From NCBI GenBank assembly GCA_031277015.1, contig JAISLZ010000070.1, forward strand, positions 1-46,045: a DNA stretch of 46,045 bases, written 5' to 3'. Positions 1 to 46,045 of this stretch are shown here, piece after piece. How positions within the stretch are numbered: the stretch's first letter is position 1; every line of letters starts with the position of its first letter. A program made the position numbers and the translations under genes. Below the pieces are notes generated by a model. It saw only the letters and a program-made list of their open reading frames with translations, was not told the DNA's origin and searched no databases. This stretch comes from Eubacteriales Family XIII. Incertae Sedis bacterium. GTDB lineage: Bacteria; Bacillota; Clostridia; Peptostreptococcales; Anaerovoracaceae.

Positions 1-1644
1 AACGGCGAGTACACGCAGACCTTCCTGTCCGCGCGTGAGATAGACGAGTCGAAGATACCGCAGCAGTGGATGAACCTCCACCTCAAGTACACTCACGGCT
101 ATGGCGTCACGCTGTCGCGTGTCGACAAGGTGACGGCGAGCGGACAGCCGGACATGCTCATCAAGAACATCCCACCCGAGTCTCAGGTGAAGGAGATCGA
201 GATCACCCGTCCCGAGATATATTTCGGCGAGCTTCAGAACGAGTACATCATCACGAACACGGGTGAGAAGGAGTTTGACTACCCCGAGGGCAACAGCAAC
301 AAGTATTCCACGTATAAAGGGGATCACGGCATCAGCCTCACCCCGTTCAACAAGCTCATGTTCTCGCTGCGGGAGCAGAGCATGAAGCTGCTCGTTTCCT
401 CCAACATAGACTCGAAGTCAAAGATCATCATCAACCGCAACATCGCCGAACGCGTCCGGTACATCATGCCGTTTGTCGACTACGCCGATCCGTACATGGT
501 GACGGTTGAAGGTAAGCTATATTGGATTATCGACGGCTTCACGACGAGTGACCAGTACCCGTATTCCGAGCCCTACGACAGAGCAAACGGGGGCAGGACG
601 AACTACATACGCAACTCGGTCAAGGTCGTCATCGACGCGTACACAGGCGCGACGGACTACTACCTGGTAGACGGCAAGGATCCTGTCGCGAATACGCTGA
701 AGGGCATCTACCCGACGCTGTTCAAGGATATAGAGAAGCTCGATGAAGGCATCAGGGCGCATATCCGCTACCCCGGCACAATGCTGAATATCCAGGCGAA
801 CATCTACAAAAAATACCACGTGAACAACATCGACGTTTTCTATCAGAGCGAGGATCTGTGGGACATCGCGAACGAGAAGCTCGGCGCGTCTGACCGCGAA
901 GTGCCGATGACGCCCAACTACTATATAATGAAGCTTCCGGGCGAAAAGGACGTCGAGTTCATCAACTCGATACCGTACACTCCGATGAATAAGGTCAACA
1001 TGACGGGCCTGCTCATCGCGCGCAACGACGGTGAGCACTACGGCGAGCTCATGCTGCTGCAGCTTCCGAAGGGCCGCATCATCATGGGCCCAAGCCAGAT
1101 CGACGCGCAGATCGCGCAGGACACGCAGATATCGCAGGACTTCGCGCTATGGGAGAACTCCGGCTCCACCTACAGCCGCGGCAACATGTTCGTCGTGCCG
1201 ATAGAGGACTCGATCATGTACGTCGAGCCGATCTATCTGAAGGCCGTCGACTCGAGCATGCCCGAGGTCAAGCGCATCATCATCTACTACAACGACAAGA
1301 TCGCCTATGAAAGCACCCTCGCGGGCGCGCTCGACGCCATGTTCGGCGAGGGCACGGGCGACGAGATCAGGACCGACCAGCCGACCGGCGACACGGGCGA
1401 CGCCGACAGTACGCCAAGCGATACGGACGTGTCCGGCCAGCCCGATTCCGATGCGACCGTCGGCACCGGCGGCGCGATAGGCACGGAGGGCGACGCCCAA
1501 CAGATGACGTCGGACGAACTCATCAAGGCCATCACCGACACGTACAACAGGGCGACCGAGGCCCAACGCGCCGGCGACTGGGCGAAGTACGGCGAGGAGA
1601 TGAACCTGCTCAAATCGTACATCGACCAACTGAACAGCATGTGA
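1..1644 (+). CDS. UPF0182 family membrane protein, C-terminal part (5' truncated by window edge)
   Basis: The frame is open from base 1, so only the C-terminal 547 residues are present. The motif HLKYTHGYGV and the following domain, rich in YYIMKLPGE and MTGLLIARNDG type motifs, match the conserved soluble domain of the UPF0182 family (usually about 900 residues, with several N-terminal membrane helices that would lie upstream of the window). The last 110 residues are an acidic Gly/Asp/Thr/Ser-rich low-complexity linker followed by a short amphipathic helix ending in SYIDQLNSM, a common UPF0182 tail. The biochemical role is unknown. It lies 41 bp before serS on the same strand. The family call is firm; function cannot be given. 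Confidence 0.85.
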   Translation, partial: NGEYTQTFLSAREIDESKIPQQWMNLHLKYTHGYGVTLSRVDKVTASGQPDMLIKNIPPESQVKEIEITRPEIYFGELQNEYIITNTGEKEFDYPEGNSNKYSTYKGDHGISLTPFNKLMFSLREQSMKLLVSSNIDSKSKIIINRNIAERVRYIMPFVDYADPYMVTVEGKLYWIIDGFTTSDQYPYSEPYDRANGGRTNYIRNSVKVVIDAYTGATDYYLVDGKDPVANTLKGIYPTLFKDIEKLDEGIRAHIRYPGTMLNIQANIYKKYHVNNIDVFYQSEDLWDIANEKLGASDREVPMTPNYYIMKLPGEKDVEFINSIPYTPMNKVNMTGLLIARNDGEHYGELMLLQLPKGRIIMGPSQIDAQIAQDTQISQDFALWENSGSTYSRGNMFVVPIEDSIMYVEPIYLKAVDSSMPEVKRIIIYYNDKIAYESTLAGALDAMFGEGTGDEIRTDQPTGDTGDADSTPSDTDVSGQPDSDATVGTGGAIGTEGDAQQMTSDELIKAITDTYNRATEAQRAGDWAKYGEEMNLLKSYIDQLNSM

Positions 1645-1685
1645 TAGGAATAAGATTAATATAATAGGATAGGATAGGTATAAAA

Positions 1686-2966
1686 TTGCTAGACGCCAAG
1701 AGAGTAAGGGAAGAATATGACGCCGTGCTTGCCGCTATAGAGTCGCGGGGGCACGGTGATTTCGGGTTGCCGCTCGCAAGGTCGCTGGACGAAGAGAGGC
1801 GCTCCCTGCTCGGCGTCGTCGAGCGGTTGCGGGCGCGCCAGAACGCCGCGTCGGGAGAGATACCGAAGATACGGAAGGAAGGCGGCGACGCGTCGGCCTT
1901 GCTCGCCGAGATGAAGTCGCTGTCCGAGGAAGCCAAGGCGCAAGGCGCGGCCCTCGCGGAGATTGAGGAAAAGCTTAAAGACACCATCATGGGCATACCG
2001 AACACGCCTGACCCTCGCGTACCCGTAGGCGCCGATGACACGTCCAACGCAGAGGTGCGGAAGGTGGGCGAGCCGCGCGATTTCGCGGCGGAGGGATATG
2101 AGCCCAAGCCTCACTGGGATATAGGCACGGAACTGGGGATTCTCGATTTCGAGCGCGCGGCCAAGATTTCCGGCGCGCGCTTCGCCCTCAGCAAAGGGCC
2201 CGGCGCGAGACTCGAGCGCGCGATCACGAATTTCATGCTCGACCTGCATACGCGCGAAGCGGGCTACACGGAAGTGCTGCCCCCCGCCCTCGTGAACCGG
2301 GATTCGATGACGGGCACGGGGCAGCTTCCGAAGTTCGAGGAAGATATGTTCCACGAGGACGCGAAGGATCTCTTCCTCATACCGACAGCGGAGGTGCCGC
2401 TCACAAACCTGCACGCCGGGGAGATACTGGACGGCTCATCGCTGCCTCTGTACTACTGCGCCGCGACCCCTTGCTTCCGCAAGGAAGCGGGCTCGGCCGG
2501 GCGCGACACGCGCGGCCTCATCAGACTGCACCAGTTCAACAAGGTCGAGCTCGTGAAGATCACAAAGCCCGAAAGCTCTGACGATGAGCTTGAATCGCTC
2601 ACCGCCGCCGCCGAAGAGGTGCTCAGGCGCCTTGGGCTGCCTTACCGCGTAGTCATGCTCGCAACGGGCGACCTCGGGTTCTCGTCGGCCATGACCTACG
2701 ACATCGAGGTGTGGATGCCGAGCTATGGCAGGTACGTCGAGATAAGCTCGTGCAGCAACTTCCACGACTTCCAGGCGCGCCGCGCGGGCATACGCTTCCG
2801 CGAAGAAGCCGGCGCGAAGCCGGAGTACGCACACACGCTGAACGGCAGCGGCCTCGCCGTCGGCCGTACGGTCGCGGCCGTCCTCGAGAACTGCCAGAAC
2901 GCGGACGGCACGGTCTCCGTCCCCGAAGCCCTGCGCCCCTACATGGGCATGGACGTGATCGAATAG
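1686..2966 (+). CDS. serS: Serine--tRNA ligase
   Basis: Cytoplasmic class II aminoacyl-tRNA synthetase that charges tRNA-Ser. The 426-residue length is normal for bacteria. The N-terminal 110 residues form the charged coiled-coil tRNA-binding arm ([12 protein letters not shown] start). Class II motif 2 is seen as [20 protein letters not shown] and motif 3 as the [17 protein letters not shown] stretch near the C-terminus; the serine-site segment [15 protein letters not shown] is also present. The start is TTG at 1686; the usual N-terminal MLD makes this start convincing. Upstream is a short tandem of ATAGG units (about 1664-1678) that may act as a ribosome-binding region. The gene may be read through from the UPF0182 gene. 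Confidence 0.97.
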
Positions 2967-3145
2967 CCCAACTGCCGAATATCGTACGTAACCGTCCACT
3001 CCCGTCGCCGTCAGCCCGGGGCAGGGTGCTGACAGCCCGGCCATGTGCATCCGCGATTACCTTCTGTCCCCGACAGGCTCCGAGCTGATGAGAATTCTGA
3101 ACTACGTTCCTCTGAAATGATATTCAGACGTGATAGAATAGAGAT

Positions 3146-3358
3146 ATGTGTGTAGCTTATCCTGGTAAAGTTCTCAATATAGAAGGTCGTATGGCGAAGG
3201 TGGACTTCGCCGGCAATGTGGCGCGCGTCAACGTCGGCGTGGTCAGCGTGCGTCCCGGCGACTACGTCCTCGTGCACGCGGGCTGCGCCATAGAGGCCAT
3301 GTCCGAGGAGAAGGCGATGGAGATACTCGAGATATTCAGAGATATGGAGACGCTGTGA
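3146..3358 (+). CDS. hypC: HypC/HupF family [NiFe]-hydrogenase maturation chaperone
   Basis: A 70-residue protein starting MCVAYPGKV, the hallmark N-terminus of HypC. Cys2 is the residue that, in the family, holds the Fe(CN)2CO unit and shuttles it between HypD and the hydrogenase large subunit. The rest is the OB-like beta barrel (AKVDFAGNVARVNVGVV, GDYVLVHAGCAIEAMSEEKA). The start is fixed by the Cys2 motif. No Shine-Dalgarno sequence precedes it; instead an extended -10 (TGATAGAAT, 3131-3139) lies 6 nt before the ATG, suggesting a leaderless mRNA. It overlaps the next gene by TGATG. HypD and HypE follow, but no hydrogenase structural genes are in the window. Confidence 0.93.
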   Translation: MCVAYPGKVLNIEGRMAKVDFAGNVARVNVGVVSVRPGDYVLVHAGCAIEAMSEEKAMEILEIFRDMETL

Positions 3359-3993
3359 TGGGACAGATAGGCATAGATGAAATAGTGTCCAAGGTCCGTG
3401 GCCACGTTCCACGTCCCATCGGCAGATACGGTTACTCGTCCGTACTGATACCTCTAGTTGAAAAGGACGGGGAGCTACATCTGCTCTACGAGGTGCGTTC
3501 CGACGAACTCAGGAAGCAGCCGGGCGAGATCGCCTTTCCCGGCGGCAGGATGGAGGCTGGGGAGACGCCCGAACAGACCGCCGTCAGGGAGACGTGCGAG
3601 GAGCTTCTCATGCCTGAAAGCGCGGTCAGGTGCATCGCTCAGCTCGACTACATCATCTCGTACAGCAACTTCACCATGTATTCCTGCCTTGGAGAGATAG
3701 ACGCGGGCGCGATAGACGTGGAGCCGAACAGAGGGGAGGTCAAGGAGACCTTCCTCGTACCGCTCTCGTTTTTTATCGAAAACGAGCCGGAGGTCTACGT
3801 AAACCGCGTCGCCCCTATCATCTCAGAAGGTTTCCCGCTCGAAAAGATACACTTCAAAGACGGCTATACATGGCGTAAAGGGAAGGCGACCGTGCCTATA
3901 TATACGTGGCGCGACCCCGTCTTCGGCACTGACCGCGTCATCTGGGGCCTGACTGCAAGGCTGACACACAGCTTTGTGGAGCTGATAAGATGA
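3358..3993 (+). CDS. NUDIX hydrolase, probable CoA/nucleoside pyrophosphatase type
   Basis: 211 residues. The NUDIX box is clear: GGRMEAGETPEQTAV followed by RETCEELLM, matching Gx5Ex7REUxEExGU except that Leu replaces the last Gly. The N-terminal context (SSVLIPLVEKDGELHLLYEVRS) and the overall length resemble the CoA pyrophosphatase (NudL/YeaB-like) branch, but the substrate is not certain. I take ATG 3358, which overlaps the hypC stop as TGATG, over the GTG at 3355 that would add one residue. Sitting between hypC and hypD is unusual; it is probably translationally coupled to hypC. No reason for a hydrogenase role can be read from the sequence. Confidence 0.85.
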   Translation: MGQIGIDEIVSKVRGHVPRPIGRYGYSSVLIPLVEKDGELHLLYEVRSDELRKQPGEIAFPGGRMEAGETPEQTAVRETCEELLMPESAVRCIAQLDYIISYSNFTMYSCLGEIDAGAIDVEPNRGEVKETFLVPLSFFIENEPEVYVNRVAPIISEGFPLEKIHFKDGYTWRKGKATVPIYTWRDPVFGTDRVIWGLTARLTHSFVELIR

Positions 3994-4155
3994 TTGGATG
4001 AGATCCCGTAGGGCAGAAGCGCGCATATATCGCAACGACGATCTCATGTTGTTGTGTTCTGTAGTAACCCATATGCTCAGTTGCAAATCGTGAATTGTGT
4101 ACAACTACAGATTCCCAATCCAGCAGTAAAGCGCGCGGCATGATAGAATACATGT

Positions 4156-5238
4156 ATGTGTATAGCGCACCCAAACACGATAAAGGACAAAATCGAATAC
4201 CTGAGAAATTATAGCGGGCGGCCGTTGCGGCTCATGGAGGTCTGCGGGACGCATACGGCCGGTATCTTCAAGAGCGGCATCAGGAGCATCCTCCCGGGCA
4301 CGGTGCGTCTCATCTCCGGGCCGGGTTGCCCGGTCTGCGTGACATCCGCTTCCTATATAGACAAATGTGTGGAGATAGCGTGCACGCCGGGCTTCGCCCT
4401 TGTCAGCTTCGGGGATATGCTGAAGGTGCCGGGCAGTGAAGATGCGGATGGCATGCCCGTCAGCATGGACCGCGCGAAGGGATTCGGCGCGCGCGTCGAG
4501 CTCGTCTATTCGCCGTTTGACGCGCTCGATATGGCGGGACGTGAGCCAGAGACGCGCTTCGTCGTCGCGGCTGTGGGGTTCGAAACGACAGCCCCGGCAT
4601 ATGCCCTGCTCATGGATGAAGCCGAGAGCCGGGGAATCACGAACATTTCCCTGCTTACGTCCCTCAAGTCAGCTATTCCAGCCATAGAGTGGGTTTGCGA
4701 CAGTTCGTCCGTGGACGGATTTCTCTGTCCCGGCCATGTCAGCGTCATCACGGGTAGCATCGCCTACGAACCGCTCGCCGGGAAATATGGCAAGCCCTTC
4801 GTCGTGGCCGGGTTTGAGGGGTCGCATCTCGTGGACGCGATCTGCGAACTCGTAAGTATGGCTGCCCGTGAGGGCAGCGCGGTCGTAAACCGCTACACCG
4901 AGGCGGTCACTGAGGAGGGCAACGCTAGAGCGCGCGCCATCGTGGACAGGTATTTCGAGCGCGGTGAAGCCGTCTGGCGCGGGCTCGGTCCGCTCGCGGA
5001 TTCGGGGCTGTATCTCAGGCCGCGGTATAGCGGATTTGACGCGGGTAGCCGCGGTCTGGTGCAAAGCGCCCCCGCGCCCAAAGGCTGTCTCTGTACCGAC
5101 GTGATAACGGGGCGCATAGATCCGCCGGAATGCCCCGCGTTCGGTTCGTCATGCACTCCTGACAACGCCAGAGGCCCGTGTATGGCGTCGGCGGAGGGCG
5201 CATGTGGCATATGGCACGCGAACGGAGGATTGCGTTGA
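4156..5238 (+). CDS. hypD: Hydrogenase formation protein HypD
   Basis: 360 residues, the usual HypD length. HypD is the [4Fe-4S] scaffold on which the Fe(CN)2CO moiety of [NiFe]-hydrogenase is built with HypC. Visible motifs: MEVCGTHT (Cys30), GPGCPVC (Cys58, Cys61), GFETTAP, CPGHVS, and the C-terminal cysteine-rich segment with PPECPAFGSSCTP and GPCMASAEGAC holding the cluster ligands. The start at ATG 4156 gives MCIAHPNTIK. No ribosome-binding site is visible, but the same TGATAGAATA box as at hypC lies at the same distance. hypE begins 11 nt after the stop, so hypDE form an operon. Confidence 0.96.
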   Translation: MCIAHPNTIKDKIEYLRNYSGRPLRLMEVCGTHTAGIFKSGIRSILPGTVRLISGPGCPVCVTSASYIDKCVEIACTPGFALVSFGDMLKVPGSEDADGMPVSMDRAKGFGARVELVYSPFDALDMAGREPETRFVVAAVGFETTAPAYALLMDEAESRGITNISLLTSLKSAIPAIEWVCDSSSVDGFLCPGHVSVITGSIAYEPLAGKYGKPFVVAGFEGSHLVDAICELVSMAAREGSAVVNRYTEAVTEEGNARARAIVDRYFERGEAVWRGLGPLADSGLYLRPRYSGFDAGSRGLVQSAPAPKGCLCTDVITGRIDPPECPAFGSSCTPDNARGPCMASAEGACGIWHANGGLR

Positions 5239-5248
5239 AGGTGGATGG

Positions 5249-6316
5249 ATGGAACTCACAGGAACGATAACGATGGCGCACGGCAGCGGGGGCGAGGATT
5301 CGTCCATACTCATGCGCCATATATTCGGAAAGCGCTTCGCAAACCCGACGCTCGATAGGCTCGAAGACGCGGCGGTACTCCCACCGCATAATGGACAGTT
5401 CTCTTTTGTCCCTTCTCCGCTCGTCGTCAGCACGGATTCCTTCGTAGTGACGCCGATGGAGTTTGCGGGTGGCGACATAGGTAAGCTTGCCGTCTGCGGC
5501 ACGGTGAACGACGTACTCATGATGGGAGGGGTTCCCACATACCTGACCTGCGGATTCATCCTTGAAGAAGGGCTTGGTCTCGCCACGATAGACAGGGTAG
5601 CGGCGTCTATGGCGCGCGCGGCAAAGGCAGCGGGCGTCACGATAGTAGCGGGCGACACTAAAGTCATCGGGCGCGGCGGCGCTGACGCCGCAACCGGAGC
5701 CGGCATGTTCATCAATACCACCGGGATAGGATTCCTCCGCGAGAGCATCGCCTCAGGAGAGGCGAGCGCCCCAGGGGCGACCGGCGCGCGCGCAGGCGAT
5801 GCTGTGCTCGTGAGCGGCACACTCGGCGACCACCACGCCTGCATACTTTCGGCCCGGCTCGGCATAGAGAACGGCATAACGAGCGACTGCGCGGCGCTAA
5901 ACGACGTGGCGGGGGCGCTCTACGAAACGGGGTTGGGCGTCCACGTGCATGCCATGCGTGACGTGACGCGCGGCGGCCTCGCCACGGTCATGAATGAAAT
6001 AGCGGAAGCGTCAGTAGTGACTATAGAGCTTGACGAGAATAGTATTCCCGTGACGGGCGAAGTCAGAGCATTCTGCGGCATCATGGGGCTTGATCCCCTT
6101 TACATGGGGAACGAAGGCAAGATGATAGCCATAGTCCGGGGTGAGGACGCAGAACATGCTCTGGCCACCATGAGAAGGACAGAACACGGCAAGGGCGCGC
6201 GCATCATTGGCAGAGTGGTGGGACAGGGAGAGTCGGCCGTCATTGTCAAAACGCGTATCGGCGGTACGCGCAAGGTATCTGCCCTGAGGGATGAGGGGCT
6301 CCCTCGCATCTGCTGA
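5249..6316 (+). CDS. hypE: Hydrogenase expression/formation protein HypE
   Basis: HypE dehydrates the carbamoyl group made by HypF into the cyanide ligand for HypCD. 355 residues with the PurM/AIRS-like fold: AHGSGGEDS near the N-terminus, the ATP-binding stretch DSFVVTPMEFAGGDIGKLAV, VRDVTRGGL-like segment (MRDVTRGGLATVMNE), MGNEGK, and the decisive C-terminal PRIC, whose Cys carries the thiocarboxamide. I choose ATG 5249 (AAGGTGG ribosome-binding site just upstream and the usual MELTGTITMAHG start) rather than ATG 5204, which lies inside hypD. HypA, HypB and HypF are not in the window. Confidence 0.95.
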   Translation: MELTGTITMAHGSGGEDSSILMRHIFGKRFANPTLDRLEDAAVLPPHNGQFSFVPSPLVVSTDSFVVTPMEFAGGDIGKLAVCGTVNDVLMMGGVPTYLTCGFILEEGLGLATIDRVAASMARAAKAAGVTIVAGDTKVIGRGGADAATGAGMFINTTGIGFLRESIASGEASAPGATGARAGDAVLVSGTLGDHHACILSARLGIENGITSDCAALNDVAGALYETGLGVHVHAMRDVTRGGLATVMNEIAEASVVTIELDENSIPVTGEVRAFCGIMGLDPLYMGNEGKMIAIVRGEDAEHALATMRRTEHGKGARIIGRVVGQGESAVIVKTRIGGTRKVSALRDEGLPRIC

Positions 6317-6348
6317 AAAATATTTAAGAGGATCTCTATCAATCCCTA

Positions 6349-7896
6349 TCATTCCGTCCGCACGAGGTTGCGCCCGTCGTGCTTCGCTCGGTACAGGGCT
6401 ACATCCGCCCTTTCTATCAGGCTATTGATGTCCTCCGAGCCATCCGGAGTTTCCGCTATCCCGATACTGCATGTGATTCGGATGTCGACATCCGAATAGC
6501 GTATGACCAACGATTCAACCTGCTGCCTTATAAGCTCGGCTCTCGCCTTGGCCGACTCCATGTCGGCGCTGTCCATGAGAACGACGAACTCCTCGCCACC
6601 GTAGCGCCCGAACACATCGTATGATCGAATGACCTCGCGTATCTTCGATGCCATCACGCGCAATACCTCATCCCCCGCGAGGTGGCCGTAGGTATCATTG
6701 ACCTCCTTGAACATATCGAGGTCAAACATCAATACGCTACATGGCGTACACGCGCGCTTCGCGCGTTCCAGCAGTATCGTCGCAAGTTCCATGAAATGTC
6801 GCCTGTTGTAAAGCCCCGTCAGCGCGTCGGTATACGCGGCGTTCTCAAGCTTCTTCATCAGCGTCACCGTTTTGGTCGTATCCTGTATGAGCATCACCGT
6901 GCCGATATTATCTCCGCTCGCCTCGATGGATTTTATTCTGGCTTTGTAGTACCGCGTTTCGCCATCCCGTACAAGCGACAAATCGATCTCTTTCAGGCCA
7001 CCACCCGATGGCAGGTCTTTCAATTCATCCGGCCAGCCTACCGCATCCGACAGAGGCCTTCCTTTGGAAAAGTTGGCTAGAGACGGCACCAGCTCTCTCG
7101 CTGCCGCGTTAGCTGACGAGAAATTATTGTCCTCATTCATAAAAATGACGGCATCATGGACGATATCGACCACGGTAGATTGCGCTCGTGTGGAGAAATC
7201 GAACAGATCATATCGTAGCACCGAATAGTAGAAGATGGTGCTCATTATCACGAGTACGTACGGCGTGAAACTGGTATTGATAAAATCGCCATTCAATATG
7301 TAATTGCCGAGAACGAATACGATGTTCGATATAAGCGGCGCTCCGGATAGGCACATAAGCAGTATCAGAGTCTTGCGATAGCGGCTACCCCATATGAACC
7401 CGCGCCTTATGATGACGACGGACGAGATGACGATGCACACGAGAGATACTAAATATACCAGATAATATAGTGGCCCCGGCTCCACGACATGGAGCCCGTG
7501 TACCATAGACTCTCCATTGTAGCGAAATTTTGCGTAGATGAGACCCGTCATCTCGGTCGTCCACACGAGTAGCATGTTCACGAAAGGGACGGCGGTTATC
7601 AGCACGCGCCAGGCCGGTCGGACAGAGACTTCGCAGTAGTCTAGAATGAACATCAGAAAGAGCGGTGACAGAAAACAGGATCCTGCGTATAACACCTTGA
7701 CACTTATCAGTGCACCACCCAGGTCAGTACTTGTTACCTCGAAAAAACTGCCTCCGACATATAGCAGGATGCTGATAAGGCAAAATATGAAAAAGTTCTT
7801 TTTCTCACTCTTGCATCTGGTGACCGTCGACACTAACAAATCGGCAGTGATGACAATGCACGCAAAGAGCAGAATAGTGACTATATTGTGTTCCAA
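6349..7896 (-). CDS. Membrane-bound diguanylate cyclase (7TM N-terminal domain, PAS, GGDEF)
   Basis: Makes the second messenger c-di-GMP from GTP. The N-terminal 220 residues hold about seven hydrophobic helices of the type found N-terminal to histidine kinases and cyclases (IVTILLFACIVITADLL, ILLYVGGSFFEV, FLSPLFLMFILDYC, VLVIMSTIFYYSVLRYDLFDF). A PAS-like segment follows (VVDIVHDAVIFMNEDN), then GGDEF with the active motif RYGGEEF and an intact RSYD inhibitory site five residues before it. TTG 7896 has a good ribosome-binding site (AAGAGG, 5-nt spacing); a TTG at 7956 would add 20 hydrophilic residues but coincides with the predicted transcription start. Convergent with hypE. Confidence 0.9.
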   Translation of the reverse strand: MEHNIVTILLFACIVITADLLVSTVTRCKSEKKNFFIFCLISILLYVGGSFFEVTSTDLGGALISVKVLYAGSCFLSPLFLMFILDYCEVSVRPAWRVLITAVPFVNMLLVWTTEMTGLIYAKFRYNGESMVHGLHVVEPGPLYYLVYLVSLVCIVISSVVIIRRGFIWGSRYRKTLILLMCLSGAPLISNIVFVLGNYILNGDFINTSFTPYVLVIMSTIFYYSVLRYDLFDFSTRAQSTVVDIVHDAVIFMNEDNNFSSANAAARELVPSLANFSKGRPLSDAVGWPDELKDLPSGGGLKEIDLSLVRDGETRYYKARIKSIEASGDNIGTVMLIQDTTKTVTLMKKLENAAYTDALTGLYNRRHFMELATILLERAKRACTPCSVLMFDLDMFKEVNDTYGHLAGDEVLRVMASKIREVIRSYDVFGRYGGEEFVVLMDSADMESAKARAELIRQQVESLVIRYSDVDIRITCSIGIAETPDGSEDINSLIERADVALYRAKHDGRNLVRTE

Positions 7897-7956
7897 GGAT
7901 ACCTCTTGCTGTACAAAGCCGACCAATGCCGCACGCGACCCAGGATATTCTTTCAA

Positions 7957-7992
7957 GTCAATATTATAGCCTGAACGTACAAACTTTTACAA
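7957..7992 (-). promoter_or_regulatory. Promoter of the diguanylate cyclase gene
   Basis: Read on the minus strand, TTGTAA, an 18-bp spacer and a consensus TATAAT (7963-7968) are followed by a predicted start site about 7956. This gives a leader of about 60 nt to the TTG at 7896. Confidence 0.55.
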
Positions 7993-8048
7993 GCTTTTTA
8001 GATCATTGGAGGCTCTATGCAGGACCTCTCATATGTAGGATGTCATTA

Positions 8049-8057
8049 TGATATAAT
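8049..8057 (+). promoter_or_regulatory. Extended -10 promoter of the CDGSH protein gene
   Basis: TGATATAAT is a perfect extended -10 element (TGN plus TATAAT, 8052-8057). The predicted start site is near 8064, giving a 72-nt leader to the ATG at 8136. No good -35 is seen. Confidence 0.6.
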
Positions 8058-8135
8058 ATCCGCGTGGTTTCGTTTTGGAAGGGATACTCAGCCCGTATTG
8101 TCATGGGCGTAGTGTATTATGTTGGGAGGACGAGC

Positions 8136-8831
8136 ATGGAGAAACAAAAGATAACCATCACTCACGCGGGGCCGTATATCGTATCAGGGGATGTGCCGCT
8201 GAACCAGGCCTTCATAGAACCTGACGAGAACGGTGACAGTGTTGAATGGAGCCGGGGTAAGGTCTACGACACAGGAGGCATCGGGACTTATGCGCTCTGC
8301 CGTTGTGGGCACTCGAAGCACAAGCCGTTCTGCGATGGTTCCCACGCATCGGCGGGATGGGATCGACCGGAGACCGCGAGCCGTACGCCTTACCTTGAAG
8401 CGGCGAGAGCCTACAAGGGAGACTTGATTTCGTTGCTGGATCGTGAGGAGCTGTGCGTCGGCGCGAGGTTCTGCGATAGGGGTCTAAACGCGTGGAACTA
8501 CGCGATCAAGGCGGATGCGGAACACCCCGAGTACGAGGAGGCCGCCGTGTACGAAGCCTGCAATTGTCCATCTGGCAGGTTGACCGTGCGTAAGGGCGAC
8601 GAACTGATCGAGCCGGAGATCGAGAAGGAGATCAGCCTCTCGGAAGACAAGGCGAAGGGTATCAGGGGTCCGCTCGCGGTCAAGGGAGGCATCACTCTGG
8701 TGAGCGAGGATGGGACGGAGTACGAGCTCAGGAACAGATATACGCTCTGTCGATGCGGCATGTCACGCAATCTACCCTTTTGCGATGCGTCTCACTTTGT
8801 GTCGGAGGAAATGCAAGGTCTTGATGAGTGA
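8136..8831 (+). CDS. Two-domain CDGSH iron-sulfur protein
   Basis: 231 residues with two complete CDGSH-type [2Fe-2S] sites: CRCGHSKHKPFCDGSH (residues 55-70; ligands Cys55, Cys57, Cys66, His70) and CRCGMSRNLPFCDASH (about 205-220). Between them is a DUF1271-like divergent ferredoxin segment (ELCVGARFCDRG ... YEACNCPSGRLTVRKGDELIEP). This arrangement is known in bacterial multi-domain mitoNEET relatives; they are taken to be redox or cluster-transfer proteins, but substrates are unknown. ATG 8136 has an ideal GGGAGG seven bases upstream, so the GTG at 8064, which would add 24 residues of uncharacteristic sequence, is rejected. It is monocistronic by appearance. Confidence 0.9.
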   Translation: MEKQKITITHAGPYIVSGDVPLNQAFIEPDENGDSVEWSRGKVYDTGGIGTYALCRCGHSKHKPFCDGSHASAGWDRPETASRTPYLEAARAYKGDLISLLDREELCVGARFCDRGLNAWNYAIKADAEHPEYEEAAVYEACNCPSGRLTVRKGDELIEPEIEKEISLSEDKAKGIRGPLAVKGGITLVSEDGTEYELRNRYTLCRCGMSRNLPFCDASHFVSEEMQGLDE

Positions 8832-8867
8832 CGGGCGGAGCATAGCTACAGGAGGCCGGCCCTGGAT

Positions 8868-8877
8868 TGTATACAAT
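8868..8877 (+). promoter_or_regulatory. Possible -10 region of glnS
   Basis: TGTATACAAT contains TACAAT (8872-8877), 32 nt before the TTG start of glnS. No clear -35 is seen, so this is tentative. Confidence 0.35.
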
Positions 8878-8909
8878 CATAAGGTCGTGCGTTATTACAG
8901 GATTTTGAT

Positions 8910-10589
8910 TTGAAAGACGAAACAACCACAAAAGAATCAGGAGTGAAGGAAAGCGTATCGAATTTCGTTCACGATTTTATTGATGAGGATATGGCCTCGG
9001 GACGATATGCGGGTATGCCGATATATACGCGTTTCCCGCCGGAGCCGAATGGCTATCTGCATATTGGGCACGCGAAGGCCATATGCCTCAATTTCACGAC
9101 GGCAGAGAAATACGGAGGCAAGTGCAACCTGCGTTTCGACGACACGAACCCGGTCAAGGAGGATGTGGAGTACGTTGAGGCGATAGAGGAAGATGTGCGC
9201 TGGCTGGGCTTTGAGTGGGATGAGCTCAGGTTTGCGTCCGGCTATTTTGACGAGATGTACGCATGCGCCGTGCGCCTGATACGCGCAGGTAAAGCCTACG
9301 TGGACGATCAGTCGGCGGAGGAGATCAGGCGCGCGCGCGGCACTTTGACTGAGCCGGGTACGAACAGCCCGTGGCGGGAGCGCGGTGTGGAGGAAAACCT
9401 GTTGCTGTTTGAAGAGATGAAGCAGGGCGTATACGCTGATGGAGAGAAGGTGTTGCGCGCCAGGATCGACATGGCCTCGCCCAATATGAATATGCGAGAC
9501 CCGGTACTGTACCGCATATCATCGGGAGAGCATCACCGTACCGGAGGGGATTGGCGTGTATACCCTATGTATGACTTTGCTCACCCTCTGGAGGACGCGA
9601 TAGAGGGCGTGACGCATTCGCTCTGCACGATGGAGTTTGAGGACCATCGGCCACTCTATGACTGGGTGCTCGCATCGCTCGAATGGCCCCGCGCCCCTCG
9701 TCAGATTGAGTTCGCGCGCCTCAATCTCACACGTACGGTCATGAGCAAGCGTTATTTGAAGGAGATGGTGGACGAAGGTTTCGTCGATGGCTGGGATGAT
9801 CCTCGTATGCCGACCCTGGCCGGGTTGAGGCGTAGAGGCTATACGCCGTCGGCCATACGCGATTTTTGCGAACGCATCGGAGTCGCTAAGGCGAACAGCG
9901 TCGTAGATATCGAGTACCTCGAGTTCTGCGTGCGCGAGGATCTGAAGGCCAAGGTCGAAAGCCGCAATGTCGTCTTCGACCCCATCAAGGTAGTGATAAT
10001 GAATTGGCCGGAAGGCGTTACGGAAGACGTTGAGATGGAGAACAGCCGTGAGATGCCGGAGTTCGGAACGCGCTCAGCATCCTTTGGGAGGGAGATGTGG
10101 ATCGACGGCGCGGATTTCATGGAGGACCCGCCAAAGAAATACTACCGGCTCTATCAGGGGAACGAGGTACGTTTCAAGGGCGCATATTTCGTCACCTGTC
10201 AAGATGTAGTGAAAGACGCTGACGGCCACGTCAAAGAGCTACATTGTACCTATGACCCCGCTACAAAGAGTGGAGCGGACTTCACAGGTCGCAAGGTCAA
10301 AGGCACTATCCATTGGGTGGAAGCGTCGACGGCGGTGGAGGTCACGGTGCGTGAATACGGTTACTTGATGAGACCAGACGAAACCGGTGAGAATGTGCGC
10401 GATACGGATTCGATTCGCGAATACCGATGTATCGCGGAGCCCGCGCTATCGGGAGTCCGCCCCGGCGAGAGGTATCAGTTTTTCCGCCACGGCTACTACA
10501 TCGCCGATGAGAAGCTCACAGACCCCGCGCCCGGAGGCGAGAAGGTGTTCAACAGCATCGTCGGGCTGAAAAGCTCTTGGAAGGGATGA
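8910..10589 (+). CDS. glnS: Glutamine--tRNA ligase
   Basis: Class I synthetase for tRNA-Gln. 559 residues, near the E. coli length. The signature RFPPEPNGYLHIGHAKA has HIGH at residues 51-54, and the KMSKS loop is the VMSKR form typical of GlnRS/GluRS. Gln-specific context includes FEDHRPLYDWVL and the C-terminal anticodon-binding beta-barrels (YYRLYQGNEVRFKGAYFVTC). It is GlnRS rather than GluRS, so the organism can charge tRNA-Gln directly. TTG 8910 is the start, with AGGA seven bases upstream. A GC-rich perfect 7-bp hairpin follows the stop (10595-10611). Confidence 0.96.
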   Translation: MKDETTTKESGVKESVSNFVHDFIDEDMASGRYAGMPIYTRFPPEPNGYLHIGHAKAICLNFTTAEKYGGKCNLRFDDTNPVKEDVEYVEAIEEDVRWLGFEWDELRFASGYFDEMYACAVRLIRAGKAYVDDQSAEEIRRARGTLTEPGTNSPWRERGVEENLLLFEEMKQGVYADGEKVLRARIDMASPNMNMRDPVLYRISSGEHHRTGGDWRVYPMYDFAHPLEDAIEGVTHSLCTMEFEDHRPLYDWVLASLEWPRAPRQIEFARLNLTRTVMSKRYLKEMVDEGFVDGWDDPRMPTLAGLRRRGYTPSAIRDFCERIGVAKANSVVDIEYLEFCVREDLKAKVESRNVVFDPIKVVIMNWPEGVTEDVEMENSREMPEFGTRSASFGREMWIDGADFMEDPPKKYYRLYQGNEVRFKGAYFVTCQDVVKDADGHVKELHCTYDPATKSGADFTGRKVKGTIHWVEASTAVEVTVREYGYLMRPDETGENVRDTDSIREYRCIAEPALSGVRPGERYQFFRHGYYIADEKLTDPAPGGEKVFNSIVGLKSSWKG

Positions 10590-10594
10590 GCGGA

Positions 10595-10611
10595 GAGCGG
10601 TTTCACCGCTC
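10595..10611 (+). other. Hairpin after glnS
   Basis: GAGCGGT and ACCGCTC form a perfect 7-bp stem around a TTC loop. There is no T-tract, so it is not a classical intrinsic terminator; it may stabilise the 3' end of the glnS mRNA. Confidence 0.4.
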
Positions 10612-10620
10612 AAAGCCGGA

Positions 10621-10649
10621 TTGACTGGTATCGGCAAATTCTATACAAT
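10621..10649 (+). promoter_or_regulatory. Sigma-70-type promoter of the malic enzyme gene
   Basis: TTGACT (10621-10626), a 17-bp spacer and TACAAT (10644-10649). The predicted start site, about 10656, is only about 3 nt before the ATG at 10659, with no ribosome-binding site, so the mRNA is likely leaderless or nearly so. Confidence 0.65.
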
Positions 10650-10658
10650 AATAACATT

Positions 10659-11831
10659 ATGGATTATTACGAAGCGTCCATGAGGATGCATAGGGAGCAT
10701 AGGGGCAAGCTCGAGGTGACGAGCAAGGTATCGGTCAGTACGAGGGACGATCTTGCGACCGCATATACTCCGGGAGTAGCCCAACCCTGTATCGCAATAG
10801 CGGAACATCCGGACGAGGCGTACAGCCTTACTATCAAAGCGAACACGGTAGCTGTCGTGTCGGACGGTTCGGCGGTACTCGGCCTCGGCAACATCGGAGG
10901 CCTGGCCTCGCTTCCCGTCATGGAGGGCAAGGCCGTATTATTCAAGGAATTTGGCGGAGTGGACGCGTTTCCCATATGTCTTGATACACAGGATGTGGAC
11001 GAGATCGTAGAGACGGTGAAGCGCATTGCGCCGACTTTCGGCGGGATCAATCTCGAGGATATATCCGCGCCGCGTTGCTTTGAAATAGAGCGGCGGCTGA
11101 AAACGGAGCTCGGTATACCCGTGTTTCACGATGATCAGCACGGTACGGCTGTGGTCGTGAGCGCCGCCGTTATCAACTCGTTCAGGCTACTAGGCAAGCC
11201 TCTGGGCGAAGTTCGCGCGGTTATAAGCGGAGCGGGAGCTGCGGGAGCGGCCGTAGTGAAGATGCTGCGCGCCATAGGGATGAATGACATAGTGGTCTGC
11301 GACAGCAAGGGTATCATCTCAAAGGGCCGTCTCGCTGAGTTTGGTGAGGACAAGCTCGAGCTGCTTGCGCTTACGAACAGGGATGATCTCTCAGGGGGAT
11401 TGGCGGAGGCCGTGCGCGACAGAGATCTGTTCATAGGGGTTTCAGCGCCGCGCGTTCTGTCGGGGGATATGGTGAGAACGATGACGCGGGAGTCCGTGAT
11501 ATTCGCGATGTCCAATCCCGAGCCGGAGATCGTGCCGGGCATAGCGTGCGATGCCGGCGCTCGAGTGGTAGGCACGGGGCGCTCGGACTTTCCGAACCAG
11601 ATCAACAACGTCCTCGTATTCCCCGGTATCTTCAAGGGTGCGCTCGCCTCGCGCGCGGCGGATATCACGGAAGACATGAAGGTTGCGGCGGCCTACGCTC
11701 TCGCGGGACTCGTCTCGGACGAGGAACTATGCGAGGACTACGTGATACCCCCGGCATTTAAGCCGGGCATCGCCGATGTCATCGCTGATGCCGTAGCCGT
11801 CGCGTGGCGAAGCCGCCCTACTCCATCTTAG
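10659..11831 (+). CDS. Malic enzyme (malate dehydrogenase, oxaloacetate-decarboxylating), short bacterial form
   Basis: Oxidatively decarboxylates malate to pyruvate and CO2 with NAD(P)+. 390 residues, the short form without a phosphotransacetylase domain. Motifs: YTPGVAQPC, LTIKANTVAVVSDGSAVLGLGN (catalytic Lys and nucleotide context), GINLEDISAPRCFEIE (metal ligands), VFHDDQHGTAVV, the Rossmann motif ISGAGAAGAAV and FAMSNPEPEI. The start is ATG 10659. The 3' end overlaps the convergent MFS gene by 14 bp. The coenzyme cannot be decided by eye. It probably links C4 acids to pyruvate metabolism. Confidence 0.94.
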   Translation: MDYYEASMRMHREHRGKLEVTSKVSVSTRDDLATAYTPGVAQPCIAIAEHPDEAYSLTIKANTVAVVSDGSAVLGLGNIGGLASLPVMEGKAVLFKEFGGVDAFPICLDTQDVDEIVETVKRIAPTFGGINLEDISAPRCFEIERRLKTELGIPVFHDDQHGTAVVVSAAVINSFRLLGKPLGEVRAVISGAGAAGAAVVKMLRAIGMNDIVVCDSKGIISKGRLAEFGEDKLELLALTNRDDLSGGLAEAVRDRDLFIGVSAPRVLSGDMVRTMTRESVIFAMSNPEPEIVPGIACDAGARVVGTGRSDFPNQINNVLVFPGIFKGALASRAADITEDMKVAAAYALAGLVSDEELCEDYVIPPAFKPGIADVIADAVAVAWRSRPTPS

Positions 11832-13122
11832 CTCTTTTGGCCGAAGCAGTCAGCGCCAAATTCAGTAGCAACGAAACCACCGCGAGTACGAGCAGCATGA
11901 TGAAGGTCGTGTTGTAGGCGCCGCCGGAACTCTCCTGCAATTTCGCCGCGATGATGGGCCCTATGATGGCAGCTGGAGCGAGGCAAAACGTGCCTGCCGC
12001 AAAATTCATGGCGAAGTATTTGCGCCCGAAGAAGCCCGCGGTAGACGCGGACAGCAGCGCGGGCGATCCGCCGTAACTGATACCCACGAGAGGCAGACCG
12101 ATGAATACGAACACTGCATTGCCTGTGAACACCGCGAGCAACAGCATGAACCCCGCAAGCATCATGATTTCCGTGCAGAACATCATCGCTTTCATCCTGC
12201 CGATCCTATCGTACAACGCACCGTTGATCGGTCGTCCCAGCCCGTTGAACACTGACACTATGAGTCCTAGTGTGCCTAGTGCACCGAATGCTTCGGATAT
12301 CTGGGCCGCGCTTCCGATGACGAGCAGTCCGCCCGCGCATATCGCTATGTTCCACAGGAATAGCAACCAAAACGCACCCGTTTTGAGCGTTGCGCCGAGC
12401 GTGTAGTCATTTGTCTTAGGCGATGCGGCGTCGGCAGGCGTAGGCGCTCCATTCTTAGGTTTATGGTCTTCAATGGTCTCCGGATTACCCGCACCCATCT
12501 CCTTGTCGTTCGACGACGCTTTGGCGGCTACGGGCGTCGCCTCAGGCTTTTTAATGAAGAACGATCCGGCCGCGAGCACGACCGCGACAGCGACGCCGAG
12601 TATGGCGAACGTTTTGAATATTCCTACGCTTGCCACTAGCTGTGTCACCACGCCGGCAAAGACGAGCGCGCCCACGCCGAAGCCTAGAAGCAGTATTCCG
12701 GAGGCGAGGCCCATACGTCCCGGGAACCACGGAGTGACAGAGCTGAGTATCGAGTTGTAAGCTATGCCGACACCAAATCCTACCAGCACCCCGTAGAGCA
12801 TGTCGAGCGCAAGCAAGCTACCGTCCGGATTGCTCTCGTTGAGCGCGACGGACAGCATGAAGAAGCCGATAAATACGAACGCTGCCGCGATCAGCACGAC
12901 CACACGGCTGGGCAGTCTCTGTGTGAGCCTGCCACCCACGAAACCGCCCACACAGAAAAAGATGATTGAAATCGTGAACGGCAACGAAAGCTGCGTCTTG
13001 TCCCAATCTGTAAATACCTCACCCAGTGGGCCTCGAAAAATAGACCAACCGTAAATAAGACCGATAAAGAGCAGCATGACCGCCCCGGCTACCAGGTAGC
13101 CCCATTTCTTTCCTGTATTCAA
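11818..13122 (-). CDS. OFA (oxalate/formate antiporter) family MFS transporter
   Basis: 434 residues with twelve predicted membrane helices in two halves separated by a charged loop of about 50 residues (KKPEATPVAAKASSNDKEMGA region). The N-terminal YLVAGAVMLLFIGLIYGWSIF and the stretch GVGIAYNSILSSVTPWFPGRMGLASG are typical of the OFA family, which exchanges small mono- and dicarboxylates. The substrate cannot be assigned; the neighbouring malic enzyme makes a dicarboxylate or pyruvate plausible but is only context. The start is TTG 13122, with GGAGG five bases upstream. Its leader has three copies of an octamer. Confidence 0.88.
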   Translation of the reverse strand: MNTGKKWGYLVAGAVMLLFIGLIYGWSIFRGPLGEVFTDWDKTQLSLPFTISIIFFCVGGFVGGRLTQRLPSRVVVLIAAAFVFIGFFMLSVALNESNPDGSLLALDMLYGVLVGFGVGIAYNSILSSVTPWFPGRMGLASGILLLGFGVGALVFAGVVTQLVASVGIFKTFAILGVAVAVVLAAGSFFIKKPEATPVAAKASSNDKEMGAGNPETIEDHKPKNGAPTPADAASPKTNDYTLGATLKTGAFWLLFLWNIAICAGGLLVIGSAAQISEAFGALGTLGLIVSVFNGLGRPINGALYDRIGRMKAMMFCTEIMMLAGFMLLLAVFTGNAVFVFIGLPLVGISYGGSPALLSASTAGFFGRKYFAMNFAAGTFCLAPAAIIGPIIAAKLQESSGGAYNTTFIMLLVLAVVSLLLNLALTASAKRAKME

Positions 13123-13130
13123 TTTTCCCT

Positions 13131-13166
13131 CCGAAAACCACAGAAGCCGAAAACGCTTCCGAAAAC
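13131..13166 (-). repeat. Three CCGAAAAC direct repeats in the MFS gene leader
   Basis: The octamer CCGAAAAC occurs at 13131, 13147 and 13159 (GTTTTCGG in the mRNA). The copy nearest the gene runs into the GGAGG ribosome-binding site, and the middle one sits in the loop of a GAAGC/GCTTC hairpin. This could be a protein- or RNA-binding control site. Confidence 0.5.
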
Positions 13167-13180
13167 ACTGCGGTACCTAT

Positions 13181-13209
13181 ATTATATGTATACTTCCGCC
13201 TGATGTCCA
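13181..13209 (-). promoter_or_regulatory. Promoter of the MFS transporter gene
   Basis: On the minus strand TGGACA (13204-13209), a 17-bp spacer and consensus TATAAT (13181-13186). The leader to the TTG start is about 50 nt. Confidence 0.7.
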
Positions 13210-13365
13210 GATGCAAATGATTCGGGTTTTCGAGTTATAATAGAAAGGTTAAATGAAAAAAGAATAAAGATGTCATTAGGTGCGATGAGTCCGTTAGAGT
13301 ATAGGCACAATATTGGATTGACTGCCTAATGTGTCCAGGATTTTGTCCGTATCCCTAATACGGAA

Positions 13366-13881
13366 ATGATGGAGTTAAGGGAATTTACGACTGCTGGGTT
13401 TGAGATAACTTGGAAACTACTCGACATAGGTTTTAGGAGATGTAAGTATTTCGTTGGTTGCCTATCTCCAAGAACCGTCATTGACTATGCACAATCGCAA
13501 CTTGAAGAAACTGAGGATGAGCAGATATTGATGTTGGCTGCTGAATATGAAGATGATATTGAAGGAATAGATGCTTGTCTTTGTTTGCTCGCTAAACGAG
13601 AGAATACATCCTTCGAACTGGAGTTTCGAAAATGGCGTGTCCTCTACGTGAGAGATAGCCTACCAAAGACTAATACAGATTATGTAGCTGGGTTGATAAA
13701 ACTTTTAGAGATGTGGGGCAAATTCGATTTTCCCGACGACTCACCGCATGTCATACAAGGAAGATACAATCAGATTGCACCTGAAGATTACTATACGGAA
13801 GATAACTACAAGATACTATTGAAAAAAAATCAAGACTGGATACACAAAGAGATAGACGAGATAAGGCGAAAGAAGCAATAA
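13366..13881 (+). CDS. Hypothetical protein, possibly DUF2247-like
   Basis: 171 residues, soluble and acidic, with no signal peptide or membrane segment. The N-terminal pattern ITWKLLDIGFRRCKYFVGCLSPRTVIDYA and the central EILxLA-like acidic stretch recall the DUF2247 family of small bacterial proteins, but this is from memory and weak. The gene is visibly AT-richer than its neighbours and uses AT-ending codons, suggesting recent acquisition; small orphans of this type are often immunity proteins whose toxin is elsewhere or lost. No toxin is seen beside it. Two adjacent ATGs (13366, 13369) are possible starts, and neither has a strong ribosome-binding site. Confidence 0.55.
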   Translation: MMELREFTTAGFEITWKLLDIGFRRCKYFVGCLSPRTVIDYAQSQLEETEDEQILMLAAEYEDDIEGIDACLCLLAKRENTSFELEFRKWRVLYVRDSLPKTNTDYVAGLIKLLEMWGKFDFPDDSPHVIQGRYNQIAPEDYYTEDNYKILLKKNQDWIHKEIDEIRRKKQ

Positions 13882-14049
13882 TCTGGACCGGCTATAAGAA
13901 TAAGTGATATGGACGCCGGACGATTGGCCCGACATAATAAAGAACAACCCTGACTTACCCGAGCATTTGCAACCCATCTAAGTTTGGTATCTTAACTGTA
14001 GAGGAAAAATCATGTCCGGCAATGGCATACGGCATTGGCATAGGTTTCC
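13882..14049. other. AT-rich intergenic stretch before the Pho box
   Basis: No open frame of useful length, RNA gene or repeat could be recognised here. Together with the preceding gene it is AT-richer than the flanks. Confidence 0.4.
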
Positions 14050-14104
14050 TTTACATAGATTTTACATTGCGCTGTATTTGCTCTATACATTCCGGGTCTA
14101 TGCT
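14050..14104 (+). promoter_or_regulatory. Probable PhoP/PhoB binding box and -10 of the pst operon
   Basis: Four hexamers spaced exactly 11 bp apart: TTTACA (14050), TTTACA (14061), CTGTAT (14072) and CTATAC (14083). The first two are perfect direct repeats; the 11-bp period is that of PhoP/PhoB boxes. A -10-like TATGCT (14099-14104) follows ten bases after the last repeat, the usual distance for Pho-activated promoters that lack a -35. The phoPR genes at the end of the same operon support the assignment. Confidence 0.65.
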
Positions 14105-14160
14105 CCTGTTAACAAGATGATATCAAGATAGTGTTAATGTTAGAGCAACAGGAGGAAAGT

Positions 14161-15144
14161 ATGAAAAAGAAAAGCAGCATGAAAGGTATGATGAAGAAGG
14201 TAGTTTGCTTTGCTGCGGCGATAACGCTCATGGCCTCGTTGGCCGCGTGTAGCGGAGCGGGTGAGGAGCCTGTATCTGAAGAACCCGTGCAGACGAGCCA
14301 GGAGCCTGCTGAGCAGCCCGCCGAAGAACCCGACGCGGAACAGCCGGAGACGACGTCCAACTTTGACGCTTCGAAGCCGATAGTCGTAGTGTCGCGCGAG
14401 GACGGCTCCGGTACGCGCGGCGCATTCATAGAATTGTTTGAAATAGAAGAAGAAGGCGAAGACGGGTCCAAGAAGGACATGACTACAAAGGAAGCCGTCA
14501 TAGCCAAGCAGACCGACGTGATGATGACGAACGTAGCAGGCGATACCTACGCGATAGGCTACATCTCGCTCGGCTCAATGAACGGGACCATCAAGGCCGT
14601 AGCCATAGACGGTGTAGAAGCCTCGACGGACAATGTGAAGAACGGATCATACACCGTAATGCGCCCGTTCAATATCGCAACCAAGGGTGAGCCTTCAAAG
14701 CTGGCAGCTGACTTCATAGCCTACATCATGTCCGCGGAGGGTCAGGCCGTCATCGGAGAAAGCTACATCCCCGTGGTAGACGGTGCGCCTGCTTTTGAAG
14801 GCGGCAAAGAGAAAGGCAAGATAGTTGTCGCGGGTTCATCCTCGGTGACGCCTATCATGGAGAAACTCAAGGAAGCCTACATCGCGCTCAACCCCGACGC
14901 GGACATAGAGATACAGATGAGCGATTCATCCGCGGGCATCACCGCGGCCATCGACGGGAACTGTGACATCGCCATGGCGAGCCGCGAGCTGAAGGACACC
15001 GAACAGGGCCTCACCCCGACGAAGATAGCGCTGGACGGCATCGCCGTGATAGTCAACAACGAAAACCCGGCGGCAGACATGACGAAAGACCAGGTCAAAA
15101 GCATATTCACCGGTGCGGTAACCGAGTGGAGTGGAATCTCCTGA
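14161..15144 (+). CDS. pstS: Phosphate ABC transporter substrate-binding lipoprotein (circularly permuted PstS)
   Basis: Surface lipoprotein that binds phosphate for PstCAB. 327 residues: signal peptide with lipobox LAAC (Cys30), a Glu/Pro-rich linker (31-65), then the binding domain. The order of the two halves is swapped relative to classical PstS: the normally C-terminal half (VVVSREDGSGTR at 76-86, IGYISLG, FIAYIMSAEGQ) comes first, and the normally N-terminal half (IVVAGSSSVTPIMEKL at 221-236, CDIAMASRELKD, IALDGIAVIVN, IFTGAVTEWSGI) comes last. Both phosphate-contacting loops are intact. ATG 14161 has GGAGGA four bases upstream; the earlier ATG 14131 is rejected. Confidence 0.92.
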   Translation: MKKKSSMKGMMKKVVCFAAAITLMASLAACSGAGEEPVSEEPVQTSQEPAEQPAEEPDAEQPETTSNFDASKPIVVVSREDGSGTRGAFIELFEIEEEGEDGSKKDMTTKEAVIAKQTDVMMTNVAGDTYAIGYISLGSMNGTIKAVAIDGVEASTDNVKNGSYTVMRPFNIATKGEPSKLAADFIAYIMSAEGQAVIGESYIPVVDGAPAFEGGKEKGKIVVAGSSSVTPIMEKLKEAYIALNPDADIEIQMSDSSAGITAAIDGNCDIAMASRELKDTEQGLTPTKIALDGIAVIVNNENPAADMTKDQVKSIFTGAVTEWSGIS

Positions 15145-15214
15145 GCATGGCTGACAGTATGCAATCGACAAACATAAGAAGTTTCACTAAGGAGCTACGC
15201 GCTGGGGCAACCAT

Positions 15215-16048
15215 ATGCAGGCGTTGAAAGAAAAGATAATGAGAGCGGTATTCTTCCTCACCGCTCTTAGCTCCATTCTTGCGGTAGCCCTCATATGCTA
15301 TTTCCTGCTGTCGAACGGGCTGCCCGCGATAGGCGAGATCGGGCCGCAAGAATTTCTCCTAGGCGAGGAATGGTCCCCGTCAGACACGCCGCCTTCCTTC
15401 GGCATACTGCCGATGATACTGGGTAGCCTGTACGTGACGGCAGGGGCCATCGTCATCGGCGTGCCCATCGGCGTGCTGTCCGCCGTTTTCCTCGCGCGCG
15501 TATGCCCTAAGAAACTGTACAAGGTGATCAAACCGGGCGTGGATTTGTTGGCGGGGATACCGTCAGTGGTATATGGATTCTTCGGCATGGCGGCCATCGT
15601 ACCTTTAGCCGGCAACAGTATGCTCTCGGCCTGCATCCTGCTAGGAGTCATGATACTTCCCACTGTAGTGGCCATATCCGAAAGCGCCATACGCGCCGTG
15701 CCGGAACATTATTACGAGGGGGCACTCGCGCTCGGTGCGGGCCATTACCGTAGCGTGTTCCGGGTACTGCTGCCCGCCGCGAAGTCGGGGGTGCTCGCGG
15801 CCGTCGTACTCGGTGTTGGCCGGGCGATAGGAGAGACCATGGCGGTCATCATGGTGGCTGGCAATCAGGCTCGCATGCCTGTGTCACTTTTCAAGGGGGT
15901 GCGTACCCTGACAGCTAACATAGTGATAGAGATGGGGTACGCCACCGGCCTGCATCGGGACGCGCTCATCGCGACAGGTGTCGTGCTGTTCGTGTTTATC
16001 CTAATAATCAATATCAGCTTTTCGGTACTGAGGGGCAAGGCGCTATGA
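15215..16048 (+). CDS. pstC: Phosphate ABC transporter permease PstC
   Basis: Inner-membrane permease of the high-affinity phosphate importer. 277 residues with six predicted helices; a periplasmic loop of about 35 residues follows helix 1. The conserved LAGIPSVVYGFFGM and the cytoplasmic EAA-type loop (HYYEGALALGAGHYRSVFRVLLPAAKSG), followed by GVGRAIGETMAVIMVAGN, identify PstC. The start at ATG 15215 lacks a close ribosome-binding site (AAGGAG lies 20 bases upstream). Its stop overlaps pstA as ATGA. Confidence 0.94.
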   Translation: MQALKEKIMRAVFFLTALSSILAVALICYFLLSNGLPAIGEIGPQEFLLGEEWSPSDTPPSFGILPMILGSLYVTAGAIVIGVPIGVLSAVFLARVCPKKLYKVIKPGVDLLAGIPSVVYGFFGMAAIVPLAGNSMLSACILLGVMILPTVVAISESAIRAVPEHYYEGALALGAGHYRSVFRVLLPAAKSGVLAAVVLGVGRAIGETMAVIMVAGNQARMPVSLFKGVRTLTANIVIEMGYATGLHRDALIATGVVLFVFILIINISFSVLRGKAL

Positions 16049-16983
16049 TTCACAAACATCGATTTTCCTCCAGTCATACTACAGAAACCCAGAGCGTCTT
16101 GTCCCCTCGTCAGAGGCTGTTCAACGATGGCGGGAGCCTCGCGTTTCACGGCCATAAGCTATCCGAGAAGGGGCTTGCGATAGTCACATGGACGTCCGCA
16201 ATAGTGACCATCGCGGTACTCGCGTACATCATCATCTTCATCTTCCTTAAAGGCGTTCCATATATCAAACCGTCTCTTTTCTCATATACCTACAACAGTG
16301 ATAACGTGTCGCTCATGCCCGCCTTGATCTCCACAGTGATGATGACCACGCTGTCGCTTGTGATAGCCGTTCCTCTCGGAGTATTTGCGGCGGTGTTCCT
16401 GACGGAGTACGCGAAGCGCGGCAACCGCGCGGTGGCGCTCATTCGAATGACGATGGAGACGCTGTCTGGCATTCCGTCGATCGTGTATGGGCTGTTCGGT
16501 ATGCTGTTTTTCGTAACCTTCCTCGGATGGGGTTTCTCCGTGCTCGCAGGCACGTTCACTCTGTCCATCATGATATTGCCACTCATCATGCGTTCGGCGG
16601 AGGAGGCTATCATAGCCGTACCTGACACGTACAGAGAGGGTTCGTTCGGCCTGGGGGCGGGAAGGCTCAGAACCGTTTTTCGCATAGTGCTCCCTTCCGC
16701 CGCCACCGGGATACTGGCTGGAGTCATCCTGGCTGTCGGCCGCATCGTCGGCGAGACCGCCGCGCTCATCTACACCGCTGGCACCGTGGCGCAGGTACCG
16801 GACAGCGTATATGAGTCGGCGCGCACCCTATCGGTGCACATGTACGCGCTGTCTAGCGAGGGGCTGCATATAGGTGAGGGCTATGCGACAGCCGTAATAC
16901 TGCTGATTCTTGTAATACTGATCAATGCCTGCTCAGCGTGGATCGCTCGCCGTGTCGGGACAGGCTTTGGCAGAAACGCGTGA
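16045..16983 (+). CDS. pstA: Phosphate ABC transporter permease PstA
   Basis: Second permease subunit of the phosphate importer. 312 residues: a hydrophilic N-terminal extension of about 45 residues, then six helices. TLSGIPSIVYGLFGMLFF and the EAA loop (DTYREGSFGLGAGRLRTVFRIVLPSAATG), followed by GRIVGETAALIYTAG, are diagnostic. The start ATG overlaps the pstC stop (ATGA), indicating translational coupling. pstB follows after 60 bp. Confidence 0.94.
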   Translation: MIHKHRFSSSHTTETQSVLSPRQRLFNDGGSLAFHGHKLSEKGLAIVTWTSAIVTIAVLAYIIIFIFLKGVPYIKPSLFSYTYNSDNVSLMPALISTVMMTTLSLVIAVPLGVFAAVFLTEYAKRGNRAVALIRMTMETLSGIPSIVYGLFGMLFFVTFLGWGFSVLAGTFTLSIMILPLIMRSAEEAIIAVPDTYREGSFGLGAGRLRTVFRIVLPSAATGILAGVILAVGRIVGETAALIYTAGTVAQVPDSVYESARTLSVHMYALSSEGLHIGEGYATAVILLILVILINACSAWIARRVGTGFGRNA

Positions 16984-17043
16984 GAATGGCGCACGGGCAT
17001 GATGTATGAATAATGATGGGAATAAAGGAGAAGTTTTGAGAAT

Positions 17044-17901
17044 ATGAATGGTGGGGCTGTTGATATAATAAAGAAAGACCCGAAAGAGGGGGGGCATGGA
17101 TTTGCAGGCGTCGCACGTCACAGTGAGGGGAGGGCAGATATCCAGAAACCTGCCCATTGCTTTGACATCAAAGACCTGGACCTTTACTACGGTGACTTTC
17201 ACGCGCTGAAAGACGTGCGCATGGAAATGGAGAAGGGCAGGATCACTGCGCTAATAGGTCCATCGGGTTGCGGCAAGTCGACGCTTCTCAAGACCCTCAA
17301 CAGGATGAATGATCTCATCGAAGGCTGCCGTATCACGGGTGATGTAGAGCTGTTTGGGGAGAACATATACGGAAACATAGACGTCAATATGCTGCGCAAA
17401 CGCGTAGGTATGGTTTTCCAAAAGCCAAATCCATTCCCCCTCAGTATCTACGACAATATCGCGTTCGGTCCGAGGACGCACGGCGTTAAGTCCCGCTACG
17501 ATCTCGATGAGATCATAGAGACCTCGCTACGCGATACGGCCATATGGGACGAGGTTAAGGATCGCCTGAAAAAGCCAGCGCTCGACCTATCCGGCGGGCA
17601 GCAGCAGCGCCTCTGTATCGCGCGCGCCCTTGCCGTATCTCCGGAGGTCATCCTTCTCGATGAGCCGACCAGCGCTCTCGATCCGGTTTCTACCGGCAAG
17701 ATAGAGGAACTGCTCATCAATCTGAGCGGTAAGTATAGTATAATCATCGTAACTCACAACATGCAGCAGGCGGCGCGTATCAGCGATATGACGGCGTTTT
17801 TTTTACTTGGAGAAATGATAGAATATAGTAGCACGGAGGCCATGTTTGCCCGCCCGGAGGACAAGCGGACCGAGGATTACATCACAGGGAGGTTCGGATG
17901 A
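17044..17901 (+). CDS. pstB: Phosphate ABC transporter ATP-binding protein PstB
   Basis: ATPase of the phosphate importer, 285 residues. It has an N-terminal extension of about 38 residues absent from most PstB proteins; the core starts at [18 protein letters not shown]. Walker [10 protein letters not shown], PstB-specific [12 protein letters not shown]-loop [16 protein letters not shown], signature LSGGQQQR, Walker [14 protein letters not shown] and switch histidine [10 protein letters not shown] are all intact. The ribosome-binding site AAAGGAG is rather far (13 bases). The stop overlaps phoU. Confidence 0.95.
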
Positions 17902-18557
17902 TGCGCAGCCGTTACGACGAACAGTTATCTATTTTAAACAACGAACTCATAGAGATGGGCGCCATGATCGAGGATGCCATAGGCAATGCTGTCAGGGCGC
18001 TTGAGGAGCGGGATATGGCGGTCGCGAACGAAGTCATCAGTAGCGACTACGCCATAGACGAAAAGGAGCGCGAGATAGAGAGCCTCTGCTTGAAGCTCAT
18101 CCTCATTGAGCAACCCGTGGCTAGCGATCTGCGGCAGGTCTCCGCCGCCCTCAAGATGATTACGGATATGGAACGCGTCGGCGACCATGCCGCCGACATA
18201 TCGGAGCTATGTGTCTATCTCGCGGATAGTGAGCCCATCACTAACTGGGCCAACATGCGGGAGATGGCGGACACGGCGACCGGCATGCTCACAGGCGCTA
18301 TAGACGCCTATGTGAAAAGAGACCCGCAGATCGCACAGGCGGTCATCGGCCGCGACGACAAGGTGGACGACCTGTTCGACGCCGTGAGGAACGACCTGAT
18401 ACGCCTCATCCGTGAGGACGCGGACAATGGAGCGCAGGCCATCGACCTGCTGCAGATCGCGAAGTATCTGGAGCGGATAGGCGACCATGCCGTGAACATC
18501 GCCGAATGGGTGATATTCTCTATCACAGGAATACACAAGGACACGCGCGTACTGTGA
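17898..18557 (+). CDS. phoU: Phosphate signalling protein PhoU
   Basis: Negative modulator linking PstSCAB to the PhoR kinase. 219 residues with two homologous three-helix PhoU domains (1-110 and 111-219); the metal-site-type motifs appear as [12 protein letters not shown] and [12 protein letters not shown]. The ATG overlaps the pstB stop (ATGATG context), with GGGAGG five bases upstream. The response regulator follows after 22 bp. Confidence 0.95.
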
Positions 18558-18579
18558 GGTACAAGCAAAGGTAACAGCA

Positions 18580-19257
18580 TTGAAACAAATATATATCGTA
18601 GAAGATGATGACAATATCCGTGAGATTGTGTCCTACGCACTGTCCTCCGCCGGGTTCGGCACGGAAGGCTTTGCGGAAGGCCGACCGTTCTTCGCCGCCA
18701 TATCAAAGGAAACGCCGTCGCTGATCATACTCGACATCATGCTGCCCGGAGACGATGGTATGTCGATACTGAAAAAACTCAAACAGTCCGAGGCTACGAA
18801 GGGCATCCCAGTCATCATGCTCACAGCGAAGGGCTCGGAGTTTGATCGCATCAGCGGTCTCGATTCCGGCGCGGATGATTACATCACGAAGCCCTTTTCT
18901 GTCCTCGAGGTCATAGCCCGCGTCAAGGCAGTACTTAGGCGGTTCGAAGATGGTGCGGATGTCATGTCCGAACTGCGCGTCGGCAATGTAGTGCTCGATG
19001 ACGACAGGCATACGGTCACCGTAGGCGGAGATGCGGTCATCCTTACCAATAAAGAATATCAGTTGCTGCAATGTCTCATGCTGAACGAGGGCATCGTGCT
19101 GACACGGGCCAAGCTCCTCGATCGCGTGTGGGGCTTCGATTATAACGGAGAGAGCCGGACGATAGATATGCACGTCAAATCGCTCAGGCAGAAACTGGGA
19201 TATTCCGGCAGCATGATAAGGACCATCAGGAATGTCGGCTATAAGATTGAGGACTGA
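18580..19257 (+). CDS. phoP: OmpR/PhoB-family response regulator (PhoP/PhoB-like)
   Basis: 225 residues: a receiver domain (acidic pair in VEDDDN, phospho-acceptor in LIILDIMLPGDDG, Thr in MLTAKGS, Lys in ITKPFS) and a C-terminal winged helix (LTNKEYQLLQCLMLNEG ... RLWGFD-like VWGFDYNGESRTIDMHVKSLRQKLG). It is placed directly after phoU and before its kinase, so it is very likely the phosphate-starvation regulator acting at the box upstream of pstS. TTG 18580 is the start, with AAAGG upstream; the reading frame supports no ATG start before the receiver domain. Confidence 0.9.
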   Translation: MKQIYIVEDDDNIREIVSYALSSAGFGTEGFAEGRPFFAAISKETPSLIILDIMLPGDDGMSILKKLKQSEATKGIPVIMLTAKGSEFDRISGLDSGADDYITKPFSVLEVIARVKAVLRRFEDGADVMSELRVGNVVLDDDRHTVTVGGDAVILTNKEYQLLQCLMLNEGIVLTRAKLLDRVWGFDYNGESRTIDMHVKSLRQKLGYSGSMIRTIRNVGYKIED

Positions 19258-20943
19258 ATGAACAGACGTATTCTCACGGGCATGCTGCTCCTGACCGTGA
19301 TCGCGTTGATACTCATATCGACGGCGGTCTGTTTCGTGTTCTACGGTTCTTTCTCAGACGCCACCAGAAGTGAGCTCAGAGGCTGGGCTGACGTGTTCAG
19401 GCGCGCCGATACCGCTACCGCGCTGAAAGAGATTGAGGGCGTCAGACCGGAGGATATGCGCGTCACCCTTGTCAGTCCGGACGGTACGGTGAAGTACGAC
19501 AACGCGGCCAGTCCGGGCGCCATGGACAACCACGCCCGGCGTGAAGAAGTTGCAGAGGCTCTCACCACGGGCACGGGCGAGAGCAGGCGTCTGTCAGGTA
19601 CTCTGGGGGAGGAAACCTACTATTACGCGGTCAGGCTTGCTGACGGGAACGTGCTGCGTGCCGCCAAGACGAGAAGTAGCGTATGGGGAATGTTCAGCGG
19701 CTCTCTGCCCGCAGTGGCTCTGGTCATCCTCATAGTATTCGCCATTGGCTATTTCATGGCCAAAAATCTCACGAGACGTATAGTGGATCCTATCAACAGC
19801 GTAGATCTCGAGCACGGCCTTTCATCTCCGTATGACGAGATGGCTCCCTTTATCAGAACCATAGAAAAGCAGAGAGAACAGATCGCGGAGCAGATAAACG
19901 CTTTGCAGAGACGCGCTGACACCATTAATGCCATCATGGACAATATGAGAGAAGGCATCATCTTCGTAGACGAAAAAGGCGTCATAATATCGCTCAACAG
20001 CAGTGCGGGCGCTATACTATCCGCTGACAATCCCGCCGAAGGCAAGAGCGTACTCGAAGCGGTCAGGGACATGGATCTCGTTAAAAGCGTGCGCGAAGCG
20101 CTATCCGGAAGCCGTGGGGAGATCGTGAAGGAATATGATGGAAGGACATATCGCGTATTTATTAGCCCCGCCTCCGAAGGTGGGGCCATCATACTCCTGC
20201 TGGACGTCACGGAGAAATCTATGGGCGAAAAGCTGCGCCGCGAGTTTTCCGCCAACGTATCGCATGAGCTCAAGACCCCCTTGACGAGCATATACGGGTA
20301 CGCCGAAATGCTCGTGAGCGGTATGGTCGCCAAAGACGACGAGCACAAACTCCTGCGCAAGATCAAGGATGAAGCGCAGCGCATGAATACGCTGATTCAG
20401 GATATCATTCTCGTGTCCAGACTCGACGAAGGCGGCGGGGGCGACGCTTTTGAAAATGTGGATCTACGCGCTACAGCGTCGGAGGTTATCGAGGCACTAT
20501 CCCTGAGCGCGGCGGACGGTCGGATATCCGTCCGTCTCGCAGGAGATAGCGCCTGCATACGAGCCGACCGTTCCATGATGTACGAGCTGTTCTACAATCT
20601 CATCGACAACGCCATCAAATACAATATACCGAATGGTAAGGTGAATGTAGACATATGTCGTGCCGACGACGGACAAATAAGTGTCGCTGTCTCCGACACT
20701 GGGATAGGTATACCCAAAGAATCACAGGCTCGCGTGTTTGAGAGATTCTATCGCGTCGACAAGTCGCGTTCCAAGAAGAAGGGCGGCACTGGCCTCGGTC
20801 TTGCGATAGTCAAACATATCGTATTGCTCCATGGTGGCCAGGTGAGCATCGAAAGCAGGGAGGGTGAGGGTACCACGATGACGGCGACCTTCCCGTCTGG
20901 CGGTCAAACCTTGCCCAGCGCCAGGCAACAGTCAGAAAAATGA
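19258..20943 (+). CDS. phoR: Sensor histidine kinase PhoR
   Basis: Membrane sensor kinase, 561 residues. Helix 1 (about 8-30) and helix 2 (about 148-168, PAVALVILIVFAIGYFMA) bracket an extracytoplasmic domain of about 115 residues. Next come a HAMP-like/coiled segment, a PAS domain (TINAIMDNMREGIIFVDEKG), the HisKA box FSANVSHELKTPLTSIYGYAEM with the phospho-histidine, and HATPase motifs NLIDNAIKYN, DTGIGIP and GGTGLGLAIVKHIV. The ATG directly follows the stop of the regulator gene. A probable terminator lies 16 bp beyond its stop. Confidence 0.93.
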   Translation: MNRRILTGMLLLTVIALILISTAVCFVFYGSFSDATRSELRGWADVFRRADTATALKEIEGVRPEDMRVTLVSPDGTVKYDNAASPGAMDNHARREEVAEALTTGTGESRRLSGTLGEETYYYAVRLADGNVLRAAKTRSSVWGMFSGSLPAVALVILIVFAIGYFMAKNLTRRIVDPINSVDLEHGLSSPYDEMAPFIRTIEKQREQIAEQINALQRRADTINAIMDNMREGIIFVDEKGVIISLNSSAGAILSADNPAEGKSVLEAVRDMDLVKSVREALSGSRGEIVKEYDGRTYRVFISPASEGGAIILLLDVTEKSMGEKLRREFSANVSHELKTPLTSIYGYAEMLVSGMVAKDDEHKLLRKIKDEAQRMNTLIQDIILVSRLDEGGGGDAFENVDLRATASEVIEALSLSAADGRISVRLAGDSACIRADRSMMYELFYNLIDNAIKYNIPNGKVNVDICRADDGQISVAVSDTGIGIPKESQARVFERFYRVDKSRSKKKGGTGLGLAIVKHIVLLHGGQVSIESREGEGTTMTATFPSGGQTLPSARQQSEK

Positions 20944-20958
20944 AAAATATTGTTTAAG

Positions 20959-20977
20959 AAAAGCCAGTTGCTTTTTT
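20959..20977 (+). terminator. Weak intrinsic terminator after phoR
   Basis: AAAAGC, a 5-nt loop and GCTTTT followed by two further T residues. The stem is short and AT-rich, so efficiency may be modest, but it sits just after the operon's last gene. Confidence 0.5.
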
Positions 20978-21012
20978 ACTCTTTATGACTGCATCGCGGC
21001 AGTGCTCAGATA

Positions 21013-21063
21013 TGTTATACTTTTATCACCGCGAAAAGGTGGGGAAGCATTAAGTTTCCCGCG
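21013..21063 (+). promoter_or_regulatory. Extended -10 promoter and structured leader of the aryl-CoA ligase operon
   Basis: TGTTATACT (21013-21021) is a good extended -10. The leader from about 21028 contains GGGAA (21042-21046) paired with TTCCC (21056-21060), and CGC (21030-21032) can pair with GCG (21061-21063), enclosing that hairpin. The ribosome-binding site AAAGGAG follows directly. Confidence 0.5.
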
Positions 21064-21079
21064 ATAAAGGAGTAGAAAA

Positions 21080-22384
21080 TTGAGCGAGAAGAACTATTTT
21101 CATCCCGACATTGAGTGCGCGGATTACGGGACGATGCGCGCGCTTCAGGACGAGCGTCTCGTATGGGCGGTCAGGCACGCGTATGACAACGTGGAGCCGT
21201 ACCGTGCGAAGTGCAGGGAGAAGGGGGTTGAGCCTGGTGATATCAGATCCGTGGATGATCTGCACAAACTGCCTTTTCTATCGAAGGACGATCTCAGGGA
21301 CGCCTACCCATACGGCTACCTCGCGTTGCCCCTGTCTGAATGCGTACGCATCCAATCGACCAGCGGCACGACGGGCAAGCGCGTTGTGGCGTTCTATACA
21401 CAGCACGACCTCGATCTCTGGGACGAGTGCTGCGCGCGCGCCATCATAGCGGCCGGCGGCTCAAATGAGGACGTCGTCCATGTGTGCTACGGTTACGGCC
21501 TGTTCACGGGCGGGCCTGGGCTGAACGGCGGATCCCACATGGTAGGCTCGCTGACGCTGCCTATGTCGTCGGGCAACACGGAGAGGCAGATACAGTTCAT
21601 GACTGATCTCGGCAGCACGATCCTGTGTTGCACTCCGTCATATGCGGCTTTCCTTGCGGAGAATATCCATAAGATGGGCGTCAGGGACCAGATCAGGCTC
21701 AAAGCCGGCATCTTCGGCGCGGAGGCGTGGAGCGAGGAGATGCGCCGTGATATCGAACGTAGCCTCGGCATCAGGGCTTATGATATATACGGCCTTACGG
21801 AGATATCGGGTCCGGGTGTGTCGTTTGAGTGTGAAGAACAGACGGGTATGCATGTCAATGAAGATCACTTCATCCCGGAGATCATAGATCCGGACACGGG
21901 TGAAGTCCTGCCTCTCGGTGAGAAGGGTGAGCTCGTGTTCACCTGCGTCACGAAGCAAGCCTTCCCGTTGCTCCGATACCGCACTCGGGACATCTGCATA
22001 CTCACGCGCGACGAATGCGCATGTGGCCGCACCCTCGTCAAGATGCGCAAGCCTATGGGACGCTCGGACGATATGCTCATCATCCGCGGTGTCAATGTAT
22101 TCCCGTCACAGATAGAGACCGTGCTCCTCCGTGAGGGTTACCCCGCCAACTATCAGATCATCGTCGATCGTGTGAACCATACGGATACCTTCGAGGTGCA
22201 GGTTGAGATGACTTCCGAGATGTTCTCGGATGAGTTGAAGGTCGTAGAAGCCAGGGAGGATGAGTTGCTCAGCGCGTTGCGCTCTATGTTGGGTATCTCG
22301 CCCAAGGTCACGTTGAGAGGACCGGAGACCATCGCCCGAAGCGAAGGCAAGGCCGTCCGTGTCGTGGATAAGCGGAAGATATAG
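21080..22384 (+). CDS. paaK: Phenylacetate-CoA ligase family protein (aryl-acid AMP-forming CoA ligase)
   Basis: 434 residues. Activates an aryl acid with ATP and CoA. Motifs: AMP-binding loop QSTSGTTGKRVV, GYGLFTGGPGLNGG, SAYGLTE-like DIYGLTEISGPGVSFEC, and the C-terminal lid MGRSDDMLIIRGVNVFPSQIE. The enzyme is followed by a tandem ACT protein, a pair widely seen next to indolepyruvate ferredoxin oxidoreductase genes in anaerobes that ferment aromatic amino acids; the oxidoreductase itself is not in this window. TTG 21080, with AAAGGAG seven bases upstream, is the start. True substrate (phenylacetate, indoleacetate or another) is not decided. Confidence 0.9.
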   Translation: MSEKNYFHPDIECADYGTMRALQDERLVWAVRHAYDNVEPYRAKCREKGVEPGDIRSVDDLHKLPFLSKDDLRDAYPYGYLALPLSECVRIQSTSGTTGKRVVAFYTQHDLDLWDECCARAIIAAGGSNEDVVHVCYGYGLFTGGPGLNGGSHMVGSLTLPMSSGNTERQIQFMTDLGSTILCCTPSYAAFLAENIHKMGVRDQIRLKAGIFGAEAWSEEMRRDIERSLGIRAYDIYGLTEISGPGVSFECEEQTGMHVNEDHFIPEIIDPDTGEVLPLGEKGELVFTCVTKQAFPLLRYRTRDICILTRDECACGRTLVKMRKPMGRSDDMLIIRGVNVFPSQIETVLLREGYPANYQIIVDRVNHTDTFEVQVEMTSEMFSDELKVVEAREDELLSALRSMLGISPKVTLRGPETIARSEGKAVRVVDKRKI

Positions 22385-22453
22385 TATTAAAAAGCGGTAA
22401 TGCAGTTTGATGACCGTATACACTTTGTGTAAAAATATGATAAGGAGCCTGAG

Positions 22454-22885
22454 ATGACCATAGATCAGATTTCTGTATTCGTCGAGAATGAGGCGGGCAA
22501 ACTCGCTGGAGTGACGAAAGTCCTTGCTGACGCGGGCATTGACCTGCGTGCCATGTCCATCGCCGATACGCGCGACTTCGGCATATTGAGGATGATAGTA
22601 GACGATACTGGTGGCGCGATTGAAGCGCTGAAGGCTGCTGACTACGTCACGCTGACATCGAAGGTGATAGCCGCCAAGATAGAGGACAGGCCGGGAGGCC
22701 TCGCGTCCGTATTGACAGCTCTCAGCGAAGCTGGCGTCAGCATGGAGTACCTCTACGCGTTTGTTTCGCGCAGGGAAGGCAACGCCTATGTCGTACTGCG
22801 GGTGGAGGATACGGAAGGTGCCGTTTCCGCGCTACGCGGGAAAAATGTCGATTTGGTTGGCGCAGAGGATCTCTCCGCTTCATAG
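22454..22885 (+). CDS. Tandem ACT-domain protein
   Basis: 143 residues made of two ACT domains: residues 1-70 (QISVFVENEAGKLAGVTKVLADAGIDLRAM) and 71-143 (AAKIEDRPGGLASVLTALSEAGVSMEYLYAF). ACT domains bind amino acids; stand-alone tandem proteins of this kind accompany phenylacetate-CoA ligases and probably sense an aromatic or branched amino acid. Strong AAGGAG ribosome-binding site. It lies 69 bp after the ligase gene and 17 bp before the kinase gene, so the three are likely one operon. Confidence 0.88.
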   Translation: MTIDQISVFVENEAGKLAGVTKVLADAGIDLRAMSIADTRDFGILRMIVDDTGGAIEALKAADYVTLTSKVIAAKIEDRPGGLASVLTALSEAGVSMEYLYAFVSRREGNAYVVLRVEDTEGAVSALRGKNVDLVGAEDLSAS

Positions 22886-22902
22886 AGCGTGGAAAGGGCG
22901 GC

Positions 22903-23778
22903 ATGCAAAAGCAAGTTGCGGCTATACACGACATATCAGGGTTCGGGCGGTGCTCCCTCACGGTGGCGCTTCCCGTTCTCTCAGCTACGGGCATACAGAC
23001 CTCGGTCATGCCCACCGCCGTGCTGTCCACCCATACGGGAGGATTTACGGGATTTACGTACCGGGATCTTTCAGATGATATCCTTCCCATCGCGAGGCAT
23101 TGGAGCGCGCTCGGGTTGACGTTCGATGCGATATACACGGGCTTCCTGGCTTCGTCGGAACAGGTTGATCTGGTGATCGATGCGATCGGATTGATGCGTT
23201 CATCCGGAACTGTCGTCGTCGTTGACCCCGTGATGGCTGACTTTGGAAAATTGTATACAATCTTCGATGACAACTTCCCCGTAGCCATGCGCAGGCTTTG
23301 CGCGGAGGCGGACGTGATAGTCCCGAATATCACGGAGGCCGCTTTGCTCGCGGGTGTGCCTTATCGAGAGGGACCATTTCTCAAGCGCGAGATTCAGGAC
23401 ATGGTGCTATCTCTGGCGTGTATGGTGAGGGGAGATGCGTTGGGGGTTGTACTGACAGGTGTCATGGACATCCATGACCCGGATACCATAGGCGCCGCAT
23501 CATACGATGTGCGGACCGATGAGTTCGCCTATGACTGTGCTATGCGCATAGAACCCATGTATCATGGGACGGGAGACGTGTTTGCGAGCGTACTCACGGC
23601 CGCGATCGTGAATGGTCGGACTCTGGCGGACTCCTGTTCGGCTGCCGTGCGTTACACGGTAGACAGCATACTCCGCACGAAAGCCGCAGGTACGGACAAC
23701 AGGTATGGCGTGGACTTCGAGTCCGGATTGCATAAGCTGAGGGAATTGATCTTTATAGATGATGATAGGCACGCGTGA
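22903..23778 (+). CDS. pdxK: Pyridoxal/pyridoxamine kinase (PdxK/PdxY-type)
   Basis: 291 residues of the ribokinase fold. Phosphorylates pyridoxal, pyridoxamine or pyridoxine to the PLP pathway. Visible: AAIHDISGFGRCSLTVALPVLSA at the N-terminus, VVDPVMAD, VPNITEAALL, and the anion-hole/catalytic motif HGTGDVFAS near residue 223. These are typical of the PdxY/PdxK branch rather than HMP kinase ThiD. Salvaged PLP would serve the many PLP enzymes encoded downstream, but that is only context. Convergent with the following small membrane protein gene. Confidence 0.9.
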   Translation: MQKQVAAIHDISGFGRCSLTVALPVLSATGIQTSVMPTAVLSTHTGGFTGFTYRDLSDDILPIARHWSALGLTFDAIYTGFLASSEQVDLVIDAIGLMRSSGTVVVVDPVMADFGKLYTIFDDNFPVAMRRLCAEADVIVPNITEAALLAGVPYREGPFLKREIQDMVLSLACMVRGDALGVVLTGVMDIHDPDTIGAASYDVRTDEFAYDCAMRIEPMYHGTGDVFASVLTAAIVNGRTLADSCSAAVRYTVDSILRTKAAGTDNRYGVDFESGLHKLRELIFIDDDRHA

Positions 23779-23816
23779 ACAGGGCACGACGTACGTCTAT
23801 GGCTCTGACTGACGCG

Positions 23817-24215
23817 CTAAATGTGTTCCCGGATGCGCGTTTCGGCCGTGTAGAGCTTTTGAACTGAATTTTCCAGGAAGTAATAGTGTTTGATGTAGAA
23901 AATATCGATCACTATAAGCGCTATCGTGAAGATGTACAGCCCTATTAAATGCATCGTTCCGATGTCTATGTTCCAAGCTGTAGAGAACTGTGGTATAAGC
24001 ATGGTTGCGGTAAATACACAACCGGTCACCGCTACAAAAAACAGCATGACGATCAGATGTACGAGACGTTCGTGTTTGTAGTCGGACAGCTTGTGGCGGA
24101 ACATCTTCTCCAAGGAGCGAGCGCGGCCCGCGCGCTTAGGCCCCCGCCCCATTGCTTCGATCTGCTCGATTTCGTCTTCGAGATATTTCATGAACTCCTT
24201 GATCTGCTTTTCCAT
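23817..24215 (-). CDS. Hypothetical two-helix membrane protein
   Basis: 132 residues, family not recognised. The N-terminal 50 residues are charged and helical (KQIKEFMKYLEDEIEQIEAM, then a basic RGPKRAGRARSLEKMFRHK stretch), followed by two membrane helices (about 53-77 and 87-108) and a short tail. This fits a small inner-membrane protein with a cytoplasmic coiled N-terminus. ATG 24215 has a strong GGAGGG upstream. It is monocistronic and convergent with pdxK. Confidence 0.75.
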   Translation of the reverse strand: MEKQIKEFMKYLEDEIEQIEAMGRGPKRAGRARSLEKMFRHKLSDYKHERLVHLIVMLFFVAVTGCVFTATMLIPQFSTAWNIDIGTMHLIGLYIFTIALIVIDIFYIKHYYFLENSVQKLYTAETRIREHI

Positions 24216-24333
24216 AGTTTTCCCTCCCTGAATGCTTATGAACTACATCATACCATGTTATTGAGAAAAACGCTCCATTACATTGCAATCGGCTTATCCC
24301 GGTTATGATTCTTTCCCCGTTTCATATGATTTG

Positions 24334-24394
24334 TGCTATTATAAAAAACAGGGCGCGCCCGGCTCTGGGCATATAGGATGAATATCCTGAGAGG
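24334..24394 (+). promoter_or_regulatory. Promoter region of the HMA-SafE fusion gene
   Basis: TGCTATTAT (24334-24342) is an extended -10. Shortly downstream, AGGAT, the loop GAAT and ATCCT form an imperfect-dyad hairpin that could be an operator or leader element; a metal-responsive role is only a guess. Confidence 0.4.
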
Positions 24395-24427
24395 AGTGCG
24401 CGCCGTTTATGGAAGGGGATAAGTACT

Positions 24428-25834
24428 ATGGGCAAACGCAAACGCGGGCAGATAAATACTCTTGAACTGCGTGTCGGGGGGATGACGTGTGTTAACTGCC
24501 AGAACAGAATAGAGATAGCGCTACGGCGTACGGTGGGAGTCGCATGGGCGCACGTCAGCTATGCGGATGGCAAGGCGCGCATAGGGTACGATCCGTCCAG
24601 AACAGACTCCGGCACAATCATCGCGGCGATGGAGGCTCTTGGGTATAGGGCTTTTGTCCGCGGGAATGCGGGTAATAAGCGTGCTTTTGGCATACTCATC
24701 GCCGTTGCCGCTGTCTTTCTGCTTCTCCACAATCTTGGATTCACTATATCGGCCGGCAATATCCCTCTGGCGGAGGAGGGCATGGGTTATGGCCTGCTTT
24801 TTCTCATAGGGTTACTCACTTCCGTACACTGCGTGGCGATGTGCGGAGGTATCAACATCTCGCAGTGTATGCCTGCGGTGGCAGGTGGCGATACGGGAGC
24901 TTCGGGCAAGTCTTTCGCGCCAAGCCTGAAATACAATCTCTCCCGCGTATGCTCGTATACGGCCATCGGCGCTGTGGTTGGCGGCATAGGATCCGCGGTC
25001 AATCTGTCCGGTGACCTTAAAGGCCTTATTCAGCTCATAGCGGGTGTATTCATGGTCGTTATGGGCCTGTCGATGTTTGGCGTGATACCGGGTATCGGCC
25101 GCATCGTTCCGCATATGCCTCGTGTGTTTGGAGAGAAGATAGAGTCCGCCAAACGTGGTGGCCGGGGGCCGGTGGTGATCGGGCTGTTGAACGGCTTCAT
25201 GCCATGCGGACCGCTCCAGGCCATGCAGCTTTTCGCACTGTCTACAGGTAGTCCGGCGCAGGGAGCGATATCCATGCTATGTTTCAGCCTTGGTACCGTG
25301 CCGCTCATGTTCGGGATAGGTGCGCTCAGTTCGCTCCTTGGCGGCAGGTTCACGTCGCGTGCTATGGTCGTGGGGGCCGCGCTTGTGGTATTCCTGGGGC
25401 TGTCGATGTTCACGCAGGGGCTTGCTCTGTCAGGCGTTGATACTGCTGTCAAAAGCAACCAAAGCGCGTATGTCGCGAAAGGCTCGGATGAGGGTTCGGG
25501 AGTAGGTGGAGACACGGATAGCAGAGCCTATACGGATGACGAGGGCAATTCATATTCAATGGAGGGCGGCACGCAGGTGGTGCACAGCACTCTCGGCAGC
25601 AGGAGCTACCCGCACATCACGGTCAAGGCCGGTACGCCTGTGCGTTGGGTGATCGACGCGCCACAACGCGCGATCAACGGTTGCAACGGAGTGATATACA
25701 TCCCCGAATACGCCATAGAGCACGCCTTCGAATCGGGTGAGAACGTGATTGAGTTCAATCCCGACGGTCCGGGCACGTTCATGTACTCGTGTTGGATGGG
25801 CATGATCACGTCCACGATCACTGTCGAGGCTTAA
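24428..25834 (+). CDS. HMA domain - SafE/DsbD-like membrane domain - cupredoxin-like fusion
   Basis: 468 residues. An N-terminal heavy-metal-associated domain has GMTCVNC (Cys21, Cys24), which binds Cu(I)-like ions. Residues about 90-340 are a TauE/SafE (DsbD_2-type) membrane domain of six or so helices with the cysteine motifs SVHCVAMCGG and NGFMPCGPLQAM. A Gly/Ser/Asp-rich linker leads to a C-terminal cupredoxin-like beta domain (VVHSTLGSRSYPHITVKAGTPVRWVI) ending in a CWMGM ligand loop. The fusion suggests copper handling or cytochrome-oxidase-type copper delivery, with transfer from the cytoplasmic HMA to the outside cupredoxin; direction is inferred. It ends just upstream of the nitrogenase-like cluster but has its own promoter. 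Confidence 0.85.
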   Translation: MGKRKRGQINTLELRVGGMTCVNCQNRIEIALRRTVGVAWAHVSYADGKARIGYDPSRTDSGTIIAAMEALGYRAFVRGNAGNKRAFGILIAVAAVFLLLHNLGFTISAGNIPLAEEGMGYGLLFLIGLLTSVHCVAMCGGINISQCMPAVAGGDTGASGKSFAPSLKYNLSRVCSYTAIGAVVGGIGSAVNLSGDLKGLIQLIAGVFMVVMGLSMFGVIPGIGRIVPHMPRVFGEKIESAKRGGRGPVVIGLLNGFMPCGPLQAMQLFALSTGSPAQGAISMLCFSLGTVPLMFGIGALSSLLGGRFTSRAMVVGAALVVFLGLSMFTQGLALSGVDTAVKSNQSAYVAKGSDEGSGVGGDTDSRAYTDDEGNSYSMEGGTQVVHSTLGSRSYPHITVKAGTPVRWVIDAPQRAINGCNGVIYIPEYAIEHAFESGENVIEFNPDGPGTFMYSCWMGMITSTITVEA

Positions 25835-25873
25835 ACCATCAAGGACAGCCTCACTCCCGCTATCCATGCGACA

Positions 25874-25895
25874 AATCGTATATTGAGATACGATT
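25874..25895. promoter_or_regulatory. Perfect inverted repeat upstream of the sulfur/nitrogenase-like operon
   Basis: AATCGTAT and ATACGATT, 8 bp each, separated by 6 bp. It ends 21 bp before the -35 box at 25917, a position suited to an operator. There is no T-tract, so terminator function is less likely. Confidence 0.5.
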
Positions 25896-25916
25896 GAATC
25901 CTTCTTGAATTTTGCC

Positions 25917-25945
25917 TTGACAAGCGAACGATTCTCATTCATAAT
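25917..25945 (+). promoter_or_regulatory. Sigma-70-type promoter of the first nitrogenase-like operon
   Basis: Consensus TTGACA (25917-25922), a 17-bp spacer and CATAAT (25940-25945). The spacer holds GATTCTCATT, which resembles half of a Fur-type box. A very AT-rich stretch follows to the first start codon. Confidence 0.7.
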
Positions 25946-26006
25946 ATATAAATATATATAACATATATAATTAATATGTGTAGTGTGGGATATTGATTTT
26001 AAGGCA

Positions 26007-26189
26007 ATGAGCGAAAACAAAAAACAGATTGAATATGAATTGGCAATGCTGTATGACGTGATTTCCAAAGACGATTTACCCCGTTTGATTGAAATGATCC
26101 GGTCGACCGCGTATGGATCCGTCACGATCACGATCCAGGACAGGAAGGCGGTCCAGATCGAGAAGAACGAGAAGATAAGGATTCGTTGA
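26007..26189 (+). CDS. YezD/DUF2292-like small protein
   Basis: 60 residues from ATG 26007 (a GTG at 25983 would give 68). The C-terminal half reads YGSVTITIQDRKAVQIEKNEKIRI, matching my memory of the DUF2292 (YezD) family signature, whose members are small and often sit beside sulfur assimilation genes. It is the first gene after the promoter, and its TGA overlaps the TTG that may start the next gene, so translation of the two is probably coupled. No catalytic residues are apparent; a regulatory or ligand-binding role is possible but unproven. Confidence 0.75.
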   Translation: MSENKKQIEYELAMLYDVISKDDLPRLIEMIRSTAYGSVTITIQDRKAVQIEKNEKIRIR

Positions 26190-26191
26190 TC

Positions 26192-27085
26192 ATGCGGATT
26201 GCTGAACTCGAAGTTGGGAAGCACAGGCGGGATGTCGTAAACCAGCACCCTTGCTTTGGTGCGGTGAGGAACAAAGCCCGGATGCATCTGCCGATTTGCC
26301 CATCCTGCAATATCGAATGCGCCTTTTGCAGGCGATCGCTGAATGACGATGAAAACCGCCCCGGTGTGAGCGCGTTCATACTCCCTGTAGATGAAGTTTC
26401 AGAGTATGTGGACTATGCGCTGAAAGCATGCGACGCGCTTTCTGTCATAGGCGTTGCGGGCCCGGGTGATACACTGGTCGGCGACAATCTGTTCAAGGCG
26501 TTCCTCCGCCTCAACGAAACGCATCCCGATCTGCTGAAGTGTATGAGTACGAACGGGTTGCTGTTAAACGAGCGGGCGGATGAATTGATAGAGATCGGCA
26601 TTGATACGCTGACCGTGACGGTCAATGCGGTTGATCCCCATGTCCTCAAACAAATCGTGCCTGCAATCCACTATCACGGTGAAAGGATCGAAGGCGCACG
26701 CGGCGCCCGTATACTTATACGCAATCAGATCGCCGGGATAACGAAGATGGCGGAGGCCGGGACGACGATCAAAGTGAATACGGTGCTCGTTCCCGGAGTG
26801 AACGATTCGCATGTCGAGAACGTCGCCGAGGCGGTTAGGAAAGCCGGGGCTTCGATATTCAACATCATTCCTCTTATCCCGCAACACCTGTTGTCGAACA
26901 TCGCCGAGCCATCCTGTGGTGAAATCGAAGCAGCCCGAGCTGCGGCGGCAAAGCATATAGATGTCTTCAGGCACTGCCAGAGGTGCCGCGCGGATGCAAT
27001 CGGGATCCCCGGCTTGGAGGACCACGCCTCTACGGTGCTTGGGAAATATTACGGTAAAGTGGAGGAGGTATTTTCACATGGCTGA
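26192..27085 (+). CDS. NifB-like radical SAM cofactor maturase (MarB-like)
   Basis: 297 residues. NifB enzymes fuse two [4Fe-4S] clusters and insert carbide from SAM to make the 8Fe-core precursor of nitrogenase cofactors. Seen: HPCF (Cys21), then ARMHLPICPSCNIECAFCRR with the radical-SAM CxxxCxxC (Cys39, Cys43, Cys46), GVAGPGDTL, STNGLLL, TVTVNAVDP, VNTVLVPGVND, IIPLIP and a C-terminal CQRCRADAIG pair. It lacks the NifX-like C-terminal domain of many NifB proteins; a separate NifX-like gene is at 30082. ATG 26192 is chosen; TTG 26186 (coupled to the preceding stop and closer to AAGG) is a real alternative. It overlaps the next gene by 8 bp. Confidence 0.88.
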   Translation: MRIAELEVGKHRRDVVNQHPCFGAVRNKARMHLPICPSCNIECAFCRRSLNDDENRPGVSAFILPVDEVSEYVDYALKACDALSVIGVAGPGDTLVGDNLFKAFLRLNETHPDLLKCMSTNGLLLNERADELIEIGIDTLTVTVNAVDPHVLKQIVPAIHYHGERIEGARGARILIRNQIAGITKMAEAGTTIKVNTVLVPGVNDSHVENVAEAVRKAGASIFNIIPLIPQHLLSNIAEPSCGEIEAARAAAAKHIDVFRHCQRCRADAIGIPGLEDHASTVLGKYYGKVEEVFSHG

Positions 27086-28247
27086 ACACAATAGCTACCA
27101 ATATATAGAAACGGCATTTATCCATGGCGGTATATATGGAGACGAGCGTACCGGTGCGGTCAACACTCCGGTCTATCTGACGTCGACTTACAAGCAGGAC
27201 GCTTTAGGCCAAGACAGAGGGTATGAGTATTCCCGGACGGGGAACCCGACAAGGGAAGCGTTGGAGGCGTTGATTGCTGAGCTTGAGGGTGGACATGCGG
27301 GATTTGCGTTCGCCTCCGGCATGGCGGCATTGACGGCGATATTTTCACTGCTTTCCCATGGTGACCGTATACTCATATCCAGCAATGTGTATGGCGGGAC
27401 ATTCCGCGTCCTCGACAAAATATTCGGCCGCTTCGGATTTCGCTACACCATCGTGAACGATGATACTCCGGACGCTTTCAAAGCTGAGTTGACGGAGGAC
27501 GTCAAGGCAATCCTCATAGAGACCCCTGCCAACCCTCTGTTGACAGTCACTGACATCCGGCTCCTTGCGGAGATTGCGCACAGCAAAGACGTGCTGCTGA
27601 TTGTAGACAACACTTTCATGACTCCGTATTTCCAAAGACCTCTTGAACTTGGCGCCGACATCGTTGTGCATTCCGCTACAAAATATCTCAGCGGCCACAG
27701 CGATGTGATCGCTGGCCTCGCTGTCGTCAAGAACCATGAACTTGCGGAACAATTGCACTTCATCCAGAACGCGACCGGAGGCATACAGCAGCCGTTCGAT
27801 TCCTTCATGCTCATACGAAGCCTGAAGACACTCGGCGTCAGGATGGATCGCCACGCGGAGAACGCGGAAAAGATCGCCACATACCTGTCGGCTCACATAG
27901 CCGTAAAGAAGGTGTACTATCCCGGCCTTCATGGCGCTCCGGGGTACAGTACGCACAGTAAACAGGCGTCTTCGGGCGGCGCGATCATATCGTTCGATCT
28001 CGAAGATGAATATAGCGTCGAGAGGTTTTTTACCGGGCTGAAGCTCATTGATCTCGCGGAGAGCCTCGGCGGAGTCGAATCTCTAGTCTGCCATCCGGCG
28101 ACGATGACACATGCGTCTATTCCGAAAGAATTGCGCGAGCAAGTGGGCATTACAAATACCCTGGTCAGGCTCTCTGTCGGCATTGAGCATTCGGAGGACC
28201 TGATATTCGATCTGGATCAGGCGATCAAAGCGGCGGGAAAACAATAA
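27078..28247 (+). CDS. Cystathionine gamma-lyase/gamma-synthase family PLP enzyme (MccB/MetB-like)
   Basis: 389 residues, the length of cystathionine gamma-lyases and gamma-synthases and shorter than O-acetylhomoserine sulfhydrylases. Motifs: YEYSRTGNPTREALE, ASGMAA, VDNTFMTPYFQRPLELGADIVVHSATKYLSGHSDVIAG (PLP lysine in SATKYLSGH). ATG 27078 overlaps the NifB-like stop and has GGAGG upstream; longer starts inside the previous gene are rejected. Directly followed by a cystathionine beta-synthase-like gene, so a reverse-transsulfuration pair (cystathionine to cysteine, 2-oxobutyrate and ammonia) is the favoured reading. Gamma-synthase activity cannot be excluded by eye. Confidence 0.85.
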   Translation: MAEHNSYQYIETAFIHGGIYGDERTGAVNTPVYLTSTYKQDALGQDRGYEYSRTGNPTREALEALIAELEGGHAGFAFASGMAALTAIFSLLSHGDRILISSNVYGGTFRVLDKIFGRFGFRYTIVNDDTPDAFKAELTEDVKAILIETPANPLLTVTDIRLLAEIAHSKDVLLIVDNTFMTPYFQRPLELGADIVVHSATKYLSGHSDVIAGLAVVKNHELAEQLHFIQNATGGIQQPFDSFMLIRSLKTLGVRMDRHAENAEKIATYLSAHIAVKKVYYPGLHGAPGYSTHSKQASSGGAIISFDLEDEYSVERFFTGLKLIDLAESLGGVESLVCHPATMTHASIPKELREQVGITNTLVRLSVGIEHSEDLIFDLDQAIKAAGKQ

Positions 28248-28264
28248 AGAAGGAAGGCGAGGAA

Positions 28265-29176
28265 ATGGCAGTATATGATTCGATGTTCGAGCTTGTGGGC
28301 AATACGCCTCTGGTGAGGCTTAACAATATGGGCTTTCCGGACACGCTACATGTTTTTGCAAAACTGGAATTATGGAATCCAGCAGGTAGTGTCAAAGACC
28401 GCATAGGGCTTTCGATGATCAAGGCGGCGGAGGAAGCGGGGCGTCTTGCGCCCGGCGGGACGATTATTTCGGCGACTGCCGGCAATACCGGGCTCGGCAT
28501 CGCGTTTGCAGCTTTAAAGAGCGGATACAGGATCATATTTGTGGTCCCTGACAAATTCTCGGAGGAAAAGCAGACGCTGATGCGTTCTCTCGGTGCGGAG
28601 ATCGTGAACACGAAACGGGCCGGAGGTATGCTCGAAGCTAGGGAAAAAGCGGAAGAAATACTCTCCAGGACGCCGGGGGCAATCACTCTGGAGCAGTTTA
28701 CGGATATCGCAAATCCAGACGCGCACTACCGTGGGACGGGGCCGGAGATATACCGGGATCTTACCGGAGGGGTGGATATCTTTGTAGCTGGAGCTGGTAG
28801 CGGAGGAACATTCTCTGGAACGGTCCGTTACCTCAAGGAAAAGCTCCCGAACCTTCATGCCGTACTCGCCGATCCGGAGGGTTCGATCATCGGGGGAGGC
28901 GAACACGGCGACTATGAGCTCGAAGGGATCGGCGGGGAGTTTATCGCGGATACGATGGATCTCTCGCTGGTGGATGAAGTCGTGAAAATAACGGATGACG
29001 ACGCGTTCCCCACGGCGCGGGAGCTTGCGCGGAGAGAAGGCATATTTGCCGGATCCTCATCCGGAGCCGCCGTGGCGGCGGTAAGGAAAATTGCGGAAAC
29101 GCGCAAGGAGGGCAATCTCGTAGTCGTTCTGCCGGATCGTGGGGACCGTTATTTCAGCAAGCATCTTTACGAATAG
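28265..29176 (+). CDS. Cystathionine beta-synthase / cysteine synthase family enzyme (MccA-like)
   Basis: 303 residues of the fold-type II PLP family. LWNPAGSVKDRIG holds the PLP lysine, ATAGNTGLGIAFAA the substrate loop, and GAGSGGTFSG the phosphate-binding loop. The segment LADPEGSIIGGG and then YELEGIGGEF resembles O-acetylserine-dependent cystathionine beta-synthases (MccA/YrhA) and true CBS, rather than CysK, which usually has an EP..SP pattern there. It would join homocysteine with O-acetylserine or serine to give cystathionine. No CBS regulatory domain. The gene follows 17 bp after the gamma-lyase-like gene. Confidence 0.85.
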   Translation: MAVYDSMFELVGNTPLVRLNNMGFPDTLHVFAKLELWNPAGSVKDRIGLSMIKAAEEAGRLAPGGTIISATAGNTGLGIAFAALKSGYRIIFVVPDKFSEEKQTLMRSLGAEIVNTKRAGGMLEAREKAEEILSRTPGAITLEQFTDIANPDAHYRGTGPEIYRDLTGGVDIFVAGAGSGGTFSGTVRYLKEKLPNLHAVLADPEGSIIGGGEHGDYELEGIGGEFIADTMDLSLVDEVVKITDDDAFPTARELARREGIFAGSSSGAAVAAVRKIAETRKEGNLVVVLPDRGDRYFSKHLYE

Positions 29177-29192
29177 GCGAATTAACGATTGA

Positions 29193-30071
<879 letters not shown>

Positions 30072-30081
30072 GGCTGGAAAG

Positions 30082-30438
30082 ATGAACGGCAAACATAGGG
30101 TTGCGGTGGCCACGACAGATGGGCTGACGCTCTATGAACATTTCGGGCACGCGAGCCGTTTTGGCATTTACGACATAGATGAATCGACGGTTGATTTTGT
30201 TGAGACGCGCAAAGTGGATCCTCCATGCCATGGAGGGCACCACAGCGAATCAGCTTTTGACGCGGTGATTGAACTGTTGGATGACTGCGAAGCCATTGTC
30301 GTCGGCAAAATAGGGCCGGGCGCAGCGGACTATTTGATGGAACGCGGCATACGTGTATTTGAAGCGCCCGGAGTGCTGGAAGTTGTCCTTGGTGCGATCG
30401 CCTCACGCGGCTTGCTGGATGTCGGGGTGGAACGTTAA
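30082..30438 (+). CDS. NifX/NafY-type iron-molybdenum-cofactor binding domain protein
   Basis: 118 residues of the dinitrogenase iron-molybdenum cofactor biosynthesis domain. HRVAVATTDGLTLYEHFGHASRFGIYDID is the standard start of the NifX and NifB C-terminal fold, and a His/Cys-rich loop (PPCHGGHH) follows. It likely carries or holds a cofactor precursor made by the NifB-like enzyme. ATG 30082 is 10 bp after the NifH-like stop; the earlier ATG at 30046 lies within that gene and is rejected. Its separation from NifB is notable. Confidence 0.85.
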   Translation: MNGKHRVAVATTDGLTLYEHFGHASRFGIYDIDESTVDFVETRKVDPPCHGGHHSESAFDAVIELLDDCEAIVVGKIGPGAADYLMERGIRVFEAPGVLEVVLGAIASRGLLDVGVER

Positions 30439-30463
30439 ACTTATTTTATAGGAGGAGGTAAAA

Positions 30464-31021
30464 ATGGCAAGAGTAGGTTATAAACGATATGAGGACGCTA
30501 CGGGAGAGCTAAAGGAGGCATACGATGCATTGCTCTCAAAATCCGGTAATATCACGAACATGAAGCTCGTACTCGGAAATTCGTGGACGGTGTATGACGC
30601 GTATATAGGATGGTACCGGGTATGGGATAAGCTTGTGGAAGTCGTTGGAGAGCGGGCGGCCATCATCTTTGCACATTCGATATCCACTACGAACGGGTGT
30701 ATTCTGTGTTCGCTGTTTTTCATTCAGGACATCAAAGACCTCGGCGAGAATCCTGCCGATCTTGTCTTGGACGAAAAGGAGACACTTCTCGTGGAGCTCG
30801 GTCAGACGGCCGTCAAGAACCCGAACGGTGTCTCGGACGCCCTGATCTCGGACCTGAAAAAATATTTCAACGACGAGGAACTCGTCGTGATCGTAGGTTT
30901 TGCGGGTGAGATGATCATGTACAACGTATTCAATTCAATTCTGGATGTAGATGTCGACGATCGTCTGCTTCCGATCAAAGGCGAGTTCAAGCCTGAGACA
31001 TGGAGAGAAAAAGACAAATGA
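30464..31021 (+). CDS. Carboxymuconolactone decarboxylase/AhpD-like protein
   Basis: 185 residues, all-helical. A CxxC redox pair lies in TTNGCILCSLFFIQDI, with the surrounding HSISTTNGC context typical of the AhpD/CMD family. Members reduce peroxides by way of the CxxC and an adjacent histidine. Strong AGGAGG ribosome-binding site. Its stop overlaps the aminotransferase start (ATGA), so it is tightly within the operon. A role as thiol reductant for methanethiol or oxygen/peroxide protection of the nitrogenase-like enzyme are both guesses. Confidence 0.8.
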   Translation: MARVGYKRYEDATGELKEAYDALLSKSGNITNMKLVLGNSWTVYDAYIGWYRVWDKLVEVVGERAAIIFAHSISTTNGCILCSLFFIQDIKDLGENPADLVLDEKETLLVELGQTAVKNPNGVSDALISDLKKYFNDEELVVIVGFAGEMIMYNVFNSILDVDVDDRLLPIKGEFKPETWREKDK

Positions 31022-32412
31022 GCAGTAAGGTAATCAGTGAAGCTGATCTTGAGTCGCGGGTGGGCGCAGCCCCTTTCGGCGACAGGACAAAGGCGCTGGC
31101 CCTCAGCGCCGTGCAATTCGAGTCGCTCGGTAGCGTAGCTTGGGGGCTATTCCCCGCCGCACCGGTCATGGTACGTGGTCAGGGATCTCTGCTCTGGGAT
31201 GCGGATGGCAAGGAATACATCGACCTTCTATCCGGTTTTTCCGTGAGCAATTTCGGCAACTGCCATCCTCGCATCACGGAAGCTATATGCAAACAGGCCG
31301 GCACGCTCACCCACTATTTCGACCTGCCCCACGAAGGGCGTGTCCGCCTTGCGGAAAGGCTATGCTCCCTCGCCGGCATCCGCGGGGGAAACGCGAAAGT
31401 TTTGTTTGGTACCACCGGATCTGATGGGGTGGAGAATGCGGTGCGTGCCGCGCGGTTTTTCACGGGCAAGCCGTACATCCTCACCGCGAAGGGTGACTAT
31501 CATGGCGCCACATTCGGAACGATCGGGCTCACGAGCCGTGCGGGCATCAACGCGACGTATTCTCCCGGTGGGGCTACGGGTAATATAGGCTTTTTCGGTT
31601 TTCCTCATGAATATCGCGCGGGGCTTTCTGAATACGGCAACAGCGGTATGGAAGCTCTTGCGGAGTTGGAACGCGATTTATCGGGCGGATTCTCGCCGTA
31701 TGCCGACGCGTCGGGGAATTTGAACGTCGCGGCTATCCTTGCGGAACCGTTCCAAAGTTCTTTGGGCTACTACATCCCGCCCCGCGATTATCTGAAAGAG
31801 CTACGCCGCATCTGCGACAGGCATGGGTTGCTGCTCATCATAGACGAGGTGCAGACAGGGCTAGGACGGACGGGGAGGCTCTGGGCGTATGATCATTCAG
31901 GGATTGAGCCGGATATACTCGTGACGTCAAAGACGCTCGGCGGCGGCTTGCCTTTGTCGGCAGTGGTCGCGCGCGCGGACATACTGTCACAGTGGGTGCC
32001 GACTGCGCACATCAATACGCAAGCGGGCAATGCTGTCGCTTGCGCGGCGGCAAATACCGTACTGGATATGCTTGAAGAACCCGGCGCCCTTGATGACGTG
32101 ACCAAGAGGGGTGCGTACTTCAAGGAGGGGCTGGACCGCATCGCGAGGACGCACCCCTCGCTCGGGTACATCGATCACGAGAGCATCTATCTGGGGCTCG
32201 AGTTCGTCTCCGACCCTGTGAAAAAAACGCCTGCGTCAGAGCTCGTTTCGAGAATACGCGCGTTCGGGTTACGGGAAGGATTGCTTCTGGACCAAGGGGG
32301 CTACTACGGCAATCGTATACCTCTCATCCCCGCGCTGAACATTCCCTACGAATTGATCGACCGTACCCTCGAAACGCTGGAAGCTGTCATAGATGAAGCG
32401 GAGAGGACATAA
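31018..32412 (+). CDS. Class III aminotransferase (omega/4-aminobutyrate/acetylornithine type)
   Basis: 464 residues, PLP fold type I. Motifs: VRGQGSLLWDADGKEYIDLLSGFSVSNFGNCHPRI, TTGSDGVENAVRAAR, AEPFQSSLGYYIPP, LLIIDEVQTGLGRTG and the PLP lysine in VTSKTLGGGLPLSA. Substrates of the class are omega-amines or amino acids (GABA, ornithine, taurine, diaminobutyrate). The N-terminal 35 residues before the core are unusual. ATG 31018 overlaps the previous stop. Being inside a nitrogenase-like sulfur operon suggests an organosulfur amine or amino acid as substrate, which is inference. Confidence 0.85.
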   Translation: MSSKVISEADLESRVGAAPFGDRTKALALSAVQFESLGSVAWGLFPAAPVMVRGQGSLLWDADGKEYIDLLSGFSVSNFGNCHPRITEAICKQAGTLTHYFDLPHEGRVRLAERLCSLAGIRGGNAKVLFGTTGSDGVENAVRAARFFTGKPYILTAKGDYHGATFGTIGLTSRAGINATYSPGGATGNIGFFGFPHEYRAGLSEYGNSGMEALAELERDLSGGFSPYADASGNLNVAAILAEPFQSSLGYYIPPRDYLKELRRICDRHGLLLIIDEVQTGLGRTGRLWAYDHSGIEPDILVTSKTLGGGLPLSAVVARADILSQWVPTAHINTQAGNAVACAAANTVLDMLEEPGALDDVTKRGAYFKEGLDRIARTHPSLGYIDHESIYLGLEFVSDPVKKTPASELVSRIRAFGLREGLLLDQGGYYGNRIPLIPALNIPYELIDRTLETLEAVIDEAERT

Positions 32413-32424
32413 AGGAATTAAGTT

Positions 32425-33726
32425 ATGAGTAAATATGCGTTTGACACATTGAAAGTCAGGGCGGGCTATAATCCTTCCGATCACAGAAATGCTGTGTCCG
32501 TGCCAATCTACCAGACGACGGCCTACGAACTCGGCGATAGTTACAGGGCGGATCGGCTGTTTGCGTTTGAGGAAGATGACCCTATCTACACGCGGCTATC
32601 CAATCCAACTGTGGACGTGCTTGAGCAACGGATCACGGCCCTGCATCCCGGCGCGGCCGCCTCTATCGCGCTTGCGTCCGGCATGGCGGCCGTCACCTAT
32701 GCACTTCTCAACGCAGCGGGCAAGGGCGGCCGCATCCTGACGACCGCGCGGCTCTATGGCGGAACAGTAGACAGCTTTGAGCAGATATTTGACGAATACG
32801 GCATCGGCGTCGACATCGTCGAAAACCCGGACGATATCTCGGAATTTGAGTTGAAATTCACCGACGACACGAAGGCGGTCTTTCTTGAAACGCTTACCAA
32901 TCCTTTCGGCACGATTCCCGATCTCGAGAGAATTGCGTACATAGCGCATCAGAAGGGCGCCACGCTGATTGTGGACAATACGGTCGCGACGCCGTATCTG
33001 ATGAACCCGTTTTCTCATGAAGCGGATGTCGTCGTCTATTCGGCGACAAAGGCGCTTTCCGGTCACGGCAATGTGATTGCGGGTATAGTCGTTGAAAGCG
33101 GCAGGTTCGACTATGGCGCAGGGCGCCATCCGCAATTCACGAAGCCGCTATGGTTTCTGCGTGATTCCGAAAACAGGAAGCGTCACATCCTGGAGATTTT
33201 CCCCGACGCGCCGTTCACGGGCCGTATTCGCGCTGTCCATCTGAATTATCTCGGCGCGGCGCTCGGGCCTTTTGATGCGTACCTTGTGCTGATTGGGCTT
33301 GAAACGCTGTCCGAGCGCGTCGACAAGCAGGTGAAAAACGCCCGCCTCGTGCGCGCATTTCTGGAGAAAAATGAGCATGTCGCGTGGCTACGCCATCCTG
33401 AGGGCGATGGTAGCGCCTACGGCGCGTTACGTGAGAAATATTTTCCGAAAGGGGTGGGCTCCCTCGTGTCCTTCGGCTTCAAAGGGACGGAGGAACAGCG
33501 TCGGACCTTCCTCGCGTCGACTGAGGTATTCAGCTATCAAGCGAACATCGGGGACGCGCGGTCGCTCATCATCAACCCGGCGCAGACGACGCACGTCGAG
33601 CTGACGGAGCGCCAGTGCGAGCTTGTCGGCCTTTCGCCCGATACGGTTCGCCTGTCGGTAGGTCTCGAGGATCCGAATGATCTCATCAAAGATTTAAAGG
33701 GCGCCTTCGCCAAAGCGTTTGAATGA
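32425..33726 (+). CDS. metY: O-acetylhomoserine sulfhydrylase (O-acetylhomoserine aminocarboxypropyltransferase)
   Basis: 433 residues, the long form of the Cys/Met-metabolism PLP family. Start YAFDTLKVRAGYNPSDHRNAVSVPIYQTTAYEL is typical of MetY/Met17. IYTRLSNPTVDVLEQR, VVYSATKALSGHGNVIAG (PLP lysine) and the C-terminal TVRLSVGLEDPNDLI are intact. It combines O-acetylhomoserine with sulfide to homocysteine, or with methanethiol to methionine. A close paralogue (36739) flanks the other side of the NifDK-like genes, suggesting the enzyme captures a thiol product of the reductase. Last gene of the first operon; a promoter follows at 33767. Confidence 0.93.
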   Translation: MSKYAFDTLKVRAGYNPSDHRNAVSVPIYQTTAYELGDSYRADRLFAFEEDDPIYTRLSNPTVDVLEQRITALHPGAAASIALASGMAAVTYALLNAAGKGGRILTTARLYGGTVDSFEQIFDEYGIGVDIVENPDDISEFELKFTDDTKAVFLETLTNPFGTIPDLERIAYIAHQKGATLIVDNTVATPYLMNPFSHEADVVVYSATKALSGHGNVIAGIVVESGRFDYGAGRHPQFTKPLWFLRDSENRKRHILEIFPDAPFTGRIRAVHLNYLGAALGPFDAYLVLIGLETLSERVDKQVKNARLVRAFLEKNEHVAWLRHPEGDGSAYGALREKYFPKGVGSLVSFGFKGTEEQRRTFLASTEVFSYQANIGDARSLIINPAQTTHVELTERQCELVGLSPDTVRLSVGLEDPNDLIKDLKGAFAKAFE

Positions 33727-33766
33727 TATCAGAGAAAAGATTAAAGATGTTAAATAAAAGTTTTTC

Positions 33767-33795
33767 TTGACACTGCACGTAAGTTGTGATATAAC
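33767..33795 (+). promoter_or_regulatory. Sigma-70-type promoter of the NifDK-like operon
   Basis: Consensus TTGACA (33767-33772), 17-bp spacer ending in TGA, and TATAAC (33790-33795), also giving an extended -10. The start site is predicted about 33802. Confidence 0.75.
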
Positions 33796-33833
33796 ATACT
33801 AAACATATAAAGATAGTATAGCATTGACCGGAC

Positions 33834-33869
33834 AACCGGAGATAGACGAAATGTTTGTCTCCGGTTTTT
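33834..33869 (+). terminator. Strong terminator hairpin in the leader of the NifDK-like operon (candidate attenuator)
   Basis: AACCGGAGATAGAC pairs with GTTTGTCTCCGGTT in a 14-bp stem (two G-U pairs) around a 5-nt loop, running into TTTTT. It lies about 30 nt after the predicted start site and 30 nt before the TTG start of the NifD-like gene, so it cannot be the terminator of the previous gene alone: the promoter is upstream of it. A second CCGG at 33828 can form a competing small hairpin (CCGGACAACCGG). Transcription attenuation is inferred. Confidence 0.7.
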
Positions 33870-33899
33870 GTGTTGTGATGGAGGGATAAGGAGTCAGGG

Positions 33900-35387
33900 T
33901 TGGCAAAAGTGAATTTGGATTTGCCTGAGGTGCAGATCAGAGAATTGAGGCTCGGATCGATCACGGGTTTTCAGGGTACGGCGAAGGAGTTGGTTTCCGC
34001 CGCAAGATGCGGATTGAGGGACAAGAACCGTTCGTTCAGCCAATGCCTCGGATGTTCCACGGGAAACGCCGCGTGCATGGTCGTGTTGATACGCGATGCT
34101 GCCGTCATCAGTCACGGTCCGGTAGGGTGCTCATCTTGTTTGCATGAATTTGCCTTCACGTATCGTGTCAACGCTCCGCTACGCGATCTCGAACACCCGA
34201 CACAGCGCAAGATTTATTCTACAAATCTGGATGAAGGCGACACTGTGTACGGAGCCGGCCAGAAACTGGCGGACGCCATTCGCGAAGTCCATGAACGCGC
34301 GAATCCTAAGGCGATTTTCGTACTCACTACGTGCGCGGTAGGTATCATCGGGGACGATGTGGAGAGCGTGACGGACGAAGCCGAAGCCGAACTGGGCATC
34401 CCGGTCGCCGCCATATTCTGCGAGGGCTTCAGATCCAAAGTTTGGACGACAGGGTTTGACGCAGGGTACCACGCCATCGCTCGCAAGATCATCAAGCCGC
34501 CCCGTCAGCGCAGGAGCGATATGATCAACGTCATCAATTTCTGGGGTGGAGACATCTTCACGGAATGGTTCGAGCCGTTTGGCGCAAAGCCCAATTTCAT
34601 CACGCCGTATGCGACGGTGGATAGCCTTGCGTATGCGTCCGAGGCGGTCGCGACCATTCAGGCCTGCCCGACGCTCGGCAGCTACCTCGCGGCGGCGTTG
34701 AGTCAGGAGTTCGGAGTCCCGGAAGTGGAGACAGCTTCGCCTTACGGGATTCAGCAAACGGACAGATGGTTTCGCAAGCTGGGTGAGATACTGGGGAAGC
34801 CAGATGTTGCGGAAGATGTCATCGCCGCGAAGAAAAAGGAGTATATCCCTCAAATAGAAGCCCTGAAGAAAAAACTGTCGGGGAAAACCGCCTTTGTTAC
34901 GGCGGGGGCGGGCCACGGGCATTCGCTTCTTTCAGTATTGGCGGAGCTCGGTGTCAATGCGCGGGGTGCGGCGATATTCCACCATGATCCCCTGTACGAC
35001 AACGGGAAAGAAGAATCCGACGCCCTAGCCCAACGCGTACGCGATTACGGCGATGTTCCTAATATCAATGTGTGCAACAAGCAGGAATTTGAACTCGTCA
35101 ACCAGCTTGCGCGCACACGCCCGGATTTCATGCTTGCCCGTCACGGCGGCATGACCCTTTGGGGCGCAAAACTCGGCATCCCTTCGCTGCTCGTCGGCGA
35201 TGAACATTTCGGCATGGGATATGAGGGGATCGTGCGGTACGGGGAACGCATCCTCGAAACCATCGAGAATGACGAGTTCGTGAAGAACCTGGCAAAACAC
35301 GCGATCAATCCGTACACCAAATGGTGGCTTGCGCAGGAACCGTATGTATTCATCGAGGGGGGTGCTGAAGCATGGCGGGCATCATAG
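33900..35387 (+). CDS. NifD-like nitrogenase component alpha (MarD-like)
   Basis: 495 residues. Catalytic alpha subunit homologue. The three P-cluster cysteine positions of NifD are kept: Cys52 (LGCSTGNAAC), Cys77 (HGPVGCSSC) and Cys145 (TTCAVGIIGDDVESV). The cofactor-ligand Cys is present as Cys256 in QACPTLGSYLAAALSQEFGVP. At the position of the cofactor-ligand His (A. vinelandii His442) there is Gly (GIPSLLVGDEHFGMG); His436 three residues on could substitute. Thus a P-cluster and an 8Fe-type cofactor are likely, but not classical dinitrogenase. The TTG start has AAGGAG six bases upstream. It overlaps the NifK-like gene by 16 bp. Confidence 0.9.
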   Translation: MAKVNLDLPEVQIRELRLGSITGFQGTAKELVSAARCGLRDKNRSFSQCLGCSTGNAACMVVLIRDAAVISHGPVGCSSCLHEFAFTYRVNAPLRDLEHPTQRKIYSTNLDEGDTVYGAGQKLADAIREVHERANPKAIFVLTTCAVGIIGDDVESVTDEAEAELGIPVAAIFCEGFRSKVWTTGFDAGYHAIARKIIKPPRQRRSDMINVINFWGGDIFTEWFEPFGAKPNFITPYATVDSLAYASEAVATIQACPTLGSYLAAALSQEFGVPEVETASPYGIQQTDRWFRKLGEILGKPDVAEDVIAAKKKEYIPQIEALKKKLSGKTAFVTAGAGHGHSLLSVLAELGVNARGAAIFHHDPLYDNGKEESDALAQRVRDYGDVPNINVCNKQEFELVNQLARTRPDFMLARHGGMTLWGAKLGIPSLLVGDEHFGMGYEGIVRYGERILETIENDEFVKNLAKHAINPYTKWWLAQEPYVFIEGGAEAWRAS

Positions 35388-36709
35388 AACAGGAACGATA
35401 TACTTGCGCCATCGGGGCGCTGCAGAGCGTCGTCGCTATCCCGAAAGCCGTGCCGATCTTGCACTCGGGACCGGGTTGCGGCAATATGATCATGGGCTTT
35501 TTTGAGCGATCGACAGGCTATGCGGGCGGCAATACCAGCCCATGCACAAATTTTTCCGAAAACGAAGTCATCTTCGGTGGTGTCGAGCGTTTGAGGCAGA
35601 TCATAAAAAATACATACAAAGTTCTGGATACGGAGCTACAGGTAGTGCTCACCGGATGTACCGCTGGCATCGTCGGCGACGACGTGGAATCGCTTGTGGA
35701 CGAATTCCGTGATGAGGGAAAGCCCATCGTATCCGTGGAAACGCCGGGGTTCAAGTGCAGCAATTTCGAAGCGCACAGCCTCGTGGTGAACGCGATTATC
35801 GACCAGTACGTATCTCTTCATGAGGAGGGGCGCCCATACAGGTCCTCCAAAAATACCGTAGTCCTCCTGTCTTCCGTCCCTTACCAGGATCCGTTTTGGA
35901 AAGGCAATCTCGCCGAGTACAAACGGCTCCTGGCCGGGATGGGGCTTGATGCGGCCGTTTTGTTCGGTCCAGGCTCCGGCGGCGTGGATGAGTGGAAAAG
36001 GATCCCGGAAGCCAATTTCGTGGTACTTGTTTCGCCCTGGTACGGGGAACCTATAGCCTCGCATCTGGAAGAAAAATACGGCCAACCCTCTATCCAGTTT
36101 CCTCATATCCCGATAGGCGCCAACGAGACAGAGCGTTTTCTTAGGACTGTCCTCGAGTTCGCTGAAAAACAAGGGGCGAAGATCGACCGAATTGCCGCGG
36201 AGCGTTTCATACGGAGGGAAAGGGATGCATATTATGAGGAGATAGACAACCTTGCGACCTTCCTTCTCGAGTTTCGCTACGGGTTGCCAAACCACGCTCA
36301 TATCTTTCATGACGCCGGATATGTGATAAGCCTCTCCAAATTCCTGCTACACGAAACAGGCATAGTGCCGAGAGAGCAGTTCGTCGTTGACGGCACTCCG
36401 GAGCAGTACCATGCTGCCCTCAGGGATGAGCTCGCGAGCGCCTCGGACAAACGTGAGATCCCTCTGTACTTTGAGCCTGATGCGGGCAAGGCGCAGGATA
36501 TCTGCCGCAACCTCACGCATAGCGGGCGCGGCCTCATCATAGGAAGCGGCTGGGACAAGGAGCTCGCAAAGGAGAAAGACTACGATTTTCTTTCGGCCTC
36601 CGTGCCGTCGCCTTACCGGCTCGTGCTCACATCCCATTATGCCGGCTTCACAGGCGGTCTGCGCGTGATCGAAGACATCTACAATACCGCGCTCGCATCG
36701 TACAGATAA
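35372..36709 (+). CDS. NifK-like nitrogenase component beta (MarK-like)
   Basis: 445 residues. Partner of the NifD-like subunit. The P-cluster cysteines are present as Cys12 (RYTCAIGALQ), Cys36 (HSGPGCGNM) and Cys96 (LTGCTAGIVGDDVESL). The motif SPCTNFSENEVIFGG matches the NifK region before the third cysteine. The C-terminal ASVPSPYRLVLTSHYAGFTGGLRVIEDIYN fits the alpha-beta interface of the family. The N-terminal extension found in Mo-NifK is absent, as in many NifK-like proteins. The ATG is inside the end of the preceding gene, indicating coupled, stoichiometric translation. Confidence 0.9.
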   Translation: MAGIIEQERYTCAIGALQSVVAIPKAVPILHSGPGCGNMIMGFFERSTGYAGGNTSPCTNFSENEVIFGGVERLRQIIKNTYKVLDTELQVVLTGCTAGIVGDDVESLVDEFRDEGKPIVSVETPGFKCSNFEAHSLVVNAIIDQYVSLHEEGRPYRSSKNTVVLLSSVPYQDPFWKGNLAEYKRLLAGMGLDAAVLFGPGSGGVDEWKRIPEANFVVLVSPWYGEPIASHLEEKYGQPSIQFPHIPIGANETERFLRTVLEFAEKQGAKIDRIAAERFIRRERDAYYEEIDNLATFLLEFRYGLPNHAHIFHDAGYVISLSKFLLHETGIVPREQFVVDGTPEQYHAALRDELASASDKREIPLYFEPDAGKAQDICRNLTHSGRGLIIGSGWDKELAKEKDYDFLSASVPSPYRLVLTSHYAGFTGGLRVIEDIYNTALASYR

Positions 36710-36738
36710 TCAAGAAGTTTTGAAAAGAGGACATGATT

Positions 36739-38067
36739 ATGGCAGAGAAACAATACGGGTTTGATACGCGCAAAGTGCGCGCCGGATACAATTCGGCGGA
36801 ACATAACTACGCGATATCGCCGCCCATATATCAGACGACGGCATACGATTTTAAAAGCGTGGAATACGCGAAACAGCTTTTCGCGTTTGAAACCGTCGGC
36901 AATCTATATACGCGCGTAGGGAATCCGACAGTCGGGGTCTTGGAGGCCCGTATGGCCGAGCTCGATGGGGCCGCCGCGGCTATCGCGCTAGGTAGCGGTA
37001 TGGCGGCGATCAGCTACACCCTGCTGAACCTCGCCGAAGGAGGAGGCCGCATTCTCGTCTCCCCGTACCTGTACGGAGGCAGCGCTGACAGCTTCAAGAA
37101 GCTGTACCCAAAATTCGGCATACAGATCGACTACGCGAAACATATCGACGATCCGGCTAAGCTCGAAGGGGAGATCGCACCAGACACAAAAGCGATCTTT
37201 ATCGAGAGCATCAGCAATCCGTCCGCCGTACTGCTCGACATCCGCGCCATAGCGGACGTAGCACATCGGAACGGCATCCCTCTCGTCGTCGACAACACCG
37301 TCGCAACACCATATCTGCTGCGCCCCATAGAGCATGGCGCCGACATCGTTGTCTACTCGGCGACAAAGGGACTGAATGGGCATGGCAACATCATCGCCGG
37401 GCTTATACTTGAGAGCGGCAAATTCGATTGGGCAAACGGGAGATATCCGCACTTCGCAGAAAAGTACTATACGCTGCGCGACCACAGCACAGACGAGCAT
37501 CGAAGCTATCTCGAAGCTTTCCCCGACGCGCCTTTCACTACCAGGATACGCTTCAATTATTTGAACTATTTCGGCGCGGCGCTTGGTCCGTTCGACGCCT
37601 ATCTCGCCCTCGTCGGACTGGAAACTTTGTCTGAGCGATTATCAAAACAGGTGGAAAATGCTAGGATAATCGCCGAATGGCTCAGACGTCGGACTGACTA
37701 TGTGGAATGGGTCAGATATCCGGAATTGTCGGACAGTCCCTACAGGTCGCTTGCGGAACAATATTTTCCGAATGGAGCGGGCGGCATACTAGCCTTTGGT
37801 TTCCGTGGCGATGAAGTCCAGCGAGAATATTTTCTCGACGCGGTGGAATTGATCAATTACCACGTCAACATAGGTGACGCGCGCACCCTCATCGTTGATT
37901 CGCCGAACAACACGCACGGGGAACTGGAGCCATACGAAAAAGAGCGTGCCGATGTCCCGCCGAACCTGATACGCATCTCTGCGGGGCTCGAAGATCCAAA
38001 TGACCTTATTGCGGATCTGGATCAGGCTTTTCTTGCATCGGAACGAAGCAAACTGATCGCGATATAA
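36739..38067 (+). CDS. metY: O-acetylhomoserine sulfhydrylase, second copy
   Basis: 442 residues, paralogous to the protein from 32425: YGFDTRKVRAGYNSAEHNYAISPPIYQTTAYDF, LYTRVGNPTVGVLEAR, VVYSATKGLNGHGNIIAG (PLP lysine) and LIRISAGLEDPNDLI. The many differences between the copies suggest distinct thiol specificity, for example methanethiol versus sulfide, but this cannot be read directly. ATG 36739 has AGAGG eight bases upstream; ATG 36733 is too close to it. It is cotranscribed with the NifDK-like genes (29-bp gap) and with the importer. Confidence 0.93.
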   Translation: MAEKQYGFDTRKVRAGYNSAEHNYAISPPIYQTTAYDFKSVEYAKQLFAFETVGNLYTRVGNPTVGVLEARMAELDGAAAAIALGSGMAAISYTLLNLAEGGGRILVSPYLYGGSADSFKKLYPKFGIQIDYAKHIDDPAKLEGEIAPDTKAIFIESISNPSAVLLDIRAIADVAHRNGIPLVVDNTVATPYLLRPIEHGADIVVYSATKGLNGHGNIIAGLILESGKFDWANGRYPHFAEKYYTLRDHSTDEHRSYLEAFPDAPFTTRIRFNYLNYFGAALGPFDAYLALVGLETLSERLSKQVENARIIAEWLRRRTDYVEWVRYPELSDSPYRSLAEQYFPNGAGGILAFGFRGDEVQREYFLDAVELINYHVNIGDARTLIVDSPNNTHGELEPYEKERADVPPNLIRISAGLEDPNDLIADLDQAFLASERSKLIAI

Positions 38068-38109
38068 ATTTTTCTTGAGGTAAGTTAAGAAAGAAAAGGA
38101 GACAAACCA

Positions 38110-39237
38110 ATGAAAAAGAAACATCTATTGACTATCATCTTGGCACTTCTGATCGCCGCTTCCGGCATCCTGCTTGCGGCCTGCAGTGGGCAAGGTGAAA
38201 GCGGTGAGGCCCACGAGGAACCATCGGATTCCGCCTCACAGGACGCCACCGAGCCCGAAAACGCGGATTCAGACAGCGCGGGTGTGGAAGCAACCGGCGA
38301 GTTCAAATACGGCAAGATCGATATCCCAGGTAAGGACGGGGCACTTTGTGGCGCGCCTATCTACATCGCTTACGAAAAAGGGTTCTTCGCAGAGGAAGGT
38401 TTCGACGTGACGCTGATCTCGGCCGACGCGGAGACGCGCAAGATCGGACTGAACAACGGGACGATACCTATGGTCAATGGGGACTTCCAGTTCTTCCCTT
38501 CCATTGAGGAAGGCGTGAAGGTCAGCGTCGTGGACGGCCTGCATAACGGATGCATCAAGTTTATCGTTCCCAAAGGGTCGCCTATCAAAACAGCGGATGA
38601 CCTGAAAGGCAAAAAGATCGCCGTAGACGAAATCGGAGGTACCCCGCATCAGGTCGCGAGCGTTTGGGTCGAAAAGGCCGGCATATCGGCGAAACCGGAA
38701 GACGGCGAAGTCGAGTTCCTAGTATTCAGCGACGGCAATCTCGAAATCGAAGCGTTGCGCAACGGCGACGTTGACGTCGCGGCGCTGTGGGATCCACTTG
38801 GATCGGTCCACACCGCCGGCGACAACCCCGAATTTGAGGTCCTCTTTGACCTGTCCACCGACCCGACCTTTGCCGGCAAATACTGCTGCTTCCTCTATGC
38901 TTCAAACAAGATAATCGAGGAAGATCCCGAGAAAGTTGCGGCTCTGCTAAGGGCCTACCACAAAGCGCAGGAATGGATTGCGGCCAACCCGGCGGAAGCG
39001 GTGAGCATCATCTCTGACAAGAAGTATTCGGCGATCGAGGACAAACCGCTGGCAGAGGAACTGGTCAAAAGCTATGCGTACCCGTCTTTGTCGGAGCATG
39101 AATCAGGTGGTACGCATGTCAAGGAAGACGTTGAATATTTCGCGACCGAACTGTACAACATCGGATATCTGAAAACAGAGCCGCAGAAGTTTTTGGATGA
39201 AGCCTATTATGAAGTAGATTTGAACCTTGGCATGTGA
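38110..39237 (+). CDS. SsuA/TauA/NMT1-type ABC transporter substrate-binding lipoprotein
   Basis: 375 residues. Lipobox LLAAC (Cys25) after a hydrophobic signal; an Asp/Glu/Ser linker to about residue 60; then the NMT1/THI5-like fold with GAPIYIAYEKGFFAEEGFDVTLI, DLKGKKIAVDEIGGTPHQVA and ALRNGDVDVAALWDP. This family binds sulfonates, nitrate, thiamine precursors and similar. With the sulfur genes upstream, an organosulfur ligand is the favoured substrate. The stop overlaps the permease start (TGATG). Confidence 0.88.
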   Translation: MKKKHLLTIILALLIAASGILLAACSGQGESGEAHEEPSDSASQDATEPENADSDSAGVEATGEFKYGKIDIPGKDGALCGAPIYIAYEKGFFAEEGFDVTLISADAETRKIGLNNGTIPMVNGDFQFFPSIEEGVKVSVVDGLHNGCIKFIVPKGSPIKTADDLKGKKIAVDEIGGTPHQVASVWVEKAGISAKPEDGEVEFLVFSDGNLEIEALRNGDVDVAALWDPLGSVHTAGDNPEFEVLFDLSTDPTFAGKYCCFLYASNKIIEEDPEKVAALLRAYHKAQEWIAANPAEAVSIISDKKYSAIEDKPLAEELVKSYAYPSLSEHESGGTHVKEDVEYFATELYNIGYLKTEPQKFLDEAYYEVDLNLGM

Positions 39238-40259
39238 TGGAAAAGCATTCTTCCTCATTATTGGTGACGAAGGGCGGCAGGTATATCCTGCTGTCCTTCG
39301 TCACGATCCTTGGATTCACGATTGCGATTCTCGCGAATCGGCTATTCCCGCAGATTGCGGATGTCGTGATAGAGCCTTATCCGGTAGGCAAGCTCTTTGT
39401 TATTGATATCAACGAGCTATACAATCTCGTGCTTCTCGGATTGATTCTGCTATATGTCGTACAGGCCGTTTACTCATACCCGGACGAAGACCGGCGCAGA
39501 ATGTTCCTGTCACGCGCCCCGTTCCGGTTTGCTGCCGGCGCTGTACTCGCTGTATGGGATGTGCTGGGGACCAAGCTGTTGCTGCTTCCTCAGCCGTTTT
39601 TTCCCGGCCCGGCCCGGATACTCGAGGCGTTCCTCGCGGAAGGCGACTACGTCCTTGAGAACACGCTTTATTCCCTCAGGCTCTTTGCCTCGGGCTTCTT
39701 CCTCGGAGTGGCGGCCGGCGTCGGTACGGGCATACTGATCGGCTGGTTCCCCAAAATATATTACTGGGTATATCCAGTGCTCAAAATCACCGGCGTCATT
39801 CCCGCGGTGGCGTGGATGCCGTTCGCCTTGACCCTGCTTCCGACGCCGTTCGCGGCGGCCACATTTCTGATCGTCATCTGCGCGTGGTTCCCTATAGCCT
39901 CCACCACGGCGCAAGGCATAGCGAGCACGCCCAAGGTATTGTTTGAGGCCGCGAGGACGCTTGGCGCCAAGACCTCGTTCCTGATGTTCCGCGTGGCTAT
40001 CCCTCACGCGATGCCTCAGATTTTTACAGGCATTTCTATCGCAAACGCCTTTGCGTTCACCACTCTGGTCATGGCCGAGATGATGGGCCAGCCGGGAGGC
40101 CTCGGCTACTACATCAACGCATCCAAAGTCTGGTCCGCGTACTACAAGGTCCTCGCCGCAATAGTGGTGATGGCTATCCTGTTTTCGCTCATACTCTGGG
40201 TGGTCGGATTGATCCAGAGCAGGGTCTTGCGTTGGCAAAGGGGGTTGGTCAAACAGTGA
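39237..40259 (+). CDS. SsuC/TauC-type ABC transporter permease
   Basis: 340 residues with about seven helices. The first 85 residues (two helices, LSFVTILGFTIAILANRLF and NLVLLGLILLYVVQAVY) form an N-terminal extension not seen in standard SsuC. The core has LYSLRLFASGFFLGVAAGVGTGILIGW and the EAA-type loop FEAARTLGAKTSFLMFRVAIPHAMPQIFTGI. ATG 39237 overlaps the previous stop as TGATG; GTG 39234 would add one residue. Confidence 0.87.
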   Translation: MEKHSSSLLVTKGGRYILLSFVTILGFTIAILANRLFPQIADVVIEPYPVGKLFVIDINELYNLVLLGLILLYVVQAVYSYPDEDRRRMFLSRAPFRFAAGAVLAVWDVLGTKLLLLPQPFFPGPARILEAFLAEGDYVLENTLYSLRLFASGFFLGVAAGVGTGILIGWFPKIYYWVYPVLKITGVIPAVAWMPFALTLLPTPFAAATFLIVICAWFPIASTTAQGIASTPKVLFEAARTLGAKTSFLMFRVAIPHAMPQIFTGISIANAFAFTTLVMAEMMGQPGGLGYYINASKVWSAYYKVLAAIVVMAILFSLILWVVGLIQSRVLRWQRGLVKQ

Positions 40260-41041
40260 ATACCAAAACGGTTTTGGAGATAAAAAACGTGAACCGTGTC
40301 TATACGGACGCAAACGAAAGCACGATTGAGGCGCTCAAGGGAGTCAGTCTGGATGTAGCTGAAGGTGAGTTCCTCGCCATCATAGGTGAGTCCGGATGCG
40401 GCAAGACGACGCTTCTGCGCCTGATTGCGGGACTTGATGATCCGGATGCGGGAGAAATCAGGCTTTCAGGAGAGCGCATCACCGGCACAGACCCGGGCAG
40501 AGGCTATGTTTTCCAGCAAAACAGCCTGTTCCCCTGGATGACGGTTGAAAAGAACATCGCGTCCGGGCTTATCGCGCGTGGCGTCTATGATCGGGAAAAG
40601 CAGGAGGTTCCGGAGTACATCAGGCTCGTAGGGCTGGACGGGTTTGAGCAGTCGTACCCCCACCAGATATCCGGCGGCATGGCTCAGCGCGTAGCGATCG
40701 TGCGTGCGCTGATCAACAAGCCCAAGGTGTTGCTGCTTGACGAACCGCTCGGGGCGCTGGACGCCTTTACGCGCGCGGACTTGCAGGACAAGCTGCTCGA
40801 ACTGTGGCAGAAAGAACGCGCGACTATGATACTCGTGACGCATGATGTGGACGAGGCGATCTATCTCGCCGACCGCATAGTCATCATGACCCCCAGGCCG
40901 GGTAAGATCAGCGAGATCATCCCTGTCAACCTCGGCAGACCGCGCGATCGCGGCACGGTGGATTTCCTCGATTTACGGCGGATCATTCTCGGAAAGCTGC
41001 ATCTCGCAAACGCACGCCCGGAACCGGAGTATGTGCTGTGA
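40256..41041 (+). CDS. SsuB/TauB-type ABC transporter ATP-binding protein
   Basis: 261 residues. Walker A GESGCGKTT, Q-loop YVFQQNSLFPWMTVEKN (the LFPW motif is typical of nitrate/sulfonate/taurine importers), signature ISGGMAQRVAI, Walker B VLLLDEPLGALDAFTR and VTHDVDEAI. The GTG 40256 start overlaps the permease stop as GTGA; TTG 40232 would add eight residues. Last gene of the second operon and convergent with the GntR gene. Confidence 0.88.
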   Translation: MNTKTVLEIKNVNRVYTDANESTIEALKGVSLDVAEGEFLAIIGESGCGKTTLLRLIAGLDDPDAGEIRLSGERITGTDPGRGYVFQQNSLFPWMTVEKNIASGLIARGVYDREKQEVPEYIRLVGLDGFEQSYPHQISGGMAQRVAIVRALINKPKVLLLDEPLGALDAFTRADLQDKLLELWQKERATMILVTHDVDEAIYLADRIVIMTPRPGKISEIIPVNLGRPRDRGTVDFLDLRRIILGKLHLANARPEPEYVL

Positions 41042-41102
41042 AGTAGGCGCATACCTTGTGCCGGTCAGACTCTAAAGGCTATCTGAACACACAATCAGCT
41101 TG

Positions 41103-41765
41103 CTATATATCAAATATTTGCAACAGCGCATTCTTCTCGGATTTTATGTGGAGTCTATACAGAGTTTTAAAATCATCTTTTCGGTTATTCAATATCGCAT
41201 CGATCCATTCAATATGTTGCACGGCAACCCGGCTATGTTTTATATGCAATGAATCCAGTAGTTGTTGCTTCGAAATAATACATTTAAAAAGGGAGTTTTT
41301 ACAGACGGATTCAATCATCCGATTCTTGATTTGGGAGAAAAGGAATAAATGTAATTCAAAATCACTTAGAAAAAAATCCCCTCTTGGGACGACAGAAGAA
41401 CAATCTTCAATATATTGCATGTTATATTCCCTATATTTCGCGAGTTCCGTTATCGTGTCCGCGTTCTCTATCGGCATGATCAGCGCAATGCTGTCCGGTT
41501 CCAAAATAGATCTCAGCTTATAAACATCCAGAAGCTCTTTAATGGTACTCTTGGATACAAAAGTGCCCTTTCTTGGAAAAACATCCAGATAGCCATCTTT
41601 TTGCATCCAAAGAATTGCCTCCCTAATAGGAGTACGGCTAACATCAAGCTCCTTTGCAATGGATTCTTCCGAGACCATATCCCCTGGTATGAGATCCCCG
41701 TTCAGCAGTTTTTTCATTATAGCATCATATGCTATAATGTTGTAAGTCGTGCAGTCTTTTTGCAT
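41103..41765 (-). CDS. GntR family transcriptional regulator, FadR/FCD subfamily
   Basis: 220 residues. An N-terminal winged helix (YDAIMKKLLNGDLIPGDMVSEESIAKELDVSRTPIREAILWMQKDGYLDVFPRKGTFV region) and a C-terminal helical FCD ligand domain (RSILEPDSIAL, FHLFLF-like FELHLFLFSQ). ATG 41765 has GAGGAG five bases upstream. It is AT-rich like the catabolic genes that precede it, and most likely represses them in response to a carboxylate. A promoter with TTGACA lies before it. Confidence 0.9.
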   Translation of the reverse strand: MQKDCTTYNIIAYDAIMKKLLNGDLIPGDMVSEESIAKELDVSRTPIREAILWMQKDGYLDVFPRKGTFVSKSTIKELLDVYKLRSILEPDSIALIMPIENADTITELAKYREYNMQYIEDCSSVVPRGDFFLSDFELHLFLFSQIKNRMIESVCKNSLFKCIISKQQLLDSLHIKHSRVAVQHIEWIDAILNNRKDDFKTLYRLHIKSEKNALLQIFDI

Positions 41766-41789
41766 ATTCACTCCTCGCCCTTACTTAGT

Positions 41790-41818
41790 AGTATGTAATA
41801 GTATGAACTTCCTGTCAA
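41790..41818 (-). promoter_or_regulatory. Promoter of the GntR regulator gene with AGTATG repeats
   Basis: Minus strand TTGACA (41813-41818), 17 bp, then CATACT (41790-41795). On the plus strand AGTATG occurs twice (41790 and 41800), overlapping the -10 and spacer, which could be an autoregulatory site. Confidence 0.55.
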
Positions 41819-41947
41819 GTTTACGCGGAGCCGTTGAGCCATCATGTACAAAACCGGATTTGATGGATTTGATATGAATGCGTTCGAATCGGGAAAGTGC
41901 AGGAAAAAGAAATCTGTCCGCATATTAAATGTTTACTGCACTTTACT

Positions 41948-43579
41948 TTACGCTGTCTGACTTTTCACGCCGCCTGGCGTCCCCTTTTTTCGATAGACAA
42001 CTTCGCCGTCTATCATGGTCAACTCAACTTCAATGTCCTTCATTTTTTCCGGTGAAATATCGTAAGGGCAATGCTCAAGAATGACAAGATCGGCGAGTTT
42101 GCCTACCTCGATGGATCCTTTGATCGATTCGTCGAAAGATGAGTATGCGCCATTGTACGTAAACATCCTTAGCGCCTGTTTTGCATTTACATGGTTGCCT
42201 GTATGAAGCGCCTTGCCGGAATTGGTCTTTCTATTAATGGCAACGTGCATATTCAGCAATGGATTCGATGGGGCTATCGGACTGTCGCTGGCGCCGGCCA
42301 GCATGATCCCATTTTTGATGAAGCCTCCTGAATCAAACATATGGGCTGCCCTATATTCACCATAATCCCTCATATATCCATCGCCAAATTGGTACAGAAA
42401 GATCGGATTGGGAATCGGAATAATGCCGGCCCTTTTGATTCTTTCAAGCAAATCCGTATTTAACATGGCGCAATGCTCGATGCGATGCCGGGCATCTTCC
42501 CTCGGATATAAATCCTGCGCTTTTTCGATAGCGTTGACCATCATTGTGACACCCGCGTCGCCTACTGCGTGGCCTGTAGTTTGCCATCCGTTTCTATGCG
42601 CCCTGATAATCACATGATCAACTTCCTCCTGAGAGTGACTTAATATGCCATAATTATTCTCATCACATTTATATGGATTCAGGGTTGCGGCCGTCGGGCC
42701 TGAACTGCTACCATCCAGCATCAGCTTTATCGGGCCGAGACTGAGTTTATCATTTCCAAAGCCGGTACATACGCCAACAGACAAATAGTCTTCAATAAAT
42801 TTACGATTATCGGCGAATGAGAAAATCATAAGATATATCCTTGGTTTTATCACCCCCTGCCGGGATGCCTTTTGAAGGACTTTCATTTGAATTGCACCGT
42901 ACCCACCTGAATCATGAACGCTTGTAATCCCTTCTGATATTAGCGAATCATTTATTGCGGACATTGCCTCAATTAGTTCATACTCTGAGGGGATTGCCGC
43001 TTTCATCATCGCCATATGTGCATTCTCAATCATCAACCCGTTGAGCTCTCCGTCTGTTGCACAGGCCAATCCTGGCATGCTTGAACCCGCGTCAATCCAG
43101 GCCTTTTGCAGGCTTATGCTGTTATGGACAGAAATATGTGAACAAATACGGGTAAGCATGACAGGATGCTTTGGCGCGACTTTGTCCAATTCCCATCTGT
43201 TGGGATGCCGTTTCTCTTTCAATTCGGTATGATTGTATCCCCATCCACGTATCCAATCGCCGATAGGGGTATTCTTTGCTGCCTCACGGACTCTATCCAA
43301 TATATCCTCAATGGAATTTACATTGGGAACCCTGCAGTCTATGGCCAGTTTGTTCATGCCGGCAACGGCGGTATGCATGTGGGAATCGATGAATCCGGGT
43401 ATTAATGTGCGCCCCTTCAAATCAAATATTTCTGTAGCGTCACCTACAAATCTGTTTACCCATTCAGTCTTGCCTACAGCGATAATGATATTTTGTTTGA
43501 CTGCTACGGCTTCTTCAATATCGTCATTTTTATTGACGGTCAATACTTGCCCATTTCTAAAAACTTTCTCCGCTATCAT
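41948..43579 (-). CDS. YtcJ-like amidohydrolase (Amidohydro_3)
   Basis: 543 residues. Metal-dependent hydrolase of the composite-domain type: beta-sandwich start VFRNGQVLTVNKNDDIEEAVAV, then LIPGFIDSHMHTAVAG with metal ligands His67 and His69, GWGYNHTEL, and C-terminal IEVGKLADLVILEHCPY. Substrate unknown; family members hydrolyse exocyclic amides or N-acyl groups. It starts 1 bp after the stop of the aldolase gene, so it is cotranscribed with it. Confidence 0.88.
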   Translation of the reverse strand: MIAEKVFRNGQVLTVNKNDDIEEAVAVKQNIIIAVGKTEWVNRFVGDATEIFDLKGRTLIPGFIDSHMHTAVAGMNKLAIDCRVPNVNSIEDILDRVREAAKNTPIGDWIRGWGYNHTELKEKRHPNRWELDKVAPKHPVMLTRICSHISVHNSISLQKAWIDAGSSMPGLACATDGELNGLMIENAHMAMMKAAIPSEYELIEAMSAINDSLISEGITSVHDSGGYGAIQMKVLQKASRQGVIKPRIYLMIFSFADNRKFIEDYLSVGVCTGFGNDKLSLGPIKLMLDGSSSGPTAATLNPYKCDENNYGILSHSQEEVDHVIIRAHRNGWQTTGHAVGDAGVTMMVNAIEKAQDLYPREDARHRIEHCAMLNTDLLERIKRAGIIPIPNPIFLYQFGDGYMRDYGEYRAAHMFDSGGFIKNGIMLAGASDSPIAPSNPLLNMHVAINRKTNSGKALHTGNHVNAKQALRMFTYNGAYSSFDESIKGSIEVGKLADLVILEHCPYDISPEKMKDIEVELTMIDGEVVYRKKGTPGGVKSQTA

Positions 43580-43580
43580 T

Positions 43581-44345
43581 CTAATTGCCTATTTCCATCC
43601 TTGCGTTTTTGACACTGTCGGCAAAGAGCAATGTGTCTGATTTATAAGCAAAATACGTTGCTCCCAAGTCAGAATATCTCTGAAGACTGTTTTTGTTGTT
43701 TACATAAATACCAATACGCTTACCATTCTTGATGCCAATGTCAAAGCAGTTTTCGACAAGCTTTACAACCTCGGGATCATCCGATTGGCCAGGCTTGCCT
43801 AAGGATTGGCTGAGGTCTCCCGGCCCTATAAACAGGACATCAACCGCGGGTATGCTACATATTTCATCCAGCCTATTAACCATGCCCACATTCTCTATAT
43901 GTATGGAGATCGTTGTGTTCCTATTTGACTGTCGTATATATTCGTCCCCGCTATCGAAACCATAGCCAGCGGCTCGTTGTGCGAATGAGAGGCCCCGTGA
44001 TCCTTCAGGATAGTATTTTGCGTTTTTCACAACCGATTTCACCTGCTCGACTGACTCTATATTCGGTATCTGCACCCCTGCTGCGCCGGAATCAAGCGCG
44101 TGCAAGATATCGGAAGCGCTATCGGAAGGTGTTCTGACGATGACCGGCAAACCAACGGAATCAGATGCAATGACCATCCTTTCAACATCGCTATCCGAGA
44201 AGGCAGCATGTTCCCTGTCGATAATAAAAAAATCAAAATCTGCTCTGCCCAACATCTCTATCACCGTTGGGCAGTTGAATTTTACAAATGTACCGACAAC
44301 AGTTTCCCCAGCATCTAACTTGTCCTTGAAGTCATTTTTTAACAC
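43581..44345 (-). CDS. HpcH/HpaI family aldolase
   Basis: 254 residues. Class II metal-dependent aldolase (4-hydroxy-2-oxo-acid cleaving type). FFIIDREHAAFSDSDVERMV carries the usual His base region, GVQIPNIESVEQVK and VLFIGPGDLSQSLG the metal/substrate loops. It probably cleaves a 2-oxo-acid to pyruvate or glyoxylate and an aldehyde. GTG 44345 has GGAGG seven bases upstream, and the start overlaps the cupin gene by 7 bp. Confidence 0.9.
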   Translation of the reverse strand: MLKNDFKDKLDAGETVVGTFVKFNCPTVIEMLGRADFDFFIIDREHAAFSDSDVERMVIASDSVGLPVIVRTPSDSASDILHALDSGAAGVQIPNIESVEQVKSVVKNAKYYPEGSRGLSFAQRAAGYGFDSGDEYIRQSNRNTTISIHIENVGMVNRLDEICSIPAVDVLFIGPGDLSQSLGKPGQSDDPEVVKLVENCFDIGIKNGKRIGIYVNNKNSLQRYSDLGATYFAYKSDTLLFADSVKNARMEIGN

Positions 44346-44701
44346 GATTTTTCCTCCGCCATGATCTCCAGTCTTCTTGGAGTGAACACATCAAGACTTA
44401 CGCATGGCTCGTCGCTCGTTACGGTCAGGTAGTGCTCAACATTGGATGGTATAACCATCCAACTGCCTTTTTTTACAGGATAGTCCTGTCCCCCGATTGA
44501 GAATATTCCCTCTCCTTCGAGAATGATGGCATACTGTTCGTAAACATGACTGTGGGGTTTTACCTCATGTCCTCTTGCTCCATGATTGTATGCCACAGTA
44601 GCGTCCCTTCCACTAAAGACTTTTCTTTGTACCCCCTTTCTGATCACATCCCATTCCATATCATCAAAATTATTTATCTGAAACTTATTATATTTATCCA
44701 T
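44339..44701 (-). CDS. Single-domain cupin protein
   Basis: 120 residues. A single beta-barrel with cupin motif 1 as HEVKPHSHVYEQYAIILEGEG (His50, His52, Gln56 or Glu55) and motif 2 as IPSNVEHYL (His90), consistent with a bound metal. Small cupins in catabolic operons are isomerases, decarboxylases or sensors; none can be chosen. Strong AGGAGG ribosome-binding site. It overlaps the aldolase gene. Confidence 0.87.
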   Translation of the reverse strand: MDKYNKFQINNFDDMEWDVIRKGVQRKVFSGRDATVAYNHGARGHEVKPHSHVYEQYAIILEGEGIFSIGGQDYPVKKGSWMVIPSNVEHYLTVTSDEPCVSLDVFTPRRLEIMAEEKSC

Positions 44702-44710
44702 GGTATCCTC

Positions 44711-45616
44711 CTAGTATAGATCCAGAATCCTTGCCGGATTGATTTTTGTCGCATGGTGTATCTGCTCTTGTGATATATTATAGTGATTCATTAACGCTGT
44801 AACGAAAACCTCCATTCCCTTGATCGGCATACAGTTGTTTTTTTGACCTAAATCGCTTGCTATAACTATCCTGTCCAGAGGGATTTCATCAAATATCAAC
44901 TTCGCTGTTTCCATGGGCGTAGGCGTTTCACCAAAGAGAAAGACGCAAGCGTTGATTTCTATATAGGCGCCTAAATCCGCCCATTCCCTCATCTTTGAAA
45001 TGTCTGCGCCAATCATATAGAAGGGGTGATTCGCATAGATATTTTTTACGCCCAGCTCATGTGCCTTTTTGATCAGCGCATCGGCTTCTTCAAGGGAACT
45101 ATGGCCTGTGGCAAGAACAAGATCATCTCTCTGGGACACATAGTCAATTACTTCAATAACTGACCTCTCCAATGCCCCATCTTCATCAAGATAATAAATG
45201 GGGTTTTCTTCCACACATTCTCTTGAGGATGCACCCGGAAAAGCATGCCCTTTGTGGGTGTCTATATGCTGTTTCGAAGATACTGTCGGCATATAGACAA
45301 ACTTTGCACCCATGCTGTACGCGCAGTCAACGGTCTTTATGTTGATACCGCCAACTGAATTGTTCAATGCGATGCCGCCGAACACTTTAACGCGCTTTCC
45401 TGCAATATGGTTGTTGCATAGTTCGGCGCTCATCATTGTTGGATAGTAATGATCCTTGACCACGAAAGCGCTGTATTCCAAAGCGTTTGCCGCCTCAGTC
45501 ATGTCTATTGCATCAAGCTTTCTCACGGCAACTGACGGACCGGCATGGACATGCAGATCAATCATACCTCTCAGCAAGTCCCTTGTTATTATTTCATTAA
45601 GCAACGGTTTCTCCAT
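44711..45616 (-). CDS. DUF6282-like metal-dependent hydrolase (amidohydrolase/PHP-like)
   Basis: 301 residues. A TIM-barrel-type hydrolase with N-terminal MIDLHVHAGPS (two metal-binding histidines), VVKDHYYPT, TGHSSLEEADALI, YANHPFYM and VIASDLGQK. The pattern is that of DUF6282 proteins, whose reactions are uncharacterised. It starts 9 bp after the stop of the TRAP permease gene and ends 10 bp before the cupin gene, so it belongs to the same operon. Confidence 0.8.
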   Translation of the reverse strand: MEKPLLNEIITRDLLRGMIDLHVHAGPSVAVRKLDAIDMTEAANALEYSAFVVKDHYYPTMMSAELCNNHIAGKRVKVFGGIALNNSVGGINIKTVDCAYSMGAKFVYMPTVSSKQHIDTHKGHAFPGASSRECVEENPIYYLDEDGALERSVIEVIDYVSQRDDLVLATGHSSLEEADALIKKAHELGVKNIYANHPFYMIGADISKMREWADLGAYIEINACVFLFGETPTPMETAKLIFDEIPLDRIVIASDLGQKNNCMPIKGMEVFVTALMNHYNISQEQIHHATKINPARILDLY

Positions 45617-45625
45617 TTCCAGCCG

Positions 45626-46045
45626 TCAGGGCCCGTAAACCAAGTTTGGTAGGAATGTTGTTATCTGCGGTACATATGCGAGTATTATTGTCGCTATCAC
45701 CGCCGCCCCGACAAATGGCCATACCCTGAAGTTCAACTTTTTAAGCGACATTTCCCCAACTTTGGTCGTCGTAAATAGCAGCATGCCGACCGGTGGTGTT
45801 ATCAACGCGACGGTCAGCATGATTATAATGATCATGGCAAAGTGTATTGGGTCATACCCCATCGCTTCACCCAGGGGATAAAGGACGGGAACCAATATGA
45901 TCATCGCGGCAAAAGCCTCCATGAACATTCCCACGATAAAGAGCATTGCCAGAACCATCGCCATGACAATATGGGGGTTTGTCGTGATCGATGTTATGTA
46001 TGCTACCAGCTTCGTAGGAGCACTCAGGTACGCAAGGGCCCAGCC
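45626..46045 (-). CDS. TRAP transporter large permease (DctM-type), C-terminal part (5' truncated by window edge)
   Basis: The frame is open to the end of the window, giving the last 139 residues. VGMFMEAFAAMIILVPVLYPL and LTVALITPPVGMLLFTTTKV are typical of DctM/large TRAP permeases, which take up carboxylates with Na+ or H+ using a periplasmic binding protein. The binding protein and small permease should lie beyond the right edge. It shows that the operon imports its substrate, most likely an organic acid. Confidence 0.9.
   Translation of the reverse strand, partial: GWALAYLSAPTKLVAYITSITTNPHIVMAMVLAMLFIVGMFMEAFAAMIILVPVLYPLGEAMGYDPIHFAMIIIIMLTVALITPPVGMLLFTTTKVGEMSLKKLNFRVWPFVGAAVIATIILAYVPQITTFLPNLVYGP

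Follow-up and report, generated by a model that had tools for sequence, protein, structure and literature searches.

The closest described system is the methylthio-alkane reductase MarHDK of R. rubrum, with its partner MarB (9fmg, 9d9u). Cryo-EM of MarDK assigned the P-cluster ligands to MarD Cys66, Cys91 and Cys158 and MarK Cys32, Cys56 and Cys121; the [Fe8S9C] cluster of MarD is bound by Cys270 and His429, the latter on a MarD-specific loop (Loop I) beside Arg428 (PMC12552129). The Loop I Arg-His pair was suggested to be exclusive to methylthio-alkane reductases. MarD Gln74 and His194 line the active site, with His194 surrounding the S2B edge of the cluster (PMC12552129). N2 can be reduced by an L-cluster bound to NifEN or NifB (PMC13245594). 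NfaDK of the termite-gut bacterium Endomicrobium proavitum (Group IV-A) was reported as a functional nitrogenase with 15N2 incorporation and is described as possessing the ligands needed to reduce N2 (PMC9147875, PMC11257099). E. proavitum has since been cited repeatedly as an exception, a Group IV enzyme that fixes nitrogen without NifEN, and termite-gut Group IV homologs have been interpreted in its light.

We analysed a stretch of 46,045 nucleotides (the window) from an Eubacteriales Family XIII. Incertae Sedis bacterium; all features described below lie on its forward (+) strand. Two genes encode a nitrogenase-like pair. The D subunit (33900..35387), a catalytic NifD/MarD homolog of the Nfa/Group IV-A clade, was assigned by ORF, Pfam match, MarD alignment, tree and fold match, and the K subunit (35372..36709), a NifK/MarK homolog, by ORF, Pfam match and MarK alignment. 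The D ORF encodes 495 aa from a TTG start; the K ORF (445 aa) overlaps it. Both proteins matched Pfam Oxidored_nitro, and neither reached the NCBIfam cut-offs for NifD, VnfD, AnfD or NifK. R. rubrum MarD and MarK were the nearest solved proteins by sequence, well above chance expectation (E 1.5e-124 for D, 3.2e-106 for K; D identity about 41-42%). D as modelled by AlphaFold2 (from 47 sequences; mean pLDDT 88) superimposed on 9fmg_A with Z 50.6 and rmsd 1.4 A over 466 residues, whereas the modelled match to Mo-nitrogenase alpha chains (NifD) gave Z of only about 29-30. The nearest relative of the D protein comes from the MAG 'Clostridiales Family XIII bacterium'.

Alignment, conservation and codons identified D Cys52 (34053..34055), Cys77 (34128..34130) and Cys145 (34332..34334), equivalent to MarD Cys66, Cys91 and Cys158, and K Cys12 (35405..35407), Cys36 (35477..35479) and Cys96 (35657..35659), equivalent to MarK Cys32, Cys56 and Cys121, as predicted P-cluster ligands. 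D Cys256 (34665..34667), equivalent to MarD Cys270, is the predicted cofactor Fe1 ligand. An initial annotation of this DNA had claimed that all six P-cluster cysteines and the cofactor cysteine are kept, and the checked codons and the alignment with the solved MarDK ligands bear this out. Equivalents of Cys52, Cys77, Cys145 and Cys256 were aligned in 92/92 clade rows, a set that includes some genes fetched twice. By alignment to solved MarDK, the six cysteines are predicted to lie at the D-K interface, and D/K very probably carries large nitrogenase-type iron-sulfur clusters.

The same annotation had read the NifD His442 position as Gly, with His436 three residues on, and had predicted a P-cluster plus a differently held cofactor. 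Codons and alignment agree that the His442 position is Gly433 (Gly433 to His436, 35196..35207; alignment, conservation, codons); the column is Gly in 91 of the 92 clade rows and Glu in one, a D row from an Endomicrobiaceae-family genome (L152). The Mar-type Cys set, the NifB of the operon and the Gly at 442 favour a P-cluster with a differently held cofactor, but the choice of His436 as displaced ligand did not stand. Overlooked in that reading was His415, which follows Arg414 in the loop that bears the real cofactor histidine of MarD. The pair Arg414-His415 (35139..35144; alignment, conservation, PMC12552129) corresponds to MarD Arg428-His429, and His415 is the predicted Fe8 ligand. Arg414 has an equivalent in 92/92 clade rows and His415 in 91/92, the exception having Pro (locus L043, a single MAG contig).

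That His436 rather than His415 is the cofactor histidine is extremely unlikely. His436 lies three residues past the NifD-442 position and is kept in 90 of the 92 rows (Gln in two); however, its GDEH motif is also present in solved MarD, and there the ligand is His429, which aligns with His415 (PMC12552129). Among 14 relatives no more than about 60% identical, Loop I Arg-His is found in 14/14 and His436 in 4/14, so it is lost in ten. His436 was ruled out as ligand on the MarD structure and this conservation. Because the window has MarD's Loop I pair, the holding of its cofactor is known chemistry: the differently held cofactor, with His415 as predicted ligand, is real on the sequence evidence but was already described for MarDK in 2025 (PMC12552129). 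Loop I Arg-His is also present in several clades that share only 35-44% identity with window D (L184, L188-L191, L100-L102) and thus is not exclusive to Mar enzymes.

The positions around the cluster set the window apart from Mar. D Met60 (34077..34079; alignment, conservation, codon) occupies the position of MarD Gln74, and Val181-Trp182 (34440..34445; alignment, conservation, codons) that of His194-Trp195. The Trp is kept, and equivalents of Trp182, Phe186 and His361 (MarD Trp195, Phe199 and His375) occur in 92/92 clade rows. All 13 distinct MarD-type sequences have Gln74 and His194, whereas the window clade has Met, Thr, Val or Ala at the former position and Val, Met or Ile at the latter. 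Cluster binding is thus fully conserved and the substrate side different, and the substrate may be something other than a methylthio compound. Gln74 plus His194 is weakened as a double signature for Mar, since relatives at about 50-60% identity (L180, L182, L183, L186, L173) have Gln74 with Val or Ile at position 194; only His194 sets Mar apart. Equivalents of NifD Val70, Gln191 and His195 are absent, Cys59/Met60, Trp182 and Phe186 standing in their place under the published MarD-NifD correspondence (PMC12552129).

In the tree, window D fell outside the R. rubrum MarD clade, in a clade of 32 rows that includes E. proavitum (support 100/99) and is sister to the Mar clade (100/100); the two were joined at 99/91. 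As placed by this tree, the enzyme is a member of the Nfa/Group IV-A clade, sister to MarDK and not MarDK itself. Clade members belong to Bacillota, Actinomycetota, Spirochaetota, Elusimicrobiota and Synergistota. An Endomicrobiaceae-family genome has two tandem clade D genes with one K (L152:9541-13771).

The window's genome (1.98 Mb, 87% complete) encodes six PF00148 proteins, as three D/K pairs. The pair on contig C59 (L008:5068-13142) is of the MarDK type and is accompanied by separate NifH and ABC transporter genes; its D shares 54% identity with R. rubrum MarD, including Gln74 and His194. The third pair, on contig C42 (L007:4270-8195), belongs to another deep family and has a cysK-like gene between D and K. 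This pair has all P-cluster and cofactor Cys with Loop I Ser-His, not Arg-His; relatives occur in L047, L053 and L104. One genome thus holds a Mar-type, an Nfa-type and a third nitrogenase-like system. Alignment and tree revealed no NifDK or NifEN among the D/K pairs of this genome and of E. proavitum.

E. proavitum has only two PF00148 proteins, its D/K pair. Its D is 67% identical to window D and lies within the window clade; alignment showed Gly at NifD-442, Trp and Phe at the Gln191 and His195 positions, and the Mar-type Arg-His, so that the two enzymes share a ligand set. The cluster order is metY-ssuA-ssuC-ssuB-D-K-nifX-mccB-cysK-nifB-nifX-nifH, a sulfur-gene neighbourhood like that of the window, although the two NifH proteins share just 48% identity. 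Extending the reading to E. proavitum, we predict that its 'Group IV nitrogenase', named and cited as N2-fixing, is this same sulfur reductase. Cofactor binding of the MarDK type and the name Nfa for the clade were known already; the joining of both through the clade placement is new. In the openly accessible literature searched, no paper was found that ascribes the Mar ligands and a sulfur operon to the Group IV-A 'nitrogenase'.

The window's gene order is nifB, mccB-like, cysK-like, nifH, nifX-like, a gene for a 185-aa protein, class III aminotransferase, metY, D, K, metY, ssuA, permease and ATPase. Family scans and cysteine motifs identified a NifB-like radical SAM protein without NifX domain (26186..27085), putatively for [Fe8S9C] synthesis; it matched solved NifB with E 6e-80 and has the cysteine motifs. 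Family scans also assigned a cystathionine gamma-lyase/synthase family protein (MccB/MetB-like, 26961..28247), a cysteine/cystathionine synthase family protein (CysK/MccA-like, 28265..29176), a NifH/MarH-like reductase component (29211..30071), a NifX-like small cofactor-binding protein (30046..30438) and two O-acetylhomoserine sulfhydrylase family MetY copies (32425..33726 and 36733..38067). Downstream, an SsuA-like (NMT1) substrate-binding protein (38110..39237) was assigned by search and conserved linkage, and an SsuC-like ABC transporter permease (39234..40259) and SsuB-like ATPase (40232..41041) by sequence reading and conserved linkage. The 185-aa protein, without Pfam or NCBIfam match, and the class III aminotransferase/racemase-like protein lie at 30464-32412; the nearest solved proteins to the latter are GABA aminotransferase and amino-acid racemases. 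Neither gene was found in the other clade loci.

MetY, MccB, CysK or SsuA was found near D at 33/33 named clade loci whose flanks reach 8 kb or more on each side, versus 0/14 nif clusters of the same class. Many of the 33 loci are from Ruminococcus and are therefore not independent; the clade nonetheless spans five phyla. Each of nine carrier genomes has a stronger-scoring MetY elsewhere, and in 8/9 a divergent copy is on the cluster contig. Sulfite reductase was not found in 8/9 carrier genomes, including the window's genome and E. proavitum. We dropped this absence as support for a sulfur role because three-quarters of the class genomes also lack the enzyme (220/291) and some carriers have it. 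In a NifV search the cut-off was passed by no genome, nor by any control.

These findings indicate, with a probability of about 0.74, that D/K is a Mar-type C-S bond reductase for sulfur acquisition in the Nfa/Group IV-A clade. This reading rests on MarDK being closest by sequence and fold, the Mar ligand set, the tree and the sulfur operon. Comparison establishes the fold and ligand set, the partners NifB and NifH, and also the clade and neighbourhood. We infer that electrons would pass from the NifH-like protein to the P-cluster at the D-K interface and on to an [Fe8S9C] cluster in D, bound by Cys256 and His415. The operon NifB would make this cluster without requiring NifEN. The linked ABC transporter would import an organosulfur compound, and D/K would reductively cleave its C-S bond. 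The flanking MetY enzymes would make methionine from O-acetylhomoserine and the released thiol, most likely methanethiol, with MccB/CysK handing sulfur on to cysteine. SsuABC-type importers usually carry charged compounds, and Mar substrates are volatile. The transporter suggests that the substrate is a charged organosulfur compound, and its poor match to volatile Mar-type substrates counts against the sulfur reading. The two changed active-site positions and the capacity of a protein-bound L-cluster to reduce N2 also speak against it, but the main counter-evidence is the 15N2 incorporation reported for E. proavitum, with D/K as its only nif-like genes.

Several other functions were weighed. 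That the enzyme is simply a methylthio-alkane reductase acting on the substrates of R. rubrum MarDK is possible but doubtful. No cluster ligand is lost, the Trp, Phe and His beside them are retained, NifB, NifH and MetY are linked, and NifEN is lacking, as in MarHDK/MarB; however, window D is only 41% identical to MarD and falls in a different clade, the same genome has a copy nearer to MarD (54%), the whole core clade departs from Mar at Gln74 (Met/Thr) and His194 (Val/Ile/Met), and the locus has linked MccB/CysK and a dedicated SsuABC-type transporter. That transporter would suit a sulfonate reductase releasing sulfite, for which IsrHDK, acting on isethionate, is the precedent (PMC11423573). 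IsrBHDK is likewise a nitrogenase-like sulfur enzyme with an SsuABC transporter and a radical SAM partner, but IsrD has one of the three D-side P-cluster Cys and lacks the other two and the cofactor Cys (PMC11423573), whereas window D has all. An isethionate reductase is ruled out by these four D-side cysteines. No sulfite reductase was detected in the window's genome (87% complete) or E. proavitum, so that sulfite would not feed MetY, and sulfonate reduction in general appears very unlikely.

A true minimal nitrogenase of Group IV-A, in which the Loop I His holds an [Fe8S9C] cluster that reduces N2 independently of NifEN, Mo and homocitrate, would account for the 15N2 incorporation reported for E. 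proavitum (PMC9147875, PMC11257099), where D/K are the only PF00148 proteins, and would agree with the ability of L-cluster proteins to reduce N2 (PMC13245594). The window shares the fold, P-cluster cysteines and cofactor cysteine of Mo-nitrogenase NifDK. However, equivalents of NifD Val70, Gln191, His195 and His442 are absent, NifEN is lacking, and a sulfur operon replaces the nif operon, at 33/33 loci and in E. proavitum itself; moreover, MarDK with the same cluster and ligands is inactive on N2 (PMC12552129). We consider a minimal nitrogenase unlikely. A new type of nitrogenase in gut bacteria, working without His442, Gln191 and His195 and perhaps alongside a sulfur role, is distinctly improbable as well. 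If the 15N2 result holds, the enzyme is a minimal L-cluster nitrogenase.

The clade to which the E. proavitum enzyme belongs combines Mar-type cluster binding with a sulfur-acquisition operon in the five phyla seen here. Should D/K prove to be a C-S reductase, it would be wrong to count Group IV-A genes as nitrogen fixation, and many gut anaerobes would possess a route to methanethiol and methionine that has gone unrecognised.

Upstream of D (33767-33899), a promoter-like pair TTGACA-17-TATAAC is followed by a strong terminator-like hairpin directly before the D start (33834-33866, 15 pairs, T-run). An Rfam riboswitch search for sulfur or nitrogen control gave no match in the window and none in 13/14 related loci; the single match was a T-box in L049. 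The hairpin before D is possibly an attenuator. A similar ACCGGA...CCGGTTTTTT hairpin is also present 5′ of D in locus L009.
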